Shown here: positions 1 to 64,000 of the stretch, in pieces
Position numbering within the stretch: position 1 is the stretch's first letter
How the letters are laid out: every line of letters starts with the position of its first letter
Assembly: GCF_030294945.1 (NCBI RefSeq)
Contig: NZ_AP018448.1
Span: 124,001 to 188,000, forward strand
From: Streptomyces graminofaciens
Lineage (GTDB): Bacteria; Actinomycetota; Actinomycetes; Streptomycetales; Streptomycetaceae
Direction of reading: 5' to 3'
Length of the DNA stretch: 64,000 nt
The notes under the pieces: model-generated
What the model was told of the DNA's origin: nothing
The model's input: only the letters and a program-made list of their open reading frames with translations
The model's database searches: none
Made by a program: the position numbers and the translations under genes

Positions 1-308
1 ATCCAGATGTGCTTGCCGGCCTTGGCCATCGCGACACCGATCTCCCTGTGCAGGAAGTTCGGCGCGGTGATGCTGACAGCCTGGACGCGGGGATCGGCGG
101 CCACCTCACGCCAGTCACGGGTGGTCGAGGCGAACCCGAACTGCGCGGCGGCCTCCTCGGCCCGGCCCGGCACCTCCTCGGCGACCGAGACCAGCTGCGG
201 CCGCAGGGGCAGCTGCGGGAAGTGGTGCGGGACCCTGGCGTACGCCTGCGTGTGCACCCGTCCCATCCAGCCGAACCCCACGACGGCGACGCCGAGCGTA
301 CTCACCAT
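1..308 (-). CDS. Gfo/Idh/MocA-family oxidoreductase, N-terminal part (runs off the window)
   Basis: Reading leftwards from the ATG at 308, the protein begins with a short beta strand and the dinucleotide-binding loop GFGWMGR (about residues 10-16), then a basic helix. Further on comes ITAPNFLHREIGVAMAKAGK, the family's conserved region ending in a Lys of the catalytic E/K-P neighbourhood. These are hallmarks of NAD(P)-dependent sugar or inositol dehydrogenases of the Gfo/Idh/MocA family. Only about 102 residues are inside the window, so the substrate cannot be inferred. It is transcribed divergently from the LacI-type gene at 417, with shared operators between, so it is probably the first gene of a sugar-catabolic operon controlled by that regulator. 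Confidence 0.85.
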   Translation of the reverse strand, partial: MVSTLGVAVVGFGWMGRVHTQAYARVPHHFPQLPLRPQLVSVAEEVPGRAEEAAAQFGFASTTRDWREVAADPRVQAVSITAPNFLHREIGVAMAKAGKHIW

Positions 309-321
309 GACTGCCCCTCTT

Positions 322-333
322 TGGACCGGTCCA
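322..333. promoter_or_regulatory. LacI-type operator, oxidoreductase side
   Basis: Perfect palindrome TGGACCGGTCCA lies 14 bp upstream of the oxidoreductase start. A near-identical copy with one change sits at 402-413 next to the regulator gene. The symmetric CG-centred form is typical of LacI-family operators, so it is the likely binding site of the regulator encoded at 417-1427. Confidence 0.65.
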
Positions 334-370
334 TTCTTGCTGGGCTCACAGTGAAGCCCGTTCCTCCACG

Positions 371-386
371 TGTCAACCCTTTGACA
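371..386. promoter_or_regulatory. Face-to-face TTGACA elements (candidate divergent -35 boxes)
   Basis: TGTCAA and TTGACA form an inverted repeat with a 4-bp gap, giving a consensus -35 hexamer in each direction between the divergent oxidoreductase and LacI genes. No good -10 hexamer was found at 17 bp on either side, so this is suggestive only. The two operator palindromes flank it at 322-333 and 402-413, which would allow repression of both promoters. Confidence 0.35.
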
Positions 387-401
387 GGAAGCGCAAGCAC
401 A

Positions 402-413
402 TGGAACGGTCCA
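402..413. promoter_or_regulatory. LacI-type operator, regulator side
   Basis: TGGAACGGTCCA, differing at one base from the perfect palindrome at 322-333, ends 3 bp before the ATG of the LacI-type gene. This position would block its own translation start or transcription, consistent with autoregulation. Confidence 0.6.
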
Positions 414-416
414 CCT

Positions 417-1427
417 ATGAGACCTCCGACCATCCGCGACGTCGCCGAACGGGCCGGCGTGTCGAAATCACTGGTCTCCCTCGTGCTGCGCGGATCCGAC
501 CAGGTGCGCCCGGAGAGACGGCAGGCCGTGCTGGCCGCCGTGGAGGAGCTCGGCTACCGGACGAACGCCGCCGCTCGCAGTCTCAGCGAGCGGCGCACCC
601 GCACGGTCGGCGTGCTGCTGAACGACATGCGCAACCCCTGGTTCGTGGAACTGCTGGACGGCCTCAACTCCCGCCTCCATGACGGCGGCCTGCGGATGCT
701 GCTGGCCGACGGCCACCTCAACCGGCGCCTCGGCGAGGACCTCACCCGCACCTTCACCGAGCTACGGGTCGACGGTCTGATCGCCGTCGGCACCCTGCCG
801 CCCTCCGAGGCGTTGCGCACCGCGGCGGCGCAGATCCCCACCGTCGTCGCAGGCGCGCGGGAGCCCGTGCTCCCTGTGGTGGACATCGTCGCCAACGACG
901 ACGAGCACGGCGCCCGCCTGGCCACCGAGCACCTCATCGGACTCGGCCATCGGCGCATCGCCCACATCGCCGGGCAGGGCGTCGTCGGCGACCTTCGCCG
1001 GCGCAGCTTCGAGGCGGTCATGCGCGAGCACGGGCTGGACGACACGGCGATCGTGGAGCAGGGCGACCTGACCGAGGAGGGCGGCTACCGGGCCACGGTC
1101 CGCCTCCTCAGCGCCCCCGAACGGCCCACCGCCCTGTTCGCCTTCAACGACATCGCGTGCGTGGGCGCCCTGTCGGCGGCCGAGGAAATCGGCCTCGACG
1201 TGCCGCGCGACCTCTCCCTGGTGGGCTACGACAACACCTATCTGTCCCGCCTGCGACACCTCTGGCTCACCACGGTCGACAACGCCAGCCATGACGTCGG
1301 CCGCCGCGCCGCCCAGCATCTCATCGACCGGATCGCGGACCCGGCCCGTCCGGGTACGACCGTCCTCGCCGCGCCGACACTCGAAGTGCGTGGCACCACC
1401 GCGCCGCCGAAGGACGACACGCCCTGA
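417..1427 (+). CDS. LacI-family transcriptional regulator
   Basis: 336 aa, the usual family size. An N-terminal helix-turn-helix (about residues 4-24, TIRDVAERAGVSKSLVSLVL) is followed by the hinge region NAAARSLSERRTRTVGVLL and a periplasmic-binding-protein-like sugar-sensing domain with typical blocks such as DIVANDDEHGARLATEHL and FNDIACVGAL. The ATG at 417 is chosen because it places the HTH at the very N-terminus; the frame stays open upstream but that stretch overlaps the divergent oxidoreductase. Likely represses the divergent oxidoreductase and itself through the palindromes at 322 and 402. The inducer is unknown. Confidence 0.93.
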   Translation: MRPPTIRDVAERAGVSKSLVSLVLRGSDQVRPERRQAVLAAVEELGYRTNAAARSLSERRTRTVGVLLNDMRNPWFVELLDGLNSRLHDGGLRMLLADGHLNRRLGEDLTRTFTELRVDGLIAVGTLPPSEALRTAAAQIPTVVAGAREPVLPVVDIVANDDEHGARLATEHLIGLGHRRIAHIAGQGVVGDLRRRSFEAVMREHGLDDTAIVEQGDLTEEGGYRATVRLLSAPERPTALFAFNDIACVGALSAAEEIGLDVPRDLSLVGYDNTYLSRLRHLWLTTVDNASHDVGRRAAQHLIDRIADPARPGTTVLAAPTLEVRGTTAPPKDDTP

Positions 1428-1440
1428 CGGGGATGCGGGA

Positions 1441-1463
1441 ACGGGCGGTGGACCACCGCCCGT
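1441..1463 (+). terminator. Hairpin terminator after the LacI-type gene
   Basis: ACGGGCGGTGG (1441-1451) pairs perfectly with CCACCGCCCGT (1453-1463), 13 bp after the stop codon. There is no U-tract, as is common for Streptomyces terminators. The stretch from here to 1718 holds no credible gene. Confidence 0.55.
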
Positions 1464-1718
1464 CCGGCCCCGGAGCGAACTGGACGCCCTCGCCGAGCAG
1501 CCGTCGAAGCAGCTTCGTGAAATCCGGGCCGAGTGGGACGAACCGGGGATCGCAGAGCGGTGTTGAACCACCTAGCCGGATCGTCGTCCCGGACCTACGG
1601 TCATCGGCTTGGTTGCCGGCTGGCGGCGATGGGCTTCAGTTGACCGTGAACCGGGCACACCGTCGCGGCCACGGGCCGAGAGCGCCAGCCCGTCCCCGCC
1701 GTGATCGCGCGGCACGGG

Positions 1719-3533
1719 TCAGGGCACCAGCGGATTGTCCCGGGTGAGTTCGATGGTGTGCATCTGGCGGCGCAGCTGCGCGGGCAGGGAGGGCAGGTCG
1801 TTGTCGACGATGATGACCTGGTGTGGGCGGGTGTGCGGCGTGCCGTTGCGGGCGCCCGTGATGTGGTCGAGGAAGTGCGTGTACAGCCGTGCGATCAGCT
1901 GCTGGTCCTCGGTGCCGTATCCGACGTTCTTGCGCGGCGAATCGATGATCAGCAGGGACGGCAGATCGGTGGCTCCGGTGACGAGCGCGTGGCTGAGGAA
2001 TGTCATCCGGTAGGCCACGTTGATCGCGGTGCGGACGCCGTGGCCGACCTTGGTGAGTTTGCCTGCCCTGACCTTCGGCAGGAGCGAGTGGTGATCGATG
2101 CGTGCACCGGGTTCGCCGGGCAGCGACAGACCGCCGATGATGTGTGCGAACTGCTCCTCGATCTCGGCCAGGGTGGTCTGGCGTCCGGATAGGAGGTTCT
2201 TGCGGGTCCTGATGTCCTCGCGCACCCCGCGCAGTTCTTCTTCTGCCGCGCGCAGCGCCCGCTGCAGTTCGAGCAGCCGCCGGTGCGGGTCGAGTTGCCG
2301 CTCAAGCATGCCGGTCCGGGTGCGGGCACCGGCGTGGGCGGCTGAGAGCTGTTCGATCTGCCCGGCCAGGGGCCCGGTCTCCAGGCGGGTCCGCTCCTCC
2401 AGCTCCGCCCGCGCCTGAGCGAGAGCCTCCCCGGTCTCACCGCTCTCCTTGGACGCCTCGACGGCCCGCTGCTGCGCCGCGCCCAGCGCGGCTTCGGCTG
2501 CCTGCACGGCCTCGTCCCACGCGCCGGGATCCAGGTCGCACAGGCACAGGCCGCAGGCTCCCTCGGGAACGATCCGGCCGGCCAGAGGCTGCGAGCAGGA
2601 GGGACAGCGCAGCACCGGGTCGGTGCCCGGCTGCTGCTGGGCACGCTGAACGGCCCGCTGGGCCAAGGAGAGCGCCGCCTGGGCTGCTTTCTCCTCTTCC
2701 CGGGCCCTGGAGTGCGTTCCCTCCAGGGCGGCGACGCGCTGGCGCAGCGGATCGGCGAAGGTGGTCGCGGCCCGCATGCGGCCCTTGAGTTCCTCCAGGG
2801 CCGTCAGCGTCTCGCGTTCTTCGCTCCGGGAGCGGGTCAGCTCCTCCTCCAGTTCCGCCGCGCTCCCGGTCAGGAATTCGCTGATCGTCTCGGTGCGGCG
2901 TTTGAACTGGCTGACGGTCTGGCTCAGGTCGTCTCGGCGGGCGGCCAGCACCCGCATCTCCGCGTCGATGAGTCCGAGCACGAGCTCGACGACCGTCTTG
3001 TAGGACTGCGCGGTGTTGGCCTGTCCGCGGACTGCCTCCGTGCCGTCGACCATGTCCTGGGAGAGGTGGTTCAAGGCGTAGAGCTGGGCGAAGGTGAGGC
3101 GTGCGCCGTTGCCGAGCAGTGCGATGGCGGTGGGCGGGGCAAACAGCTCGGACAGGCCCAGCAGGTCCAGCAGCACCTCGCCCACGACGCGTCGGCCGCT
3201 GTCCGGCTGCGCAGTGGCGTCGAGCAGTTCTTCGACCTTTCCGTCGTAGGGGCTGATCAGTTCGACGGTCCCGGTGTCGGCGACCGTGGAGCGCCGCAGG
3301 GCGATGTCCATGCCCTCGATCCGCAGGTGCACCGTGACGGACGTCAGCCGCTCGGAGGGCACCTGCCGCCAGTCCACCGGAAGGCCCAGCGGGTATCTGA
3401 TGCAGTCGACCAGCGTGGTCTTGCCTGTGTCGATGGGGCCGTAGATACACACCACCGGATGGGCGAAGTCGAGGGTGCGTACCCCTCCGGTGGAGTTGAT
3501 GACCACCTGCTTGACGAACAGATCCCGCGACAT
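1719..3533 (-). CDS. SMC/Rad50-like AAA ATPase with zinc-hook motif
   Basis: 604 aa. Walker A GPIDTGKTT lies near residues 32-40, then a head domain and long charged coiled coil. Near residue 309 the coil is interrupted by CPSC and about 14 residues later by CGLCLC, a four-cysteine arrangement like a Rad50 zinc hook or zinc ribbon. A second coil follows, then Walker B SLLIIDSPRKN near residue 525 and a final IIVDND segment. The ATG at 3533 is chosen because GGAAGGAAG precedes it. Small SMC-like ATPases of this kind are common in bacterial defence modules, where they sense DNA or drive a nuclease. The next gene upstream on the same strand encodes UvrD-like sequence, so the two may have formed one system. 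No TOPRIM nuclease domain is visible, so it does not look like GajA of Gabija. Confidence 0.8.
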   Translation of the reverse strand: MSRDLFVKQVVINSTGGVRTLDFAHPVVCIYGPIDTGKTTLVDCIRYPLGLPVDWRQVPSERLTSVTVHLRIEGMDIALRRSTVADTGTVELISPYDGKVEELLDATAQPDSGRRVVGEVLLDLLGLSELFAPPTAIALLGNGARLTFAQLYALNHLSQDMVDGTEAVRGQANTAQSYKTVVELVLGLIDAEMRVLAARRDDLSQTVSQFKRRTETISEFLTGSAAELEEELTRSRSEERETLTALEELKGRMRAATTFADPLRQRVAALEGTHSRAREEEKAAQAALSLAQRAVQRAQQQPGTDPVLRCPSCSQPLAGRIVPEGACGLCLCDLDPGAWDEAVQAAEAALGAAQQRAVEASKESGETGEALAQARAELEERTRLETGPLAGQIEQLSAAHAGARTRTGMLERQLDPHRRLLELQRALRAAEEELRGVREDIRTRKNLLSGRQTTLAEIEEQFAHIIGGLSLPGEPGARIDHHSLLPKVRAGKLTKVGHGVRTAINVAYRMTFLSHALVTGATDLPSLLIIDSPRKNVGYGTEDQQLIARLYTHFLDHITGARNGTPHTRPHQVIIVDNDLPSLPAQLRRQMHTIELTRDNPLVP

Positions 3534-3704
3534 GGGCTTCCTTCCGCAGTTCACCGACACCGGGACAACGGGGAGGCCTGCTGAAGGAATCGAGGACGAT
3601 GGCCGGATCGCCGGAAGGAGTGAGGGCCGCCGGCTCCGGGTCACCGCATGTTCGCCCCGCCGGTCGGCCGGGCCGCGGCTCGGCCGCGGACGTGCTCTTC
3701 CTGC

Positions 3705-5273
3705 TCACCGCATGCCCGCGCGGTCCATCGCGCGTGCTCCGCCGTGACGGGCAAGGGGATTGCCGTCGGGATGGTCCCGGATCCAGGACAGGCCGCCGAT
3801 GTCGAGGCGTTGACGGGTGCGGGTGACGGCCACGTAGGCGAGGCGGGCCTCGGCGTCGTCGATGGGGCCGGGCAGAGCGCGGCCTGTGTCGTCTTGTGCC
3901 GGACTGTCCTGAGGCGGGCTGAAATCGTCGGCGATCTTGACGCGTGGCCATTCGCGGCCCTTGGCCTTGTGGGCGGTGGAGACGATCACGTCGGCATGCT
4001 CTTCGGGGGCGAAGCGGGCCACCGCGGTGAGGACGGCGTCGGTGCCGTGGGTGTCAACGAGATGGACGAACGGCTGCAGGTCGCGGCCGGCCGGGTCGTG
4101 AGCGGCGTAGTCCTGCAGTTCTCCCCAGGAGGGGAACAGGATCAGTTCGGGGTGGGTGGTGCGGCGGCCTTCCTTCAGGTCGCGGGCGGCCACGGCCAGG
4201 GCACGCAGGCTTTCGCCTCCTCCGGCCAGTCCGACGCGCTGTCCACCGGCCATCAGGTCCATGGCCTGGACCATGGCGCCGGCGTTGGTGCGGCACAGCA
4301 CGGCGTCGGGCCGAAGGACAGGGCCGAGTTCGGTGGGGACGGCGGTGGTGCCGGTGAGGCGGAGCGGGGCATCGGCGATGGCCAGCCACCGGTTGGCTTC
4401 TTCGGCGAGGAGCGGTCCGAAGCGGAAGGACCGGGACAGGGCGAGCTGGGTGCCGTCGAATCCGGTCATGATGTCTTTGGCGCCGCGCCACTGGTAGATG
4501 GCCTGGGCGGAGTCGCCGACCATCACCAACTGGGCATGCTCGCGCTGACCCAGGAAGACCTGTTCGACGACGGGGTTGGTGTCCTGGGCCTCGTCCAGCA
4601 GCAGGAAGTCGGCGTCGATCTTCGGTCTCGTGAGAGCCCAGATCTTGAGGTAGTGGTCGTGGTCGAAGCGGACCGCACCGTCGTCCGGGTGCAAGGCCAG
4701 CTCGATCACTTCGGTGGTGAAGGTCTCCGGCGCCCGTTCCGCCAGCGCGGTCAGCCGACGCAGCGCACCGTCGCAGGCCGCCTTGTCCCGTTCCGTACCG
4801 GGCTCCTGGTCCAGGACGCCGATATCGTCCAGCGCACCGGCCATCGCTGTGTCCGATGACGCCTGCGTACCCCGGCGGTGCTCGGCGCGCTGCTCCCACG
4901 CGTGGTGCCGTCGTGCGGTTTCGGCTCGCTCGGTTTCCTCTGCTCTGACCGCGGCTTCCCTGCGTTCGTCCATGACCGTGGCGAGGTTCGGCACATCGCC
5001 CGTGGGACGGCGGTGAACGCACCCCACGCAGTGCTGTTCGTAGAACTCGCCGGCAATCCAGTCCAGGTTCCCGCTGGCACTACCGTGCGCTACGAGGCAG
5101 CCCACCTGCCGCATGTTGATCGGCAGGCCGGTGGCCGCCTCGGCTATTCCCTGGCCACCGCACTCGGTGAACGTCATGTTCAGACAGTGGCGGCGGGCCA
5201 TCTCCACGGTGACGGCGTTCCTGCGGCCGGTCCTGACCGCATCCTCGAAGATTCGCTCTGTCTGACTGTCCAC
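3705..5273 (-). CDS. Chimeric UvrD-like helicase ORF lacking Walker A (possible gene fusion or pseudogene)
   Basis: 522 aa from a GTG. From about residue 203 the protein is a clear superfamily 1 helicase: LLLDEAQDTNP (motif II, near 227), GDSAQAIYQWRGA (motif III), VSTAHKAKGREW (motif V) and RLAYVAVTRTRQRL (motif VI). The whole N-terminal part with motif I (GxGKT) is missing. In its place are about 200 residues with a cysteine cluster (Cys 30, 38, 59, 82, 85) and an alpha-helical tail, which I do not recognise as helicase. The change occurs abruptly around AVRFDHDHYLK, near nucleotide 4670. I infer an in-frame deletion fusing two adjacent genes. ATP hydrolysis is unlikely without motif I. It precedes the SMC-like gene on the same strand with a 171-bp gap. 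Confidence 0.7.
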   Translation of the reverse strand: MDSQTERIFEDAVRTGRRNAVTVEMARRHCLNMTFTECGGQGIAEAATGLPINMRQVGCLVAHGSASGNLDWIAGEFYEQHCVGCVHRRPTGDVPNLATVMDERREAAVRAEETERAETARRHHAWEQRAEHRRGTQASSDTAMAGALDDIGVLDQEPGTERDKAACDGALRRLTALAERAPETFTTEVIELALHPDDGAVRFDHDHYLKIWALTRPKIDADFLLLDEAQDTNPVVEQVFLGQREHAQLVMVGDSAQAIYQWRGAKDIMTGFDGTQLALSRSFRFGPLLAEEANRWLAIADAPLRLTGTTAVPTELGPVLRPDAVLCRTNAGAMVQAMDLMAGGQRVGLAGGGESLRALAVAARDLKEGRRTTHPELILFPSWGELQDYAAHDPAGRDLQPFVHLVDTHGTDAVLTAVARFAPEEHADVIVSTAHKAKGREWPRVKIADDFSPPQDSPAQDDTGRALPGPIDDAEARLAYVAVTRTRQRLDIGGLSWIRDHPDGNPLARHGGARAMDRAGMR

Positions 5274-6141
5274 CCCATCACTGTCTCAGGCACCACTGAC
5301 AACGCCGACCGCCGTTCATTCCGCCCTTGTGCGCTTCGTGCTGTCTGCCCGCACCGCCTTCGCTTTTCAGGTCATCCCACGGGCGGTACTGCGCCGCACC
5401 GTCACGGGGCCGACGCAGTCCGCGTCGGCCATCGGCCCGGTGATGATCACGACGTCTCCGGTGGCGGCAACATCGCGCTGCAATGTGGGCTCCGACGACT
5501 GGGAGCCGTCGCAGAAGCGGCTCGTGTCCGGGAACCAGGTCATCAATGCCTCATCGGGCAGCCGCAGCTCGGGGTGCGCCGGGGCACGGGAGTGAAGAGT
5601 GGACGTCGTGGTGAGCTGCAGTCCGCCTGCGCGTCGCACCGGGTCTCGACAGCATCGGGTATCGGTATCTCGGCCTGGTCCTGAGCATCGCGGACCTGCA
5701 GGGTGTGGGGCTGCAGGACGAAGATCGCCATCAACGAAGTGCCCGCCCACCGCCTGCGGTTGCCTCTCGCCGATGCCCGGGAGGCGCGGCGGCAGCGGGG
5801 ATGTGGTGGTAACTCATCGCGTCTCTTCCTGTCCTCTTGCCCGCTCGGGATGCGCGGCGGCCAGGGGTCACTGGTGTTCACACCCCGGCGGTGGGAAAGT
5901 CACGAACCCGCCGTGCGGCGGCAGATCTTCCGGTAGGAGGAGCGAGCAGGCCCGGCTATCGTCAGCCTTGACGTCACGGGCGCCTCCACCGACTCGAACT
6001 CGCCAGCGCTGTAGGCCTTCTGGAGGAACTACGCCAAGGGCACCATGGAGTAGCGGCACGGGCAAGGTGGTGGCCGCCTCCTGTATCCCGTACGCCTCTT
6101 ACAGTCGCCCCCGAGGGGGTGGGCGCGATAGAAACCGGGGC
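5274..6141. other. Gene-poor stretch with a possible minus-strand remnant
   Basis: About 870 bp with no confident gene. On the minus strand between 5731 and 5367 there is protein-like sequence ending in GDVVIITGPMADADCVGPVT and a stop at 5367. The codons in this part are GC3-rich, but it would need a frameshift to join an upstream start (ATG at 5731); the shortest intact reading is 58 aa from the ATG at 5543. I do not recognise it. It may be the remnant of a neighbour lost in the event that produced the chimeric helicase ORF. Confidence 0.25.
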
Positions 6142-6978
6142 ATGGGGTTGAAGAAGGTGTGGTCGGCCGTGATGGCTGTGCTGGGCGTGGCCGGGCTGGC
6201 GGGGGTGCTGGCCCTGATGTTCACTCCGCTGAGCTGGCGCCTGGCACGCTGGCTGGCCGGGCAGGACTGGCCGTTGATGGACGCCGCGGCCCGGTCTGCG
6301 GCGGTGGGGCAGTTCCGGCTGGCCGTGGTGCAGGCCGTTGCGGGCGTCGGTGCCGGCATCGCCCTGATCTATACCGCCCGGTCCTACCGGCTGAGCCGTC
6401 GCGGGCAGGTGACGGACCGTTTCACGAAGGCGCTGGAGCGGCTGAGTTCGGATGAGCCGTATGTGTGCATCGGGGGTGTTCTGGCGCTGGAACAGATCGT
6501 CCAGGATGCCCCTGACCAGGGAAGGCATGCCGCGCGGGTGCTGAATGCGTTCGTGCGCCGCCATACGCAGCCTGCCGGTGCGGCGGGCGGTCTGGCGTCC
6601 GTACAGCTTCCGGGGGAACCCGACGAGATGGTTCAGGAGGCGCTGCGGGCGCTCACCGCACCTGGTTCACGGCGTCGAGGAGGTTCCTGGCCGCCGGTCG
6701 ATCTCGCGGGGCGTCATCTCGCGAAGGCCCGCCTGCCGGGAGCTGACCTGCGGAGGGCTCTTCTCAGGGGGACGACGCTCAAGGGCGCCGTTCTGTGTCG
6801 GGCGCGACTCGACGGTGCGGACCTGGCGGATGCCGATCTGGTGCGAGCGGACCTGTCCGACGCGCGGGGGCTGACGGTCGAGCAGGTTCTTGCGGCCCGC
6901 GGTCTACACGACTGTGTGCTGCCGGAGCCCGTGCGCAGTGATCCCCGGGTCGTGGAGCGTGTCAGCCGGGGTGAGTGA
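6142..6978 (+). CDS. Membrane-anchored pentapeptide-repeat protein
   Basis: 278 aa. Two hydrophobic segments near the N-terminus (about residues 5-25 and 52-75) anchor it in the membrane. A cytoplasmic middle domain (RFTKALERL...IGGVLALEQI) follows, and a C-terminal pentapeptide repeat block (about residues 190-245) with A(D/N)L-type repeats such as GADLADADLVRADLSDAR, forming a right-handed quadrilateral helix. The ATG at 6142 puts the first membrane segment at the N-terminus. Similar TM-pentapeptide proteins are widespread in Streptomyces and their function is mostly unknown. It converges on qatD with a 27-bp gap, so it could be an accessory of the defence locus, but nothing proves a functional link. 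Confidence 0.8.
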   Translation: MGLKKVWSAVMAVLGVAGLAGVLALMFTPLSWRLARWLAGQDWPLMDAAARSAAVGQFRLAVVQAVAGVGAGIALIYTARSYRLSRRGQVTDRFTKALERLSSDEPYVCIGGVLALEQIVQDAPDQGRHAARVLNAFVRRHTQPAGAAGGLASVQLPGEPDEMVQEALRALTAPGSRRRGGSWPPVDLAGRHLAKARLPGADLRRALLRGTTLKGAVLCRARLDGADLADADLVRADLSDARGLTVEQVLAARGLHDCVLPEPVRSDPRVVERVSRGE

Positions 6979-7005
6979 CGCCGGTGGCTTCCGCAGGGCT
7001 GCGTG

Positions 7006-7770
7006 TCAGGCTTCCAGAGCCCAGTCCGCGACGTGTTCGGGAAGCCTGTCCAGGACGTGTGTACGGGTGGTCAGTTCGCGCAGGTTCTGCCAGAAGCGTC
7101 GTCTGACCTGTTCTGGTGTCATGCCGCGGAGTTCGGCGAGCCGTTGTTCGAGCCGGTCGATGTGGCCGGGGCGTGATGCGCCGGTGGTACGTCGGCTGGC
7201 CGGGAAGTCGGTCTCCGGCAGCAGACGTGTCAGGGGCAGGGAGGTCAGGATGTCGTCGGGCATGGCGGCGTTGACAGAGAAGTAGGCGCCCAGGTCGATG
7301 GCGTGTCGCCGCTCGGTGGGGCTGCCGAGGAACCAGTGCAGGATCATTCCGGGGTGAGGCTGGTCGGTCAGCAGGTCGAGGAGGGGGCCAGTGCGTCCGG
7401 TGCTGTGCAGCGACAGCAGAACGGGCTGGTCGTGAGCGGCCTCAAGGATCTGGGCGAGTACGGTGCGTTGCCGCTCGAGGTTGCCTCGGCGGTCGAGGCC
7501 GACTTCCCCGATGAGGCAGCTGTGCCGCAGGGTGGCACGGAACTGCTGCAGGTCGAAGGCGTCGAGCGCTTCGGGTACGCCGGGGTGTACGCCGGATCCC
7601 CACATCAGGCGCGCGTCACGGCGTCGGCAGGCGCGGTGTGCTTCGGCCGGGGTGCGGGTGACGGCGAAGACGACGGCTCCGTGCAGGGCGTCGATCTGCG
7701 CGGGGGTCACATCGGGTGCGATGTGGGCGTGGCAGTCGAGCGGTGGCAGTTCGTCAGGGAAGGGGGACAT
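7006..7770 (-). CDS. qatD: QatD: TatD-family metal-dependent nuclease
   Basis: 254 aa. TatD-type TIM-barrel hydrolase: the metal-binding HxH is in DCHAHIAPD near residue 13, the bridging Glu in IGEVGLDRRG, further His residues in LLSLHSTGR and ILHWFLGS, and the last acidic ligand in LPETDFPAS. TatD enzymes are 3'-5' exonucleases or endonucleases; in Qat systems this is the likely effector or processing nuclease. It overlaps the end of qatC by 17 bp, indicating translational coupling as the last gene of a four-gene operon. Identification of the product is firm; assignment as QatD rests on the operon. Confidence 0.92.
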   Translation of the reverse strand: MSPFPDELPPLDCHAHIAPDVTPAQIDALHGAVVFAVTRTPAEAHRACRRRDARLMWGSGVHPGVPEALDAFDLQQFRATLRHSCLIGEVGLDRRGNLERQRTVLAQILEAAHDQPVLLSLHSTGRTGPLLDLLTDQPHPGMILHWFLGSPTERRHAIDLGAYFSVNAAMPDDILTSLPLTRLLPETDFPASRRTTGASRPGHIDRLEQRLAELRGMTPEQVRRRFWQNLRELTTRTHVLDRLPEHVADWALEA

Positions 7771-9028
7771 CGTTCAACTCCTGCAGGCCTCGTTGGCACA
7801 GGTCCACGACGGCGTCGAGGTCGGTGTCGGGGGGAAGTTCACCGACGGCGAGGATGTCGGTGTCGTCGATGCCGCGGACGATGGCCTGCCGTACGTCGTG
7901 GACGTCCTTGCGACGGTGGTCCAGCAGCAGCTGGCGCGCGCTGCCAGTGAGGTGATCAACGAGGTAGGTGGTTGCGTCGTGGTGGGGGCCCGCGGTGAAT
8001 GATCCCCTGCGGACCAGGCAGGCCAGGCACAGCCCGCAGTTGAGGGTGGGGTCCCCGCCGGAGTACCAGTTGCCATCGAGTTTGCTGCACGAGAGAGTTC
8101 CCGCCCCAGCCTGCAGCAGGGACTGGCCCGCACGGTCCAAGGCTCGCGCCAGGAGCTGTCCCTTGGTGAGGTAGGCGTAGGGGTTGGCCACCGTCACGGG
8201 GATGTCCAGGCTCGCCAGGAGCTCGTTGATTCGGGCGAACGTACCCGGGTGGGTCGAGCGGGTGGACAGGGCACCGCCCCGGGCGGCGGTCAGGGGCGGG
8301 TTGATGCTGGTGAAGCCGTTCTCGGGGACGGTCACCTGCGGGCTCGAAGCGCCGGCGGCGACTGCTGAGGCCAAGGCGGCGAACAGCAGGCTGCGGCTGC
8401 GTGAGGAGGATTCCGCGGCGGAATGGGTCTGGCAGAGCTTCACGCTGAGGTGGCGCAGCGGCTGCCGCGCACGGTCATTGAGCCAGGCACTGGTCTGCTG
8501 CTGGGCGTGGCGGATGACGGTGCTGCCGTCGTAGTGGCTGAGGTGGATGCGCTCTGCCGTGTCCCCGAGATGGTCCGCGGCGCCGCACAGGGAGTCAAGT
8601 CCGCCGCTGAGGAGCATCACGTCGTCGGCGTCGGCCACGGGTGCCGGGCGGTGGTCGCCGGGGGCGGCGGGTACGGCGTGCAGGTGCCAGGCGTCGCCGG
8701 TGAGCCAGGACAGCAGTTCTTCGGCGAGCTGGCCGGACGCAGCGTTCCAGGGGTCGGGGGCGACGGTGTGGACGGTGAGGTCGATGGTGCGCGTGAAGGT
8801 GGTGAGGGGACGGCGGATGCTGCGGTCGGCGAGGTAGGCGGAGGCGGCGATGCGGACGAGGTCGGCGGCGGCTGCCGGTGCGGGGCCCAGGAGGTCGAGG
8901 TCCCAGCCGAGTGTGCAGGTGACGGCCGGTGTGGGGCTGTGGGTGCGGGTGCGGGGCCAGTGCAGGGCGGTGGCGGAGGGCTCGTGCTGCTGTCCGTCGT
9001 GCGGCAGTACTTCGTAGGCGGTCGTCAT
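7754..9028 (-). CDS. qatC: QatC: QueC-like PP-loop ATPase
   Basis: 424 aa. The PP-loop SGGLDSLCG, near residue 143, is the nucleotide-binding loop of adenylating N-type ATP pyrophosphatases such as QueC, which makes 7-cyano-7-deazaguanine. A C-terminal cysteine cluster (LSCSKLDG...NCGLCLACLVRR) matches the QueC zinc site. It is longer than QueC (about 230 aa), with an extra N-terminal domain of about 130 residues. In Qat systems this protein is thought to modify a partner, probably QatB, in analogy to other QueC-like defence proteins. The ATG at 9028 overlaps the qatB stop as ATGA. Confidence 0.92.
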   Translation of the reverse strand: MTTAYEVLPHDGQQHEPSATALHWPRTRTHSPTPAVTCTLGWDLDLLGPAPAAAADLVRIAASAYLADRSIRRPLTTFTRTIDLTVHTVAPDPWNAASGQLAEELLSWLTGDAWHLHAVPAAPGDHRPAPVADADDVMLLSGGLDSLCGAADHLGDTAERIHLSHYDGSTVIRHAQQQTSAWLNDRARQPLRHLSVKLCQTHSAAESSSRSRSLLFAALASAVAAGASSPQVTVPENGFTSINPPLTAARGGALSTRSTHPGTFARINELLASLDIPVTVANPYAYLTKGQLLARALDRAGQSLLQAGAGTLSCSKLDGNWYSGGDPTLNCGLCLACLVRRGSFTAGPHHDATTYLVDHLTGSARQLLLDHRRKDVHDVRQAIVRGIDDTDILAVGELPPDTDLDAVVDLCQRGLQELNDVPLP

Positions 9029-9864
9029 GAGCGTCCTGCGCGCAGAATGCGCAGTGCCTCCCTCGTCACTCTCGCTGCTGTGGCGGTGAATTCCTTGACG
9101 GTCATGCGTCGCGTGTCGGGCACAGAGATGTGGCGTACTTTGCGCTGCAGCCAGGACCGCAGCCAGCCCTGTTTGCGGACAGCCTCCTCCGGGGTGAGGT
9201 TGTCGCTGGCTTTTTGGGACTGGAGCTCGACCAGGCCGAGTTCGTAGATCCATTCGGCGACGAGGCCGCGCAGGCTGTCTTCCGGGGTGGGCGGCTCGGT
9301 GGCGAGGAGGACGTCTTTGACGTGCTTGACGGTGGCTCTGCGCAGGGCCGCCTCGTCGGGGTGTCCGGCGTCGCCGAGGACGGCCTGCAGGATGCGGGAG
9401 ATCTGGGTGCGCCGTGGCAGGCTGTTCAGCTCGGTGAAGTCTAGGCCGAGTTCACGCAGTTGCGCGGCATCGCCGTTGCGCAGGGCGTAAGCGCCCGCGA
9501 GGGCCGCGGCACCGCGCGAGGAACCCTTGAGTACCTGGCGCTGCGATCCGCCGCCGACACGGCCCGGGCCTGCCGCTCCCCCGGCCCCTCCTCCCCCGCC
9601 GCCGCTGCCACGGGCCGGGGCGATCAGGGCGGAGAGCGGATAGCCTCCGGCGGGCACCGTGCCGTGGTCCGCGTCGTCCTTGTTCAGCGCGTTGGCCAAC
9701 GCCTGCACAACGTCGTCGAGGAGCTGCTGCTGACTGTCGGGCAGGTCTGTGGTGTCCGGGGAGTTGGCGGATCCCGTTCCGGTGGCGGGCAGGGCGTCGA
9801 AAGCGTCATGGGCCGCGCTCCACTCGGCGGAGCCGCTGCCTCCGTAGGAGCCCGAAGTGCCCAT
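9025..9864 (-). CDS. qatB: QatB: glycine-rich small defence protein
   Basis: 279 aa. The N-terminus is Gly/Ser-rich (MGTSGSYGGSGS) and residues 100-130 contain a long Gly run (GSGGGGGGAGGAAG). The rest is alpha-helical with the block ALRRATVKHVKDVLLATE and a basic C-terminus. No enzymatic motif is seen. It sits between a KAP ATPase and a QueC-like protein, exactly where QatB is found in known qatABCD operons. The start overlaps the qatA stop by one base (TGATG) and the stop overlaps the qatC start by four bases, so translation is coupled. Confidence 0.85.
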   Translation of the reverse strand: MGTSGSYGGSGSAEWSAAHDAFDALPATGTGSANSPDTTDLPDSQQQLLDDVVQALANALNKDDADHGTVPAGGYPLSALIAPARGSGGGGGGAGGAAGPGRVGGGSQRQVLKGSSRGAAALAGAYALRNGDAAQLRELGLDFTELNSLPRRTQISRILQAVLGDAGHPDEAALRRATVKHVKDVLLATEPPTPEDSLRGLVAEWIYELGLVELQSQKASDNLTPEEAVRKQGWLRSWLQRKVRHISVPDTRRMTVKEFTATAARVTREALRILRAGRS

Positions 9865-11561
9865 CAGGGTCCCTCCTGTTCCAGCTTGGCCGCTTCCCTC
9901 ACCATCGGGTCGATGTCCGTCGCCTCTGCCAGGCGTGCCGCCAGGTCGCGCAGTTCCCCGCTGTCGCTGTCGGCGATGTCCAGGGCGGAGGCGGGAGTGA
10001 GGTTGCTGCGCATGTCCCACAGGCCGTCGGCGATGCGGCGGCGCAGATCCTCGGTGGCGTTCGCGATGTACAGGAGGGACTCCACGAGCGGCTCGCTCTG
10101 CTGTTCCCGGCGGCCGCGCTCCAGCAGGGCCTCGACGACGGCCTGCTGCTCCGTGACCGGGCGGGCCGTCACCTCTTGCTGCGCGGTGCGCCGGTGCGGC
10201 TCCGACTGGCCGGCGAGGTGAGAGACCCAGGTGACCTGCTCCTGGGTGAGGGAGGCGGCCGCGGTGAGGCTCACCAGGGAGGCGGCCAGGCTGAGATAGG
10301 GGCCGATCGGGGCCGTGGTGAGATCGGGTTCGGACGCGGCCCAGTGCCTGCTCGCCTCACTGACCTGGTCCGGTCTGTCGTCGCGTTCCCCCTTCCCCCA
10401 GGCCTGCCAGTGCGCGAGGAGTTCACTGCGGGCGGCGTCCTGGAGTTTGACGAGGGTTTCGAAGTCCTTGCCCGGGCTGTCTTCCAGCAGCATGAGCTTG
10501 ACGATCACCGAGGGGTCGATGCTGATGCCCTGGCTCTCGGCGATCCGGGTCCGCAGGGCGAACGCGTTGAGGAAGCGTTTGATGCTGCGTGGGCTTCCGG
10601 ACCGGTCGGCCGACAGGCCGGTGGCCAGCCGGTCGGCCAGGGCGAGCGAGGCCACGTCGGGCTGCCACGGAAGATTCTGCAGGTCCGACAGGACCGGGGA
10701 CTGCCCCGCGGCACGCCGCTGCTGGGCGTGCTCGACCAGTCGTGTGTAGTGCTCCGGCGAGCACTCGTGGGCCGAGAGCAGCAGCGTGATGAAGGTGGCT
10801 GCCTCGTCGGCGCCGATCCGCGGCAGCGACAGCGGCACCTGGACGATCTTCTCCAGGTAGCGGTGGGCGAACCGCTCGCTCCGGCCCGTGGCGTCCAGGC
10901 TCGCTGCGATCGACTCGCGCACCATGTCCTGGTCCGCCGCCAGGACGAACGCGACCTTCTCCACCGACAGGAAGAGCTTGATGGCCTCCAGCGTGGCCAT
11001 CACCGCGTCGGGCAGACAGCGGTCCAGGTCGTCGACGAGCACGACCAGGCGCTTGAGCTGTGTCAGGTCCTTGAGCAGACTGGCGAACTCCTTCCGGAAA
11101 CCCGCCAGGCTCCTGGGATCGCTCTTCGAGCGGGGTGTGAGGGCCTCGACCAGGTCTGCGGACTGAGCGACCAGCGATCCCTTGGACAGGCTGGCCGCAA
11201 CGCGTGACCAGCTCACCCGTTCAAGAAGCCCATTGATCCTGTCCGGCAGGCCGTCCTGCGCCTTGTAGGCCGTCAGAAGATCCTGCAGGACTTCACCGAT
11301 CACGCCGCCACGCACATCGAACTGGTCGTCGAACTCCCAGGGATCGAGACGGATCACCCGGTAACCGTCTTGCCCGTCCAGCTCCTTGTGCAAAAGTCGC
11401 AAAACCGTCGACTTCCCGCCGCCCCAGGGCGCGGCTATCCCGATCGTCACAGGGTCCAGGTACGGGATCTCGAGCGTGGTCACCACCGTGTCGACGATGG
11501 ATGCGAAGCCCAGCAGGTCCACACCCGTGGGATTGTCGTCCCACAGTCTCATTTCGCTCAT
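9864..11561 (-). CDS. qatA: QatA: KAP-family P-loop NTPase
   Basis: 565 aa. Walker A APWGGGKST is at residues 44-52 and Walker B LVVLVDDLDRC near residue 195, with the intervening LDPWEFDDQ block typical of KAP NTPases. This one lacks obvious transmembrane insertions, so it is probably cytosolic. First gene of the operon; the ATG at 11561 follows a GGGGGG stretch. KAP ATPase + QatB + QueC-like + TatD in this order is the qatABCD anti-phage system described from defence-island screening. No key residue is missing in any of the four genes, so the system looks functional. Confidence 0.92.
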   Translation of the reverse strand: MSEMRLWDDNPTGVDLLGFASIVDTVVTTLEIPYLDPVTIGIAAPWGGGKSTVLRLLHKELDGQDGYRVIRLDPWEFDDQFDVRGGVIGEVLQDLLTAYKAQDGLPDRINGLLERVSWSRVAASLSKGSLVAQSADLVEALTPRSKSDPRSLAGFRKEFASLLKDLTQLKRLVVLVDDLDRCLPDAVMATLEAIKLFLSVEKVAFVLAADQDMVRESIAASLDATGRSERFAHRYLEKIVQVPLSLPRIGADEAATFITLLLSAHECSPEHYTRLVEHAQQRRAAGQSPVLSDLQNLPWQPDVASLALADRLATGLSADRSGSPRSIKRFLNAFALRTRIAESQGISIDPSVIVKLMLLEDSPGKDFETLVKLQDAARSELLAHWQAWGKGERDDRPDQVSEASRHWAASEPDLTTAPIGPYLSLAASLVSLTAAASLTQEQVTWVSHLAGQSEPHRRTAQQEVTARPVTEQQAVVEALLERGRREQQSEPLVESLLYIANATEDLRRRIADGLWDMRSNLTPASALDIADSDSGELRDLAARLAEATDIDPMVREAAKLEQEGP

Positions 11562-12401
11562 CACACGCCCCCCAGCCTGCTGCAGCGCTCCGCCGGCGCC
11601 ACGCGCACGCGCAATCGGTGGCCGGGCCCCGGCCAAGCGGCCCCACAGGCCGCCTCACGTACCGCTGACTCCTGTGCCGTCAACGCCCCAGCGCCGTCCG
11701 GGAGCGAATGTCCCTGACCACAACGCGCTACGCCCCCTCTTCGGCCGTCATACTTACCACAACAGCAGCAATGGCCACAGCAGCTGACACGCCGTGACAA
11801 ACATCTGCCCTGTCGCAGGATCACTCCGTACCCTCCCAGCGCCGACGCCGGAAGCTCCCTGAGCCCGGCCAGGGCTCTCACTCAGCTGGGAGGCTCAGCC
11901 GCCCCGAGCATCCGGGGCGCGCGCCCCTGCGTAGAGCACCGACCTGCCTCGTGAGACGCGGAAACTCAGCTCCGCCGGCAGCGGCAGGCCCGCGACCGCC
12001 GCCATGCTGAACTTCTACGCCAAGCACGGCGGTACGACCGACGCGCGCCTGGGGGCACATCCGTCGAGAGCGCGCCCGCTCCACGCCGTAACACGGGCGA
12101 CGGGACGACGAGGACAGAGGGCGCCCACAACCTGAAGATCAACTACGACGCGGTCACATCTGGCACCCAAGCCAAGAAACTATCTGTCTAGTTACGACAT
12201 CTTCCGTCTATTCACAGCATCACAGGTGAGATGCCCAGTCAGCCTGCCATCCAGCAACGCACCTGATGAACCACAGCAGTTCAGATGCCATACCAGTCAA
12301 GATCACAACATCATCTCTGAACTCTAAGCACAGCAGGTCAGCAGCGCTCTCACGTCGTAACTACATAGAAGATCGACAGGCCCGGAGGACTCATCAGAGT
12401 C
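11562..12401. other. Intergenic region upstream of qatA
   Basis: About 840 bp without a convincing gene. The segment from about 12130 to 12380 is clearly less GC-rich than its surroundings and has no long open frame. The qat promoter should lie in 11570-11900, but I could not pick -35/-10 boxes with confidence. A 106-codon minus-strand frame (11561-11881) was considered and rejected because of its odd composition, including a run of Cys. Confidence 0.4.
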
Positions 12402-12575
12402 TTGGAGAACCGATCAACTGACCCCATCTTTTCTGTGCAGCTCGACTATGAGTGGAACAATCCGAAAGCCGCGGCGAGGCTGGCAAAGGCACACCCCGGT
12501 GATTCGCTCTCCGCCATCGCCGAAGAGCAAGGCGTGGTTGACGGCTGGCGGAAGCTGTTTTGAACCGCTCCGGGA

Positions 12576-13535
12576 TCAGTGGAGGCTGTATGCGCTGACT
12601 CCAGCCGCCGGTTGGGGCTGGTGTTGAGCGTAGTGGTTGGTTTCGTGCTCGTGGGGCGGGATGTCTCCGATCGCGGTGTGGAGGCGCTGGTTGTTGAACC
12701 AGTCGACCCATTCCGCGGTGCCGAGTTCGACGTCGGCGAGGCCGTGCCAGTGCCTGCGGGGCTTGATCAGCTCGGTCTTGTAGAGGCCGATCTGGGATTC
12801 CATGAGCGCGTTGTCCAGGGCGTCGCCGACGGTGCCGATCGAGGCATCGATACTCGCCTCGATCAGGTGCGCGGTGAACGCGAAAGACGTGTATTGACTG
12901 CCGGCATCCGAATGATGAACGAGCCCCGGTCCAGCGGGAGTTCCGGCGCGGTCGCGGCGCCATAGGGCCATGTCGAGGGCGTCGAGGACGAGCTTGGCCC
13001 GCTTGCTGGTGGCGGCGGACCAGCCCACGATCCCCCGGGAGAACACGTCCACGACGAACGCGACGTAGACGATCCCGGACCAGGTGGCGACATGGGTGAA
13101 GTCCGCGACCCATCTTTCGTTCGGCCGGGACGCTGTGAAGTCGCGTTGCAGCAGGTCAGCTGCCCGATCATGGCCGTCGTCCCGGACGGTGGTGCGAATC
13201 TTCTTCCCTCGCCGGGCGCCCTCCAGGCCCAGGTCGCGCATCAGCCGGGCGACGGTGCAGCGGGCCACCGGTATGCCCTCGCGATGTAGTTGCCGCCAGA
13301 CTTTCCTGACCCCGTAGACGCTGAAGTTGTCCGTGTGGACGCGGCTGATCTGCGTCTTCAGTTCGGTGTCGCGGACTGTTCGGGTGCTGGGTGTGCGGTT
13401 CTTCGCCGCGTAGTAGGTGCTCGTCGCGATCTTCAGTCCGTGGCTGGTCAGGACTCGGCAGATCGGCTCGACTCCGAACACCTTCTTGAACTCGTCGATG
13501 AACGCTACGAGCGCTTCGACGGCCGGTCGAGCTCG
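12576..13535 (-). CDS. IS3-family transposase OrfB (made by -1 frameshift from OrfA)
   Basis: Contains the DDE integrase core: WVADFTHV (first Asp), LVHHSDAGSQY (second Asp) and LMESQIGLYK (Glu), followed by the IS3-type ending EWVDWFNNQRLHTAIGDIPP. It has no proper start of its own; the frame overlaps the end of OrfA in the -1 register near 13530, so expression as an OrfAB fusion by programmed frameshifting is expected. Confidence 0.88.
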   Translation of the reverse strand, partial: RARPAVEALVAFIDEFKKVFGVEPICRVLTSHGLKIATSTYYAAKNRTPSTRTVRDTELKTQISRVHTDNFSVYGVRKVWRQLHREGIPVARCTVARLMRDLGLEGARRGKKIRTTVRDDGHDRAADLLQRDFTASRPNERWVADFTHVATWSGIVYVAFVVDVFSRGIVGWSAATSKRAKLVLDALDMALWRRDRAGTPAGPGLVHHSDAGSQYTSFAFTAHLIEASIDASIGTVGDALDNALMESQIGLYKTELIKPRRHWHGLADVELGTAEWVDWFNNQRLHTAIGDIPPHEHETNHYAQHQPQPAAGVSAYSLH

Positions 13536-13831
13536 GCCGCGAAGAAAGCCGAGGCCGCCTTGAGGATCTCGTTCGCCCGCCGCAGTTCGGCGTTCTCCGC
13601 CTTCAGGCGCTTGATCTCTGCAGCCTCGTCCGAAGTCACGCCTGGACGCTGGCCGGCATCGACTTCGGCCTTGCGGACCCAGGTCCGCACCGTCTCGGCG
13701 GCACCGATCCCGAGCCTCGCGGCGACCGCCTTCATCGCGGCCCACTCGGTCGGGTAATTCGGGCGGACCTCCGCGACCATGCGCACCGCACGCTCACGAA
13801 GCTCAACAGGATAAGGGGACGGACGTGCCAT
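13505..13831 (-). CDS. IS3-family OrfA (DNA-binding, leucine-zipper)
   Basis: 108 aa. The helix-turn-helix region (AAMKAVAARLGIGAAETVRTW) is followed by a coiled-coil zipper (IKRLKAENAELRRANEILK), the standard OrfA layout. It ends shortly after the overlap with OrfB. Confidence 0.88.
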   Translation of the reverse strand: MARPSPYPVELRERAVRMVAEVRPNYPTEWAAMKAVAARLGIGAAETVRTWVRKAEVDAGQRPGVTSDEAAEIKRLKAENAELRRANEILKAASAFFAAELDRPSKRS

Positions 13832-14196
13832 GACTCGATCCTCTCAGGGAATCGAGCCTCCATCAGACCCGGAGCGGTTCATTTCGAGACGGCGCCGCCG
13901 GCCAACCTACGTACACCCAGATTTCTCTTGAGGAGATGTTCCTGGCTGCGAAAGCCCGCTTCGTAGGGCAGATCCCTCCCTGCTCGCGGGTAGAAGTGAA
14001 ACCCCCCGTGGCCGACGTTGACCTGCTCTTCATCGATACCCAGGGAAGACGCTGGGTGCGCACCAACCGGGGCGTTCTTCGTCCGGAGGAACCGGAGTCG
14101 TTCAGCGATGCATCGATGTACAGCGAGGCCGGTCTTCTTCAGATAACACCCCCGAAGGTGGCCAAGACCGAATGTGACAGAACAGAGAAGTCTTGA

Positions 14197-14622
14197 CGGG
14201 CGTCGCGCTCCAGCCAGTCAAAGCAGCTTCGGCGAATCCCGCCGACGTTCTGCCTGGCGTGACCGTGAGCTGCCAGGATTCTTCAGCTCCTAGAGAAGAG
14301 GGCAGCAAGAGTGCCCGACCCCTGTCAGCGGTCGTCCGGTTCGGGGTATCGCTGACGGCGCCGGTCCGGGTCGCCGAGGTGGCTCGGGTCGGCTGGCAGG
14401 TGGATGTAGATCTCTCACGGCGGGACACCTTTGAGTGTGGCCCGCTCGGAGGGTGGGAACATCCGGTTTCCCGCTCGCTCCAGAGCCCGCAGCACTGCCA
14501 GTTCCGGTGCAGCCGCACTGTCCAATGTCGTCGCCATCGCAATCGGGTCCATTTGTTCGAGTAACGCCTCTAGCAGCGCTCTCCCCAGAGCCCTGCCGAC
14601 CTGGTTGATCCCGGCCTGACGC
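14197..14622. other. Gap with a decayed minus-strand coding fragment
   Basis: No intact gene. On the minus strand from about 14612 to 14430 there is protein-like sequence (GRALGRALLEALLEQM, then TTLDSAAAPELAVLRALERA) that ends at a stop near 14427 and continues in the next frame as EIYIHLPADPSHLGDPDRR. This suggests an old gene remnant with a frameshift. Its upstream end coincides with the IS630 left end, so the IS may have cut it. The family is not recognised. Confidence 0.3.
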
Positions 14623-15713
14623 TAGTGTTTTGAGTCGTTAATTCGTGTGCAGTATGCGGCGAGGGTGTCGAGGATGTCGTCGGCGGGTTTCGTCCAGACG
14701 AATGGCTTGGGGTTCTTGTTCCACTCGTTGATCCAGCCGCGGATGTCCCGTTCGAGTTCGACGACACTGCGGTGGGCCGAGCGCCGGAGCTTGCGGCAGG
14801 TCAGCTCGGCGAACCAGCGCTCGACGAGGTTGATCCAGGACGCCGAGGTGGGGGTGAAGTGCAGGTGGAAGCGAGGGTGACGCAGTAGCCACTTCTTGAC
14901 CGGCTGGGTCTTGTGAGTGGCGTAGTTGTCCAGGACCAGGTGGAGTTCGAGATCCTGGGGGACAGCGGCGTCGATGACCTTCAGGAAGCGGAGGAACTCC
15001 TGGTGGCGGTGGCGGCGGTAGTGCTGGGCGATGACCGAGCCGGAGGCGATGTCCAGGGCGGCGAACAGGCTGGTCGTGCCGTGCCGGACGTAGTCATGGG
15101 TCATCTTCGCTGGCGTGGTCGGCGCCATCGGCAGTACGGGCTGGGTTCGGTCCAGTGCCTGTATCTGCGACTTCTCGTCCACCGCCAGGACCAGGGCATT
15201 CTCGGGCGGGGCGAGGTAGATGCCCACCACGTCGCGGACCTTGGTCACGAACTGCGGGTCGGTCGACAGCTTCCAGGTCTCCACGATGTGCGGCTTGAGG
15301 CCGAATGCCCGCCAGATCCGCGAGACTGCCGACTGCGACATCCCCGCCGTCCGGGCCATCGAACGCGTCGACCAGTGCGAATCGCCCGTCGGTGGCGCCT
15401 GATCCAGCGTCCTGGCGACCAGGGCTTCGACCTGCTCGTCCGTGATCTTTCGCGGCGCCCCCGAACGCGGTCGGTCCACCAGGCCCTCCAGCCGGTCCGC
15501 GGCGAACCGGGACCGCCACTTGCGTACGGTCTCCCGCGAGACACCCAGATCCTGCGCGACCTGCGCATTCGGCCGGCCCTCCGCGCACGCCAGCACGATC
15601 CTTGACCGCAGCACCAGTGCCTGAGACGCCGTCTGCTTGCGCAACCAGCCCCGCAGCACCCTGCGTTCGTGATCGGACAACTCCAGCGACAGCGGCTTCG
15701 GACCAGGCATCAC
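14622..15713 (-). CDS. IS630-family transposase
   Basis: 363 aa. Two N-terminal helix-turn-helix regions (AQVAQDLGVSRETVRKWRSR and AGMSQSAVSRIW) precede the DDE catalytic core: LAVDEKSQIQALDR, LVLDNYATHKT and ASWINLVERWFAELT. It starts with Met-Met at 15713/15710. The stop codon TAG is made from the duplicated target TA plus the next flanking base, so the reading frame ends exactly at the element edge. Confidence 0.93.
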   Translation of the reverse strand: MMPGPKPLSLELSDHERRVLRGWLRKQTASQALVLRSRIVLACAEGRPNAQVAQDLGVSRETVRKWRSRFAADRLEGLVDRPRSGAPRKITDEQVEALVARTLDQAPPTGDSHWSTRSMARTAGMSQSAVSRIWRAFGLKPHIVETWKLSTDPQFVTKVRDVVGIYLAPPENALVLAVDEKSQIQALDRTQPVLPMAPTTPAKMTHDYVRHGTTSLFAALDIASGSVIAQHYRRHRHQEFLRFLKVIDAAVPQDLELHLVLDNYATHKTQPVKKWLLRHPRFHLHFTPTSASWINLVERWFAELTCRKLRRSAHRSVVELERDIRGWINEWNKNPKPFVWTKPADDILDTLAAYCTRINDSKH

Positions 15714-15753
15714 CCCACCCTATAACCGCCCGCGAACTTCCGACTCAGGACAC
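14625..15753 (-). mobile_element. IS630-family insertion sequence
   Basis: 1129 bp bounded by imperfect inverted repeats GTGTTTTGAGTCG... and GTGTCCTGAGTCGG..., flanked by TA at 14623-14624 and 15754-15755, the expected IS630/mariner target duplication. The single transposase gene is intact. Confidence 0.92.
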
Positions 15754-15755
15754 TA

Positions 15756-16469
15756 GCTGTCAAGATTTTTCATGGGCTTGGGCTCACCGCGCTAGGCCAC
15801 GCTCGGCCTTGTCTGAAACGTCAGCCAGTCGTGGTACCCGCGCCAGACGGTCCGGCGCGGGTACCACGAGGTCGACACTGCGGGAGGCTGACGGCTCCCT
15901 CCGTCTGCAAGCACGTCTCCAGGCCGGGTGCTGCACGACGCCGAGTTCGGCCAGGAGCCACTCCCGTCCCCCAGCCCGGACTCCTCGCCCAGCCGACCGT
16001 GCCGCAGTCCGCGGCACTGGCGCTCGTGGAAGTCGGCGAAGTTTCCGCACGAGCCTTCCGGACGACTCGGAGGAGGCGATCACACAGGTGCGCGAGGTGG
16101 CGGGCACCGGCGAGTTCACCATCGATGAGATCCTCGACGAGGCGACCAGCGCAGCCATGACTGCCGGGGTGCTCGCGCCGAAGGAGAGTGAGTGCGTGCC
16201 CGACCCGAGCACTGCCGCTGAGCTGATGGAGCCAGAATCACCCACACCAACATCGCCACCCCCTGCCTGTCCGACGCTCTGACCGCGGTCGGCGTGAGCA
16301 TGCGGCGCTCGTCGCTTATCAGCGCCGGGCCCGCGGGTCCTGCCCGATCACGTTCGGAGCAGGACCCGCTGCTGGTCGGCAGCGAGTCAGGAAGCCTGTG
16401 GCCTATGGGTGCGGGGAGAAATGCGGTGCGCTCCGCGTATTTCCGTGGTGTCCTTCCCGGAGCACGACT
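15756..16469. other. Region with hairpin and possible coding remnant
   Basis: No confident gene. A plus-strand segment at about 16060-16282 reads EEAITQVREVAGTGEFTIDE... to a stop at 16282 and looks protein-like, but its upstream continuation is in another frame. A strong hairpin lies at 15831-15867. The stretch is probably debris left by IS activity. Confidence 0.3.
15831..15867. repeat. Perfect 14-bp inverted repeat (hairpin)
   Basis: GTGGTACCCGCGCC at 15831-15844 pairs exactly with GGCGCGGGTACCAC at 15854-15867 around a 9-base loop. It has no adjacent intact gene, so it may be an orphan terminator or a remnant of a mobile-element or replication site. Confidence 0.6.
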
Positions 16470-17042
16470 TCACCTCAGTTCGACGGAGTACGAGGCGCCG
16501 GGGAACTCCCATCCGTCGGTGCCTTCGCCGATGTCCTCGACGATGACGTCGTCGATGAAGTGATCCTCGAACTCGTCGTCGGTGAGTTCGTCGGCGAGCC
16601 AGAGTTCTTCGATCGCGTCCCAGTTGCCCCGGCTGCCGTCGATGCGCAGAGGCGCGGCGTCCACGGTGCCGCGGGTGCGTTCGTCGTCTCCGGTTTTGAC
16701 GACGCCGCTGATCTCGTACTGGCCGTCCGTGATGTGGTGGGGGATCGGGTCGGCGGGGACGATGGCGACGTTCTCGTACGCGGTGTGGATGATGTCCAGG
16801 TAACTGCGGCGGACGTTGTACTCCGCGTCGGACAGCCAGCTGATGAGCGTCTTGGCCGTGACGTGAAGACCGGCGTCCGCCAAAGCCTGCTGCCCGCGAC
16901 GGGTCGCGGTGAGCTGACTGAGCTGGGCGTGCCAGTGCTTGGCGGTGTACGACGACAGCCGGTGGCGGGGGGTGACCTGGGTGCGCAGAAGGTCGTTGAG
17001 GGCGGCGCCCAGGGATCCTCCGTGGCCGGTGGGGCCGGCCAT
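16470..17042 (-). CDS. 190-aa protein with HTH-like region, partner of the 853-aa protein (tpg-like position)
   Basis: 190 aa. The middle part (about residues 45-90) resembles a helix-turn-helix region: TATRRGQQALADAGLHVTAK followed by TLISWLSD. The C-terminal third is strongly acidic (LTDDEFEDHFIDDVIVEDIG) and ends in EFPGASYSVEL. Its start overlaps the stop of the 853-aa gene by one base, so both are co-translated. The size, the HTH, the acidic C-terminus and the position behind a large gene recall Streptomyces terminal proteins (Tpg, about 185 aa, downstream of Tap). I see no clear sequence match, so that is only a hypothesis. A DNA-binding accessory of a plasmid function is the alternative. 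Confidence 0.65.
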   Translation of the reverse strand: MAGPTGHGGSLGAALNDLLRTQVTPRHRLSSYTAKHWHAQLSQLTATRRGQQALADAGLHVTAKTLISWLSDAEYNVRRSYLDIIHTAYENVAIVPADPIPHHITDGQYEISGVVKTGDDERTRGTVDAAPLRIDGSRGNWDAIEELWLADELTDDEFEDHFIDDVIVEDIGEGTDGWEFPGASYSVELR

Positions 17043-19603
17043 CAGTCGTCACCTTCGAGGATGGTCTCGCCGGACTGGACGAACGTGCGCTTCACTTCGC
17101 CGAAGCCGGTGCCGATCCGGTACGTGGACGGCGGGGTGCCGGGCGGAGTCCAGAAGATGGCCTGGTCGACGTTGCGCAGGGCGACGAGTGTGTGGCCTTC
17201 CTCGACGGCCTTGAAGGCGACGGTCCAGTGGCGGACGGATGCCTCGGCGACCATGCTCATGCGCCAGTCCGGCCGCCAGAACGGGGAGCGCTGTGCGGGG
17301 CGTTTGGGCCACAGCAGGCGCAGCGCGATCGACAGCCGGGTCTTGTATGCCTTGTAGGGGTCGCCGCCGACCTGGACGAGTTCGGTGCGGGCCTTGCGGG
17401 TGGCCTCGTAGAAGGGCTTGAAGAGGGACTCGTTGGCCTTGCCGGTCCAGGAGTCGTGGATGGCCGGCATGGCGGCGAGGTGGTTGTCCCGGACGAGCTT
17501 CAGCAACTGCTTGATGTGGGGGGTCGTGACCCACACGTGGCCGTTCTCGTCGGGGCGGTCGATGATCCGCCCCAGGGGGTGCGGCATGTCGGTGCGGTTC
17601 CACTCCGGGATGTCGATGAGGTAAATGCCGGCGCCGGCCTTGTCGTATGCGTCAAGCGGGCCGGTGTGCAGGAGCTTGTTCGGGGCGAGGGGAACGGCCG
17701 AACAGGCGGAGGGGAAAGACCCGTTGCGGTCGATCAGGCACAGCACGCCCTCCCCGAAGGAGTCGGGCACGTCGAGCTGGTCGCGGCGCACCCGCTTGCC
17801 GTTCTCCCGGATGTGGGGAACGCGGGTGGCGGTGACGTCGGGGTGGACCCAGCGGGGCTCGCCGTCCATGTGCTCGGTGATCAGCGGCCACGGGCCGCTG
17901 TCCCGCTCCTCCTTGCGGATGACGGAGATCGGGTGCATTTTCGAGCGGCCGACCGAGTCCTTGAGGATCTTCAGGGCTGGGAAGAGGTGGCCCTCGGGCT
18001 CGTCCTCCTCATCCCCCGGCGCCAGACCGTCCTCACCGTCTTCCGCTACCTCATCCTGTCCCTGGCCGCTGTCTGCCAGGGTGTGCACAGGGGCACCGGC
18101 AGCAGCGGCCTGACCGGCGCTTCCGGCAGTGTCGGCGGACATGGGCGTGCTGAAGGGCCGCAGTGCGGCGGCGAGGCGGTGCCCTTCGTGGGTGTCCGGC
18201 ATCTCCGCTACCGCTGCGGCGGCCTGGCGCAGCGACGGCAGGATCTCCTTCAGGGCGTCCTGGTCACCGCCCGCGACCGCGGTCCGCCATGCCGCCAGTT
18301 CGTGGGTGAGGGCGGCGGGGATCCCCTGGTGTCCGCCGGAGGTGTAGGGAAGGGCGGCTTCTGCCAGTTCCAGCGCCGCGGTTCCCGTTCCGCCGGTGGC
18401 AGGCGCGAGACCTGAGCCCGCCGGGCTGTGGGCGCGGTCGGTGGGGCCGGTTCCTGCGTCGAGGAAGCGGGCGTGGAGCAGGTCGGGCTGCAGGTATGCC
18501 GAGCCGAGCGTGCCGAAGTCGCGTTCGGTGACCGTCACTTGGACCTTGCCCAGGTCAGCGGTCGCTGTGAGCGTCACGACGACGTCGGCGTCCAGGAGTG
18601 CCAGGAGCGTGGGGTCGTCGCTGTCCACGACGGCGAGGACCGGTACGTGGAGGGTGCGTGCGAGGCCGGCCAGGACCTGGGAGGCATCGGGGAGACGCTC
18701 TCCGGACAGCGGGAGGCGGGCGCTGTGGGCGGCCTGGAGGCGGTCCACGACCACGAGGGCCAGGCCCTGCATGTGCGGCGCGGTTTCCGCGATGTCCTCG
18801 GCCCTCAGGTTGGTGCCGTCATCGATCATCAGCAGGTCGCCCGCCTGGACCAGTTGCCGGGCGACCTGCTGCTCCTGCTCGGTGAGGCGGCCCTGCTTCA
18901 GGCGCGGGTAGTCGCCGCCGGTCTCGGCGGAGATGATCCGGCGGAAGATGTCGTCCCGGTTCGGTCCTGACGCCGCATACAGGACCGTGCGATGGTCGAC
19001 GAGCGCGGTCTGCCGTGCGGCGGCAAGACCCAGCAGGCTCCCGCCGACGTTCGGGGCGGCAGCGACGAGCGTCAGCCGGCCCGGCTGCAGACCGCCTGTC
19101 GCGGCGTCCAGGCCGGGCAGCCCGAACAGGGGTCCGCCGACCGGGCCGTCGGTGAGTACGGAACCGATGGCGTCGCCCAGCGTGGCGAGCCTGCGCGGCG
19201 CGTTGCTGCGGTCCTGATTGCCTTGGCTGTTCACCGCACCTCCTGCGGGCGCCGCGCCGGTGTGCGCGGCCATGTCGGACGAGAGGGCATTTGAGGCGGG
19301 GTCGGCGGGAAGCAGCACCGCGACCGGCGTGGTGTTGCGAAGGAGGACCTGCGGTTGGCCCTTCGCTGCCAGCGTGACGAGGTCGCCGAAGTCCTTCTGC
19401 GCCGTGCTGAGTACGTGGGCCGGGAAGGCATCGGTCTTCCGGGCTGCTGGGAACCGGTCCAGCGGCGCGAGCAGAGCGCGCACCTTGTGCTTGGTGATCA
19501 CCGTGGTGCGCCCCTCCTCTTCGACGAGCTTCACCAGCGAGTACAGGTGGGTCCGTGCTGCGGACGCGCTGACGGAGCTCTCTTCCTGCGGCGACTGACT
19601 CAC
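17042..19603 (-). CDS. 853-aa multidomain protein: Phd-like N-terminus, DnaB/RecA-like domain, palm-like C-terminus
   Basis: 853 aa from a GTG preceded by AGGAGG. Residues 10-50 (SAARTHLYSLVKLVEEEGRT, then TVITKHKVRALLAPL) resemble a Phd/YefM antitoxin fold, and 65-100 look like a second copy. Residues about 150-390 resemble a DnaB/RecA-type ATPase (FGLPGLDAATGGLQPGRLTL), but the Walker A is APNVGGS near 181-188, with the Lys replaced. A Walker-B-like LALVVVDRLQAA follows. A Gly/Asp/Glu-rich linker leads to a C-terminal domain with LCLIDRNGSFPSAC near 620, YKTRLSIALRLLWPKRP near 753 and LRNVDQAIF near 815, an order reminiscent of motifs A, B and C of family-B DNA polymerases. Function is unknown; a replication or telomere-associated role is inferred from the layout only. 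Confidence 0.7.
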   Translation of the reverse strand: MSQSPQEESSVSASAARTHLYSLVKLVEEEGRTTVITKHKVRALLAPLDRFPAARKTDAFPAHVLSTAQKDFGDLVTLAAKGQPQVLLRNTTPVAVLLPADPASNALSSDMAAHTGAAPAGGAVNSQGNQDRSNAPRRLATLGDAIGSVLTDGPVGGPLFGLPGLDAATGGLQPGRLTLVAAAPNVGGSLLGLAAARQTALVDHRTVLYAASGPNRDDIFRRIISAETGGDYPRLKQGRLTEQEQQVARQLVQAGDLLMIDDGTNLRAEDIAETAPHMQGLALVVVDRLQAAHSARLPLSGERLPDASQVLAGLARTLHVPVLAVVDSDDPTLLALLDADVVVTLTATADLGKVQVTVTERDFGTLGSAYLQPDLLHARFLDAGTGPTDRAHSPAGSGLAPATGGTGTAALELAEAALPYTSGGHQGIPAALTHELAAWRTAVAGGDQDALKEILPSLRQAAAAVAEMPDTHEGHRLAAALRPFSTPMSADTAGSAGQAAAAGAPVHTLADSGQGQDEVAEDGEDGLAPGDEEDEPEGHLFPALKILKDSVGRSKMHPISVIRKEERDSGPWPLITEHMDGEPRWVHPDVTATRVPHIRENGKRVRRDQLDVPDSFGEGVLCLIDRNGSFPSACSAVPLAPNKLLHTGPLDAYDKAGAGIYLIDIPEWNRTDMPHPLGRIIDRPDENGHVWVTTPHIKQLLKLVRDNHLAAMPAIHDSWTGKANESLFKPFYEATRKARTELVQVGGDPYKAYKTRLSIALRLLWPKRPAQRSPFWRPDWRMSMVAEASVRHWTVAFKAVEEGHTLVALRNVDQAIFWTPPGTPPSTYRIGTGFGEVKRTFVQSGETILEGDD

Positions 19604-19674
19604 TCACCCTCCTAGAACGCTAAACTCCCCGTTATGGTAGCAAATTCCACTCACTCAATCTGTATAGTCACTAA

Positions 19675-19687
19675 ATTCTTCGAGAAT
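19675..19687. promoter_or_regulatory. AT-rich upstream region with a small palindrome
   Basis: ATTCTTCGAGAAT is a 5+3+5 palindrome inside an unusually AT-rich stretch (19614-19720) directly upstream of the 853-aa gene. It is a candidate operator; the Phd-like N-terminus of that protein would be a plausible autoregulatory binder. No convincing -35/-10 pair was assigned. Confidence 0.35.
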
Positions 19688-19763
19688 ATCACTCGTTATT
19701 GGCGACTTAGTGGTAGGAGTTGACGGGCCGGGCTGCCCCAGAGCCGATCAATAGCCGACAGCA

Positions 19764-19793
19764 CGGAGGCCGGGACCCGGGTCCCGGCCTCCG
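19764..19793 (-). terminator. 30-bp perfect palindrome, terminator of the small minus-strand gene
   Basis: CGGAGGCCGGGACCC is followed directly by its exact complement GGGTCCCGGCCTCCG. It begins 45 bp downstream of the stop of the 19838-20080 gene. A very strong GC hairpin like this fits a factor-independent terminator and insulates the divergent promoter region to its left. Confidence 0.65.
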
Positions 19794-19837
19794 CTCTGCA
19801 CCGTCCGCAGACGATCACACCCGCCGAACCGGCGGGC

Positions 19838-20080
19838 TCAGCTCCCCGTCGCCGATTCCTGCTCTTCGGGCGCTTCCTTGTACGCGACGTGCCCGATGGC
19901 GGAGTGGGCCGTGCTCAACCTGGCGTGGAGCGCACCCGCGAGATCCTTCGCGTTGCCGGAGGCCTCCGTGAAGCGCTGCAGGACGTCGTCGAGAGGCTCG
20001 CCCCGATAGTCGCTCCTCAGCAGGTCCTTGTCCTCCAGGCGCTGCACGGAGGCCTCGATCAACTCGATAGCAGTCCTCAT
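19838..20080 (-). CDS. Small helical protein of unknown function
   Basis: 80 aa from the ATG at 20080 (MRTAIELIEASVQRLEDKDL...), predicted all-helical and amphipathic, ending in an acidic tail. The frame stays open to an ATG at 20212, but that stretch overlaps recombinase-like coding sequence on the other strand, so the shorter start is preferred although its ribosome site (GGTGAG) is too close. A strong terminator lies just downstream, which supports a real transcription unit. I do not recognise the family. Confidence 0.5.
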   Translation of the reverse strand: MRTAIELIEASVQRLEDKDLLRSDYRGEPLDDVLQRFTEASGNAKDLAGALHARLSTAHSAIGHVAYKEAPEEQESATGS

Positions 20081-20257
20081 CTCACCGGCGCAGCGGGTGA
20101 GATAGCTGCAGCGCGGTACGCCTCCAGCGGGCTGCCCTCGGACGGCCTCCGGGGTCTGCTCGACAGGGTTCCCGGCGTCCGGGAGCTGATCGTCGCCCTG
20201 ACGGCGGTTCATGCCCTGCCTATGACGCAGATCCGCCGGCTGCGGCTAAGCCGTGTT

Positions 20258-20587
20258 TTAGAACTCGCTGATCTGCTTGGTTGGCCGTCCGGGGAAGTCG
20301 CGGGCGGCCATCCAGATGGTGAGGTCGCGGGCGATGTCATTGATACTGGTCGCCGTGGTGACCTCGTGTTCGTTGCGGGTGGTGTCACGGCGGACGATCT
20401 CGTAGCCGCCTTCATCGAGGACGGCGACTGAGGTGAACCAGGCGGGGTCGTCCTCGTCGGGCTGGACGACGACGAAGGTGTTGTCGGAGTTGTTGAGGTC
20501 GCTGATCATCATGAACAGCGCGTCCTCGGAGGGGTCGTCGATGCAGTCGCCGTTCTCGCTGTCGGCGCCGTAGTACTGAGCCCCCAT
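20258..20587 (-). CDS. Passenger gene of the IS5 element, immunity-protein-like (Imm1-like)
   Basis: 109 aa, acidic. It begins MGAQYYGADSENGDCID and contains MMISDLNNSDNTFVVVQPDE, then DDPAWFTSVAVLDEGGYEIV and a C-terminal amphipathic helix. A GGGAGAG ribosome site lies 6-7 bp before the ATG. Size, acidity and pattern resemble Imm1-type immunity proteins of polymorphic toxin systems, which occur near IS transposases in Streptomyces; that assignment is from memory and moderate. Its 3' end (SEF-stop) is encoded by the terminal inverted repeat, so it moves with the element. Confidence 0.7.
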   Translation of the reverse strand: MGAQYYGADSENGDCIDDPSEDALFMMISDLNNSDNTFVVVQPDEDDPAWFTSVAVLDEGGYEIVRRDTTRNEHEVTTATSINDIARDLTIWMAARDFPGRPTKQISEF

Positions 20588-20659
20588 CGCTGTCTCTCCC
20601 TCGCCCTGTCGACCCTGGCCGCGGTCAGCATGGCATGAGGAACCGACAGCTCAGGCCGG

Positions 20660-21559
20660 TCATAACCATTCGCTGATCGCGGCGATCAGGACGGTGGCTT
20701 CGAAGCGGACGGCGAGTTTGTCGAACCTGGTGGCGACCGCACGGTTGCGCTTGAGCCGGTTGATTCCACACTCGACCGCGTGCCGGGCCTTGTAGTCCTC
20801 GCGGTCGAAAGCCGGAGGCCGCCCGCCGGCCTGCCCGCGTCGCTTGCGGTTGGCGGCCTGGTCGGCAGGCTCCGGGATCGTGCAGCGGATTCCCCGCTTT
20901 CGCAGGTAGGCCCGGTTGGCTCGCGACGAGTACGCCTTGTCGCCCCGCACTCGCAGGGGGCGGACACGCGGACGGCCGGGCCCGATGCGGAGAACCCGAA
21001 TGCCTTCCAGGACGGCGGCGAACTGAGGACTGTCACCACGCTGGCCTGCGGTGACCAGCAAGGACAGCGGCCGCTGGCCTTGTTCACAGGCCAGATGAAT
21101 CTTGGTGGTGAAGCCGCCCCGTGACCGGCCCAGGCCGTGATCGTCGGGCTCGATGCGGGTGCCGCCCGGCGGTTCCTTCTGGACCTGTCCGTCACGGCGG
21201 GCGCCTGCGGCGTGCTGATGGGCCCGGCAGATCGTGGAGTCGACGTTGACCTCCCATGTGATCAGCCCTGCCGCATCCGCACGGGCCTGCAGTCGGGTCA
21301 GCAGTTCGGGCCAGGTGCCGTCGCGTTGCCAGCGGCGGAAGAGTCCGTAGACCGTCTGCCACGGCCCATACTCCTGCGGCAGATCTCTCCACGGAGCACC
21401 GGTCCGCACCCGCCACCGGATCCCATCGATCAGCCTCCTCCGCCCCACCGCCGGCCGGCCCAACACCGCGACCGGCAGCAACGGCTCCAGCGCCGCCCAC
21501 TGCTCGTCAGAAAGATCCCCTCGCCCCACACCGTGATCATCACGGCGCAGGGCGAACAA
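20660..21559 (-). CDS. IS5-family transposase
   Basis: Up to 299 aa from a TTG at 21559; a GTG at 21529 is an alternative. Typical N-terminal [14 protein letters not shown] and [17 protein letters not shown], then the DDE core: [15 protein letters not shown] (Asp), [20 protein letters not shown] (Asp) and [20 protein letters not shown] (Glu). The frame is intact. Confidence 0.9.
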
Positions 21560-21807
21560 CGAAGCCCATTTCTAAAACACGGCCTAGAGGACCTGGATCG
21601 GGCCCGCGGTCAGCTGCGGGTCCGCCGCCAGGGCCGCATGGAGCGCGTGGTCTATCTCGACGAACTCACCATGCACCTGGCGACCGCCTGGATCATCGAG
21701 CGCGCGAGCGATGGCCTGAGAAGCCGTTGCTCTATCGATCTTGGTGAGCGTGAGTTCGAGGTCGTCGACTCGGTCGGGTGATCTCTTGGTTGGCCGCGCA
21801 TGAAGGT

Positions 21808-21862
21808 GGGGCCTCCCGCACAGCTCGTGGGTGTCGAATCCAGCCGAGCAACAGGAGGCCCC
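21808..21862 (+). promoter_or_regulatory. Leader hairpin sequestering the transposase ribosome site
   Basis: GGGGCCTCC (21808-21816) pairs with GGAGGCCCC (21854-21862). The right arm contains the GGAGG ribosome site six bases before the GTG start at 21865. A nested stem GCTCG/CGAGC (21823-21827, 21845-21849) lies inside the loop. The same two-stem architecture, with different sequence but preserved pairing, exists in the copy at 54017-54075. Confidence 0.65.
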
Positions 21863-21864
21863 TG

Positions 21865-22773
21865 GTGCTGCAGTCTTCCGTGCGGACGTGGATGTCGTCC
21901 AACTCGGCTTCCCTGTCGTGTGATTGTCTCGCTCACCAGTTCGGGAACGCCGCGGACAGGCCGCACAGGCGTCCGAGGTATCCGTCGGACATGAGCGATG
22001 CGGAATGGGCGGTTGTGCGTGACGCGATGCCGGTGCCGGGCTGGCTGGAGGGCCGCGGCGGGCAGCCTGAGGGCTACTGCCACCGGCAGATGGTGGACGC
22101 GGTGCGCTATCTCGTCGCGGGCGGCATCGCCTGGCGGGCGATGCCCGCGGACTTTCCCGCGTGGGACCGCGTCTACGCCTTCTTCCGGCGCTGGCGCGAC
22201 AACGGCCTGACCTCCGAGTTCCACGACCGGTTGCGCGACCGTGTCCGCGGGGCCGCGGGCCGCGATCCGGAACCGACGGCCGGTGTCATCGACGCGCAGT
22301 CGGTGAAGGCATCCGCGTCGGTGCCTGCCGCGACCAGGGGATTCGACGGCGGGAAGAAGGTCAACGGCCGCAAGCGGCACATCGTGGTGGACACCCTCGG
22401 ACTGCTGCTGGCCGTGACGGTGACCGCGGCCTCGGTCACCGACCGGGACGCGGGCCTGACGCTGCTGGCCCGGCTGCACGAGCGGCACTGGCGCATCACG
22501 CGGGTGTGGGCCGACGGCGGCTACACCGGACAACTCGTCGACTTCACCCGCGAGGTCCTGCGCGTCGCATTGACCGTGGTCAGACGCAGCGACAACACCA
22601 GCGGCTTCACCGTGCTCCCCAAAAGGTGGCTGGTGGAACGCACGTTCGCCTGGCTGATGCACTCACGCCGCCTGGCCCGCGACTACGAGGCGCGCGTCGA
22701 CACCTCCGAAGCGGTGATCCGGTGGTCGATGAGCATGGTCATGAGCCGCCGGCTCGCGCGGCGGGCACGCTGA
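21865..22773 (+). CDS. IS5-family transposase (copy 1, intact)
   Basis: 302 aa from the GTG that follows GGAGG. The N-terminal SCDCLAHQFGNAADR and RYPSDMSDAEWAVVRDAMP are conserved in the second copy, supporting the early start. DDE core: GVIDAQSVKAS (Asp), VWADGGYTGQLVDF (Asp) and LVERTFAWLMHSRRLARDYE (Glu). No lesion is seen. Confidence 0.85.
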   Translation: MLQSSVRTWMSSNSASLSCDCLAHQFGNAADRPHRRPRYPSDMSDAEWAVVRDAMPVPGWLEGRGGQPEGYCHRQMVDAVRYLVAGGIAWRAMPADFPAWDRVYAFFRRWRDNGLTSEFHDRLRDRVRGAAGRDPEPTAGVIDAQSVKASASVPAATRGFDGGKKVNGRKRHIVVDTLGLLLAVTVTAASVTDRDAGLTLLARLHERHWRITRVWADGGYTGQLVDFTREVLRVALTVVRRSDNTSGFTVLPKRWLVERTFAWLMHSRRLARDYEARVDTSEAVIRWSMSMVMSRRLARRAR

Positions 22774-23233
22774 ACAGGCCCGGCCGTTCCTCCGTCAGCC
22801 AGCCCCGCGCGACCAGGCGCTTCGCCTTCGACCGCACTCCTTCGACCTTCGCCGGGACCGGCTCCAGCCCGAGAGCCGCTGCGAGTTGACGGCAGTCCAT
22901 CGCCTCCCAGCCCGCGCCGTTTCCACCGGCCAGGATGTCCGTGATCCGCCGGTAGTCCGGTGCCAGAACCATGGGCGCGAGTCCTTCCTCCCAGTGCGGC
23001 ACCACCGAACGGGGCACCGCGGCCGTGACCTGCACCGGCCGTTCGCCGGCCACCACAGCCTGCGGAGTGTCCCCGGCCTTGCGGGGCTCACCCAGGACCT
23101 CGCCCACCGTCTCGCGGGCGATCACGAACCGCTCCCACACGGCCTCCGCCTCGCGCAGTTCGGCCTGCAGAGCCTCCACCCGCTGCCGAGCGGCGCGTTC
23201 ACGCTCCTCCAGCAACCCCATCACCGACGGCAT
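22739..23233 (-). CDS. Winged-helix accessory protein of the IS5-type element
   Basis: 164 aa from the ATG at 23233 with GGAGG 8 bp upstream. The N-terminus is a coiled coil (LLEERERAARQRVEALQAEL). The C-terminus has the pattern LAPDYRRITDILA ... CRQLAAALGLEPVPAKVEGV RSKAKRLVARGWL, which looks like a winged helix-turn-helix. It converges on and overlaps the last 35 bp of the transposase. A homologous C-terminal part is kept at 52896-53150 in the decayed copy, so it belongs to the element. The role is unknown; DNA binding or control of transposition is plausible. Confidence 0.7.
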   Translation of the reverse strand: MPSVMGLLEERERAARQRVEALQAELREAEAVWERFVIARETVGEVLGEPRKAGDTPQAVVAGERPVQVTAAVPRSVVPHWEEGLAPMVLAPDYRRITDILAGGNGAGWEAMDCRQLAAALGLEPVPAKVEGVRSKAKRLVARGWLTEERPGLFSVPAARAGGS

Positions 23234-23347
23234 CCCGGCACCTCCACCGAAGAGACGACACGACATCTCGTCCCTGCCGCCGAAACACCACCCCTACACC
23301 GCACCAGCGGAAACGCGCCCGGGACTCTCGGAAAGACAACGGCTTCT

Positions 23348-23844
23348 AAGGCCCGAGGAGCTGCGCAACGCAGACGCGCGCGCCGACCGAAATTGACAGG
23401 GTTTGCGCGTGGGGCGAACCTGGAATCAGAGGCCCTGAACGGCCTCTCAGAAATCCGTATCACAACCAGATTTGCGTTCGTCGACTCCGGCCGTGCCCGA
23501 GAGCAGACTTGCCGCCTCGGGCATGGGCGAACCATCACCGGGGACGGGCCCGATCTCCATGATCAAGGTGAGCGTCTACCGCCCCGCCCTCACGCTCATC
23601 GGTCACGCCGACGCCAACGGTTCGTGAGCGTCGACGTGCCCGCCGGCGAGTGGGCCGTCGTCCGGTTCGGCCCGTCGCTCGCTCGACCCCACAGACAGCA
23701 GGCAGCCATCGCCGGTCACCGAGGAGTTCGCCGACGGCTCACGAGTCGCACCTGACCCGGCTCATGGCCATCGTGCCGCATCTCCTCCTCGTCCGGCCCC
23801 GGACCATCTGTTACGCGAAGGCGCGCAACTGAAAGGACGGCGTC
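23348..23844. other. No gene recognised
   Basis: About 500 bp between the IS and the amidase gene. Several short open frames exist on both strands but none has a ribosome site, length or composition that supports coding. It presumably contains the promoter of the amidase gene. Confidence 0.4.
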
Positions 23845-24564
23845 ATGCCCGAGAAGAACGTCGCCGACGAGGACGTGAAGGCGGCCATCGAGAGAACCGA
23901 CACCGGCGACGGCCCCGGCACCCACAACCTTGACGACCTTCCGGAGAGCGACTTCGCCGGCTCCGCCGAGGACGACGCAGCCGGACCGCAAGCGACCGCC
24001 ACCATTCCTTACGACCGTCCCGTCGAGGACTTCATCGACGAGCTCAGCGCGACCGGTCATGTCACGCACACGTCGTACATGAAGACATCGGTCACACTCC
24101 ACCACAACGCCGGCCGGCTTTCGCACCAGGGTGTGCTCGACGTCTGGACGGTACGTCCGGCTTCGGCCCACTTCGACGTGGACGCCGCCGGCGACGTCGC
24201 TCAGTACGTCAAGGTGCACGAGTATGCCTGGGCCGTCGGCAACACGGTCGGCAATCAGAGCTCGATCAGCATCGAAATGGCGAATGCAACGCTCGCGCCC
24301 CACTGGACGGTCGCCGAGTCCACCTGGAAGAACGCGGCACGTCTCGCCGGCTGGCTTTTCGCCGAGGTGATCGGAGAGCGCCCCAGCAGGAGCAACCTCT
24401 TCTACCACCACAAATGGTCCGCGACCCTCTGCGCCGGCCCGTACATGGACCGGATCTACGACGAGGTCCTGGCCGCAGCGCAGGTGGCGTACGACTACTT
24501 CAAGGACACACACCCCACCTTCCGGCCGGATGCCGAGCCGGTACCGAACGAGCGTCGACGCTGA
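23845..24564 (+). CDS. N-acetylmuramoyl-L-alanine amidase (Amidase_2-like, zinc)
   Basis: 239 aa; AAAGGA lies 7 bp before the ATG. After an acidic N-terminal region of about 55 residues, the catalytic domain contains TLHHNAG (zinc His), VGNTVGNQSSISIEMAN and LFYHHKWSATLCAGPYM (second zinc His and catalytic Cys/Gly region), the order of the T7-lysozyme/PGRP-like amidase fold. It would cleave the lactyl-amide bond of peptidoglycan. No signal peptide is visible, so it resembles a phage-type endolysin or an enzyme exported by other means. A transposase remnant begins 3 bp after the stop. Confidence 0.85.
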   Translation: MPEKNVADEDVKAAIERTDTGDGPGTHNLDDLPESDFAGSAEDDAAGPQATATIPYDRPVEDFIDELSATGHVTHTSYMKTSVTLHHNAGRLSHQGVLDVWTVRPASAHFDVDAAGDVAQYVKVHEYAWAVGNTVGNQSSISIEMANATLAPHWTVAESTWKNAARLAGWLFAEVIGERPSRSNLFYHHKWSATLCAGPYMDRIYDEVLAAAQVAYDYFKDTHPTFRPDAEPVPNERRR

Positions 24565-25279
24565 TCAGTCGGGACGAGTTTTCATCGCCGCCCTCGCATC
24601 GGGCCGGACCTCCTGGTGCCAGCTCCTGGATGCCGTCCGTCTCGGACCCGAGGACGACGTCGCCGAGGTCACTGCCGCCCAGCTCCGCCGGGTGGTCGAG
24701 GACCTGATCGAGATGGGCCGCCGGCACTTCGGTGATCGCGACATCCTCATCGTCTTCGACGCCGGCTACGACGCCCCGCGCATGGCCCACCTCCTGACCG
24801 GCCTCCCGGTCGAGGTGCTGGGGCGGATGCGCTCCGACCGCGTGATGCGACGGTCGACGCCCTCGCTCAAGGAGTACGCCCTGTTCCTACCCCCAGGGCG
24901 GGCGACGGCCGAAGCACGGCAAGGAGTTCCGCTTCGCCAGGCCGGAGACCTGGGGCGAGCCGGACGCGGCAACCGTGCAGGTCACCGACCGGTACGGCAC
25001 CGCCCGCGCGATGGCCTGGGACCGCCTCCACCCCCGCCTGACCACCCGCTCCGCGTGGATCGACCACACCGGCGACCTCCCCACTATCGAAGGCACACTG
25101 ATCCGCCTCCGGGTCGACAACCTGCCCGGCGGAGGCGACCCGCTCCCGCTCTTTCTGTGGTCGTCGGCCACCGGCCTGAACAGTGAGGACGTCGACGTGC
25201 GCTGGCAGGCGTTCCTGAGGAGATTCGACATCGAGCACCTCTTCAGGATGATGAAACAGACCCTCGGGTGGACCCGTCC

Positions 25280-25311
25280 GAAGCTGCGAACCCCCGAAGC
25301 TGCGAACCCCC
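25280..25311 (+). repeat. 16-bp tandem duplication causing a frameshift
   Basis: GAAGCTGCGAACCCCC occurs twice in direct succession inside the transposase remnant. Deleting one copy restores the reading KLRTPEAGERWTWLIIAAHT, so the duplication is a secondary inactivating event. Confidence 0.85.
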
Positions 25312-25481
25312 GAGGCCGGCGAGCGCTGGACCTGGCTGATCATCGCCGCGCACACCCAGATCCGTCTTCTGCGCGAGGCCGCCGCCGACTTGCGGCGGCC
25401 GTGGGAGAAGCCCGCCGAGCCCGGCCGCCTCACCCTGGCCCGAGTCCGCCGAGGGTTTCGGAACCTCCGCCCGCACTTGCA

Positions 25482-27141
25482 GAGGCTGTCGCACGGCTCC
25501 TGCCCGGTGAAGGTCAAGGGTTCTTCTTGGGCGTGTGGTTGATGAGTTTGTTGATGTTGTGCACCGTGCCGAGGAGCTTGATCTCGGCGTCCACCGCCTG
25601 GCGGCCGCGGTAGTTGAGGTGTCGTCCGAAGCGTTGGAAGATCTGGGCGAATCCCGGCTCGACCAGGGCACTGCGTTGACGGTACTGGGCCCGTCCTGTC
25701 GGGGTGGCGAGACGGGCCGCCATGTCCTGCTGGCCGGCAGGAGCCTGCTGACGTTTCGCGGGAAAGCCTGCCTGGTCGGCATCGCTGGTGACCGAGACCA
25801 GTAGCGGGAGGTCGGTGAGGGCCTCGAAGGACGCGGCGGAGGCGTATCCGCTGTCGGCGAGCCAGAGTTGGATGTCGCCGGGGAGCCGTGCGGCCTGGTG
25901 ATTGTGCTGGGTCTTCTTCACCATCGGAACGAGGGCCGTCCTGTCCGAGGGATTGTCGTGCGCTTCGATGGCCAGCAGGAATTGACGGCGGGCGCACACG
26001 ATCTGGATGTTGTATCCCTGCAGGTAGCCGCCGCGTTTGCCGGGAATCAGCCGGGAGTCGGGATCGCTCAGGCAGGCACGGGACTCCGGCGAGGGGGCCG
26101 GTCGGGGTGTGCGGGCCCGCTCCAGCCAGGCACGCATCTTCACCAGTCGCGTTCGCTGGCGAACGAGGACGGTCTTGTGCTCCATCGGGACCGGCGGCCG
26201 TCCGTTCGCGCCACGACGTCCTGCCGCCCGGTCCTCTCGGACGCGGAGCTCGTACTTCTTCAGCTTCTCCTGGTGAGCCTCGCTCTCGGCGGCCAGGCGC
26301 TTCTCCGCGCGGGCCACCATCCGCTCGGCGGCTTCGACTTTGATCCGGATCTCGGTGGGTGAAGGCATAGCGCGTTCATGCAGTCTGTCCCTGGCCAGGT
26401 AGGCCCGGGTGAGCCGGTCGCACAGCCGGGACAGGCGAGGCCAGTTGTCGCACGCGTCATCGCCATCGTCCTGTGCTGCCGAGCCGTCGGCCTCGACGCT
26501 CAGCGCGTGGTCGACTACATCCTCCATCAGCGCGTGGATCTTTGTCTCGCACTGGGAGATGGTCTCCTCCAGGCGCTGGAGCCGCTGGTTGGCGTCACGA
26601 GAGGCGTTCGCCTCCATCGGTGAGCCGTCCACGGCCACCGCCGAGAGATCGACCAGGCCACGTCGGCCGCACAGCGACAACACCTGCACGAACAGCGAGT
26701 TCAAGGCAGCACGGTGACGTTGTACGAACCGCGCGACGGTGGAGTGGTCCACTCGCCGGTTCGCGGTGATGATCCGGCAGCCCACGTCGTCCCAGCAAGC
26801 CTGCTCGATGCGACGGGAGGAACGCACTCCCTTGCTGTAGCAGTACAGGAGCAACGCAATCAGGCTCGCGGGAGGGTAGGCCACCCCGCCCTGCCCGTCG
26901 TCACGGTAGCTGTTCTCGAACGCCGACAGGTCAAGCAGCTCGACGACGTCGAGCACCTTCCAGCACAGGTGCTCGGGCGGCAGCCACTCCCGCACATTCC
27001 GCGGCATCTCAAGATCACGTTCACGGTCGCCCGACAAGAAGTTCCGCCCCACCAGCCAAGAGTCCGACGTGTCCCTGATCCCTGGAACCGAACAACGAAT
27101 CGCTCTTGACCTTCACCGGGCAGGAGCCGTGCGACAGCCTC
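25482..27141 (-). mobile_element. IS1182-family insertion sequence
   Basis: 1660 bp with nearly perfect terminal inverted repeats of about 37 bp starting GAGGCTGTCGCACGGCTCCT. It is flanked by TGCA at 25478-25481 and 27142-27145, a 4-bp palindromic target duplication. The transposase is intact. Confidence 0.93.
25514..27052 (-). CDS. IS1182-family transposase
   Basis: 512 aa. The N-terminal DUF772-type region (WLPPEHLCWKVLDVVELLDL, YPPASLIALLLYCYSKGVRS SR) is followed by the DDE core: VDLSAVAVDGSPMEANASRD (Asp), LWLADSGYASAASFEAL (Asp) and the C-terminal RSALVEPGFAQIFQRFGRHL NYRG (Glu region), with a coiled-coil insertion in the middle. No frame disruption. Confidence 0.93.
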   Translation of the reverse strand: MGRNFLSGDRERDLEMPRNVREWLPPEHLCWKVLDVVELLDLSAFENSYRDDGQGGVAYPPASLIALLLYCYSKGVRSSRRIEQACWDDVGCRIITANRRVDHSTVARFVQRHRAALNSLFVQVLSLCGRRGLVDLSAVAVDGSPMEANASRDANQRLQRLEETISQCETKIHALMEDVVDHALSVEADGSAAQDDGDDACDNWPRLSRLCDRLTRAYLARDRLHERAMPSPTEIRIKVEAAERMVARAEKRLAAESEAHQEKLKKYELRVREDRAAGRRGANGRPPVPMEHKTVLVRQRTRLVKMRAWLERARTPRPAPSPESRACLSDPDSRLIPGKRGGYLQGYNIQIVCARRQFLLAIEAHDNPSDRTALVPMVKKTQHNHQAARLPGDIQLWLADSGYASAASFEALTDLPLLVSVTSDADQAGFPAKRQQAPAGQQDMAARLATPTGRAQYRQRSALVEPGFAQIFQRFGRHLNYRGRQAVDAEIKLLGTVHNINKLINHTPKKNP

Positions 27142-27285
27142 TGCATTGTCCGGCCCGTGCACCGCAACCCTCAACTCCCAGACCTGGACGGCCACTTGGC
27201 TCGAAGAACCGGCGGCCCGCCACCCGCTACGACGTGGGCAAGACCGTGAAACGACCCGAGAGCATCACCGAACGAAAGCTAATCT

Positions 27286-27785
27286 GACCATAAAGTACAA
27301 GATCAGAAGCTGTGTCAGAACCGGTGATCAGTGACGTTCTGTAACGGCCGCTGCCAACGGGCAAACCCACGCTTCCGCGCCCGCATCCTTCCAGCAGTGG
27401 CTCTGGGTATGAGCGGGTGCTTCCGGGAAGGCCAGACGAGCGCAGTAGCAGACGGCTGGACGCCCTATTCCCGATCGGGTGATCACCAGGTTCCACGGCA
27501 TCGGATGAGTAGGAGACGATCAATACGGCGGAAAGGTGATCATTTACGGTTTCTGGGTGCTCTGTCCTCCAAGGTCTGGGAGGAAGCCGCCGATCAGCTG
27601 GACCTCCGCCGACAGCGACTGGGTTCGGGGCCCGCGTGGAGCCAACCTTCAGCTGAGCTTGTAGCGGCGAAGGACCAGTCGTGTTCTTCGATGGGCTACG
27701 CGGTGGAGGCGCCCGGTGCACGTGTGCCTCCTGCTGCTGAGCGGGTTGTTCGCCGCGAATGAACGAATCTTCGAGAGGGAAAGTG
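27286..27785. other. Intergenic region before pepN
   Basis: About 500 bp without a credible gene; the longer open frames here have mixed composition and no ribosome sites. It should contain the pepN promoter, which I could not place. Confidence 0.4.
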
Positions 27786-30218
27786 ATGAGCGACAGGAGT
27801 CTGACCCAAACCGAGGCCGAGGGGCGGGCGAGCCTACTGACGGTCGAGCGGTATGACGTTGCCGTGGACCTTTCGGATCTGCTGACCGGCTCGCGGGTCC
27901 GGTGTGAGTCGACGATCACCTTTACGTGTCACCGGCCCGGGGCCGAGACCTTTGTCGATTGTGCGGCGATGGTTGAGAGCGCCACGCTCAACGGGGTCGT
28001 GTTGCGGTCGGCTGTTGAGGGCCGGATCGCGCTGACCGATCTTGCCGAGAGCAACGTCCTCACGGTGGTTTCGGTGACCGAGTGCTCGGCCGATGGCCGG
28101 GGCGTGCACAAGGCGGTCGATCCCGCCGACGGTGAGACGTATGTCTTCACCGACTTCAGTCCCGACTACGCCCGGTACGTGTTGGCCTGCTTCGATCAGC
28201 CGGATCTCAAGGCGCCGTGGGCGTTCACCGTGACCGCTCCTGCCGGCTGGCGGGTGTTGAGCAACAGCGGTGACCCGCGGATCGAGGACCTCGGCTCCGT
28301 GCGGCGCTGGGCCTTCCCGCCGACGCCGCCGCTGGCGGCGTACAACACTGTGATCAATGCGGGCCCGTACTACGAGTTGCGGCGTCGCGGTGCTGGTCAT
28401 GATCTCGGGCTTTTCGCCCGGCAGTCGCTGGTTTCGATCCTGGACCGGGACGCCGACGAGCTGTTCACCCTGACCACCCAGGGGCTCGAGTTCTTCGCCG
28501 GCAGGTTCGGCATGCCGTTTCCGCAGCACAAGTACGACCAGGTCTTCACGCCCGAGTTCCCTGGCGCGCTGGAGAACTTCGGCTGCGTCACCTGGATGGA
28601 CTGGTTCCTGCGCAGGAGCACGCCGACCAGGGCGGAGTGGGACATCTTCTCGCGGTACCTGTTGCACGAGCTCGCGCATATGTGGTTCGGCAACATCGTC
28701 ACGATGCGCTGGTGGGACGACCTGTGGCTGAACGAGGCGTTCGCGGAGTTCGCGAGCAACTGGGCCGCGGTGAGCGTGACGTCGTACACCGATGCCTGGA
28801 CGGCACATCTGGCCGGCGAGAAACTCAAAGCTTATTTCATGGACCAGGGACCGACGACGCACCCGATCCGCCAGCAGGTCCGCGACGTCTCCGAGGCCGC
28901 AGCGACGTTCGACGCCATCACCTACCCCAAGGGCGCGTCCGTGCTGCAGCAGTTGATGACGTACGTCGGCGAGGCAAAGTTCTCCGCGGGTCTGACCAGA
29001 TACTTCGCCACGCATGCCTGGGGCAACACCACGCTGCAGGACCTGATCGACGCCGTCGCCGACGCCAGCGGACGTGACCTGGACCAGTGGCGCACGGGAT
29101 GGCTGGAAACAGCGGGCACCGACCGGCTCACTCTCGACCACGACACAGACGGGTTCACCCTGGTCGCCCAGGGTCCGGGGGGCCGGCCGCGCCCGCATGT
29201 GCTTGCCGTCGGCGCCTACGAGCGTTCAGGGGATCATCTTGAGCGGACGGCACTCGTCGAGGTCGAGGTAGCGGGCGAACGGACCCGGATCGACCTTCCA
29301 GCAGGAGCCGACCTGTATCTGGTCAACGATGAAGACCTGACCTTCGCCTCGACGAGACCTGACGCCACGACCAGAGACGCGTTCTTCAGCAACGCCGCCC
29401 GCCTGCCCACCGCGACCGCGCGAGGTGTCGCCGTCACCACGGCCTGGGACATGCTGATCAACGGCGAAGCGACAGCCGCCGAAACCGTGCAGTGCCTGAC
29501 CGGAGTGCTCGCTGTCGAGACGTCCGCATCGGTGATCGAGCCGTATCTCAACCTGGCTGTCGAGGCCGCAGATCTGTGGAGCCCGGAGTCGGAGCGGGAC
29601 GAGTTGCTGCGAACAGTAGCTGCGGCATGCCGCAGCCTCTCCGGCGTCGGCGCCTGCCGCACAGCGGCGTTGCGCGGCTTCGCTCGCACCGCGGCCGAGG
29701 TGGAGGATGTTGCGTGGCTCCAGACCGAGGCCGGGAAGGACATCGATCTCCAGTGGCGAGCACTGGTGCGCAAGGCTCAGCTCGGAAGCCCGACCGCAGC
29801 CGAGGCTCAGGCCCTGCTCGACCGCGACCCGGATCCCGAAGCGTGGGTCAGCAGGCTCCAGGTCCGCGCGGCGACCCCGGACGCGGCCGAGAAGAAAGCG
29901 GTGTGGCAGACGCTGGTGACGGACCGCGCGGTGCCTATCGCTTCGGTCCACTCAGTTGCGGCACTGTTCTGGAGCGCCGGTCAGGACGCCTTGCTCAGGC
30001 CCCACGCGGAGGCCTACCTCGATCTCGTGCCAACCATCCACCGCAGCGGAACCGTGTCGGCGAGGACCTACACCAAATGGCTCTTCCCGCTGTTCGGTAT
30101 CGACCTGACCTTCGTGGGACGAGCGGAAGACCTGGCGGCCCAGGCTGTCCCGGTCGTCCGTACGAACCTCCTGGACCAGGCCGACCGGATGCGCCGCATA
30201 CTGCACTCCCGCGGCTGA
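27786..30218 (+). CDS. pepN: Aminopeptidase N (M1 family zinc metallopeptidase)
   Basis: 810 aa, normal for the actinobacterial enzyme (about 830-860). The N-terminal beta-sandwich is followed by the catalytic domain with the substrate motif GALENFG (family GAMEN) and the zinc motif HELAHMWFGN plus NEAFAEFASNWA, which supplies the third ligand Glu 18 residues after the HExxH. The C-terminal half is the ERAP1-like helical domain. The ATG at 27786 follows GAGGGAAAG; a GTG three bases earlier is possible. It removes N-terminal residues from peptides in the cytosol. It stands alone between mobile elements and is undamaged; it may be an additional paralogue of the core gene. Confidence 0.93.
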   Translation: MSDRSLTQTEAEGRASLLTVERYDVAVDLSDLLTGSRVRCESTITFTCHRPGAETFVDCAAMVESATLNGVVLRSAVEGRIALTDLAESNVLTVVSVTECSADGRGVHKAVDPADGETYVFTDFSPDYARYVLACFDQPDLKAPWAFTVTAPAGWRVLSNSGDPRIEDLGSVRRWAFPPTPPLAAYNTVINAGPYYELRRRGAGHDLGLFARQSLVSILDRDADELFTLTTQGLEFFAGRFGMPFPQHKYDQVFTPEFPGALENFGCVTWMDWFLRRSTPTRAEWDIFSRYLLHELAHMWFGNIVTMRWWDDLWLNEAFAEFASNWAAVSVTSYTDAWTAHLAGEKLKAYFMDQGPTTHPIRQQVRDVSEAAATFDAITYPKGASVLQQLMTYVGEAKFSAGLTRYFATHAWGNTTLQDLIDAVADASGRDLDQWRTGWLETAGTDRLTLDHDTDGFTLVAQGPGGRPRPHVLAVGAYERSGDHLERTALVEVEVAGERTRIDLPAGADLYLVNDEDLTFASTRPDATTRDAFFSNAARLPTATARGVAVTTAWDMLINGEATAAETVQCLTGVLAVETSASVIEPYLNLAVEAADLWSPESERDELLRTVAAACRSLSGVGACRTAALRGFARTAAEVEDVAWLQTEAGKDIDLQWRALVRKAQLGSPTAAEAQALLDRDPDPEAWVSRLQVRAATPDAAEKKAVWQTLVTDRAVPIASVHSVAALFWSAGQDALLRPHAEAYLDLVPTIHRSGTVSARTYTKWLFPLFGIDLTFVGRAEDLAAQAVPVVRTNLLDQADRMRRILHSRG

Positions 30219-30957
30219 GGACTTTCCAGCCCGGTCCACAGCTCGGTCTGCAATTCCTCGATGCTACGGGACGATCCGGCGAAACCCGCCGGTTGGCGTC
30301 CAAGAGCACCCTGCGAAGCTGAGTGTCTTCATGATCCACAGCAAGAGCAGGCGTGCCCACCCCACCGAGTTCGCCAACCTCGGACTCGATTGGGCCGCAG
30401 CCTGACGCTCGGGCGGACCCAGGGTGCTGTGCGCCCTGGGGTCCTTCGCCCCCCAGGGTCACGCCCCAGGCCCCAATGATCTACACGCACTTGAGTGCGA
30501 CACCCGGGAGTTCTGAGCTACGGCATCGCACTGGTGTGCGTGTAAGCCCTGGCACTTGGGGCCCGCCCCTGCCGAACTGCGGGGCGGCCGGGGCGGGTTC
30601 GGTGAGGCGGTCCAGCCGCGCGTAGAGGGCTCGTACGAGGCGGGCGGTCAGGCAACGGTCTCGGGTCGTGCGAATACGGCGCGCCAGTCCCCGACATCGA
30701 GCAGCAACCGGCCTTGCACCCTTCACCACCAGGAACAGCAGCTGGTTGCACAACGAACGCTGCCCCGTGCAGGACAGGAGGATGCAAGGGACTCCAGGAG
30801 CAACCCTCGCACCCCAATAGTAGCTATCAAGGCTTTTGCCCGTTTTTGGTGGTGGCGGATGGTGATCCCTGTGGTGAGCGGCTGAAGCCGGGTGTCCAAC
30901 TCGGGTGACCCCTGTCCAACATCCGGAGTCAAGGCCCTCTCCGTCAGCCTCCCCTCA
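30219..30957. other. Region downstream of pepN, no supported gene
   Basis: About 740 bp. A hairpin CCCTGGGG/CCCCAGGG (30434-30441 with 30451-30458) could be a terminator. A 90-codon minus-strand frame (30481-30753) ending ELPGVALKCV reads somewhat protein-like and Arg-rich; it is not recognised and I do not call it a gene. Confidence 0.35.
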
Positions 30958-31350
30958 TCAGCCTGAGATCGCCCGCAAGATCGGCTGGCCGAGTGCGCCG
31001 AGCCAGCCCGCGAGCGCTCCAAGCGGCCCGATCAAACTCGTGCCGGCCGCGGCCAGCGCACCCGCCGAGGACAGTAGCCGGGTAATCCGGCCGAGCCCGC
31101 CCGCCACCGCCTTTCGGTCTGGCTCCGGGCGGGCGACCTCCTCGTCCAGCGAGTCCAGCTCGGCCCGCACCTCGGGCTCGAGGGCCGGCGGCAGTGCCGT
31201 CTGCTCGATGGACGCCCGTAGTTCCCGGACCAGGCCGCGTACCTCCTGTCCGCCCGCCGTGAAGACGGCCGACTGGCCATCGTGAACGGTCTGGTTCCCG
31301 GCGACGTTGTTGACCACGCCGCCCTGCTGGTTGCCGATGTTGAAGGCCAT
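30958..31350 (-). CDS. 130-aa protein with amyloid-like N-terminal motif
   Basis: The N-terminus reads FNIGNQQGGVVNNVAGNQ, followed by a helical, charged middle (VRGLVRELRASIEQ) and a C-terminal Ala/Gly-rich hydrophobic helix. GGAG precedes the ATG at 31350. The motif is nearly repeated in the upstream FHA protein (FDIGGQQADRLSNIAGDQ), 14 bp away in the same operon. Short Gln/Asn/Gly motifs shared between adjacent genes are the signature of bacterial amyloid signalling pairs, where one protein nucleates the other. The C-terminal hydrophobic helix could act on membranes. The function is inferred, not shown. Confidence 0.7.
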   Translation of the reverse strand: MAFNIGNQQGGVVNNVAGNQTVHDGQSAVFTAGGQEVRGLVRELRASIEQTALPPALEPEVRAELDSLDEEVARPEPDRKAVAGGLGRITRLLSSAGALAAAGTSLIGPLGALAGWLGALGQPILRAISG

Positions 31351-31364
31351 GGCTCCCCATCTCC

Positions 31365-32321
31365 TCACCGCTGCCGCCAGAACGCCTGCCGCTCGGCATC
31401 CTCGAAACGGCGGCGTCGGGACGTCGCCACGACGTGCAGAACAATCCCGATGACCATCAGGACCGTCCCGACAGCCGCCATCGCGAACCCGACCGCCCCT
31501 ACCGGCACCCCGGCCACCTTCGGCCCGAGCAGTTCCGGGGAAGAGTCGAAGTTCGAACTCCCCGACGAAATATCGTCGTCGGCGCCGGAAATGAATCGAA
31601 TGATCACCCAGCCGTAGATTCCGCCCCCGACCAAAAACAGCAGGAAGCCGAGCAGGATCAGATGTCGCGCCCTGGTACGGGTCGCGGCGATCTCTTTGAA
31701 AAAGCTCTCGCGCTGCGCCTGCTGAACGTAGTTGTACTGGTCCCCGGCGATGTTGCTCAGCCGGTCGGCCTGCTGTCCTCCGATGTCGAACCGCCGCTCG
31801 CCGCCCGGCGGCGGCGTACGGCCGGCCTCGCGCGGTGCCGGGCCGCTCGGCGGGCCGACGGGTGGCGGCCCTGCGCCGGGAGCGCCGTGAGGCGTGGGCC
31901 CGGGCGCATGGGCGGGGCCCCAGCCCGGCATGGTGTCCGCGGTACCGTCCGTGGTGCCGCCGGCTCCGGGCTTCGGGGCCTGAACGGTCCGGTCGGCGGA
32001 GCGCCGCTCTTCGTAATGCACCTCCAGGGGCCCGAAATCCAGCACGTCGCCCGAGTGCAGCACCTGCTGCCCGAGCACCGGGTGCCCGTTCAGCATGGTG
32101 CCGTTGGTGGAGGCGAGATCCTCGACGGTGGTCCGGCCCGAGGCCCGCCACACCACCGCGTGCCGTCGGCTGACGCCCGGATCGCCCACCTGGATCTGGC
32201 AGTCGGAGTCCCGCCCGACCAGCATCGGCTGGTTGTCGATGACGAAGACCCGGCCGCGCATCCGGTCCGGTCGGTCGACCACGAGTTGCGGCAAGCTGCG
32301 CTCTCGCTGAGGCTGGTCCAT
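31365..32321 (-). CDS. FHA-domain membrane protein with amyloid-like motif
   Basis: 318 aa; AGGAGG lies 7 bp before the ATG. The N-terminal FHA domain has the canonical phosphothreonine-binding residues (LVGRDSDCQIQVGDPGVSRR H, then ASTNGTMLNG). A Pro/Gly-rich linker of about 70 residues leads to the motif FDIGGQQADRLSNIAGDQ YNY, a helical EIAATRTRARHL segment and two transmembrane helices (about 225-247 and 275-300). FHA domains read Thr phosphorylation by Ser/Thr kinases. The combination suggests a membrane signalling hub that passes a signal to the 130-aa partner through the shared motif. Related architectures have been described around bacterial TRADD-N domains; that link is tentative. 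Confidence 0.8.
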   Translation of the reverse strand: MDQPQRERSLPQLVVDRPDRMRGRVFVIDNQPMLVGRDSDCQIQVGDPGVSRRHAVVWRASGRTTVEDLASTNGTMLNGHPVLGQQVLHSGDVLDFGPLEVHYEERRSADRTVQAPKPGAGGTTDGTADTMPGWGPAHAPGPTPHGAPGAGPPPVGPPSGPAPREAGRTPPPGGERRFDIGGQQADRLSNIAGDQYNYVQQAQRESFFKEIAATRTRARHLILLGFLLFLVGGGIYGWVIIRFISGADDDISSGSSNFDSSPELLGPKVAGVPVGAVGFAMAAVGTVLMVIGIVLHVVATSRRRRFEDAERQAFWRQR

Positions 32322-32627
32322 GGCACGACCTCCTGCCTTGGCGAAGCACTCGGCGGCGGACGAAATGATTTGGTCGCCTGTACCGGTGATCCTCTCCTTC
32401 CAGTAAAGGCCGGTCGGCCCCGTCCTGCCACAGCAACGGGACGGCCGGATCTCGGCAGTACGTTCGGCCGCCGTCCCCTCGGCCCGCAGCCCTCAGCCCT
32501 CTGATCCCGACGGGCTGGTCTCCGCGACTCCGGCCTGTGCCCGTCCGGCCGCCCGCCTCTCCGCAGTCCACGGCGCCTTGACCCAGACGCCGAGTGCAGA
32601 CGGGCATACCAGGGTCATCATGATGCG
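32322..32627. other. Divergent intergenic region
   Basis: 306 bp between the FHA gene (minus) and the AbiJ-like gene (plus). No gene was seen; promoters of both units should lie here, but no operator was recognised. Confidence 0.4.
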
Positions 32628-33335
32628 ATGTCGTCTGCGCCTGCGGTCACTCGCGCTGCTCTTCGTGAAGCCATGGCCGGTGCACTCCATGTGGTGAAGG
32701 CTTACGAGCTCGCGGCCGTGTGCGAGTACCTGGGGCTGGAACCTCAGAAGCCTGATGAGGACCCGTTCCATAGCAAGCGGATCGACGTGCGGTCGCGGTT
32801 ACAGCGAAAGACCTTGTCCGAGCTTGTGAACATCGCGCGGCGCGTGATCAGCGAGTATGGCGACGACGACCTGCAGGCCCTGGTCGGCGCACTGGGTGCT
32901 CGCGGCGTCGACGGGGAAATGAAGAACCTCATCTTCGCCGCCGATGGCCCCAAGCCGCAGATCGTGCTGCCGGACTCCATTAGCAACACCATCCGCATCG
33001 TGAAGAACGAGCAGTACTGCCTGGGTACGACCAGCCGCTAGAAGACCGCGGGTTGAGCTGGGCAGACTTGGTGGCATGGTGGGTGCGCCAGCACCCTGAG
33101 CACGCGGATGATCCAATGGGCGCGCGTGTCCCACTGCGGGAGCGGCTGCGTCGCTCGCTGGGCAACAACGGTGCCGAACTCCTGGTGTTCGATACCTCCA
33201 CCGAGCTCGGCTTCGACCTCCCGGCGCTCATTCCCCAGGTCTACCTCCACTACGACCCCTACACCATGAACGAGTTGGGCGGGGCCAACCGACTTGCCCG
33301 ACAGAGGATGGACTTCCTGCTGCTGAGAGGTCGTC
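32628..33335 (+). pseudogene. AbiJ-like defence protein gene, frameshifted and truncated
   Basis: The first part (32628-33041) resembles the N-terminal domain of AbiJ-type abortive infection proteins: YELAAVCEYLGLEP, DPFHSKRIDVRSRLQ, LSELVNIARRVISEY. After NEQYCLG the frame is lost by an apparent 1-base deletion near 33028. Coding continues in the next frame as YDQPLEDRGLSWADLVAWW and on to QVYLHYDPYTMNELGGANRL ARQRMDFLLL, where it is cut at about 33335 by an IS5 fragment. The missing part would have held the effector C-terminus. Family assignment of the N-terminal domain is by recalled pattern, moderately sure. Confidence 0.65.
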
Positions 33336-33604
33336 TCATTTGGGTGCTCTGCGGTAACAGATGAGGGTGCGGGCCGATGCTGGTGAAGGCCATGAAGTGG
33401 TCGGCTTTGTGCTCGTAGCGCCGGTGGAGTCGGCAGCCGGTCAACCGGGCCATGGTGCGTTCGATGGTCCAGCGGTGTCGGCCCAGCCCCTTGGACGACT
33501 CAATGCCCTTGCGGGCGATCCGGTGGGTGATCCCACGCTGGCGTAAGCATCGCTGCAGGTGGTCGTAGTCGGGACGGCATGCCCACCAGGCAGCCTTCGA
33601 GTTC
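33336..33604 (-). mobile_element. IS5-family transposase C-terminal fragment
   Basis: Reads HLQRCLRQRGITHRIARKGI, then GRHRWTIERTMARLTGCRLH and RRYEHKADHFMAFTSI, the typical catalytic-Glu region and tail of an IS5-group transposase. Both ends are missing. It truncates the AbiJ-like gene. Confidence 0.75.
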
Positions 33605-33659
33605 GGCGGCTCAAGAGCTCCGCCGGCCGGCCTTCCGCCGGACGCGGCGGCCCGGCCTC

Positions 33660-34016
33660 TCAGCCGTCGTGGCGGCGGCGGGCGTCGAGGATGTCAGGGG
33701 CATGCTGTTCAGCCCATTCGCGCACGGGGATGAGGGCTTGGAGCAGTGAGCGGCCGAGCGGGGTCAGCGAGTAGTCGACCCTCGGGGGCATGGACGGTGT
33801 CTTGGCGCGGTCGATCAGACCGTCATACTCCAGGGCGCGCAGCGTCTCGGTCAGCGCCTTCGAGGTCACACCGTCGACGAGCCTCTTCAGCTCGGTGAAC
33901 CTCATCGGCCCCTCGTCCAGGGCGGTCAGCACTGTCGGCGACCACCGGGCCCCGATCCGGTCGAGCACTAATCGGCTCGGGCAGCCGGCGGCCAGCAGTT
34001 CGTACGCAGCGCCCAT
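33660..34016 (-). CDS. HxlR-family transcriptional regulator
   Basis: 118 aa. The winged helix carries the HxlR signature: CPSRLVLDRIGARWSPTVLT, then MRFTELKRLVDGVTSKALTE and LRALEYDGLIDR, followed by RVDYSLTPLGRSLLQALIPV. The ATG at 34016 is chosen because GGAGG lies 7 bp upstream; the frame is open further but without a good start. Divergent from the hydrolase gene at 34131, which it probably controls, as is common for HxlR regulators. Confidence 0.9.
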   Translation of the reverse strand: MGAAYELLAAGCPSRLVLDRIGARWSPTVLTALDEGPMRFTELKRLVDGVTSKALTETLRALEYDGLIDRAKTPSMPPRVDYSLTPLGRSLLQALIPVREWAEQHAPDILDARRRHDG

Positions 34017-34130
34017 CTCGCGGTCCTCCGGGTCGGTTGCCTTGAAGATACAGGCATGCGGAGAGCTACCTTCGCCCCCGGGAACAGCCCGAACCACCCC
34101 CTCCGCAGCACAGAACGGAGCACCACCCAC

Positions 34131-34880
34131 ATGACCGTCGTTTTCGTTCACGGCGTGCCCGAGACTCCCGCCGTCTGGCAGTCCCTCCGTCGCCAGGTAG
34201 ACGGTGACAGCATCGCGCTGCGTCTGCCCGGCTTCGGCAGCCCCCTGCCCGACGCCTACCGCGGCAAGGATGACTTCGCGCAGTGGCTGACCGACGAACT
34301 GCGAGCGATCCCCGGCCCCTTGGATCTCGTGGGGCACGACTGGGGAGCCCATCTCGTGCTGCGAGCGGTGACCACGACGACGCTGCCGATCCGCAGCTGG
34401 GTCAGTGACGTCATGCATGCATGGCACCCCGACTACACCTGGCACGGCATCGCCCAGCAACTCATCGCGGACACCGGCGAGGAGTTCCTGGCGGCCCAGC
34501 GCCCGCCGGCCGGCTCGCTCGGCCCGCTCGTCGCGCCTCTCGGCGTCGACACCGCCCTAGCCGCACAGTTCGACGCCGCCCACGACGCCGGGATGGGCCG
34601 GGCGATCCTCTCGCTCTACCGCTCGGCCCCCGCGGGGTTCGCCCCCGACTGGGGGCATGACCTGCCAGCCGCCGCGCGTATCCCCGGGCTTGTTCTGATC
34701 CCTCAGGCCCACCCGCTCGGCGACGAACCACTCGCCGCGAGCGCCGGTGAGCGAGCGGGTGCGGCGATCGTACGGTTGCCAGGGCTCTCCCACCTCTGGA
34801 TGGCTCAGGACCCCGAAACCAGCGCCCGGGTCCTGACCGACTTCTGGAACACCCTCGAACCGTGGGCTCCCGCGCCCTAA
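34131..34880 (+). CDS. Alpha/beta hydrolase
   Basis: 249 aa. The oxyanion region VFVHGVPETPAVW is near the N-terminus. The nucleophile elbow is GHDWGA, with Asp as nucleophile as in haloalkane dehalogenases and epoxide hydrolases. The catalytic His is probably in LPGLSHLWMAQDPE near the C-terminus. Probably cytosolic. Divergent from the HxlR regulator, suggesting a response to a small toxic compound. The substrate is unknown. The stop is followed directly by an IS5 left end. Confidence 0.88.
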   Translation: MTVVFVHGVPETPAVWQSLRRQVDGDSIALRLPGFGSPLPDAYRGKDDFAQWLTDELRAIPGPLDLVGHDWGAHLVLRAVTTTTLPIRSWVSDVMHAWHPDYTWHGIAQQLIADTGEEFLAAQRPPAGSLGPLVAPLGVDTALAAQFDAAHDAGMGRAILSLYRSAPAGFAPDWGHDLPAAARIPGLVLIPQAHPLGDEPLAASAGERAGAAIVRLPGLSHLWMAQDPETSARVLTDFWNTLEPWAPAP

Positions 34881-35744
34881 GACGGTGTCCTATGTGGTGA
34901 GGCGGACGAGTCGCTTGTAGCAGCAAAGGGCGGCGGCGAGACCGAGAAAGGCCAGGTAGTTGCGGGGATTTCGTTCGTAGCGGGGGCTGAACCGGCGGTA
35001 GCCGGACAGCCAGGAGATGGTCCGCTCGATGACCCACCGGCGGCGGCCCAAACGTTCGCTGGACTCGATGCCTTTGCGGGCGATGCACACACCGATGCGC
35101 TTGCCACATAGCCATTTCCGCAGGTGAGGCACGTCGTACGCCTTGTCTGCATGGAGCCGTTGGGGCTTGAAGTGGCGCCGCGGTGGGGGGCGCGTCCCGT
35201 TTGGTGACCGGCCACCATCGGCTTCAGCCCTTCGCTGTCGTGGACGTTCGCGGCGGAGACGCCGACGACCAGGGGCAGTCCGTTCGCGTCCGACAGGACG
35301 TGCATCTTGGAACCCGGCTTGCCCCGGTCCACGGGGCTCGGGCCGGTATGACCGCCCCCTTTTTCGCCCTGACGTGGGCGGAGTCGAGGACGACGCGGGA
35401 GACATCGATCAGGCCCGCGTCGTCGAGTCGGTGCAGGACGGCCTCGTACAGACGGCCCCACACGCCGGCTCTGGACCAGATCAGGAACCGGCGATGGGCG
35501 GTGGACTTCGAGATCCCAAAGCAGGGTGGCAGGTAACGCCAGGAGCAGCCGCTGACCAGCACGTAGATGATCGCCGCGAACAGCGTCTCATCAGGCGTGT
35601 CCTGCGTTCCGCCGCCCTGCGGCCGCACCTTCGACGGTGGGATCAGCGGCTTCGCGATCTCCCACAGCCCGTCCGGAACAATCCAACTCCACGTACACCG
35701 CCCCATACATGGCTCAACGAGCCCTCACCACATGGGACACCGTC
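34881..35744 (-). mobile_element. IS5-family element (IS427-like)
   Basis: 864 bp with inverted repeats GACGGTGTCC(T/C)ATGTGGTGAGG at both ends. The transposase is encoded in overlapping frames on the minus strand, with an additional frameshift (see the gene entry). No clean target duplication was identified. Confidence 0.85.
34890..35706 (-). pseudogene. IS5/IS427-type transposase with frameshifts
   Basis: OrfA (35706 to about 35360) carries LVSGCSWRYLPPCFGISKST and LDSAHVRAKKG. The A-rich/G-rich run GCGAAAAAGGGGGCGG near 35365 fits the programmed frameshift of this group, after which HTGPSPVDRGKPGSKMHVLS continues. A second shift at a C-run near 35190 then leads to RLHADKAYDVPHLRKWL (Asp) and RRRWVIERTISWLSGYRRF (Glu). 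Because of the second shift the element is probably inactive. Confidence 0.75.
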
Positions 35745-36056
35745 CAAGTGCTGCCCAAAACCGTCGACAAACGTTGCTCGCTCTCGCTTACGAAACCAAC
35801 CAGGCCGCGCGCGATGGCGACGCTGATGCGTTCACCCAGATCTGCATGAGAAGGCACGGCGGTTGGGGGTGGGGTCTGTGCCCTGGACGAGGGCCACGAG
35901 GCCCTGCTGGAGGAGCCGTACCGGGGCTACGGCCGCGACGGCCTGCGTAATCACGCGGGTGGGCAGCACTCCCGGTGATGCGTTTGCGGACGCTGCGACC
36001 ATCCTGTGGCCGACCCGGTGCAAGAGGCGGCGCTCGGTGCAGAACCGAACCGGCAG
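35745..36056. other. No gene recognised
   Basis: About 310 bp between the IS5 element and the terminator of the RTX-like gene. Short frames only; none is supported. Confidence 0.4.
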
Positions 36057-36088
36057 AGGGCCGGCACCCGATACCAGGTCCCGGCCCT
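36057..36088 (-). terminator. Hairpin downstream of the RTX-like gene
   Basis: AGGGCCGG (36057-36064) pairs with CCGGCCCT (36081-36088) across a 16-base loop, starting 13 bp after the stop of the minus-strand gene at 36102. No U-tract. Confidence 0.4.
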
Positions 36089-36101
36089 GCGGATGAGCGG
36101 C

Positions 36102-36710
36102 TCAGCTCTCGCAGTCGAACTCCTGGTCGCCCACGTCCCCCGGGCAGATGTCCGTGCCGGTGTCGCCGTTGGAGGAGTCGTTGCCTCCCACGCCGTCGAT
36201 GGCGCCCAGCCTGTCGTTTCCGGCGTTGCCGTCCATGATGTCCCGGCCGGCCCCACCGACGATCTCGTCGTCGCCCGCACCGCCGATCAGGATGTCGTTG
36301 CCGTCGCCCCCGACCAGGACAGCGCGTTGTGTGCTGTCGATCGTCTGGAGAGTGTCGCCGCCCGCGTCGCCGTTGAGCGTGGCCCGCAGGCTCGCCCGCA
36401 GGATGACCGTGTCATTGCGGTCGCCCGCGCTGAGGATGATCGTCCGTGTGCCCGCCGGGCAGGACACCGAGTTGGCGCTGAGCTGGGTACAACCCGCCCC
36501 CGCGGTGACGGTGTCACCGTTGTCGATGACGGTGATGTTGCTGCCGGACGGGTTGATGATGATCTGGTTCGCCTTGTCGGCCGCGGCGTTGATATTGATG
36601 AAGGCCGAGTTCGCGGTCACACCGGTGGCGGCGTGGGCCTGCCCGGCCGACAAAGCCAGCGCCGCGCCCATCGCGCCTGCCATCACCACGGCCTGTAAAC
36701 CCTTGCGCAT
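36102..36710 (-). CDS. Secreted RTX-type calcium-binding repeat protein
   Basis: 202 aa. Sec signal peptide MRKGLQAVVMAGAMGAALAL with an AHA cleavage site near residue 27. The body is a beta-roll: imperfect NDTVILRASLRATLNGDAGG repeats merge into classic GGxGxDxhx nonapeptides (GGDGNDILIGGAGDDEIVGG AGRD). Two Cys in the middle (CTQL...VSCPAG) and two near the end (DICPGD, FDCES) may form disulfides. Such repeats bind Ca2+ outside the cell. Role unknown; possibly a cell-surface or matrix protein. Monocistronic. Confidence 0.85.
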   Translation of the reverse strand: MRKGLQAVVMAGAMGAALALSAGQAHAATGVTANSAFININAAADKANQIIINPSGSNITVIDNGDTVTAGAGCTQLSANSVSCPAGTRTIILSAGDRNDTVILRASLRATLNGDAGGDTLQTIDSTQRAVLVGGDGNDILIGGAGDDEIVGGAGRDIMDGNAGNDRLGAIDGVGGNDSSNGDTGTDICPGDVGDQEFDCES

Positions 36711-37254
36711 CGAGGTTCCCACTGTTCCTCCAGTCAGTACGGTGCCTGCGATCAAGCATTGACGGGGAAAGAGGGCCGCGCATGGGGAGAGAACCCCCAG
36801 ATAGTGTTCGAGCCGGATGGGACGAGCCCGTCGGGCCCGGCGCCCTGGGGTCCGGAGAAACGGGGCAACCGCATGCCACTCCCCCATCTGCGCAGCACGG
36901 ACAGTGAGCGGCACCGTGCTACCCGGTACCGGCGTACGGGGGCGGGCTGTGAAACTCCGCAGCTTCCCACCGGCACTCTGGCCGGAACACGGCGGGCCGC
37001 ACCGGGCGCAGGGCGGCGGTTTGTGCGAGTACTGCCGCCGCAGTCCGCCGACTCGCTACGGTCAGCGCATGACCAGTGACGGTGTAGTCGTGGACGAAGC
37101 GATCCTCGCGGCATGAAACTCGTACCGGGGGGCGGCGCCGCTCGTTGAGCCGACGGCCCCCTTGCTCGCGCCTACCTGCGGAACGCGGCGGAGACGTAGC
37201 ACCCGCCCAGATCAAGTCCTTAGCGCCAACGGCTGTTTCCGTTGTAGACCGAAG
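36711..37254. other. No supported gene
   Basis: About 540 bp upstream of the RTX-like gene. It contains its promoter region and short open frames without support. Confidence 0.4.
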
Positions 37255-37500
37255 TCAGGCGGCCAGACCCAGGGAGCGGGTCGGGTTCTGGTTCCAGGGG
37301 ACCTTTTTGCGGCGGTGGGCGTCGAAGGCGGTGCTGCGCAGGGAGTGCCGTGAGTGCACGACGACGGTCTCGGGCGGGTTGCCGGCGGCCAGGGCCTGCT
37401 GGATCCAGTCGCGTCGGAAGCTGTGGCCGGTGATGCGCCGGACCGCGGCGCGGGTGGCGCGGCGGGCGGTCCGCCGGGCTTCGGCGGGCCGACCCAGCCG
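37255..37500 (-). pseudogene. C-terminal fragment of a tyrosine recombinase/integrase
   Basis: The minus strand reads VRRITGHSFRRDWIQQALAA and NPPETVVVHSRHSLRSTAFD, then HRRKKVPWNQNPTRSLGLAA and a stop at 37255. GHSFRRDW carries the HxxR catalytic pair and the region fits the end of Streptomyces integrases. The N-terminal and middle parts are absent. It is of the same broad type as the fragment at 20110-21717 but a different portion, so the two may derive from one or two old elements. Confidence 0.6.
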
Positions 37501-37651
37501 CCCGCACCGCGAACGGGGGTGGCGGACTCGGTGAACGCGTGACGACTGCTCGTACCACGGTGGTCGGGGCCCGGGAGATCTTCCTCCAGGGCCCTTTCAC
37601 ATAGGCTCATCGGGCTGATCAAGCAGCTCTCACCAACCAACGGGAGAACCC

Positions 37652-38632
37652 ATGAACGACGCCTTGAGCCGCCGCACCCTGCTCCGCGCGGGAGGAGGTC
37701 TCTCACTGGCCGCGGTAGGGCTCGGATTCGGCACGGGGGCCGCGTCGGCCGCGGTGCCGACTTCTCAGCGGTTCACGCTGGCCACAACCTCCTCGAACGA
37801 CCTCTACCGGGGCCGGGCGCTTCGGGACGGCACGGTGATGCAGAGCTTCGCCTTCGACCAGACCAACCAGCGGTTGTTCGTGGCCCAGTTGCGCCAGGGC
37901 TCGGGGGCCGACTCGGGCGACCTGTGCATCACCGAACTCTCCTGGTCGACCTGGAACGCGATCGGCCACATGTACCTGACGGGCTTCGGCCACGCGGTCT
38001 CCATAGGCGCGCAGGCCGTGGGCTCCTCGACGTATCTGTGGGTCGACGCAGTCGCGGACACCAGCGGCTTCGGACAGCGGCTGGGGCGCTTCAAGTACAC
38101 CAACGGCACTACGCTGAGCGCCTCGTCGTCGGCGGTCACGAAGCACACGCCAGTCTCCTCGGCGAACCGGCACACCTGTGCCATCGACCCCACGCACAAT
38201 CGCCTGATCGTGCGCTACCGGCCGACGGGCTCGGCCACCCACCGCTTCGCCGCGTACGACCTGACCGACGCCACCAACGGCAACTTCGGCAGCCGCCTGG
38301 TGGACTTCCAGGAACCGTCCCGGATCGACGCCGCGAACTTCCAGGGGTACACGGCATACGGCCAGTACTTGTACTGCCTCACGGGCCACAGCAAGGACGT
38401 CACCGGCGAGGCCGACACAGACACGGTCCTCTGGAGCGTCAACATGAACACCGGACAGATAGCGGAGGAGTTCCTCACCGGGGCCGGCTCCACCCTCACC
38501 TTCCGTGAACCGGAGGGCATGGCCGTCTACACCACCGCCGGAGGAGAGCCCCGCCTCTTCTTCGGCTTCGCCTCCGGCGAGAGAGAGGGCGAACGCCTCT
38601 CCAACGTCTTCTACAAGAACGTCCTCGTCTGA
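37652..38632 (+). CDS. Tat-exported beta-propeller-like protein
   Basis: 326 aa. Twin-arginine signal SRRTLLRAGGGLSLAAVGLG with an ASA cleavage site near residue 34. The mature part has repeated Tyr/Phe-Asp blocks (QSFAFDQTNQRLFVAQL, HTCAIDPTHNRLIVRYRP, AAYDLTD) typical of a propeller, and ends FREPEGMAVYTTAGGEPRLF FGFASG. This resembles the phage P68-type receptor-binding/TagC-like propellers annotated as teichoic-acid-biosynthesis C-like in Streptomyces. GGGAGAA precedes the ATG. Probably a secreted carbohydrate- or wall-binding protein; no enzymatic residue can be assigned. Confidence 0.85.
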   Translation: MNDALSRRTLLRAGGGLSLAAVGLGFGTGAASAAVPTSQRFTLATTSSNDLYRGRALRDGTVMQSFAFDQTNQRLFVAQLRQGSGADSGDLCITELSWSTWNAIGHMYLTGFGHAVSIGAQAVGSSTYLWVDAVADTSGFGQRLGRFKYTNGTTLSASSSAVTKHTPVSSANRHTCAIDPTHNRLIVRYRPTGSATHRFAAYDLTDATNGNFGSRLVDFQEPSRIDAANFQGYTAYGQYLYCLTGHSKDVTGEADTDTVLWSVNMNTGQIAEEFLTGAGSTLTFREPEGMAVYTTAGGEPRLFFGFASGEREGERLSNVFYKNVLV

Positions 38633-39076
38633 CGGCCGTCCGGACCGGTCGACCTGGCCGGACCGGTCAGACAGCTCGAAGCCGCCCATGCCCTCATCTG
38701 GCCGGCACGTCCGCGCCGTCATCGCGGGGCTCCGGCGTCACGACGCCCCTCTCTCACATGGACCCTCGGTGACACGGGGGCATTCAGTGGGCGGGACAAC
38801 GCAGCAAACGCTGTCGCGCACCGCGTCACGCAGCCCTGAAGTCGCGTCAGACCCACTGTGAACACGGGGTCTCGAGGGATGTACGCAAGGCGGAATGGCC
38901 GATTTCCCGTGCCTCGTGCGCCTGCCGTGACAGAAAAGCATTCTTGTGGTGAGTGGGAGATCGTGTGACGGTTAGGGAACTGACCTGTACATGCGGTCAA
39001 TGCCTGACCAGTGGATTCACCGCATGCGCCGTATCGGAACGGGCCGGTCAACCATCGGCCCGGAATGGGGGAAGAC
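38633..39076. other. Intergenic, with a repeated palindromic motif
   Basis: Immediately after the preceding stop there are two direct copies of CCGGACCGGTC about 18 bp apart (38641-38670), each containing the palindrome GACCGGTC. They could fold as a terminator or bind a protein. No gene otherwise. Confidence 0.35.
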
Positions 39077-39673
39077 ATGAACGCATTGCGTGCATCAGCC
39101 GGATCGGTTCTCGCTGCAGGCCTGTTGTTCGGCGGCGTCGTCGCCGTACCGGGACAGGCAGGGGCTGCCGAAGGGACCAACGGACACTGTGTGTACAACG
39201 TGTCCACGGGTGCTACGGCATGTCACAGCACCTTCCGCGCGGCCGTCGTCGACGCCACCAACGGGAAGGTGACCAACGCGTCGCCCGTAGCCCGTACAGC
39301 CCTTTCCGACACGTCGTTCCTGAAGCGGCTGGAGGGGCCCATGCCCGCGACGGAGGCCACCGCCGCAGCGGTCGACTACGTCCTGTCCATCGAGTACGAC
39401 ATCGCCAACCTCAGCCCCTCCGGCGGCACCCTCACCATCACGGCGGGCGGGCCCTGTGTGGCGGACGGGCAGCGGGACTTCACCGTGAACGACGTCCGGG
39501 ACGCCTGGCCCTCGTGGAACGACCGGATCTCGTCCTTCCAGGGCTTCAACACCTGCGACGTCAACCACTACGAGCACCAGGTCCGCAACGGCGGTGACAC
39601 CACCGGCCCGAAGCGCTCCATGACGACCATGGGCGACATGTCCAACAAGACGACCGGGCTGACCTTCGGCTGA
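39077..39673 (+). CDS. Small secreted protein, crystallin/peptidase-inhibitor-like
   Basis: 198 aa from the ATG at 39077 (GGGGGAAG upstream). Sec signal peptide with AGA cleavage near residue 30. The mature chain has few Cys (GHCVYNVSTGATACHSTF; GGPCVADG; FNTCDVNHYEHQVRNGG) and an N-terminal and C-terminal half reminiscent of beta/gamma-crystallin-like or I36-type inhibitor folds. Secreted; function unknown. It is followed by a strong terminator, so it is monocistronic. Confidence 0.78.
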   Translation: MNALRASAGSVLAAGLLFGGVVAVPGQAGAAEGTNGHCVYNVSTGATACHSTFRAAVVDATNGKVTNASPVARTALSDTSFLKRLEGPMPATEATAAAVDYVLSIEYDIANLSPSGGTLTITAGGPCVADGQRDFTVNDVRDAWPSWNDRISSFQGFNTCDVNHYEHQVRNGGDTTGPKRSMTTMGDMSNKTTGLTFG

Positions 39674-39690
39674 CCCGAGCCGATCGCCCG

Positions 39691-39723
39691 CCGGGCCGGT
39701 GGCGTCTCTTGCCACCGGCCCGG
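39691..39723 (+). terminator. Perfect 13-bp stem terminator
   Basis: CCGGGCCGGTGGC (39691-39703) and GCCACCGGCCCGG (39711-39723) with a 7-base loop, 17 bp after the stop at 39673. No U-tract follows. Confidence 0.75.
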
Positions 39724-39928
39724 CACGCATGTACCGCCGGTGCGAACCCGCGCACCACCGGACGGCCGGTCGGGCGCGACCCCGACCGGCCGCATCCCGC
39801 ACTGGTCGGCATGGCGCTGTCGACGACAACACCGAGCCCGCATCAGCCGCTGCAAACGACGCGGACACAGCCCATGCCACTGCCCAGCAGTCAGAACAAG
39901 CACATGGCGGTACCAGTGCCGCGGCACT

Positions 39929-40935
39929 GGGCCGTTTCTGATGGCTCTTGGTTGGCTGGGGGATCTCGAGAGTGGCTGGGCAGGACGCTCGTATGGTGCG
40001 GCGGCATGAGCTCACGGACGCGCAGTGGCGGAAGATCGAAGCTCTCCTGCCCGGCAACGGCAAGCCGGGCGGGCCGTGGGCGGATCACCGCAGGGTGATC
40101 AACGGGGTGCTGTTCCGGGCCCGGACCGGGGTGCCCTGGCCTGACCTGCCCGAACGGTACGGTCCCTGGCAGACCGTCCATGAGCGTCACCGCCGCTGGT
40201 CCGCCGACGGGACCTGGAAGGCCGTCCTTGAGGAGTTGCAGATCGAGGCCGATGCCGGTGACCCGGACGGGACGCTCGCCGGCCAGGTGGACCGGCAGCA
40301 GGAGTGGGCCGTGAACATCGACTCCACCTCCTGCCGTGCGCATCAGCACGCGGCCGGGGCGCCCCGCAAGCCTCCGGCCGACCACCCGCACAAGGGGGCG
40401 GGGAACGTGAGGAGGCAGATGGGCACGAGGCGTTGGGGCGCTCACGGGGCGGGCTGACCAGCAAGGTCCATCTGCTCTCCGACGACCGTGCCCGCCCGCT
40501 GCACTGGCTGACCTCGCCCCGTCAGCGGGGTGACAGCCCGATGTTCACCCCGGTGCTGGACGGCTTACGCGTCCGGCGCCGCGCACCGGGCCGCCCGCGC
40601 AGCCGGCCGGACCGGGTGCGCGGCGACACGGCGTACTCAAGCCGCGAGAACCGCACCTACCTGCGGCGGTGCGGGATCAAGACCACCATCGCGCAGCCCG
40701 ACGATCAGCGGGCTCATCGCAAGCGCCGGGGGCGAGCCGGAGGCCGGCCCCCGGCCTTCGACAGGGCCCAGTACCGCCGTCGCAACGCGGTCGAGCGGTG
40801 CGTGAACAAGTGGAAGCAGTTCCGCGCCGTCGCCACCCGATACGACGAACGCGACTACACCTTCAACGGCACCTGACCGTCACCGCGATCGTCATCTGGC
40901 TCCGCGGCACTGTCCAACAACCATCAGAAGGGCCC
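39929..40935 (+). mobile_element. IS5-family element
   Basis: About 1.0 kb with imperfect inverted repeats GGGCCGTTTCTGATGG (left) and GGGCCCTTCTGATGG (right, reversed). It encodes one transposase in two frames on the plus strand. Confidence 0.8.
39993..40876 (+). pseudogene. IS5-family transposase in two frames
   Basis: Frame 1 (39993-40457) has LTDAQWRKIEALLPG, RYGPWQTVHERHRRWSADGT W and [15 protein letters not shown] (Asp). Frame 2 (from about 40400 to 40876) has ALGRSRGGLTSKVHLLSDDR, VRGDTAYSSRENRTYLRRCG (Asp) and NAVERCVNKWKQFRAVATRY (Glu). The shift falls at a G-rich run near 40395-40410. It could be programmed, but many relatives encode a single frame, so I treat it as damaged. Confidence 0.7.
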
Positions 40936-41422
40936 TAAACGGGCATCTGATCCGCGTAGTCGGTGTTCTGGGAGGTTTTGCGACTGATGCTGTTGATGGT
41001 CGTTGGATGAGGCGTGAGTGTTCGTCGTCCGTACATCCGGAGGGCCTCACTGACCGTGAACAGGTCCTCCTTCCCGGACGGATTCGCACCCCCATACGAA
41101 CGCATCGGCTCGATCTCCACCGCCGCATCCCCGAGCCGCCACGGGGCACGGCTCGTCGCGGCCACCCGGTCCCGCCCCGGCTTGACCAGCTCGTCGCAGC
41201 GCCCCCCGGGTCACACTCCCGATCATCGGGGGCATCCGGACATCCCCCGGCGGACCTGGGTGCGGCACCTTGTCCATGCCGTCAACGTGCCCCGGCAGGC
41301 CGTCACTCCGCACCGTCCAGCCGCTCCACGCACCTGCCAGGGGTGCACGGTCCCGCAGTGAAGCCGGACCTCGTCCGTCAGAGAGTGCCTTTCCGTCGCG
41401 GCTGTCCTGCGTGGTCGCCGGT
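40936..41422. other. Gap with an uncertain small minus-strand frame
   Basis: A frame at 41165-40935 reads DAAVEIEPMRSYGGANPSGK EDLFTVSEALRMYG, looks protein-like in its first half and then runs into the IS end. A GTG at 41163-41165 could be a start but has no ribosome site. It may be a truncated gene. Not recognised. Confidence 0.25.
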
Positions 41423-42199
41423 TCAGGCGTCCGCGCGCAGTGCGTCAGAGATCGACTTGGCGCCGCCGTGCACGGTCAGTCCGCCGTCGACTGGTATCTC
41501 GGCCCCCGTGATGAAGGACGCCTCGTCGGAGAGCAGGAAGACGACGAGGGGGGTGATCTCGTCGACGGTTCCGGTGCGGCCGAGCGGTGTCTCGCGGACG
41601 TTCGCCTCTCGGAACGCGGGCGCCGCGGAGGCGGTCATGTCCGTTTCGATGAAGCCGGGGTGGACGATGTTCACGCGGATGCCGGCGGGCCCCAGTTCCA
41701 TGGCGGCGGTCCGCGACAGGCCGCGCAGCGCCCACTTGCTGGACGTGTAGGCGACCGGGTAGTGGCCGGTGAGCGCGGCGGACGAGCCGACGTTCACGAT
41801 CGAGGAGCCGGGTGGCATCAGCGGGGCCAGGTGCTGGATGCCCAGCAGCGGGCCGGTGACGTTGACCGCGTGGACCCGGGCCATGTCCTCGGGGCGCACG
41901 TCGTCGATCCGGGCCCGCCAGGTGACGCCCGCGTTGTTGACCAGGCCGTGCACCTGCCCGTACGCCTCACGCAGGTCGGCGGCGAGTTCCGCCCAGTCCT
42001 TCTCGCTCGTGACGTCGAGACGGCGGCAGCCGGGTGCCTGCGTGACGTCGGTGGCGATCACCCGGGCGCCCTCGCGGGTCAGCGCCTCTGCCTCCGCGGC
42101 GCCCTGGCCACCGGCCGCGCCCGTGACCACGACGACCTTGCCGAGGAGCCTCCCCCCGCCTTCGGCCGGCAGGTGCCGCCAGGGATGGAGATCGGTCAC
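41423..42199 (-). CDS. Short-chain dehydrogenase/reductase (SDR)
   Basis: 258 aa. Classical SDR: cofactor loop TGAAGGQG, the Asp of IATDVTQ suggesting NAD preference, NNAG, the catalytic Ser in NVGSSAA and YTSSK (Tyr/Lys), then HPGFIETDM. Last gene of the minus-strand catabolic operon; its ATG overlaps the stop of the FAH gene as ATGA. Likely oxidises an alcohol or dihydrodiol intermediate of the aromatic pathway. Exact substrate unknown. Confidence 0.92.
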   Translation of the reverse strand: MTDLHPWRHLPAEGGGRLLGKVVVVTGAAGGQGAAEAEALTREGARVIATDVTQAPGCRRLDVTSEKDWAELAADLREAYGQVHGLVNNAGVTWRARIDDVRPEDMARVHAVNVTGPLLGIQHLAPLMPPGSSIVNVGSSAALTGHYPVAYTSSKWALRGLSRTAAMELGPAGIRVNIVHPGFIETDMTASAAPAFREANVRETPLGRTGTVDEITPLVVFLLSDEASFITGAEIPVDGGLTVHGGAKSISDALRADA

Positions 42200-43167
42200 G
42201 GCCGTTGCCTCGTGCGGCGTCGGGCGACGGGAACGGTCATGGGGTCCGGGCCGGCCACCACGGTGTTGGAGACGGAGCCGATGCCCTCGACGGTGAGGGT
42301 GACCGTGTCGCCGGGCTTGAGGGGAGGCGGGGACTGTTCACCCCGCACACCCCACAGCTCGGCGAGGCAGCCGCCGTTTCCGCAGGTCCCGGAACCGAGG
42401 ACGTCGCCGGGGCGGACGACGGTGCCGCGTGAGGCGTAGGCGGTCATCTCCTCGAAGGTCCAGCTCATGTTGGACAGCAGGTCCTTGCCGACGACCTCGC
42501 CGTTCACCGAGGCGGTGAGGCCGAGCCGCAGGAAGCCGTCCGTGTCGCGGTACTTCCCCAGCTCGTCGGCGGTGACCAGGTAAGGACCCAGCGTGGTGGC
42601 GGTGTCCTTGCCCTTGCAGGGGCCGAGGCCGACCTTCATCTCGGCGGACTGCAGGTCCCGTGCCGACCAGTCGTTGAAGACGGTGTAGCCGACGATGTGG
42701 TCGCGGGCCTGCTCGGGCGTGAGGTCGCGGCCCTCCTTTCCGATCACGGCGGCGACCTCCAGCTCGAAGTCGAGCACGCTCGACCCCGGCGGCACGGGGA
42801 TGTCGTCGTGCGGCCCGTACATCGCGTAGGGGTTGCCGAAGTAGAACGTCGGGGCCGCGTACCACCGCTCCGGTACCCCGGCAGCCCCGTCCACGGACCG
42901 CCGTACGCCCTCGACGTGTTCCTCGAAGGTGACGAAGTCCCGCACGGTGGGCGGCTGGAGCGGCGCCAGCAGGCGCACGTCAGAGAGGTGGGGGCCGGCC
43001 GGAACGTCGAGAGCCGCGGAGCCCGCGTCGAGCAGCTCGGGCAGACCACCGCCCTCGGCGAGCAGGCAGGTCAGCGAGCTGACGCCGGGCAGGGGGTGGA
43101 GCGTGCCGTCCTCTGAGACGACGGCCACGTGGCGGTGGTTGCGGTACTCGTACGCGGCGAAACGCAT
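42196..43167 (-). CDS. Fumarylacetoacetate-hydrolase-family protein (1)
   Basis: 323 aa. FAH fold: VRDFVTFEEHVEG, FELEVAAVIGKEGRDL (metal-binding Glu residues), VFNDWSARDLQ, then GPCKGKDTATTLGPYLVTAD and GSGTCGNGGCLAELWG near the end. Members hydrolyse or decarboxylate acylpyruvates and oxalocrotonate-type products of ring cleavage. AGGAAA lies before the ATG; co-translated with the SDR downstream. Here it should act after the extradiol dioxygenase. Confidence 0.9.
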   Translation of the reverse strand: MRFAAYEYRNHRHVAVVSEDGTLHPLPGVSSLTCLLAEGGGLPELLDAGSAALDVPAGPHLSDVRLLAPLQPPTVRDFVTFEEHVEGVRRSVDGAAGVPERWYAAPTFYFGNPYAMYGPHDDIPVPPGSSVLDFELEVAAVIGKEGRDLTPEQARDHIVGYTVFNDWSARDLQSAEMKVGLGPCKGKDTATTLGPYLVTADELGKYRDTDGFLRLGLTASVNGEVVGKDLLSNMSWTFEEMTAYASRGTVVRPGDVLGSGTCGNGGCLAELWGVRGEQSPPPLKPGDTVTLTVEGIGSVSNTVVAGPDPMTVPVARRRTRQRP

Positions 43168-43282
43168 GGCGGTTTCCTGTCGGCTGTCGGCATGAGGGGT
43201 GGCACGAAGGCCGGGGGCGCGGCATGGGAGTCAGGGCAGTTGACCGGGCAACCGCCCCCCGGGGGACTGAAACCTCCGCCGA

Positions 43283-44221
43283 TCAGACCGGCGGGGCGAC
43301 GAAGACGCCGCGGTCGACGTCGTTGAAGGACTCCTTGGTGACCAGCTCGTTCATGGGGTTGGCCGTGCCCCACTGGTCGGTGACCTCGGGGTTCGAGAAG
43401 TCGTAGACGTGCGGGTGCCAGGTGTCCTCGTCCAGCAGCTCCAACTCCGTCGTGTACTCCACCGTGTTGCCGTGCGGGTCGAGGAAGTAGGTGAAGGTGT
43501 TGTCGCCCGCCATGTGCCGGCCCGGCCCCCAGATCTTGCGGGCGCCGGAGCGGATGACACGGCCGGAGCCGCGCATGTACTCGTCGATTCCGCGCATCTC
43601 GAAGGAGATGTGGTGCAGCGAGGTGTGCGGGCCCTTGGCGATGGCCATGGAGTGGTGCTGGTTGCTGATCCGCATGAAGTGCATGACGTCGCCGATGTGC
43701 GGATGGCCGAGCGTGTCGGAGAGGCGGAAGCCGAGGTGCTCCTCGTACCACGCCTTGGTCCTGTCCAGATCCGGCGAGTTGAGGACGACGTGCGACAGCT
43801 TGACCGGGATCGACTCCTTCTCCTCGATCTTGCGGTGCTGCCGCACCTCAACGTCGGCGGAGACCTCGATGGTGCGGCCGTCGACGTCGAAGAAGCGGAA
43901 GCCGTAACCGCCGCCCGGTGTTTCCACCTTGCCCGGCTGGGTGACCAGCTCGACACCCCCGGCGAGGAGTTGTTCGGCGAGCGTGTCCACGTCGGCCGGG
44001 CTCGCGGCACCGTAGGAGACGAGGTCGAGGCGCTTCTCGTCGGCCTTGCGCAGCCGGACGACGTACTGCTCGGGGCTGCCCTCGGCAGCGAGGAAGGAGA
44101 GGCCGGAGTCCGCGGCGACCTTGGTCAGGCCCCAGACTCCGGCGTAGAAGTCGAGTTGCTTGTCGTAGTCCGGCACGGCGAGGTCGACGTGGCGGAGGTG
44201 GGTGAGCAGGCGGTTACTCAT
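43283..44221 (-). CDS. Extradiol (catechol 2,3-) dioxygenase, VOC family
   Basis: 312 aa, two vicinal-oxygen-chelate modules. The first, non-catalytic one begins LRHVDLAVPDYDKQLDFYAG. The second holds the iron ligands: His in KLSHVVLNSPDL, His in TSLHHISFEMRG and Glu in GNTVEYTTELELL, together with the active-site His of SNQHHSMAIAKG. It cleaves a dihydroxylated aromatic ring next to the two hydroxyls. GAGGAGA precedes the ATG; it is 11 bp after the amidohydrolase stop. All catalytic residues are present. Confidence 0.92.
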   Translation of the reverse strand: MSNRLLTHLRHVDLAVPDYDKQLDFYAGVWGLTKVAADSGLSFLAAEGSPEQYVVRLRKADEKRLDLVSYGAASPADVDTLAEQLLAGGVELVTQPGKVETPGGGYGFRFFDVDGRTIEVSADVEVRQHRKIEEKESIPVKLSHVVLNSPDLDRTKAWYEEHLGFRLSDTLGHPHIGDVMHFMRISNQHHSMAIAKGPHTSLHHISFEMRGIDEYMRGSGRVIRSGARKIWGPGRHMAGDNTFTYFLDPHGNTVEYTTELELLDEDTWHPHVYDFSNPEVTDQWGTANPMNELVTKESFNDVDRGVFVAPPV

Positions 44222-44232
44222 GGGGGGTCTCC

Positions 44233-45243
44233 TCAGGCGAGGTTGAGCAGAGCGGCGGCGTTTCCGCCACGGACGGCGTGGAAGTCGGTGTCGGGCAGGT
44301 CCGCGGCGCGCAGCGCGCCGAGCGGGTCGTCGGTGCCCATGTCGAAGGGGAAGTCGGAACCGAGCAGGACCCGTTCCTGGCCGACCGCCCGCAGCAGCTC
44401 CCGCAGCACCTGGGGGTCGTGGACGAGGGAGTCGAAGTACAGCTGCTTCAGATAGCTGCTCGGTTCCCGCTCACACCCCCGGGCGTCGGGGCGGACCCGC
44501 CAGGCGTGGTCGGAGCGGCCGATGTGGGTGGGCAGGTAGCCGCCGGCGTGCGCCGCGATCAGCTTCAGGCCCGGATGACGGTCCAGGACGCCGGAGAAGA
44601 TCAGGTGGGAGAGGGCGACGGCGTTCTCGGTGGGCTGGCCGACGGTGTTGGACAGGTACCACTGGTCCAGGCGCTCGTCGAGGGTGCAGCCGAACGGGTG
44701 CAGGAAGAGGAGGGCGCCCGTCTCCTCCGCACGGGACCAGAGGGGTTCGTACGCCGGATCCGACAGCTCGCGGCCCGGCGCGTGCGAGGAGATCTCCACA
44801 CCCCTCAGTCCCTGGTCCAGGGCGTGGTCGAGCAGGCCGGCCGCGAGGCCGGGATGCTGGAGCGGCACCAGGCCCAGGCCGTGCAGCCGGTCGGGAGCCT
44901 TCGCACAGTGTGCGGCGATGCCCTCGTTGGCCAGCCGGCAGACCCCCTCGGCCAGTCGAGGTTCGGCCCAGTAGTGGTAGTGGGACGGCGAGGGGCTGAC
45001 CAGCTGGATGTCCACGCCCTGCGCGTCCATGGCCGCCAGGCGCACCGCGGCGTCCGTCAGCTTCGCCGCGCGGGCGCCGACCATCGGACCGTTCACGGTC
45101 AGGGCCGCCGGGCCGTTGCGGCGGGCGTCGAGGGCGCGGGCCTCGGCGAGACCGGGATGACCGGCGACGGTCTCCTCGATCTCCGGAAGCAGGAGGTGGG
45201 CGTGGACGTCGATGGTCGGCGCGGAGGATGCGGTGGGGGTCAC
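44233..45243 (-). CDS. Amidohydrolase-2 family (ACMSD-like) hydrolase/decarboxylase
   Basis: 336 aa from the GTG at 45243 overlapping the monooxygenase stop (GTGA). Metal motif DVHAHLL at the N-terminus, then HPFGCTLDERL, LIAAHAGGYLPTHIGRSDHA W and the final Asp in LLGSDFPFDMG. This is the amidohydrolase_2 family, which includes aminocarboxymuconate-semialdehyde decarboxylase and hydroxybenzoate decarboxylases. In this operon a decarboxylation of a ring acid or ring-cleavage product is likely. Confidence 0.9.
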   Translation of the reverse strand: MTPTASSAPTIDVHAHLLLPEIEETVAGHPGLAEARALDARRNGPAALTVNGPMVGARAAKLTDAAVRLAAMDAQGVDIQLVSPSPSHYHYWAEPRLAEGVCRLANEGIAAHCAKAPDRLHGLGLVPLQHPGLAAGLLDHALDQGLRGVEISSHAPGRELSDPAYEPLWSRAEETGALLFLHPFGCTLDERLDQWYLSNTVGQPTENAVALSHLIFSGVLDRHPGLKLIAAHAGGYLPTHIGRSDHAWRVRPDARGCEREPSSYLKQLYFDSLVHDPQVLRELLRAVGQERVLLGSDFPFDMGTDDPLGALRAADLPDTDFHAVRGGNAAALLNLA

Positions 45244-46403
45244 GGGCGCTCCTTGAGGAGGTTCATGGTGCGGCCGACCAGCCCGGCCATGTCGGCGTCG
45301 CGCACGCCGTCCAGCTGCCACTGGCCGATCTGCATGGACGCCGCGACGACGGTACGCACCCGGGGGATGCGGCGGTCGTGGTAGGCCTGGAACAGTTCGT
45401 CGCCCCAGGCCCGTCCACCGGTGAGCAGCTCGGCGAGGACGAGGGCGTCCTCCAGGGACATCGCCGCGCCCTGGGCCAGCGTGGGCGGGCAGCAGTGGAC
45501 GGCGTCGCCGACCAGCACGATCCGGCCCCGGTGCCAGGAGCCCTCGACCAGCAGGTGGTCGAACCAGGTGTAGTTGACCTTCTTCGGGTCGGTGATGTGC
45601 TCGGTGATCTCCGGCCAGACCCCGCCGTAGCTCTGCGCCAGGCGGCGCATCTCGTCGGCGTAGGTGGCCGGGTCGATGCGGTCGCGGTCGCGGCACCCTT
45701 CGACGACGTACGCGTAGATGGTGTTCTCGCTGGTGGGGCAGTATCCGGCGATGTAGGCGGGGCCGCCGTAGGCGAGGTCGGTGCGCGTCACGCTCTCGGG
45801 CCGCGGGGCGGCGATGCGCCAGATGGCCATGCCGGTCGGCTCGGGTTTGTCCGTGATGCCGACGGCGGCGCGGGTGGCGGAGTTGAGTCCGTCGGCGCCG
45901 ATCACCAGGTCGTAGCGGCTCTCGCTGCCGTCGCTGAAGCGCACCGACACGCCGTCGGCGTCCTGCTCCAGCGATTCGGCGGTGGTGCCCAGGCGAACGT
46001 CGGCGCCGCAGGCGCGGACCGCGTCGATGAGGATCTGCTGGAGCTGGGGGCGCTGCATGCCGAGGGTGGCGGGCAGGTCCTCCCCGCCGGTCCGGATGTC
46101 CTCGGCGACGAACAGGACGCTGCCGTCGGGGGTGGTCACGCCCAGCGAGCCGAAGGCGTATCCGGAGGCTTTCACCTGTTCCCACACGCCCAGTTCGCGC
46201 AGGACCCGCAGGGCGTTGCCCTGGAGGGTGATGCCGGAGCCGGTGGTGGCGTTCCAGTCCGGCCTGGCCTCGATCAGGTCGACGGCGATGCCGGCGCGGC
46301 GCAGCAGGATGGTGACGGCGTTGCCTGAGGCGCCCCCGCCGATGACCAGGACGGTGGGTGTGCCCCCGGCCGGAGGCTGGGAGTGAGTGCGGCTGTCAGC
46401 CAT
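45240..46403 (-). CDS. FAD-dependent aromatic monooxygenase
   Basis: 387 aa; GGAGG lies before the ATG at 46403. FAD fingerprint VLVIGGGASGNAVTILLRRA at the N-terminus, the DG motif YDLVIGADGLNSATRAAVG in the middle and GDAVHCCPPTLAQGAAMSLE DA at the end: class A flavoprotein hydroxylases of the salicylate/3-hydroxybenzoate hydroxylase group. It would install the second ring hydroxyl needed by the extradiol dioxygenase. The gene downstream is translationally coupled. Confidence 0.92.
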   Translation of the reverse strand: MADSRTHSQPPAGGTPTVLVIGGGASGNAVTILLRRAGIAVDLIEARPDWNATTGSGITLQGNALRVLRELGVWEQVKASGYAFGSLGVTTPDGSVLFVAEDIRTGGEDLPATLGMQRPQLQQILIDAVRACGADVRLGTTAESLEQDADGVSVRFSDGSESRYDLVIGADGLNSATRAAVGITDKPEPTGMAIWRIAAPRPESVTRTDLAYGGPAYIAGYCPTSENTIYAYVVEGCRDRDRIDPATYADEMRRLAQSYGGVWPEITEHITDPKKVNYTWFDHLLVEGSWHRGRIVLVGDAVHCCPPTLAQGAAMSLEDALVLAELLTGGRAWGDELFQAYHDRRIPRVRTVVAASMQIGQWQLDGVRDADMAGLVGRTMNLLKERP

Positions 46404-46555
46404 GTCGGGGATTCCTCCCGGGATCGGGCCGCGCGACTTCGGGCGGCGGGGGCTGCGGCTCGCCCGCTGCGAGTGCGGGCCAGAGGTGGGGACGGGGGTG
46501 CGGGCCGGATACGCCGCTGCTGTCCGGGGAACGGCACATCCGGCAGTAGTGCGTG

Positions 46556-47518
46556 TTACTTGACGGCGATCGGGTTGACCGGGGAGCCGACGGCTCCGGT
46601 GATGGGAAGAGGGGCGGCGGTGAGCCAGAACTCGTACACGCCGTCGTCGGCGCAGTCGGCGGCGAGTGCGTCGAGGTCCCACATCTCGCCGATCAGCAGG
46701 CCCATGTTGGGGATGACGACCTGGTGCAGCGGCTGGAAGGCGTGCTCGAACTCGTTGGGCCGCACCTCGAAGCCCCAGGTGTCGGTGGCGATGGCGGCGA
46801 TCTCGCAGCCGTGCAGCCAGCCGGCGGTGGTGAACGACAGGCCGGGCGCGGGACCGCCCGCGTAGTCGCCCCAGCCGTCCCGCCGAGCGCGGGCGAGATG
46901 TCCGGTGCGCACGAGGACGATGTCGCCGCGGCCGACGGTCACCCCGTGGGCCTCGGCGGTCTGCGAGAGATGCTCCTCGGTGATGGCGAACCCGTCGGAC
47001 AGCTCGCCGTCCGTGCCGACGACCAGGCCCACGTCGAGCAGCACGCCGCGGCCGGCGACGTACGGTGCCATGTGCTCGATGCCGGTGACGAGGTCGCCGT
47101 CGGAGGTGACGACCTGCTCGGCGGGCCGTCCGTTCCACGCCTTGCCGTGGTCGAAGATGTGGCCGAGTCCGTCCCACTGGGTGGAGCACTGCAGCGGCAT
47201 CGCGATCACGTCGTCCGCGCCGCCGATGCCGTGCGGGAAACCCTGGTTGCCCAGCGCCGCGTCGGTGCCCGTGTCGAGCATGGTGTGCACCGGGTTGGTC
47301 CGTCGGCGCCAGCCCTTCTGCGGGCCGTTCATGTCGAACCGCTGCGACAGCGAGAAGCTGGCGCCGCGGCGCACGAGCGCCGCGCCCTCGCGCCGCTTGG
47401 CCTCGTCGAGGAAGTTCACCGTACCGAGCACGTCGTCCTCACCCCAACGCCCCCAGTTGGAGTACGTCTTGGCGGCCTCGGCGATGGCGCCCTCCGGGTC
47501 GCGGCGGTCCGGGCTCAT
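46556..47518 (-). CDS. Cyclase-family (kynurenine-formamidase-like) metal hydrolase
   Basis: 320 aa. The family metal motif is changed to QCSTQWDGLGHIFDHGKAWN (usually HxGTHxDxxxH); GWLHGCEIAAIATDTWGFEV is also typical. The ATG overlaps the stop of the upstream FAH gene by four bases. Related proteins hydrolyse amides or lactones in aromatic catabolism. The 152-bp gap before the monooxygenase gene contains no other gene. Confidence 0.85.
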   Translation of the reverse strand: MSPDRRDPEGAIAEAAKTYSNWGRWGEDDVLGTVNFLDEAKRREGAALVRRGASFSLSQRFDMNGPQKGWRRRTNPVHTMLDTGTDAALGNQGFPHGIGGADDVIAMPLQCSTQWDGLGHIFDHGKAWNGRPAEQVVTSDGDLVTGIEHMAPYVAGRGVLLDVGLVVGTDGELSDGFAITEEHLSQTAEAHGVTVGRGDIVLVRTGHLARARRDGWGDYAGGPAPGLSFTTAGWLHGCEIAAIATDTWGFEVRPNEFEHAFQPLHQVVIPNMGLLIGEMWDLDALAADCADDGVYEFWLTAAPLPITGAVGSPVNPIAVK

Positions 47519-48498
47519 GCCGTTCCCCCTGCAACACAGCGGGTGCGCTGCACGCCCAGACCGGTGATGGAACCCTCCATGACGTCGCCGTCACGCAGCA
47601 GGCGTCCCCAGTGGATGCCGTTGCCGGCCGGGCTGCCGGTCAACACCAGATCGCCGGGAAGGAGTTGAGCGGTCTGGGAGGCGTACGACACCAACCGTGC
47701 GACCCCGAAGAGCATGTCCTTGGTGGACTCGTCCTGCATGGTCTCGCCGTTCAGCCTGAGCGTGACCCGCAGGTCAGCGGTGTCCGCGATCGACTCGGCA
47801 GGTACGAGCCACGGGCCGAGCGGCGTGAAACCGGGAGCGTTCTTGCTGCGCAGCCAGTCGGTACCGATGGCCTTCATGTCCCGGCGGAACACGGTGGCGC
47901 GGTCGGTGAGGTCGTTGGCGATGGTGTAGCCGGCGACGTACTCCAGGGCCTCCTCGGCCGTCACCTGGTAGGCGGGCTTGGCTATGACGGCCGCCAACTC
48001 CAGCTCCCAGTCCGGCTTTTCGGCCCAGGCGGGCAGGACGATGTCGTCGTAGGGGCCCGTGATCGCGCTGGGCAGGCCGATGAACACGTAGGGCAGGTCC
48101 TCGGCGGCCCGGCGGTCCATGACCGCGGCGATCTCCGCGCGTGCCTCCTCGACCGTGCGCGGGTCGTCCGGGGAGCGGTGGGCGATCTCCAGGTCGATCA
48201 CGTGCTGCCGGTAGTTGGCGCCGGACTGGAAGATCTGCCGCGGCTCGATGGGGGCGTGCACCCGCAGACCTTCCAGTGGCCGCCAGCCGAGGGCGTCGTC
48301 GTCCGCAAGGGCGTGCAGGAGAGGGAGGGTCTCCTCCCACCGCTCCACCACGGCGCGCAGACCCGATGGCGCCCAGTCCAGGGCACTGCGCAGATCGAGT
48401 ACCCGGTCTTCGGCCAGGAGGCCGGGAAAGGGCTCCCCGTTCCGAGCGGAGAAGGTGCCGAGCGCGAACGAGCCGGCAGGTTGCGCGAGCATTGCCAT
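47515..48498 (-). CDS. Fumarylacetoacetate-hydrolase-family protein (2)
   Basis: 327 aa; AGGAGG lies 8 bp before the ATG at 48498. FAH core: QIFQSGANYRQHVIDLEIAH, WELELAAVIAKPAYQVTAEE, IANDLTDRATVFRR, LLPGDLVLTGSPAGNGIHWG. First gene of the seven-gene operon, right next to the divergent LysR gene. It differs clearly from the second FAH protein of the operon, so the two probably act on different intermediates. Confidence 0.9.
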   Translation of the reverse strand: MAMLAQPAGSFALGTFSARNGEPFPGLLAEDRVLDLRSALDWAPSGLRAVVERWEETLPLLHALADDDALGWRPLEGLRVHAPIEPRQIFQSGANYRQHVIDLEIAHRSPDDPRTVEEARAEIAAVMDRRAAEDLPYVFIGLPSAITGPYDDIVLPAWAEKPDWELELAAVIAKPAYQVTAEEALEYVAGYTIANDLTDRATVFRRDMKAIGTDWLRSKNAPGFTPLGPWLVPAESIADTADLRVTLRLNGETMQDESTKDMLFGVARLVSYASQTAQLLPGDLVLTGSPAGNGIHWGRLLRDGDVMEGSITGLGVQRTRCVAGGTA

Positions 48499-48618
48499 CA
48501 GATTTCCTCCTGCTGGGTTGCGGTCTACTCTGGCCCCGATCGGCCAATCACGGAAATTGATCCTGTGGATGTGCCGAATCCATGGCATGGATGGCTCTCG
48601 CTGCTAGGTGGTTGCCCG
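48499..48618. promoter_or_regulatory. LysR-controlled divergent promoter region
   Basis: 120 bp between the catabolic operon and the LysR-type gene. At 48547-48561 ATCA-N7-TGAT forms a small interrupted dyad of the general LysR type. Such proteins normally bind here and activate the divergent operon when the pathway inducer is present. The exact site is a guess. Confidence 0.45.
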
Positions 48619-49602
48619 GTGAACCTGTCTCGACTCGACCTCAACCTGGTCCTCGCCCTTCGCGCGCTGCTGGAGGAGCGCAACGTCACCCGGGCCGGCG
48701 AGCGCATCGGCCTCAGCCAGCCGGCCATGAGCGCCGCCTTGTCCCGGCTGCGCCGCCATTTCGACGACGAACTGCTCGCCCGGACGGGCAACGCCTACGA
48801 GCTGACACCGCTCGGCGCCGCCCTGCGCGACCGCAGTGCCACCGCGTGCGACCTGCTGGAGCGGGTCTTCGCCAGCCAGGCCGACTTCGACCCGGCGGCG
48901 GAGAGCCGAGAGTTCACCCTCCTCGCCTCCGACTACGGGGCGGCCGTGTTCGGTGCCGCACTCGCCCGCACCCTGCACGAGGAGGCGCCCGGCATCCGGC
49001 TCACCTTCCAGCACCCGGTACCGTCCGTCGTGGACAACGCCGCCGCGGCGCTGAGCACCGTCGACGGACTGCTGATGCCGCACGGCGTCATCGACGGCTT
49101 GCCCGCCGTCGACCTCCACCAGGACCGCTGGCTGTTCCTGGTCGCCGACGATCATCCCGACATCGGTGACGAACTCACCCTGGACCAGCTGGGGCGTCTG
49201 CCCTGGGCCGTCTACCAGCGTCCCTACGACGCCCCGGCCGCCCGCCAGCTCAGCATGATAGGGATCAGTCCCCAGGTGGAGGTGTCCGTGCAGACCTTCC
49301 AGCTGCTGCCCCTCATGGTCGAGGGCACCCGTCGGATCGCGATGATCCAGGAGCGCCTGGCACACAAGGCGGTCCGTTCCGCCGCGGTGCGCGTCCTGCC
49401 CTGCCCCTTCGAGGCGGTACCGGTGCGGGAGGCGATGTGGTGGCACCCGGTGCATGCTCAGGACGCGGGCCACATCTGGCTGCGGCAGAAGGCCGCGGAG
49501 GTGGGCTCGACACTGACGGGCAACGGCTACGGCAAGGGCAGGAACCCGGGAAAGGCCGTGCCCGTCGACCGGAGCGCGGGGCTGCCGCCGGGCCGTCTCT
49601 GA
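48619..49602 (+). CDS. LysR-family transcriptional regulator
   Basis: 327 aa from the GTG at 48619 with AGGTGG upstream. N-terminal winged helix LNLVLALRALLEERNVTRAG, then ERIGLSQPAMSAALSRLRRH F, and a substrate-binding domain with RRIAMIQERLAHKA near the end. The NodD/LinR-like subgroup commonly regulates aromatic pathways. It is divergent from the seven-gene operon and probably its activator. A Gly/Asn-rich tail of about 35 residues extends past the usual domain. Confidence 0.92.
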   Translation: MNLSRLDLNLVLALRALLEERNVTRAGERIGLSQPAMSAALSRLRRHFDDELLARTGNAYELTPLGAALRDRSATACDLLERVFASQADFDPAAESREFTLLASDYGAAVFGAALARTLHEEAPGIRLTFQHPVPSVVDNAAAALSTVDGLLMPHGVIDGLPAVDLHQDRWLFLVADDHPDIGDELTLDQLGRLPWAVYQRPYDAPAARQLSMIGISPQVEVSVQTFQLLPLMVEGTRRIAMIQERLAHKAVRSAAVRVLPCPFEAVPVREAMWWHPVHAQDAGHIWLRQKAAEVGSTLTGNGYGKGRNPGKAVPVDRSAGLPPGRL

Positions 49603-49656
49603 CCGGACCCGGCGGCAGCCCGTGACCGACGAGCTCCCGGCGGTCGCCCTGGCCCC

Positions 49657-50925
49657 TCAGGCCCACTGCTCCGGCAACGGCCGGGGATCGACCGCGCCCA
49701 CCCGGCGGCGGGCCGCCCACAGCCCCGCCGCGACGAGGGCGGCGGCCAGCCCCAGCACGCCCACGGCACCGGCGAGACTGCCGACCGCGGACTCCCCGGC
49801 GAGCAGCACCAGCGGGCAGACGAACGCACCGCCGAAGAAGGCCGCCGTCCACAGCCCCGTGCCGCGGCCGCGGTCCTCGAACGCCAGGCGGGACATGGCA
49901 CTGGTGAGAAGGGCGGGCAGCAGCATGCCGGTGCCCACACAGTTGACGACCGCCCCGATGACCAGCAGCGGGGCGCTGTCCGCGAGGAACATCATCCCGA
50001 AGCCGACCGCGCAGACCGCGAGAACGACGGGCAGCATCGGGCCGGGAGCACGCTTGAGCCGGGCGAAGGTGACCGCTCCGCCCACGGTGGCGGCACTGGC
50101 GATCGCGGTGGCCAGTCCGATCGAGCCGGGGTTCTCCACCCCGAGGTCGTCAAGCAGGTACGACATCTCCACGGGGACGGTGTAGAAGACCATCGCCCCG
50201 AAGAAGGTGAGGGCGCAGATGCCCGCCAGCTGCCGCCAGGGGAACGAACGGCGGGCCTCCGCCTCGGCCGGAGTCTCGACGTCGGCCGCACGGGCCGCCG
50301 GGTTGGGCAGGGCCGTTGCCATCAGCGGGGCGAGCACCAGGCTCACCGCGTAGACCCAGAAGGGCACGCGCCAGCCCGCCGATCCGGCGGCGCCGCCGAG
50401 CACGAAGAAGACGGTGGCCGACGCGGAGGCGCACATGGTCTGCAGGGCGAGGTACCTCACCCGCTGATGACCGGAGTAGTAGTCACCGATCAGCGTCGTG
50501 CAGCACGTCATGATCGCGGCCTCGGCGACTCCCACCAGCGCGCGGCTGGCGATGATGCCGCCCAGCGAGTCCAGCCACAGCGGTGCCGTACCGAACAGCG
50601 CGTACAGGACGGTCGCGACGACCAGCAGGCGCTTGCGGCCCACCCGATCCACGATCACACCGGCGAACGGGGCCAGCAGCGCCAGCGCCAGCGCCGGGAC
50701 GGTCAGCGCGAGCGGCACCAGCGCCTTGGCCCCCGGGACCGACCCGAAGTGGTCCTGCATCCTCGGCAGCACGGGGGCGATCAGTACCGCCCCCAGGACC
50801 GGCAGACAGCTGCCCGCCATCAGAAGGGTCACCCGCAGCAGATGGGCCGGGCCCGACACGGCGGCGGCTGACGAAGCGGTGGCATCGATCGCGGCGGGAG
50901 GCTGCGGGGGCACGGAACCAGGCAT
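49657..50925 (-). CDS. MFS transporter
   Basis: 422 aa, about 12 hydrophobic segments beginning at residue 28. The MFS motif between helices 2 and 3 reads GVIVDRVGRKRLLVVATVLY. The N-terminal 25 residues are cytosolic and Pro/Ala-rich. It converges with the LysR gene (54-bp gap) and lies upstream of no catabolic gene on its strand. Probably imports the aromatic substrate or exports a toxic intermediate; the direction cannot be told from sequence. Confidence 0.88.
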   Translation of the reverse strand: MPGSVPPQPPAAIDATASSAAAVSGPAHLLRVTLLMAGSCLPVLGAVLIAPVLPRMQDHFGSVPGAKALVPLALTVPALALALLAPFAGVIVDRVGRKRLLVVATVLYALFGTAPLWLDSLGGIIASRALVGVAEAAIMTCCTTLIGDYYSGHQRVRYLALQTMCASASATVFFVLGGAAGSAGWRVPFWVYAVSLVLAPLMATALPNPAARAADVETPAEAEARRSFPWRQLAGICALTFFGAMVFYTVPVEMSYLLDDLGVENPGSIGLATAIASAATVGGAVTFARLKRAPGPMLPVVLAVCAVGFGMMFLADSAPLLVIGAVVNCVGTGMLLPALLTSAMSRLAFEDRGRGTGLWTAAFFGGAFVCPLVLLAGESAVGSLAGAVGVLGLAAALVAAGLWAARRRVGAVDPRPLPEQWA

Positions 50926-51502
50926 GGCGACTCCAGGGGATGGCGTAAGGGAGCGGGCATGCCTCACGGGCACCGACGGCCCGGCATGCTGGGGAACTTG
51001 CCCGCCGCATCCGGACAGCGGCGTGCGGTAGCGACGACTATGGGGGCGCCAAGGCGCCGGTGCCATCCCCAGCACAATCGGAATCCCGTATCCGGGTCAT
51101 CCACACGGTGGATGGGATGGGCAACCGTCACGCAGCCGGCAGACGTGCACAGCCGTCCTCATGCCGTCCTCATGCCGTCCTCACGCACGGCGTCGCGGCG
51201 GAACCGGTCCGAGCCAGCCGCTGGCCTCCGAGGCTTGTGCCGTTTCCTCCCGCTGTGGCTTTTCCTGGCGCTCGCGTTCGGCCTGTTCCGCCTGCCGCTC
51301 CACTTCGAGCGCCGGGTCTTGCAGTCGTCGCACAGGCGCGGGTGGCTGTACCCGCGGCCCCAGTCGACCGCTGATGCTGGCCTTCCACCGGTCGTCGGTG
51401 AACTTTTGTCCGCAGTCCGCGCACGCCCCGACGCCGAGCCTCGCGTTTGGCGGCTTCCTGCACGAGACGGCGTCACAGCAACTCGGTGGAGTGGAGCAAT
51501 TG
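50926..51502. other. Region with a frameshifted zinc-finger remnant
   Basis: On the minus strand about 51480-51194, VGACADCGQKFTDDRWKASI and, in the next frame, DWGRGYSHPRLCDDCKTRRS together form a CxxC...CxxC zinc finger typical of small Streptomyces plasmid proteins, split by a frameshift near 51375. The remaining downstream part is Glu/Arg-rich. No intact gene. Confidence 0.35.
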
Positions 51503-52519
51503 TCAAGACCTGTGGATGGGAGCCGCGCCGACCCAGCGGTGGTAGGCGTCCACGTCGACGTTGCTGCCGCACACGATGGTGACGACGTGTCGGCCGGCGA
51601 ACCGGTCGCGGTCTTCGAGGATCGCCGCGATGCCGAGCGCGGCCGAAGGTTCGACGACGAGGCCGGCGTGGTCGAGGAGCATCCGCATACCGGCGATGAT
51701 CGACGCCTCCTGGACCAGGACGGCGTCGTCAGCGACCAGGAGGAGGTCGTCCAGGACGGCCGGGATGGGACGCCGACCGGCGACGCCGTCAGCGATGGTG
51801 TCGGTCGAGTCGGTGGTGACGACGCGTCGTTGGCGCCACGAGTGTGTCAGCGCCGGTGCGCCCAGCGGCTGGACGCAGATCACCTCGACTTCGGGTGCCA
51901 ATGCCTTCACCACATGACCCACGCCGGTGGCCAGCGCCCCGCCGCCGAGAGCAATCAGGACGGTGTCGAACGACGGCGCGGTGTCCACCAGCTCCAGGCC
52001 GATGGTCGCCGCGCCCTCGCAGGTCTCGATGTCCAGGCTGTCTTCGACCAGCCGGATACCGTCGTACCGTGCGATGGCCGCCGCCCGCTCGCGAGCCATC
52101 TCGTGGTCGCCGTCCACCAGCTCCAACCCGGCGTCCAATGCGCGGATGCGATCAAGCTTGGCCCGAGTCGCGAAGCGGGATGCCACGACTGTGACGTCGA
52201 GCCCCCGGCCGCGACCGGACCACGCGAGGGCTTGGCCAAGGTTGCCCGCGCTCGCGCACACCGCGGCTCGCGAGGCATTGTCGGCCAGCAGGCTCGCGAC
52301 GACCTCGGTGCCGCGGGCCTTGAAGCTGCGGACCGGGTTCGCCGTTTCGAGCTTGATGCTCACCGTGCACCCGAGGCCGGGCTCCAGCGCCTCGCAGCGG
52401 TACAGCGGAGTGTCGAGAAAGACCGGGTCGATTACCCGGCGAGCCGCCCGGATCCGAGCAGTGTCGAGACGCGTCACCTGCACGACACAGCAGCGTAGCG
52501 CCACCGGCGCTGGTCCCAT
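51503..52519 (-). CDS. PLP-dependent threonine-dehydratase-like enzyme
   Basis: 338 aa as read from an ATG at 52519; GTG at 52477 (VTRLDTARIRAARRV) is an equally likely start. Fold-type II PLP enzyme: the cofactor Lys is in VRSFKARG, the phosphate-binding loop is GGGALATG, with SAGNLGQALAW and the late IVCGSNVDVDAYHRW. Threonine/serine dehydratase or a racemase is possible. The 5' region is bordered by an IS256 remnant, so the native promoter may be lost. Confidence 0.82.
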   Translation of the reverse strand: MGPAPVALRCCVVQVTRLDTARIRAARRVIDPVFLDTPLYRCEALEPGLGCTVSIKLETANPVRSFKARGTEVVASLLADNASRAAVCASAGNLGQALAWSGRGRGLDVTVVASRFATRAKLDRIRALDAGLELVDGDHEMARERAAAIARYDGIRLVEDSLDIETCEGAATIGLELVDTAPSFDTVLIALGGGALATGVGHVVKALAPEVEVICVQPLGAPALTHSWRQRRVVTTDSTDTIADGVAGRRPIPAVLDDLLLVADDAVLVQEASIIAGMRMLLDHAGLVVEPSAALGIAAILEDRDRFAGRHVVTIVCGSNVDVDAYHRWVGAAPIHRS

Positions 52520-52522
52520 GAG

Positions 52523-52895
52523 TAACTGTCAGGAGTTTCAGGTCGGTTGAGGTGTGTCACGCTGCGGCGGGTTCCTCGGGGCGTTCGACAAGGTGACCGT
52601 TGTCGAAGCGGGTGCCGGCCCGGACGAGGGCGACGAGGTGGGGTGCGGTACCGCGCGCCAGCGAGCCTGGGCGGACTCGACAAGCGTGAACACCATCGCC
52701 AGGGCGACGGCCGGACTCCCGCGCCCCTGGTGACCTTGGTCCGGAGTTTCACCGTGGAGAACGTCGACTCGATGGGGTTGGTCGTCCGCAGGTGGATCCA
52801 GTGCTCGGCGGGGAAGCCGTAGAACGCCAGCAGCTCGTCGGCCTCGTCGGTGATCTTCTTCACCGCTTTGGGCCACTTCGCGGGAAGGGCTGCCG
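52523..52895 (-). mobile_element. IS256-family transposase C-terminal remnant
   Basis: Reads KKITDEADELLAFYGFPAEH, then TTNPIESTFSTVKLRTKVTR GAG, followed by frameshifted ESAQARWRAV and VERPEEPAAA with a stop at 52557. The terminal repeat side is kept at 52523-52555. The rest of the element is missing; at 52895 it abuts the decayed IS5-type copy. Confidence 0.75.
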
Positions 52896-53150
52896 GTGAC
52901 GGTTCTCGCGCCGGACTATCAGTGCATTCTGGGCGTGCTGGAACAGCAGCGATCCACGGGTCACGGACCGCTTCGGGCCAAGGAGATCGCGGTGGAGCTG
53001 GGCCTTGACGCGACGTCGGCGAAGGTCGAGGGACTGCGGTCGAAAGCCCGGCGCCCGGCGGAGCGCGGGTGGCTCCTCCTGGAGGCGTCGGGGGCGTTCA
53101 GTGCCGGCCGGCGGACCGTGGCCGTCCCAGACGTCGGCTCATTCGCGTGA
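52896..53150 (+). pseudogene. Truncated winged-helix accessory gene of IS5-type copy 2
   Basis: Starts abruptly as VTVLAPDYQCILGVLEQQ and continues LRAKEIAVELGLDATSAKVE GLRSKARRPAERGWL, homologous to the C-terminal half of the 164-aa protein in copy 1. The coiled-coil N-terminus is missing. It converges on and overlaps the transposase remnant by 53 bp, as in copy 1. Confidence 0.7.
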
Positions 53151-54016
53151 CCATCGACCACCGGATCATCGCCTCGCTGGTGGCGGGCAGGGTCTCGTAG
53201 TCCCAGGCCGGACGACGGGAGTTCATCAGCCACGTGAACGTGCGCTCGGCCACCCAGCGCCTGGGCAGCACCACGAACCCTGCCATGTTGTAGGTGCGCT
53301 TGACGATCTCCAAGGTCAGGGTGAGTTTGTCCCGGCACCAGCCGACGAGGGAGCCGGTGTAGCCGCCGTCGGCCCACACGAGGGTGATGTCGCGGTGCAG
53401 ACGGCGCAGCCGGTTGAACAGGCCCGCCGCGGCGTCCCGGTCGCCGATGTTCGCGGCGGTGACCGCGACGGCCAGGAGCAGGCCGAGGGTGTCGGTCACG
53501 ATGTGCCGCTTGCGGCCCGGCACCTTCTTCCCGCCGTCGTAGCCGCGTGAGGCGGCCGGCACCGTCGCGGCGGCCGCACCGACTGCGCGTCGATAATCCC
53601 CGCAGTGGGCTCGGCCTCGCGGCCCTCGCGCTCACGGAGCGTCCCGCGCAGCCGGTCGTGGAACTCGGCGATCCGCCCGTGCTCACGCCAGCGGCGGAAG
53701 AAGGCGTAGATCCTGGCCCATGCAGGGAAGTCCGCGGGCATCGCCCGCCATGAGATCCCGCCCGCGACCAGGTAGCGGATCGCGTCCAACAGCTGCCGGT
53801 GGCAGTAGCCCTCGGGCCGTCCACCCCGCCCCTGGAACCAGGCCGGCACCGGCTGCAACGGCCGGACGGCCGCCCACTCCGCGTCCGTCATGTCCGACGG
53901 ATACCGCGCACCCGGTCCGGATGGTCGGCCGCGTTGCCGTACACGTGCGCGAGGCAATCGCACGACACGGCGGGCGAGTTGAAGTCAACGTGCTCGGGCA
54001 CGTACGACAAAGACAA
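53098..54016 (-). pseudogene. IS5-type transposase, copy 2, frameshifted
   Basis: Homologous throughout to the copy 1 transposase: SCDCLAHVYGNAADHP, MTDAEWAAVRPLQPVPAWFQ, GIIDAQSVR, VWADGGYTGSLVGWC, WVAERTFTWLMNSRRPAWDY E. A missing base near 53900 separates the N-terminal leader part from MTDAEWAAV, and another near 53575 breaks the frame after DAQSVR. A TTG at 54016 stands 5 bp after the GGAGG of the leader hairpin. Confidence 0.8.
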
Positions 54017-54075
54017 CAGGGCCTCCGGGAACCACTCGGAATGGGATCGCACCCCCGAGCTACCAGGAGGCCCTG
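54017..54075 (-). promoter_or_regulatory. Leader hairpin of IS5-type copy 2
   Basis: CAGGGCCTCC (54017-54026) pairs perfectly with GGAGGCCCTG (54066-54075); on the minus strand the GGAGG arm precedes the TTG start. An inner stem CTCGG/CCGAG (54035-54039, 54055-54059) repeats the architecture seen at 21808-21862 although loop and arm sequences differ. Confidence 0.6.
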
Positions 54076-54177
54076 CTTGCACGTGCGGAAACCGTCGCAG
54101 TCACCCGATCGAGACTCCCGTTGCCCGCGACGGTCCGGCGATCGACAGCCTTCGAGATCGGTACGTGCAACAACCAC

Positions 54178-54681
54178 TTACGTGTCAGGATGCTCCGGCA
54201 GGGCGAGCCAGTCCGACCAGGAGATCTCGCGGCCGAGGAAGCGCGGCTGCTCGAACGGCCAGTCGGCGGCGATCCACTGCGGCACCAGCGCATCGAGGGC
54301 CTGCTCGACCTTGCTGCCCACCAGCTCGTCCACCACCCACCAGGAGATCTCGCCGTCCGCGTCGGCCTTCTCCGGTGGGTCGATGTAGACACAGCCGAGC
54401 AGAGCTGTCTCCGCCGCGTCGAACAGCGCGTAGTTGAAGGACTGGTGTGCGGCGATCTCCTTCTCGTGCCGCAACAGGTCGGCCTGGTCGGCCTCGTAGG
54501 TCATGGTGGCCGCGGGCCAGCCCCAGGCCGGGCCGAAGATGGTCCACAGCCGCTCGCGCGAACCCATCACAGCCGGATAGTCGAGTGGGGTGTCCGCCTC
54601 CCGGATCGGCCGCAGGTGATGACCACCGCCCGGCAGCGGTACCAGGACGGGGTGGACGAAGTCATCGGGGAGCCAGCTCAT
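54178..54681 (-). CDS. GNAT-family N-acetyltransferase-like protein
   Basis: 167 aa from the ATG at 54681. LRPIREADTPLDY at the N-terminus, LLGCVYIDPPEKADADGEIS WWV in the beta-4/5 region and the C-terminal EQPRFLGREISWSDW fit a GNAT fold; the acetyl-CoA loop (Q/R-x-x-G-x-G/A) is replaced by LVGSKVEQALDALVPQWI, so activity is uncertain. It sits between IS5-type copy 2 and an end fragment of the same element, both in the same orientation. Confidence 0.72.
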   Translation of the reverse strand: MSWLPDDFVHPVLVPLPGGGHHLRPIREADTPLDYPAVMGSRERLWTIFGPAWGWPAATMTYEADQADLLRHEKEIAAHQSFNYALFDAAETALLGCVYIDPPEKADADGEISWWVVDELVGSKVEQALDALVPQWIAADWPFEQPRFLGREISWSDWLALPEHPDT

Positions 54682-54739
54682 GGCGCCCGACCGTAGCAGC
54701 GCGCGGCCGTCCGCTCCCCTGGATTTTCCCCGCACACCG

Positions 54740-54812
54740 CCAGGCCCTGCTCTCATGCTGGGCAGGGCCCGCGACCACCCGATCGAGACTCCCGTTCGAT
54801 CGACAGACTCCG
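54740..54812 (-). repeat. Solo 5' end fragment of the IS5-type element
   Basis: Contains CCCGATCGAGACTCCCGTT (54778-54796), identical to 54104-54122 at the 5' edge of copy 2. Outward CGATCGACAG and inward GGCCCTGC are shared too. Only the 5' end is present, so a third copy was here and has been deleted. Confidence 0.55.
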
Positions 54813-54819
54813 TGAACTT

Positions 54820-55030
54820 TGCACACCAGCGACGCACCGTCTCGTAGGAGACGACGATCCCGCGCCCGAGCCCTCAGCTCCTCGACCTCGCGCAACGACA
54901 GCGGGAAGCGGAAGTACAGCCACACACAGTTAGAGATGACCTCGACCGGGTACCGGTGCCCCTCGTACGACAGCGACGCGCTCCCCCACGGACAACCCTT
55001 CCCAGGCTGATCAACCAGAAGATCATCCCA
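54820..55030 (-). mobile_element. IS6-family transposase N-terminal remnant
   Basis: The minus strand reads YEGHRYPVEVISNCVWLYFR FPLSLREVEEL, then a frameshift into VVSYETVRRWCAKF. This is the conserved start of IS6/IS26-type transposases. The catalytic domain is missing. Confidence 0.65.
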
Positions 55031-55187
55031 CCGGTCAGCCAACGTGACAGTGCCTGCAGGATGAGTCCGCGACGGCGTTCTTCGTGCGCATCGGCGCGGT
55101 CAGGCCGCCGGGCTCGGGCGGCTCCGGGTGGGTGTGTGCGGTACGAGTCGGGGTCCTCGATCCAGGTTCGTGCCTGGATGCTGGCGT

Positions 55188-55393
55188 CGCGCCTCGCCGT
55201 CGCCACCGCCCTCACGGCCGTACAACTCCGTCACGACGAAGGCACCCCCGTACGGCTGGTGCACTTCCTGGAGGACGCCCGCCGCCGCAACCTGGTGCGG
55301 GCGACGGGCCCGGTCTACCAGTTCCGCCACGCGCGGCTCCAGGAGCGGCTGGCCGCACGACACGATCGGTTCCGGGGCGGGACGGAGCCGTGA
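55188..55393 (+). pseudogene. C-terminal fragment of a STAND/NACHT-type NTPase
   Basis: Reads VRLVHFLEDARRRNLVRATG PVYQFRHARLQERLAARH to a stop at 55393. The pattern FLEDA-x(5)-LLR-x-x-G-x-VYQFRHAxLQxxLA is the end of large Streptomyces NACHT/STAND NTPases as I recall them. No P-loop remains in the window. Probably a remnant of a conflict-system gene. Confidence 0.45.
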
Positions 55394-55414
55394 CGCGATG
55401 CGGTTGATCACCGC

Positions 55415-55810
55415 TCAAGAGGCCAGTACGCCCCCGAAGAGGGGAAGGTTGCGGATCACGGCCCAGAGCACGACCGTCGCGGCCAAGGCGCGGGCGGCCC
55501 ACACCGGAAGAACGCGCGGTCGGAACCTGCCGGTGACGGCACGCAGCCAGATGACCGCGCCGAACGGCAGGAAGCCGACAAGGAGCGCGTTGTAGTCCAC
55601 CGCCGCCACCACGTCGCCGTGGGTGAGTGCGTGCAGTGCACGCAGGCTCCCACAGCCCGGGCAGTCCCACCCCGTGACGGCCCGGAACGGACAGGAGGGG
55701 AACCGGCCGGGGCGCGTGGGGTCGAACAGCGCTGCGGCAACGGTGACCGCGGCCAGAACCGCACCGCCCAGCCATGCTTCGCGGGCACGATGCCGGAGCG
55801 GAGCAGTCAC
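55415..55810 (-). CDS. DUF2752 membrane protein
   Basis: 131 aa from the GTG overlapping the previous stop (GTGA). Three hydrophobic segments. Conserved DUF2752 motif CPFRAVTGWDCPGCGSLRAL HAL with Cys pairs near the first membrane helix. Function unknown; often found next to CD225/dispanin-like genes in Streptomyces, as here. Last gene of the four-gene operon starting with the CHAT protease. Confidence 0.85.
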   Translation of the reverse strand: MTAPLRHRAREAWLGGAVLAAVTVAAALFDPTRPGRFPSCPFRAVTGWDCPGCGSLRALHALTHGDVVAAVDYNALLVGFLPFGAVIWLRAVTGRFRPRVLPVWAARALAATVVLWAVIRNLPLFGGVLAS

Positions 55811-56217
55811 GGCACGAGCATGCCCTTGGCGGAGCTGTCCGACGCGCCCGCGACAATGACCATGATCAGCCAGAACAGGACTCCGATCCCCAGACTCACG
55901 AAGACGAGGATCCGAGCCTTCCGTGACGCCTGGACGGCTCCCTCGTAGTCGCCTGCGGCGTTCTTGGCCGAAACCTGTGAGGCGAAGACGATGGCCGCTA
56001 TACCCGTGGGCAGGAAGCAGAGGATCGTGACAAGGATGGCCGGGGTCATGTACGACTCGGGCGCCGGTCTTTGCGGTGTGTGTTGCGGCCCCCATGAGCC
56101 CTGGCCGGTCTCCTGGCTCCAGCCCGGCTGCCCGGAGGACGGGGGGAAGGGCTGTTGCCCAAGAGGATCCGGTCCCCAGATGTCATCGCTCTGCGGTTCG
56201 TGGTGCTTGTCGGCCAT
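55807..56217 (-). CDS. CD225/dispanin-like membrane protein
   Basis: 136 aa; GGAGG lies before the ATG. A Pro/Gln/Gly-rich cytosolic N-terminus of about 55 residues is followed by YMTPAILVTILCFLPTGIAA IVFASQVSAKNAAGDYEGAV and a second helix ILVFVSLGIGVLFWLIMVIV. This is the re-entrant plus transmembrane helix arrangement of dispanins (CD225), the family of interferon-induced transmembrane proteins. In bacteria the role is unknown; membrane bending or fusion control is plausible. Confidence 0.88.
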   Translation of the reverse strand: MADKHHEPQSDDIWGPDPLGQQPFPPSSGQPGWSQETGQGSWGPQHTPQRPAPESYMTPAILVTILCFLPTGIAAIVFASQVSAKNAAGDYEGAVQASRKARILVFVSLGIGVLFWLIMVIVAGASDSSAKGMLVP

Positions 56218-56247
56218 GGCTGACTGCCCTCCTCTGGATCCGCGATC

Positions 56248-56679
56248 TCAGCCGGGGACCCACATGGTGTGCCGGGAGTCCCAGGTCCAGCTCTCGCCTC
56301 GGGCGTCCAGAGCGACCGCCTGCTCGTACGCCCGCTCCGGAACGTCGCTGGTGAACGTGACGCGGCCGCCGGCCGACATCTCGAAAACCACGCTCTGTGG
56401 TGCCGGCGTCCCGTCCGAAGTCCGTTTCAGGAGCCGGTCCGTGAACTGCTTCAGCCCGTTGTGGGCGTCTACGGCGAGCTTCTCGAAAATGGTCCGCAGG
56501 AACGGTTCCGCGACGGCCGTCGTGACGAGGACCAGCACGATGTCGGCCGCCCCCCGCCGGGTCGGCAGCAGCAGGCACGCGGCGTCGATGCCGGCAGCGC
56601 GCAGCAGGTCCTGCCCCTCCTCGGCCGGGCTGGAAGGCAGGGCGGAGGGCCAGCGGATCTCGACCTCGTGGTCTGTCAT
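56248..56679 (-). CDS. 143-aa partner of the CHAT-WD40 protein (EACC1-like)
   Basis: Begins MTDHEVEIRWPSALPSSPAE. A hydrophobic strand-helix block ADIVLVLVTTAVAEPFLRTI FEKL is followed by a beta-rich part SVVFEMSAGGRVTFTSDVPE. No enzyme motif. Size, hydrophobic helix and beta-sheet ending resemble the small 'effector-associated constant component' proteins that accompany CHAT or other effectors in actinobacteria. It starts 11 bp after the CHAT gene stop, so they are co-expressed. The family call is moderate. Confidence 0.65.
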   Translation of the reverse strand: MTDHEVEIRWPSALPSSPAEEGQDLLRAAGIDAACLLLPTRRGAADIVLVLVTTAVAEPFLRTIFEKLAVDAHNGLKQFTDRLLKRTSDGTPAPQSVVFEMSAGGRVTFTSDVPERAYEQAVALDARGESWTWDSRHTMWVPG

Positions 56680-56690
56680 GGAGCGGCTCC

Positions 56691-58733
56691 CTAGTCGGCC
56701 ATCCAGTCGGGCAGTTCCCAGCGCTCCACTGCGCCGGTGCGGGTGGCGGTCACGAGTCCCTGGTCGTCTTCGAGGAAGCCGAGTCCTACGGGCCGGCTCG
56801 CGAGCTTCGTCACGGGTGAGGCCTTGCCGGTGTGCACGTTCCGGATGGCCACCTTGCCTCGCTGATGCGCCATCGCGACCGCGGGACATCCGGCGGCGAA
56901 CGCCAGTTGGTGGGCGGGGCGCTTCGGTTGCGTGCGCCAGAGAAGGTCGCCTTCCCAGGTCCACAGACGCCCCCGGCCGTCCATGCAGCCTGTGGCCAGA
57001 AGGCCGTCCGCGGCGGCGAGGGAGACGACGGGTTGGGGGTGCGGCCATTCCATGACGGGCAGCCCTCGCACGTTGAGCTGTCGGATCCGTCCGTCTCCGC
57101 AGGCCACGACTACGTGTCGGTCGCCGGGCGCGAAGCAGACCGGACCGAGCGGGGTGTTCTGGCCCGCCGCCCAGAGTGCGGCCTGTTTCGGCGAACAGAC
57201 AGTCAGGTCCCTCACGCGGGCGCCGCGCGCGTCGTAGACATGGAGGTGGTTTCCTGCGGTCACTGCGAGCCAGTGGCCGTCCGAGCTGAAGGCGAGGCCC
57301 TCGCCCTGCCCCGCTGCGGTCATCACATGCACGGGCATCTCGGTTTTGAGATCCCAGAGGACGACGGTGCCGTCCTGGTAACGGCTCGCGAGGTACCGTC
57401 GCCATGGGCTCCAGGCGATGCGCACCGGCTTCTCGCGCTGCACCAGCAGGCATTGGGCGACCAGTTTCCCCTTCGCGGTCTCGACGACCTTGATGACACC
57501 GTCCTCGCAGGCCGCGGCCACCAGGTTCCCGGGCCCGACTGCCACATGCCCGCAGGGGCCGACCTCGGCGAGTACGGCGCTCCTCGCGGGCGGCGTCCGT
57601 GTCGCCTCGCGCGCGGGCGACTGCACCTCTCTCTCCAGCGACACCTTGGGCGAGGCGAAGATCTGGACCGTGTCGGACGCGAGGAACAGCACCGGGGTGG
57701 CCCACTCCAGGCTGCCCAGACGCACTTTCACGTCATCGCGGGCGAGTGTCACCGCGCGGTCCACCGGCAGTCCTTCGGCGATCCGTTCGTAGAACGAGGA
57801 CGCGAACGTGAAAGCGGCCCGGTCCGTGATCGCGTACTGCATGGCGACCACGGCCGGCACTCCCGCCGCCACGAGGGCGGCGGCCATGCTCGTGTAGGCC
57901 CTGCCCGGTCCGCTCACCGCGGACTCACAGGCGTTCAGCACGACCAGCCGCAGTTGAGGACTGTCCCCGATCCGCCGCCGGAGGTCGCTGGCGTGGACGC
58001 GCATCGCCAGCCCGTCGTCACCGGTGAGCTGAATGTATCCCTCGGTGTCACCGAATCCGCCGTGACAGACGCAGTGGAGGACATGCCACGTGTCGGTGCG
58101 CAATGCGTTTTTGAGATCCTGATACCGGTCGCCGGGCAGCCAGTGCACGTCAACCTTGTCCGAACTGTCCTGCTGGAGAACCTGTTCGATGCGCTCCCTC
58201 TCCTGTCGCGCATCCAGCGGGGGAAGATCGTCCGGGAGCGCCGAAATGCCGAGCACTCGCAGCGGGAGGGAAAGAGCCATGGGGGTTACGGGATCCCTGA
58301 GCCGCAAATTCCGCACGACCGGCACGTGAAGAGCGAGGTAGTCATCGCGGGACGGATCGACCATATACTCCCACGGAATACCCCCCACCCTGGGGCCGTC
58401 CGGGCGCAACAATATCCGGAGCGACCTCCCTTGCTTCATGGCTTGAATTCGGCACCGGTCGAACAGGGCGAACACGTCATCCCGAAGGACCGTTCTGGTG
58501 AGCACGTTTCCGAATTCTCGGACGTCTTTCTCCGGAGTCGACGCGCCACGCACGACTTCCCTGCTGTACGACCTCTCCAGAGAGCGCTCCACTCCCCCCA
58601 GCGTCTCTTCCAGTTCATTCGCCGAATACGGGGGAGGCACCCTCATGCTCGCTTCACCCAACTCGGAGGCGCACCCGACGATCCATTCGGTATCGGTTTC
58701 AATGATTTCGAGCCGAAACGGTAGGATCTCCAT
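56691..58733 (-). CDS. CHAT protease with C-terminal WD40-like propeller
   Basis: 680 aa from the ATG at 58733, which has GGAGG 8 bp upstream; a GTG nine bases earlier overlaps that site. Residues about 90-380 form a CHAT (caspase-like) protease domain: IPWEYMVDP, catalytic His in HVLHCVCHGGFG and Cys in LVVLNACESAVSG, then GVPAVVAMQYAITDRAA and FYERIAEGLPVDRAV. The C-terminal part has about six WD40-like blades (KPVRIAWSPWRRYLASRYQD GTVVLWD; GEGLAFSSDGHWLAVTAG; RPAHQLAFAAGCPAVAMAH). CHAT proteases act as effectors of prokaryotic immune and cell-death systems; the propeller probably senses a signal. Catalytic dyad intact. Confidence 0.88.
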   Translation of the reverse strand: MEILPFRLEIIETDTEWIVGCASELGEASMRVPPPYSANELEETLGGVERSLERSYSREVVRGASTPEKDVREFGNVLTRTVLRDDVFALFDRCRIQAMKQGRSLRILLRPDGPRVGGIPWEYMVDPSRDDYLALHVPVVRNLRLRDPVTPMALSLPLRVLGISALPDDLPPLDARQERERIEQVLQQDSSDKVDVHWLPGDRYQDLKNALRTDTWHVLHCVCHGGFGDTEGYIQLTGDDGLAMRVHASDLRRRIGDSPQLRLVVLNACESAVSGPGRAYTSMAAALVAAGVPAVVAMQYAITDRAAFTFASSFYERIAEGLPVDRAVTLARDDVKVRLGSLEWATPVLFLASDTVQIFASPKVSLEREVQSPAREATRTPPARSAVLAEVGPCGHVAVGPGNLVAAACEDGVIKVVETAKGKLVAQCLLVQREKPVRIAWSPWRRYLASRYQDGTVVLWDLKTEMPVHVMTAAGQGEGLAFSSDGHWLAVTAGNHLHVYDARGARVRDLTVCSPKQAALWAAGQNTPLGPVCFAPGDRHVVVACGDGRIRQLNVRGLPVMEWPHPQPVVSLAAADGLLATGCMDGRGRLWTWEGDLLWRTQPKRPAHQLAFAAGCPAVAMAHQRGKVAIRNVHTGKASPVTKLASRPVGLGFLEDDQGLVTATRTGAVERWELPDWMAD

Positions 58734-58739
58734 TCCCGC

Positions 58740-58958
58740 CACCTCCGAACCCCACCATTACAAGTGCACACCCGATTCTGTGAGGCGTCCACTCGGCGGT
58801 AGGGCGGTGTGAATCAGCTCGGTGTCGGTCCTTCTCCGGCGCCTGCATCGGTGTCGGTGCCGGATCGGCCGTCTCGGACGACTTCGTCCCCGCCCCCGCC
58901 CCCGGCGCCGCACGGGCCCGGGGCCCCATCAGGACGTAGGAGTTCCCCATAGCGGTCG
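58740..58958. other. Upstream region of the CHAT operon
   Basis: About 220 bp between the CHAT operon start and the IS110 end. No gene was seen; the operon promoter must lie here or inside the IS110 edge. Confidence 0.35.
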
Positions 58959-59852
58959 TCAAGCCGCAATGGGGATTGGAGGGCGGAGTTCATAGGAGGT
59001 GTTGTCGCGGATCATGGCCCAGAGAACGTTGAGACGTCGGCGGGTCAGGGCCAGCACGGCTTGGATGTGGATCTTCCTCTCGTTGCGTTTGCGCTGGTAG
59101 TAGCGCTGGGAGACGGGTCAGCAGTGCAGGCTGGCCATCGCGGCGAGGTCGCAGGCTCGCAGCAGCCCGCGGTGGTAGCGGCGAACCGGTGCAGGTTGCC
59201 TCGGACACGTCCGGAATCGCGTGGGACCGGGGCCAGCCCGGCGAAGCCCGCCAGCCGGTCCGGGGTGCCAAACGCCGTCAGGTCTCCACCTGTGGCCGCG
59301 ATGAACTCTGGGCCAGGCCGGGCCCCATGCCGGGCAGGGTCTCGATCACCTTGACATGTGGATGGTCATGAAAGCGGGCCACGACCAGAGCGTCGAGTTC
59401 GGCGAGCTCCGCGTCCAGGGCCAGCACGCTTTTCGCGATCCGGGCCGCCATGTCCGCAGCTAACTTCTCTCCCGGCAGCGTGGTGGCCTGGGATTCTGCT
59501 GCCTCGACGGCAGTCCGAGCGAGTGAGGCGGCGTTCTTGACACCGCGCGTCTTCAGCAAGGATTCGGGGCGTCGGACACCGAGGCGGCGGATCGCGTCCG
59601 GCGTCTGATAGCCGGTCAGCGCACAACCAACCCCCGGCCCTTCCGTGGCAAGGCACGTTCCAGGGCCGGGAAGATGCCCAGGAGCTGCTCGCGCAGCCGG
59701 TTGATCTGCCGGGTGCGGTCGTTGACGAGATCGAGGCGGCGGTTGGTGAGGATGCGCGGGTCGACGGCCACCTCGTCTCCGGGCCGCAGGAGTCCCAAGT
59801 CCTGGCGCATGCGGGCCTGATCGGCGATGACGTGGGCGTCCTTGGCGTCGGT
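58959..59852 (-). pseudogene. IS110 transposase, middle and C-terminal part (frameshifted)
   Basis: Continues KTDAKDAHVIADQARMRQDL, NRRLDLVNDRTRQINRLREQ LL, ESLLKTRGVKNAASLARTAV and VKVIETLPGMGPG, then shifts frame near 59300 and again before the end WAMIRDNTSYELRPPIPIAA with a stop at 58959. The Tnp_IS116/C-terminal domain (serine region) is thus damaged. Confidence 0.7.
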
Positions 59853-60029
59853 CTTGCTTGGCGTTAACGGTCTGAATTGGCCCCACTTTTCCGGCTTCAG
59901 GTGGCCCCATATCGTCGTGCGGGGGGTCTGAGTTCCGGCTTGACGCGGCCCCGGCTTTCCGGTCTCGCGTGGCCCCAGCCGACGATGGGTCGGCGATCTC
60001 CTTCACCCCTCGCCACGAGTCACGCCACG

Positions 60030-60599
60030 TCAGGTCGTTGACTGACCGTGGCGATACTCCTCGGAAGGCATCGAGTCCCATTCGGTATTCGCACCGTCGC
60101 GCGTCACCATGAACAACGGACGCGATCGCAGGACCTGCCCGACGAGTTGCCCGCGCATGACCACCCCGGGATCATCCGGTCCTGCATAGCCCTCGGGCGT
60201 GTAGCGAAAGTGCCCGTCCACTGCCTCGGCATGCGCGATTGCGTCGCTCTCCAGTTCCGACAGGTCCCTTCCGACCAGCGAGATTCCGTCGTACCCCACC
60301 TGGGGACCGTGGACGGCATCGGCTGCGATGCAGAACAATCCCACAGCCTGGCTCACGTAGGCCGTGACGGCCGGCGGAGAAGGGGCCGCCCCGCGACGGA
60401 CCTCGATCTTCCAAGTCGGCGAGAAGATCGCGTGGTCCCGTGCGCAATCGCTGACCTGTGTCTGGCCGAGAACCTGAGCTGCCTCGACCACTTCGTCGAC
60501 GGTCATGCCGAACCGGAGCGGTCCGACGCCGACAGCCGGTGCATAGGACCACTCGTCCCGATCGGCGACCCCGGAATCAGCTTCGGTCTTGAACGTCAT
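60030..60599 (-). CDS. Passenger gene of the IS21-like element, possible immunity protein
   Basis: 189 aa; AGGGGG lies 7 bp before the ATG. Contains VGVGPLRFGMTVDEVVEAA near residue 25, the short 'LRFGMT' signature often seen in immunity-like proteins next to polymorphic toxins, then beta-strand-rich sequence (IFSPTWKIEVRRG, AVGLFCIAADAVHGPQVGYD) and an acidic C-terminal half. No catalytic motif. It lies wholly inside the IS21-like element, downstream of istB, and has no frame damage although istA and istB do. The immunity assignment is inference. Confidence 0.65.
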   Translation of the reverse strand: MTFKTEADSGVADRDEWSYAPAVGVGPLRFGMTVDEVVEAAQVLGQTQVSDCARDHAIFSPTWKIEVRRGAAPSPPAVTAYVSQAVGLFCIAADAVHGPQVGYDGISLVGRDLSELESDAIAHAEAVDGHFRYTPEGYAGPDDPGVVMRGQLVGQVLRSRPLFMVTRDGANTEWDSMPSEEYRHGQSTT

Positions 60600-60729
60600 A
60601 GTCGCCCCCTGGAGACAGCTGAAATCTTGCCGCCGCCATCATGTCAATTACCGACAAGCAGCCCGCCGGGTGCCGCCAGGCGCGAGCTACCCCCGCCTGC
60701 CAGGGGCCGCAGTGATCGTCAGGCGATCG

Positions 60730-61513
60730 CTAGCCTCGCTGCTGCTTGGCTTTGGTCTGGGCGAGTCGGTAGGACTCGGTGCCGGTCTCGATGATGGTGC
60801 CGTTGAAGGTCAGGCGGTCGACGATGGCCGCGCAGAGCCGGGGGTCGGTGAAGGTCTTGGTCCAGCCCCCGAACGACTCGTTCGAAGCGATCGCAACACT
60901 GTTCCTTTCCTCCCGCTCTGTCAGAACCTGGAACAGCATCTCGGCGCCACGGCGGTCCAGATCGAGATAGCCCAGTTCGTCAATGCAAAGGAGATCGACG
61001 CGGCCGTAGCGGGCGATGGTCTTGCTCAATTGCTTCTCGTCGGCGGCCTCGACGAGCTCGTTGACCAGGCGGGCGGCGAGCGCGTAGCGGACCCGGAAGC
61101 CTGCCATCGCGGCGGCGGAGCCGAGTCCGATCAGCAGGTGGGTCTTGCCGGTGCCGGAGTCGCCGATCAGGCAGAGCGGCTCGCCCTTCTTGACCCACTC
61201 GCAGGTGGCGAAGGTTGTTGACCAGAGCGGGTGTGATGTTGGGGTTGGCCGAGTAGTCGAAGTCGGACAGCCACTTCGAGCGCGGGAATCCGGCTGCACG
61301 GATGCGCCGCTCGGAGCGGCGGCGGTCGCGGTCCTCGCACTCGGCCATCAGCAGTTCGGCGAGGAAGCCGTGGTAGGACAGGTGCTCGCGTTCGGCCCGG
61401 TTGACGGTGTCAGCGAACTGGGCCCGCATGGTCGGCAGCCGCAGGACGCGGCAGGCGGTGTCGATGGCGGCGTCGGAGGCGGGCTCGGTCAGGGTGTGGT
61501 GCGGGCCGGTCAT
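60730..61513 (-). pseudogene. istB: istB-type ATPase gene, frameshifted
   Basis: The first frame from the ATG at 61513 gives LRLPTMRAQFADTVNRAERE and YHGFLAELLMAECEDRDRRR SERRIRAAGFPRSKWL. The frame breaks near 61220; the next frame continues CEWVKKGEPLCLIGDSGTGK THLLIGLG (Walker A), LLCIDELGYLDLDRRGAEML FQV (Walker B) and SNESFGGWTKTFTDPRLCAA IVDRL. One base change separates them. All ATPase motifs are present otherwise. Confidence 0.8.
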
Positions 61514-63143
61514 CGAGGTTCCCTTCCGGGTCGTTGGTGCAGGAGCTGGTCCCAGCGCTCAAGCGCTGGAAGGGGGCGCTGGTCGGTTGGCAGGCGGGCG
61601 GTTCTTCGTTCGGTCAGGCTCGGCAAAGGCAGCTCCGGCGGGGCAACGAACTCGGGCAGCGGGACGGTGACCGTGACCGTCGGGGACCGGCCCTCGGTCT
61701 CGGCGGCCTTGCGCGCTTCGAGCGCGACGACGTCAGCGGTGCAGGCCCCGGCCGCGAGGGCGGCCTGGATGCCGGCGACGACGTCGCGGTGCTGCAGGTG
61801 CCGGTGCAGCAGCAGGACGTGGACCAGGGCCTCCGTACCATCGGTCTCGCCGAGCGCGTGCTTGGCCGCGGACCAGAAGGCCTCGTGAGCGGGAGTAAAG
61901 GTGCCTGCGCGGCGGGCCTGATCGAGTGCCTCGGAGCCGGCCAGGGTTCCCGGCTTGGTCAGCAGACCTCCAGGAAGTGGTCGAGCACCACCCGCTCGGC
62001 ACCCTTCGTGGTCAGGCGTGAGTGGCGGGCGATCTCGGTGCGCCCGTGGAAGACGACGACCTCGTTCGAGCGAAGCAGGACGTGGACAGTGCGGCCGATG
62101 TAGCGGGCCGGGACCCAGTATCGGCAGACGCGGACGGCGACCATGCCGTAGCGGTCGACGCGCGGGGTGAAGGCAAGCCCGGTCTCGAACTCCTCGCCCG
62201 GCAGGGGCAGTAGGAGCGGAGCCTCGTGGGCGAAGTCCTGGCCGATAGTGCGGATCCGCAGCCCAATCCGCCGGCTCTCTTCGGCCTGTTCGAACGCCGC
62301 GAAGGCGTCGTTCAGCTCGTCGAGGGAATCGACGCGCGGAACGGGGGTGAGGTAGTTGCGGCGCCAGTAACCGACCTGGCCCTCGACCCGGCCCTTCTCG
62401 TGGGCGCCGCGCAGTCCCGGCTCACAGTAGAAGGGGGTGATCGAGTAGTGCCGGCGGAAGTCGTGCCAGCGCGGATGCTCCTCCCGCGACCGGCTCTTGC
62501 GGATCACCCGAGACACCGCGGGCGAAAGGTTGTCATACCGCATCTGGCCTGTGGGTATGCCACCCAGGGTCCGGAACGCGTGAACGTGGCCGTCGAGGAA
62601 GGCCTCCTGCCCGCACGAAGCGGTGATCCGGTGGACGGCCTTGCCAGAGTAGGCGAGCCGGAACGCGAACAGGTAGCACTTGGTGCGCTCGCCGGCCAGG
62701 TCGACCCAGGCCTCGCCGAAGTCGACCTCCGCGTCCATCCCGGGCTGGTTGTGGCGGATCACGAACCCGGCGGCCGGTGCCGCCCCGGCGGCCTCGGCGA
62801 TCTCCTGCCAGCGCCGGTGGACGTAGTCCCACACCGTCGAGTACGCGATCTCCGCCCCGAGCTCCTGCTGGAGCCTGGCCAGGATGCGCTGCACGGCGTG
62901 CCGCTGCTTCGGCGGCGGCTCCAGGTCGTCCAGCAGCCACTGGTCGATCGTCTTCTTGAACGGCTCCAGCCTCGGCGAATGCCTCCGCGGTGTCCGCCGT
63001 GGCGGCGGCACCGCCGAGCACAGGGCCTCGCGCACCAGCCGCCGGTGGACACCGTACTTCCGCGCCAGCGCGCGAACCGACAACCCCTCCCGCCACGAGT
63101 CCCGGCGGATCAGCAGGAACAACTCTTCCTTCGAGGACACCAC
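61510..63143 (-). pseudogene. istA: istA-type transposase gene, frameshifted near the end
   Basis: From a GTG at 63143 (GAGGGG upstream): HTH SVRALARKYGVHRRLVREAL, DDE core MDAEVDFGEAWVDLAGE (Asp), TGQMRYDNLSPAV (Asp) and GAHEKGRVEGQVGYWRRNYL (Glu). At about 61965, after DHFLEVC, a missing base stops the frame. The remaining 145 codons (LLTKPGTLAGSEALDQARRA, FTPAHEAFWSAAKHALGETD) continue in another frame to a TGA that overlaps the istB ATG. Confidence 0.82.
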
Positions 63144-63302
63144 TCGGCATCGCCCCTCACGGAGACCCACACCGAGCGTCCCAGCCCCACGTCGAGGGTG
63201 GGGCCAACTCAAGCCGGAACAACCCCCGAACGCTCCCACGCGCCCCGCCGGTGGGGCCAACCCGGGCCGGAAAAGTGGGGCCAAGTCAGACCGTTAACGC
63301 CA

Positions 63303-63602
63303 CTTGCTCTGGCCGCGGTAGCCGGCTGCGGCACGGTGGACAGTCAGGCCGGTGAGGTAGACCGTCGACTGGCCTTGGTCGAGCAGAAGCCCGATGAACA
63401 GAGCGGCGCCGCCGTGGTTGGTGTCCACCGCCCACAACACCTCGCCCGGATCGGCGAGAGCGAGCACATCGCGGATGAGCTCCAACAGCGCGGGCTCGTC
63501 GTTGCCGACGCGGCGCGACAGCCGTCGTTCCCCTTGGGCATCGAGTGCCACGCGGTGGTGGTGCTCTTTGCCGATATCGACTCCGGCCCAGATCATGAAC
63601 AT
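63303..63602 (-). pseudogene. IS110 transposase, N-terminal part
   Basis: Begins MFMIWAGVDIGKEHHHRVAL with the first catalytic Asp of the DEDD/RuvC-like domain and GGAGG before the ATG at 63602. Continues VLWAVDTNHGGAALFIGLLL and VYLTGLTVHRAAAGYRGQSK, where the IS21-like element interrupts it. Confidence 0.82.
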
Positions 63603-63610
63603 GGTCGCCT

Positions 63611-64000
63611 CCGCCAGCTGTTCGTTCTGTGATCCCGCGCGGACGGCCTTGCCGACGTTGTCCTACACAGCGATCAAGTCGCTTATCCCAATGAGCGGTT
63701 GTGACCGTCGCGGGCTCCGGGCGGCCAAGTCATTCAGCCATCAAGCGGCGCCAAGCTCACTGCCATACCCAGCGCCCTCAGGCTCACCGATCCTACGAAT
63801 AACCGGAGTTGGCCCGCGCTGACACGGTAGGACAAGCTAAGTGAGTGCGCCGAAACCCGTATGTGCGGGGTGCGGGGCCGCGTCACGGCCAGGCGAATAG
63901 ACGAACATGAGACGCCTGCGGTGGCGACGGTCCACCCAGCCGAAAGGCTCGTCTACTTGATGCTTCACCGTACTGCCGTCCCAACTTCCAGGCTCTCACC
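63611..64000. other. Right edge of the window, nothing recognised
   Basis: About 390 bp upstream of the IS110 start. Several short open frames without ribosome sites. It may hold the non-coding part of the IS110 element, which in this family can encode a guide RNA, but I saw no structure I could defend. Confidence 0.35.

Follow-up and report, generated by a model that had tools for sequence, protein, structure and literature searches.

A Streptomyces gene pair with a predicted phi29-like polymerase domain as a candidate telomere end-patching system

Does a two-gene operon in the chromosome of Streptomyces graminofaciens finish the ends of linear replicons in the manner of tap and tpg, or does it serve plasmid replication? 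The original prediction had offered both a divergent telomere capping or priming system and a plasmid replication pair. In the available text of Yang et al. 2015 (PMC4513846), Tap and Tpg suffice for synthesis of a 13-nt primer on Tpg in vitro, and nucleotide addition to terminal proteins is shown for Tap and Tac; both are described as having no DNA polymerase motif and as a new polymerase class, and Streptomyces genomes are said to encode no B-family polymerase. The accessible portion of a 2021 survey regards undiscovered end-patching systems as likely for several telomere classes (PMC8743542), and GtpB-GtpA and Tap variants appear in an excerpt of a further report (PMC7205883). The titles and abstract openings of the open-licence PMC papers that literature searches listed describe neither a family-B domain in Tap-class proteins nor a DnaB-type pair.

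The locus lies in positions 124001–188000 of an 11.6-Mb single-contig genome; this 64,000-nt stretch is called the window. As predicted, an 853-aa ORF (19603-17042) is joined to a 190-aa ORF (17042-16470) on the minus strand by a one-base overlap that is seen as TGATG. The features discussed below are as follows (window coordinates).

17042..19603, minus strand: gene for the 853-aa DnaB-type telomere-associated protein (putative Tap class); ORF with GTG start
19475..19579, minus strand: first Phd/YefM-like repeat, residues 9–43; best PF02604 stretch
19298..19411, minus strand: second Phd/YefM-like repeat, residues 65–102; TIGR01552, and PF02604 in two stretches
18443..19192, minus strand: DnaB/RecA-like domain, residues 138–387
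19034..19063, minus strand: degenerate Walker A, residues 181–190, without lysine (Lys at position 188 in 0 of 87 rows)
17045..17986, minus strand: predicted phi29-like family-B polymerase domain, apparently without exonuclease, residues 540–853
17705..17737, minus strand: motif A, LIDRNGSFPSA, residues 623–633; D625 and N627 invariant
17153..17176, minus strand: motif C, RNVDQAIF, residues 810–817; D813 invariant
16470..17042, minus strand: gene for the 190-aa candidate terminal protein (Tpg-like); ORF, TGATG junction, HTH-region profile match to Tpg
16776..16949, minus strand: HTH region of the candidate terminal protein, residues 32–89, from hhalign to Tpg
16692..16694, minus strand: Thr117, tentative priming residue; T117 in 22 of 22 close relatives

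With 7,994 candidates scored, relatives of the 853-aa protein at E <= 0.001 number at least 487; the 120 matches listed comprise the protein itself and 119 homologues that are 74–94% identical over 87–100% of the query. In comparisons with two plasmid copies, the 853-aa gene has dN/dS values of 0.27 and 0.31 and the 190-aa gene values of 0.22 and 0.27. These values, together with the number of relatives, indicate that the pair is not a chance observation, and both coding sequences look selected.

A predicted polymerase domain behind a DnaB-like module

Pfam assigns two Phd/YefM stretches and a DnaB_C domain to the 853-aa protein, which bears out the Phd-like N-terminal repeats and the RecA/DnaB-like domain that had been proposed. 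The proposed replacement of the Walker A lysine also holds, as position 188 is Gly in 48, Ser in 24 and Ala in 15 sequences of an 87-sequence alignment and Lys in none. This module is probably ATPase-dead. Likeness to the DnaB replicative helicase is confined to residues 138–387, where the lysine is absent, and identity with that helicase was put aside on this ground.

For a model of the whole 853-aa protein, Foldseek and VIA gave DnaB/RecA folds alone among the best 50 rows, and the C-terminal domain was therefore folded separately. Its predicted structure resembles phi29 DNA polymerase, with a polymerase palm and an identity of about 12%. In a viral library search with this domain, 18 of the 26 rows at E <= 0.001 were named DNA polymerase. 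The aligned range on phi29 polymerase starts at residue 189, which we take to be past its exonuclease domain; upstream of the corresponding region, the 853-aa protein carries the DnaB-like domain. An hhalign comparison with a three-sequence PolB profile was in register at E 0.008 (Prob 4.9), with E >= 0.31 for six shuffles, and the domain matched no polymerase family in Pfam or PHROGs.

The original prediction had read three family-B polymerase motifs into this domain. Those for motifs A and C are sustained: D625 and N627 of motif A and D813 of motif C are kept in all 87 rows and fall inside the predicted phi29-like fold, where Asp625 and Asp813 are likely metal ligands. The motif B candidate, KTRLSIALRLLWPK, has the expected location, but the lysine is K754 in 34 rows and K755 in 53, and a conserved motif B is not supported. 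The domain shares with phi29 polymerase the predicted palm fold, a motif A of the form D-x-N-x-x-(F/Y) and the motif C aspartate, and the pair may share the protein-primer logic of phi29 DNA polymerase and its terminal protein. In the 853-aa protein, unlike phi29 polymerase, Phd and DnaB modules are fused to the polymerase domain.

Homology to Tap and Tpg

A parallel with tap-tpg had been drawn from gene order and sizes, without evident sequence identity. The operon order and the partner size agree, but profile comparison does detect homology for both proteins. The 853-aa family (alignment A2) matches 16 Tap sequences (A3) in hhalign with Prob 75–82 and E 1e-5 to 2.6e-5 over 214–235 columns, running from approximately motif A to near the C-terminus; one reversed and 16 column-shuffled controls reach Prob <= 0.6. 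Thirteen terminal-protein rows (A1) match 16 Tpg sequences in the HTH region with Prob 83–85 and E 6.4e-6 to 9.4e-6 over 58–73 columns, where one reversed and eight shuffled controls reach Prob <= 2.7. Neither protein passes the existing family cut-offs: Tap NF047542 (600 bits) is absent from the 18 NCBIfam rows of the 853-aa protein, and the 190-aa protein has no NCBIfam row, Tpg NF047541 (90 bits) included. At its N-terminus Tap has an HTH, in contrast to the Phd repeats and lysine-less DnaB domain seen here.

Two composite proteins bear on the relation between the families. In survey genome G094, one 1,090-aa ORF joins Phd and DnaB parts (residues 5–119 and 141–419 of the 853-aa protein) to a Tap body (Tap 59–696); it scores 360 bits to NF047542, under the cut-off of 600, and its neighbour is over the Tpg cut-off (102.5 bits versus 90). 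On plasmid NZ_CP109133, a 523-aa HTH protein bears the polymerase domain of the 853-aa family (iE 3.5e-17 in a set of 16; E 5e-18 in its own record) and is followed, with a one-base overlap, by a gene whose 191-aa product is a relative of the 190-aa protein (E 6e-7). The HTH end of the 523-aa protein matches NF047542 at E 3e-18, although this half of the swap is only suggestive because Tap hits of similar strength are the best in many genomes. When Tap was compared with the three-sequence phage PolB profile, hhalign gave E 0.75 (shuffles 0.24–0.61), so a polymerase fold for Tap rests on the link through the 853-aa family.

The candidate terminal protein matches no Pfam or NCBIfam family. An HTH had been claimed for it; Pfam finds none, and the evidence for an HTH region is the profile match to Tpg. 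The protein is acidic, with a pI of 4.7, at the lower edge of the range for 13 partners (4.7–10.9) and unlike the very high values of 16 Tpg proteins (9.5–10.5), and its C-terminus is one residue longer than had been read (...SYSVELR rather than EFPGASYSVEL). Among close partners, T117 and G118 are present in 22 of 22, followed by D119 (21), D120 (22), E121 (20), R122 (22) and R124 (22). We liken this stretch to an (S/T)-acidic-acidic-x-R-x-R pattern present in 12 of 16 Tpg proteins at positions 115–128; for Tpg, the available text of one report names Thr114 as the priming residue (PMC3572947). Thr117 perhaps has this role here, a suggestion only, because across 121 aligned partners the column is often Asp (D 49, T 31, Q 12, S 10, A 9, N 6). 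Tyr89, invariant in 121 aligned terminal-protein homologues, was also weighed as a priming residue; its position is at the margin of the HTH region, and it may have a structural role.

In the S. graminofaciens genome itself, Tpg has no match at E <= 0.001 and Tap gives only weak hits (best E 1.6e-8), so that these queries leave the pair as the sole end-patching candidate. Queried with the HTH-type protein, this genome gives the 853-aa protein as its only polymerase-domain hit.

Linear replicons and an accompanying telomere sequence

In a survey of 150 Streptomyces genomes, 21 match the 853-aa family at E <= 1e-20: seven are close (54–100% identity, S. graminofaciens included), and the rest are distant members or fragments. 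Fragments occur in G140 and G089, and one of the seven close copies (G146) has an internal stop. G049, G068, G129 and G025:C2 carry distant members in the terminal repeats of both ends, about 2–18 kb from the end. Tap over the cut-off is missing in 11 of the 21 genomes with the family versus 41 of the other 129 (p 0.08), which is not significant evidence for replacement of Tap.

In 11 plasmid records both genes have matches that cover >= 80% of their length. The distance from pair to record end is 5.0 kb in NZ_CP109230, about 7 kb in NZ_CP109098, 16 kb in NZ_CP108710 and about 8 kb in NZ_CP013744 (deposited as circular), and it is 42–200 kb in the remaining seven. Relatedness among linear-plasmid backbones means that these counts are not independent. 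Homologues near linear replicon ends, which the original prediction proposed to look for, are found both on linear plasmids and in chromosomal terminal repeats. These locations and the predicted palm fold go against the two outcomes that it had named as refuting it, a C-terminal domain of another fold and homologues unconnected with linear or plasmid replicons.

A telomere query consisting of the left 121 nt of NZ_CP109098 matches nine of 72,556 plasmid records, and in each the best place is within about one base of a record end. Eight of the nine carry the pair; the other, CP075613, has no match to the 853-aa protein. Conversely, the telomere is missing from three of the 11 pair records (NZ_CP109206, NZ_CP107978 and NZ_CP013744), the first two of which end in other palindromes and carry Tpg, with GCA loops folded for NZ_CP109206 only. 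NZ_CP109230 and NZ_CP109098 have the telomere at the end opposite the pair, and their nearer end is without such palindromes and looks incomplete. NZ_CP108710 and NZ_CP107864 have this telomere at the right and a CTTG-loop end at the left; a Tpg gene lies 5.2 kb from the latter, and NZ_CP108710 has three further Tpg hits.

Across 257 billion bases of GTDB contigs, a 27-nt telomere core has seven exact matches in five genomes, each no more than about 75 nt from the end of its contig. All five genomes have an 853-aa homologue (74–85% identity, one 54%) versus 7 of the 150 in the sample; one of the five (G152) is apparently the same as sample genome G123. One 853-aa copy and one core share a contig in G151, about 30 kb apart, and lie on different contigs in the other genomes. 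Tpg over the cut-off is present in three of the five and absent in two. The p values for co-occurrence, 8e-10 for plasmids (assumed universe of 150) and 2e-7 for genomes, are too strong because the replicons are related. The pair tracks one telomere sequence.

Six of these telomere ends, folded with RNA parameters, predominantly give GGA or GGGA loops in the 3′ strand, whereas archetypal Tap-Tpg telomeres have GCA loops. Twelve ends can be aligned, and 12 of the 45 predicted pairs show two-sided change with pairing kept; several predicted pairs are also broken, which makes the covariation term slightly unfavourable (+0.41). The ends of the S. graminofaciens assembly look like coding sequence rather than telomeres, and the telomere sequence is not found in it. 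On the reading favoured below, the true chromosome ends of this strain would bear the GGA telomere.

Alternatives and proposed mechanism

We consider it highly probable that the two genes form an end-patching system for telomeres, similar in kind to tap-tpg, a reading that the predicted phi29-like fold, the homologues at linear ends and the tracking of one telomere favour over the plasmid replication option of the original prediction. Under that option, a helicase-like Rep and a DNA-binding partner would initiate plasmid replication at an internal origin and merely ride linear plasmids. The DnaB-like domain, the plasmid copies and the distance of some copies from ends (for example in NZ_CP109476 and NZ_CP109221) fit such a role, which is nevertheless very unlikely given the loss of the Walker A lysine in 87 of 87 rows, a predicted polymerase of the protein-primed type, the homology to Tap and Tpg with the G094 chimera, the relatives in chromosomal terminal repeats and the tracked telomere. 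Unlikely, too, is a decayed or silent linear-plasmid relic recombined into a chromosome arm: transposase-like ORFs surround the pair in the window (judged by eye), and fragments and the G146 internal stop attest to decay elsewhere in the family, but here both frames are intact, dN/dS is 0.22–0.31, the putative catalytic aspartates are present, and the genome holds no Tpg match or Tap over the cut-off to substitute. Phd domains, and some public annotation as 'prevent-host-death family antitoxin', might suggest a Phd-type antitoxin fusion or defence system; the Tpg-like downstream partner, which matches no Pfam or NCBIfam family, and the predicted polymerase fold make this exceedingly improbable.

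A different matter is whether the distant family, and perhaps the close one, is the same as a named system, Tac-Tpc of SCP1 or GtpB-GtpA of S. griseus, in which case only the polymerase-fold assignment would be new. This is compatible with the end-patching reading, and we regard it as possible though doubtful. As far as the accessible texts describe them, these are likewise non-archetypal Streptomyces telomere pairs (PMC7205883, PMC3572947); Tac-Tpc also includes an HTH terminal protein (PMC3572947), GtpA is 18% identical to Tpg (PMC7205883), and Kitasatospora viridifaciens is said to use Tac-Tpc (PMC7188733), Kitasatospora being frequent among distant-family hits. By the same partial descriptions, however, Tpc is larger, at 259 aa (PMC3572947) versus 169–212 aa in 120 listed partners, and Tap and Tac are said to resemble no other protein (PMC4513846), whereas DnaB_C is easily detected here.

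On the end-patching reading, the most likely function of the pair is to complete the termini of linear chromosomes and plasmids. By analogy with Tap-Tpg, internally initiated replication would leave a 3′ overhang folded into GGA-loop hairpins, which the 853-aa protein would bind through its Phd and DnaB/RecA-like modules while positioning the 190-aa terminal protein. The phi29-like domain would then add the first nucleotides onto a hydroxyl of the terminal protein, perhaps that of Thr117, and the host would extend the protein-bound primer. Catalysis, priming residue and DNA binding are all presumed in this scheme.

We further lean towards a model in which the Streptomyces telomere-associated proteins, Tap together with its DnaB-type and HTH-type relatives, are a single superfamily of phi29-like protein-primed DNA polymerases of bacterial chromosomes that lack an exonuclease. 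Their N-terminal address modules (an HTH, or Phd with a dead DnaB) would be interchangeable, and each would fit a particular telomere class and its terminal protein; our confidence is held down by the HTH half of the NZ_CP109133 swap, which is only suggestive. If true, the model contradicts the published views that Tap-class proteins are without a polymerase motif and Streptomyces without a family-B polymerase. The pair would be a missing link, phi29-like by predicted structure and Tap-like by profile, and would help to explain DNA synthesis by telomere proteins seemingly without polymerase parts. It points to candidate catalytic residues for mutation, links a single telomere sequence with a single protein pair, and suggests shared ancestry between bacterial telomere replication and phage protein-primed replication. 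The distant family accompanies a different end type: four plasmid records match the first 150 nt of G129 over 34–54 nt, with the listed place at the record end in every one, and the distant protein is present in two of these plasmids, NZ_CP108060 and NZ_CP108678 (G025:C2, P0215), and a terminal-protein homologue in a third (P0309).

Telomere types and gene content of linear plasmids

In the linear plasmids NZ_CP108710 and NZ_CP107864, the telomere types of the two ends differ: one end is of the CTTG-loop type, and the opposite end has a GGA-loop telomere. On both plasmids, a Tpg gene resides 5.2 kb from the CTTG-loop end. The record end of CP075613.1 carries a GGA-type telomere, and searches of this plasmid for a homologue of the 853-aa DnaB-type protein and for a Tpg match yielded neither.

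An additional Tap-class polymerase-domain match (35% identity) is located at 491263–491832 on NZ_CP109471, roughly 18 kb from the right plasmid end; the close pair is present on the same plasmid.

Fused and extended relatives

A natural fusion wherein a Phd-DnaB N-terminus is joined to a Tap body occupies positions 6732–10004 at locus L052 (G094:C1), and a Tpg-family gene follows this chimera. Separately, a member of the distant DnaB-type family constitutes the end part of an exceptionally long open frame at L043 (G025:C2, 1901–7954), which spans 2017 aa from stop to stop. Some relatives, among the matches listed, have an extra domain (PF13401).

Chromosome ends and neighbouring genes

The S. 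graminofaciens chromosome was deposited as a single contig. Because both of its ends (L006 and L007) resemble coding sequence, and a comparison of their first bases revealed no match to each other, the assembly was probably trimmed at the ends.

Within the window, the pair is surrounded by ORFs judged to be transposase-like by eye only, and a P-loop ORF is also present:

12394–13831, transposase-like ORF
14622–15713, transposase-like ORF
20660–22773, transposase-like ORF
25514–27052, transposase-like ORF
9864–11636, minus strand, 590-aa ORF with the P-loop PWGGGKST

On visual inspection of its sequence, the 590-aa ORF looks like a KAP-type NTPase.
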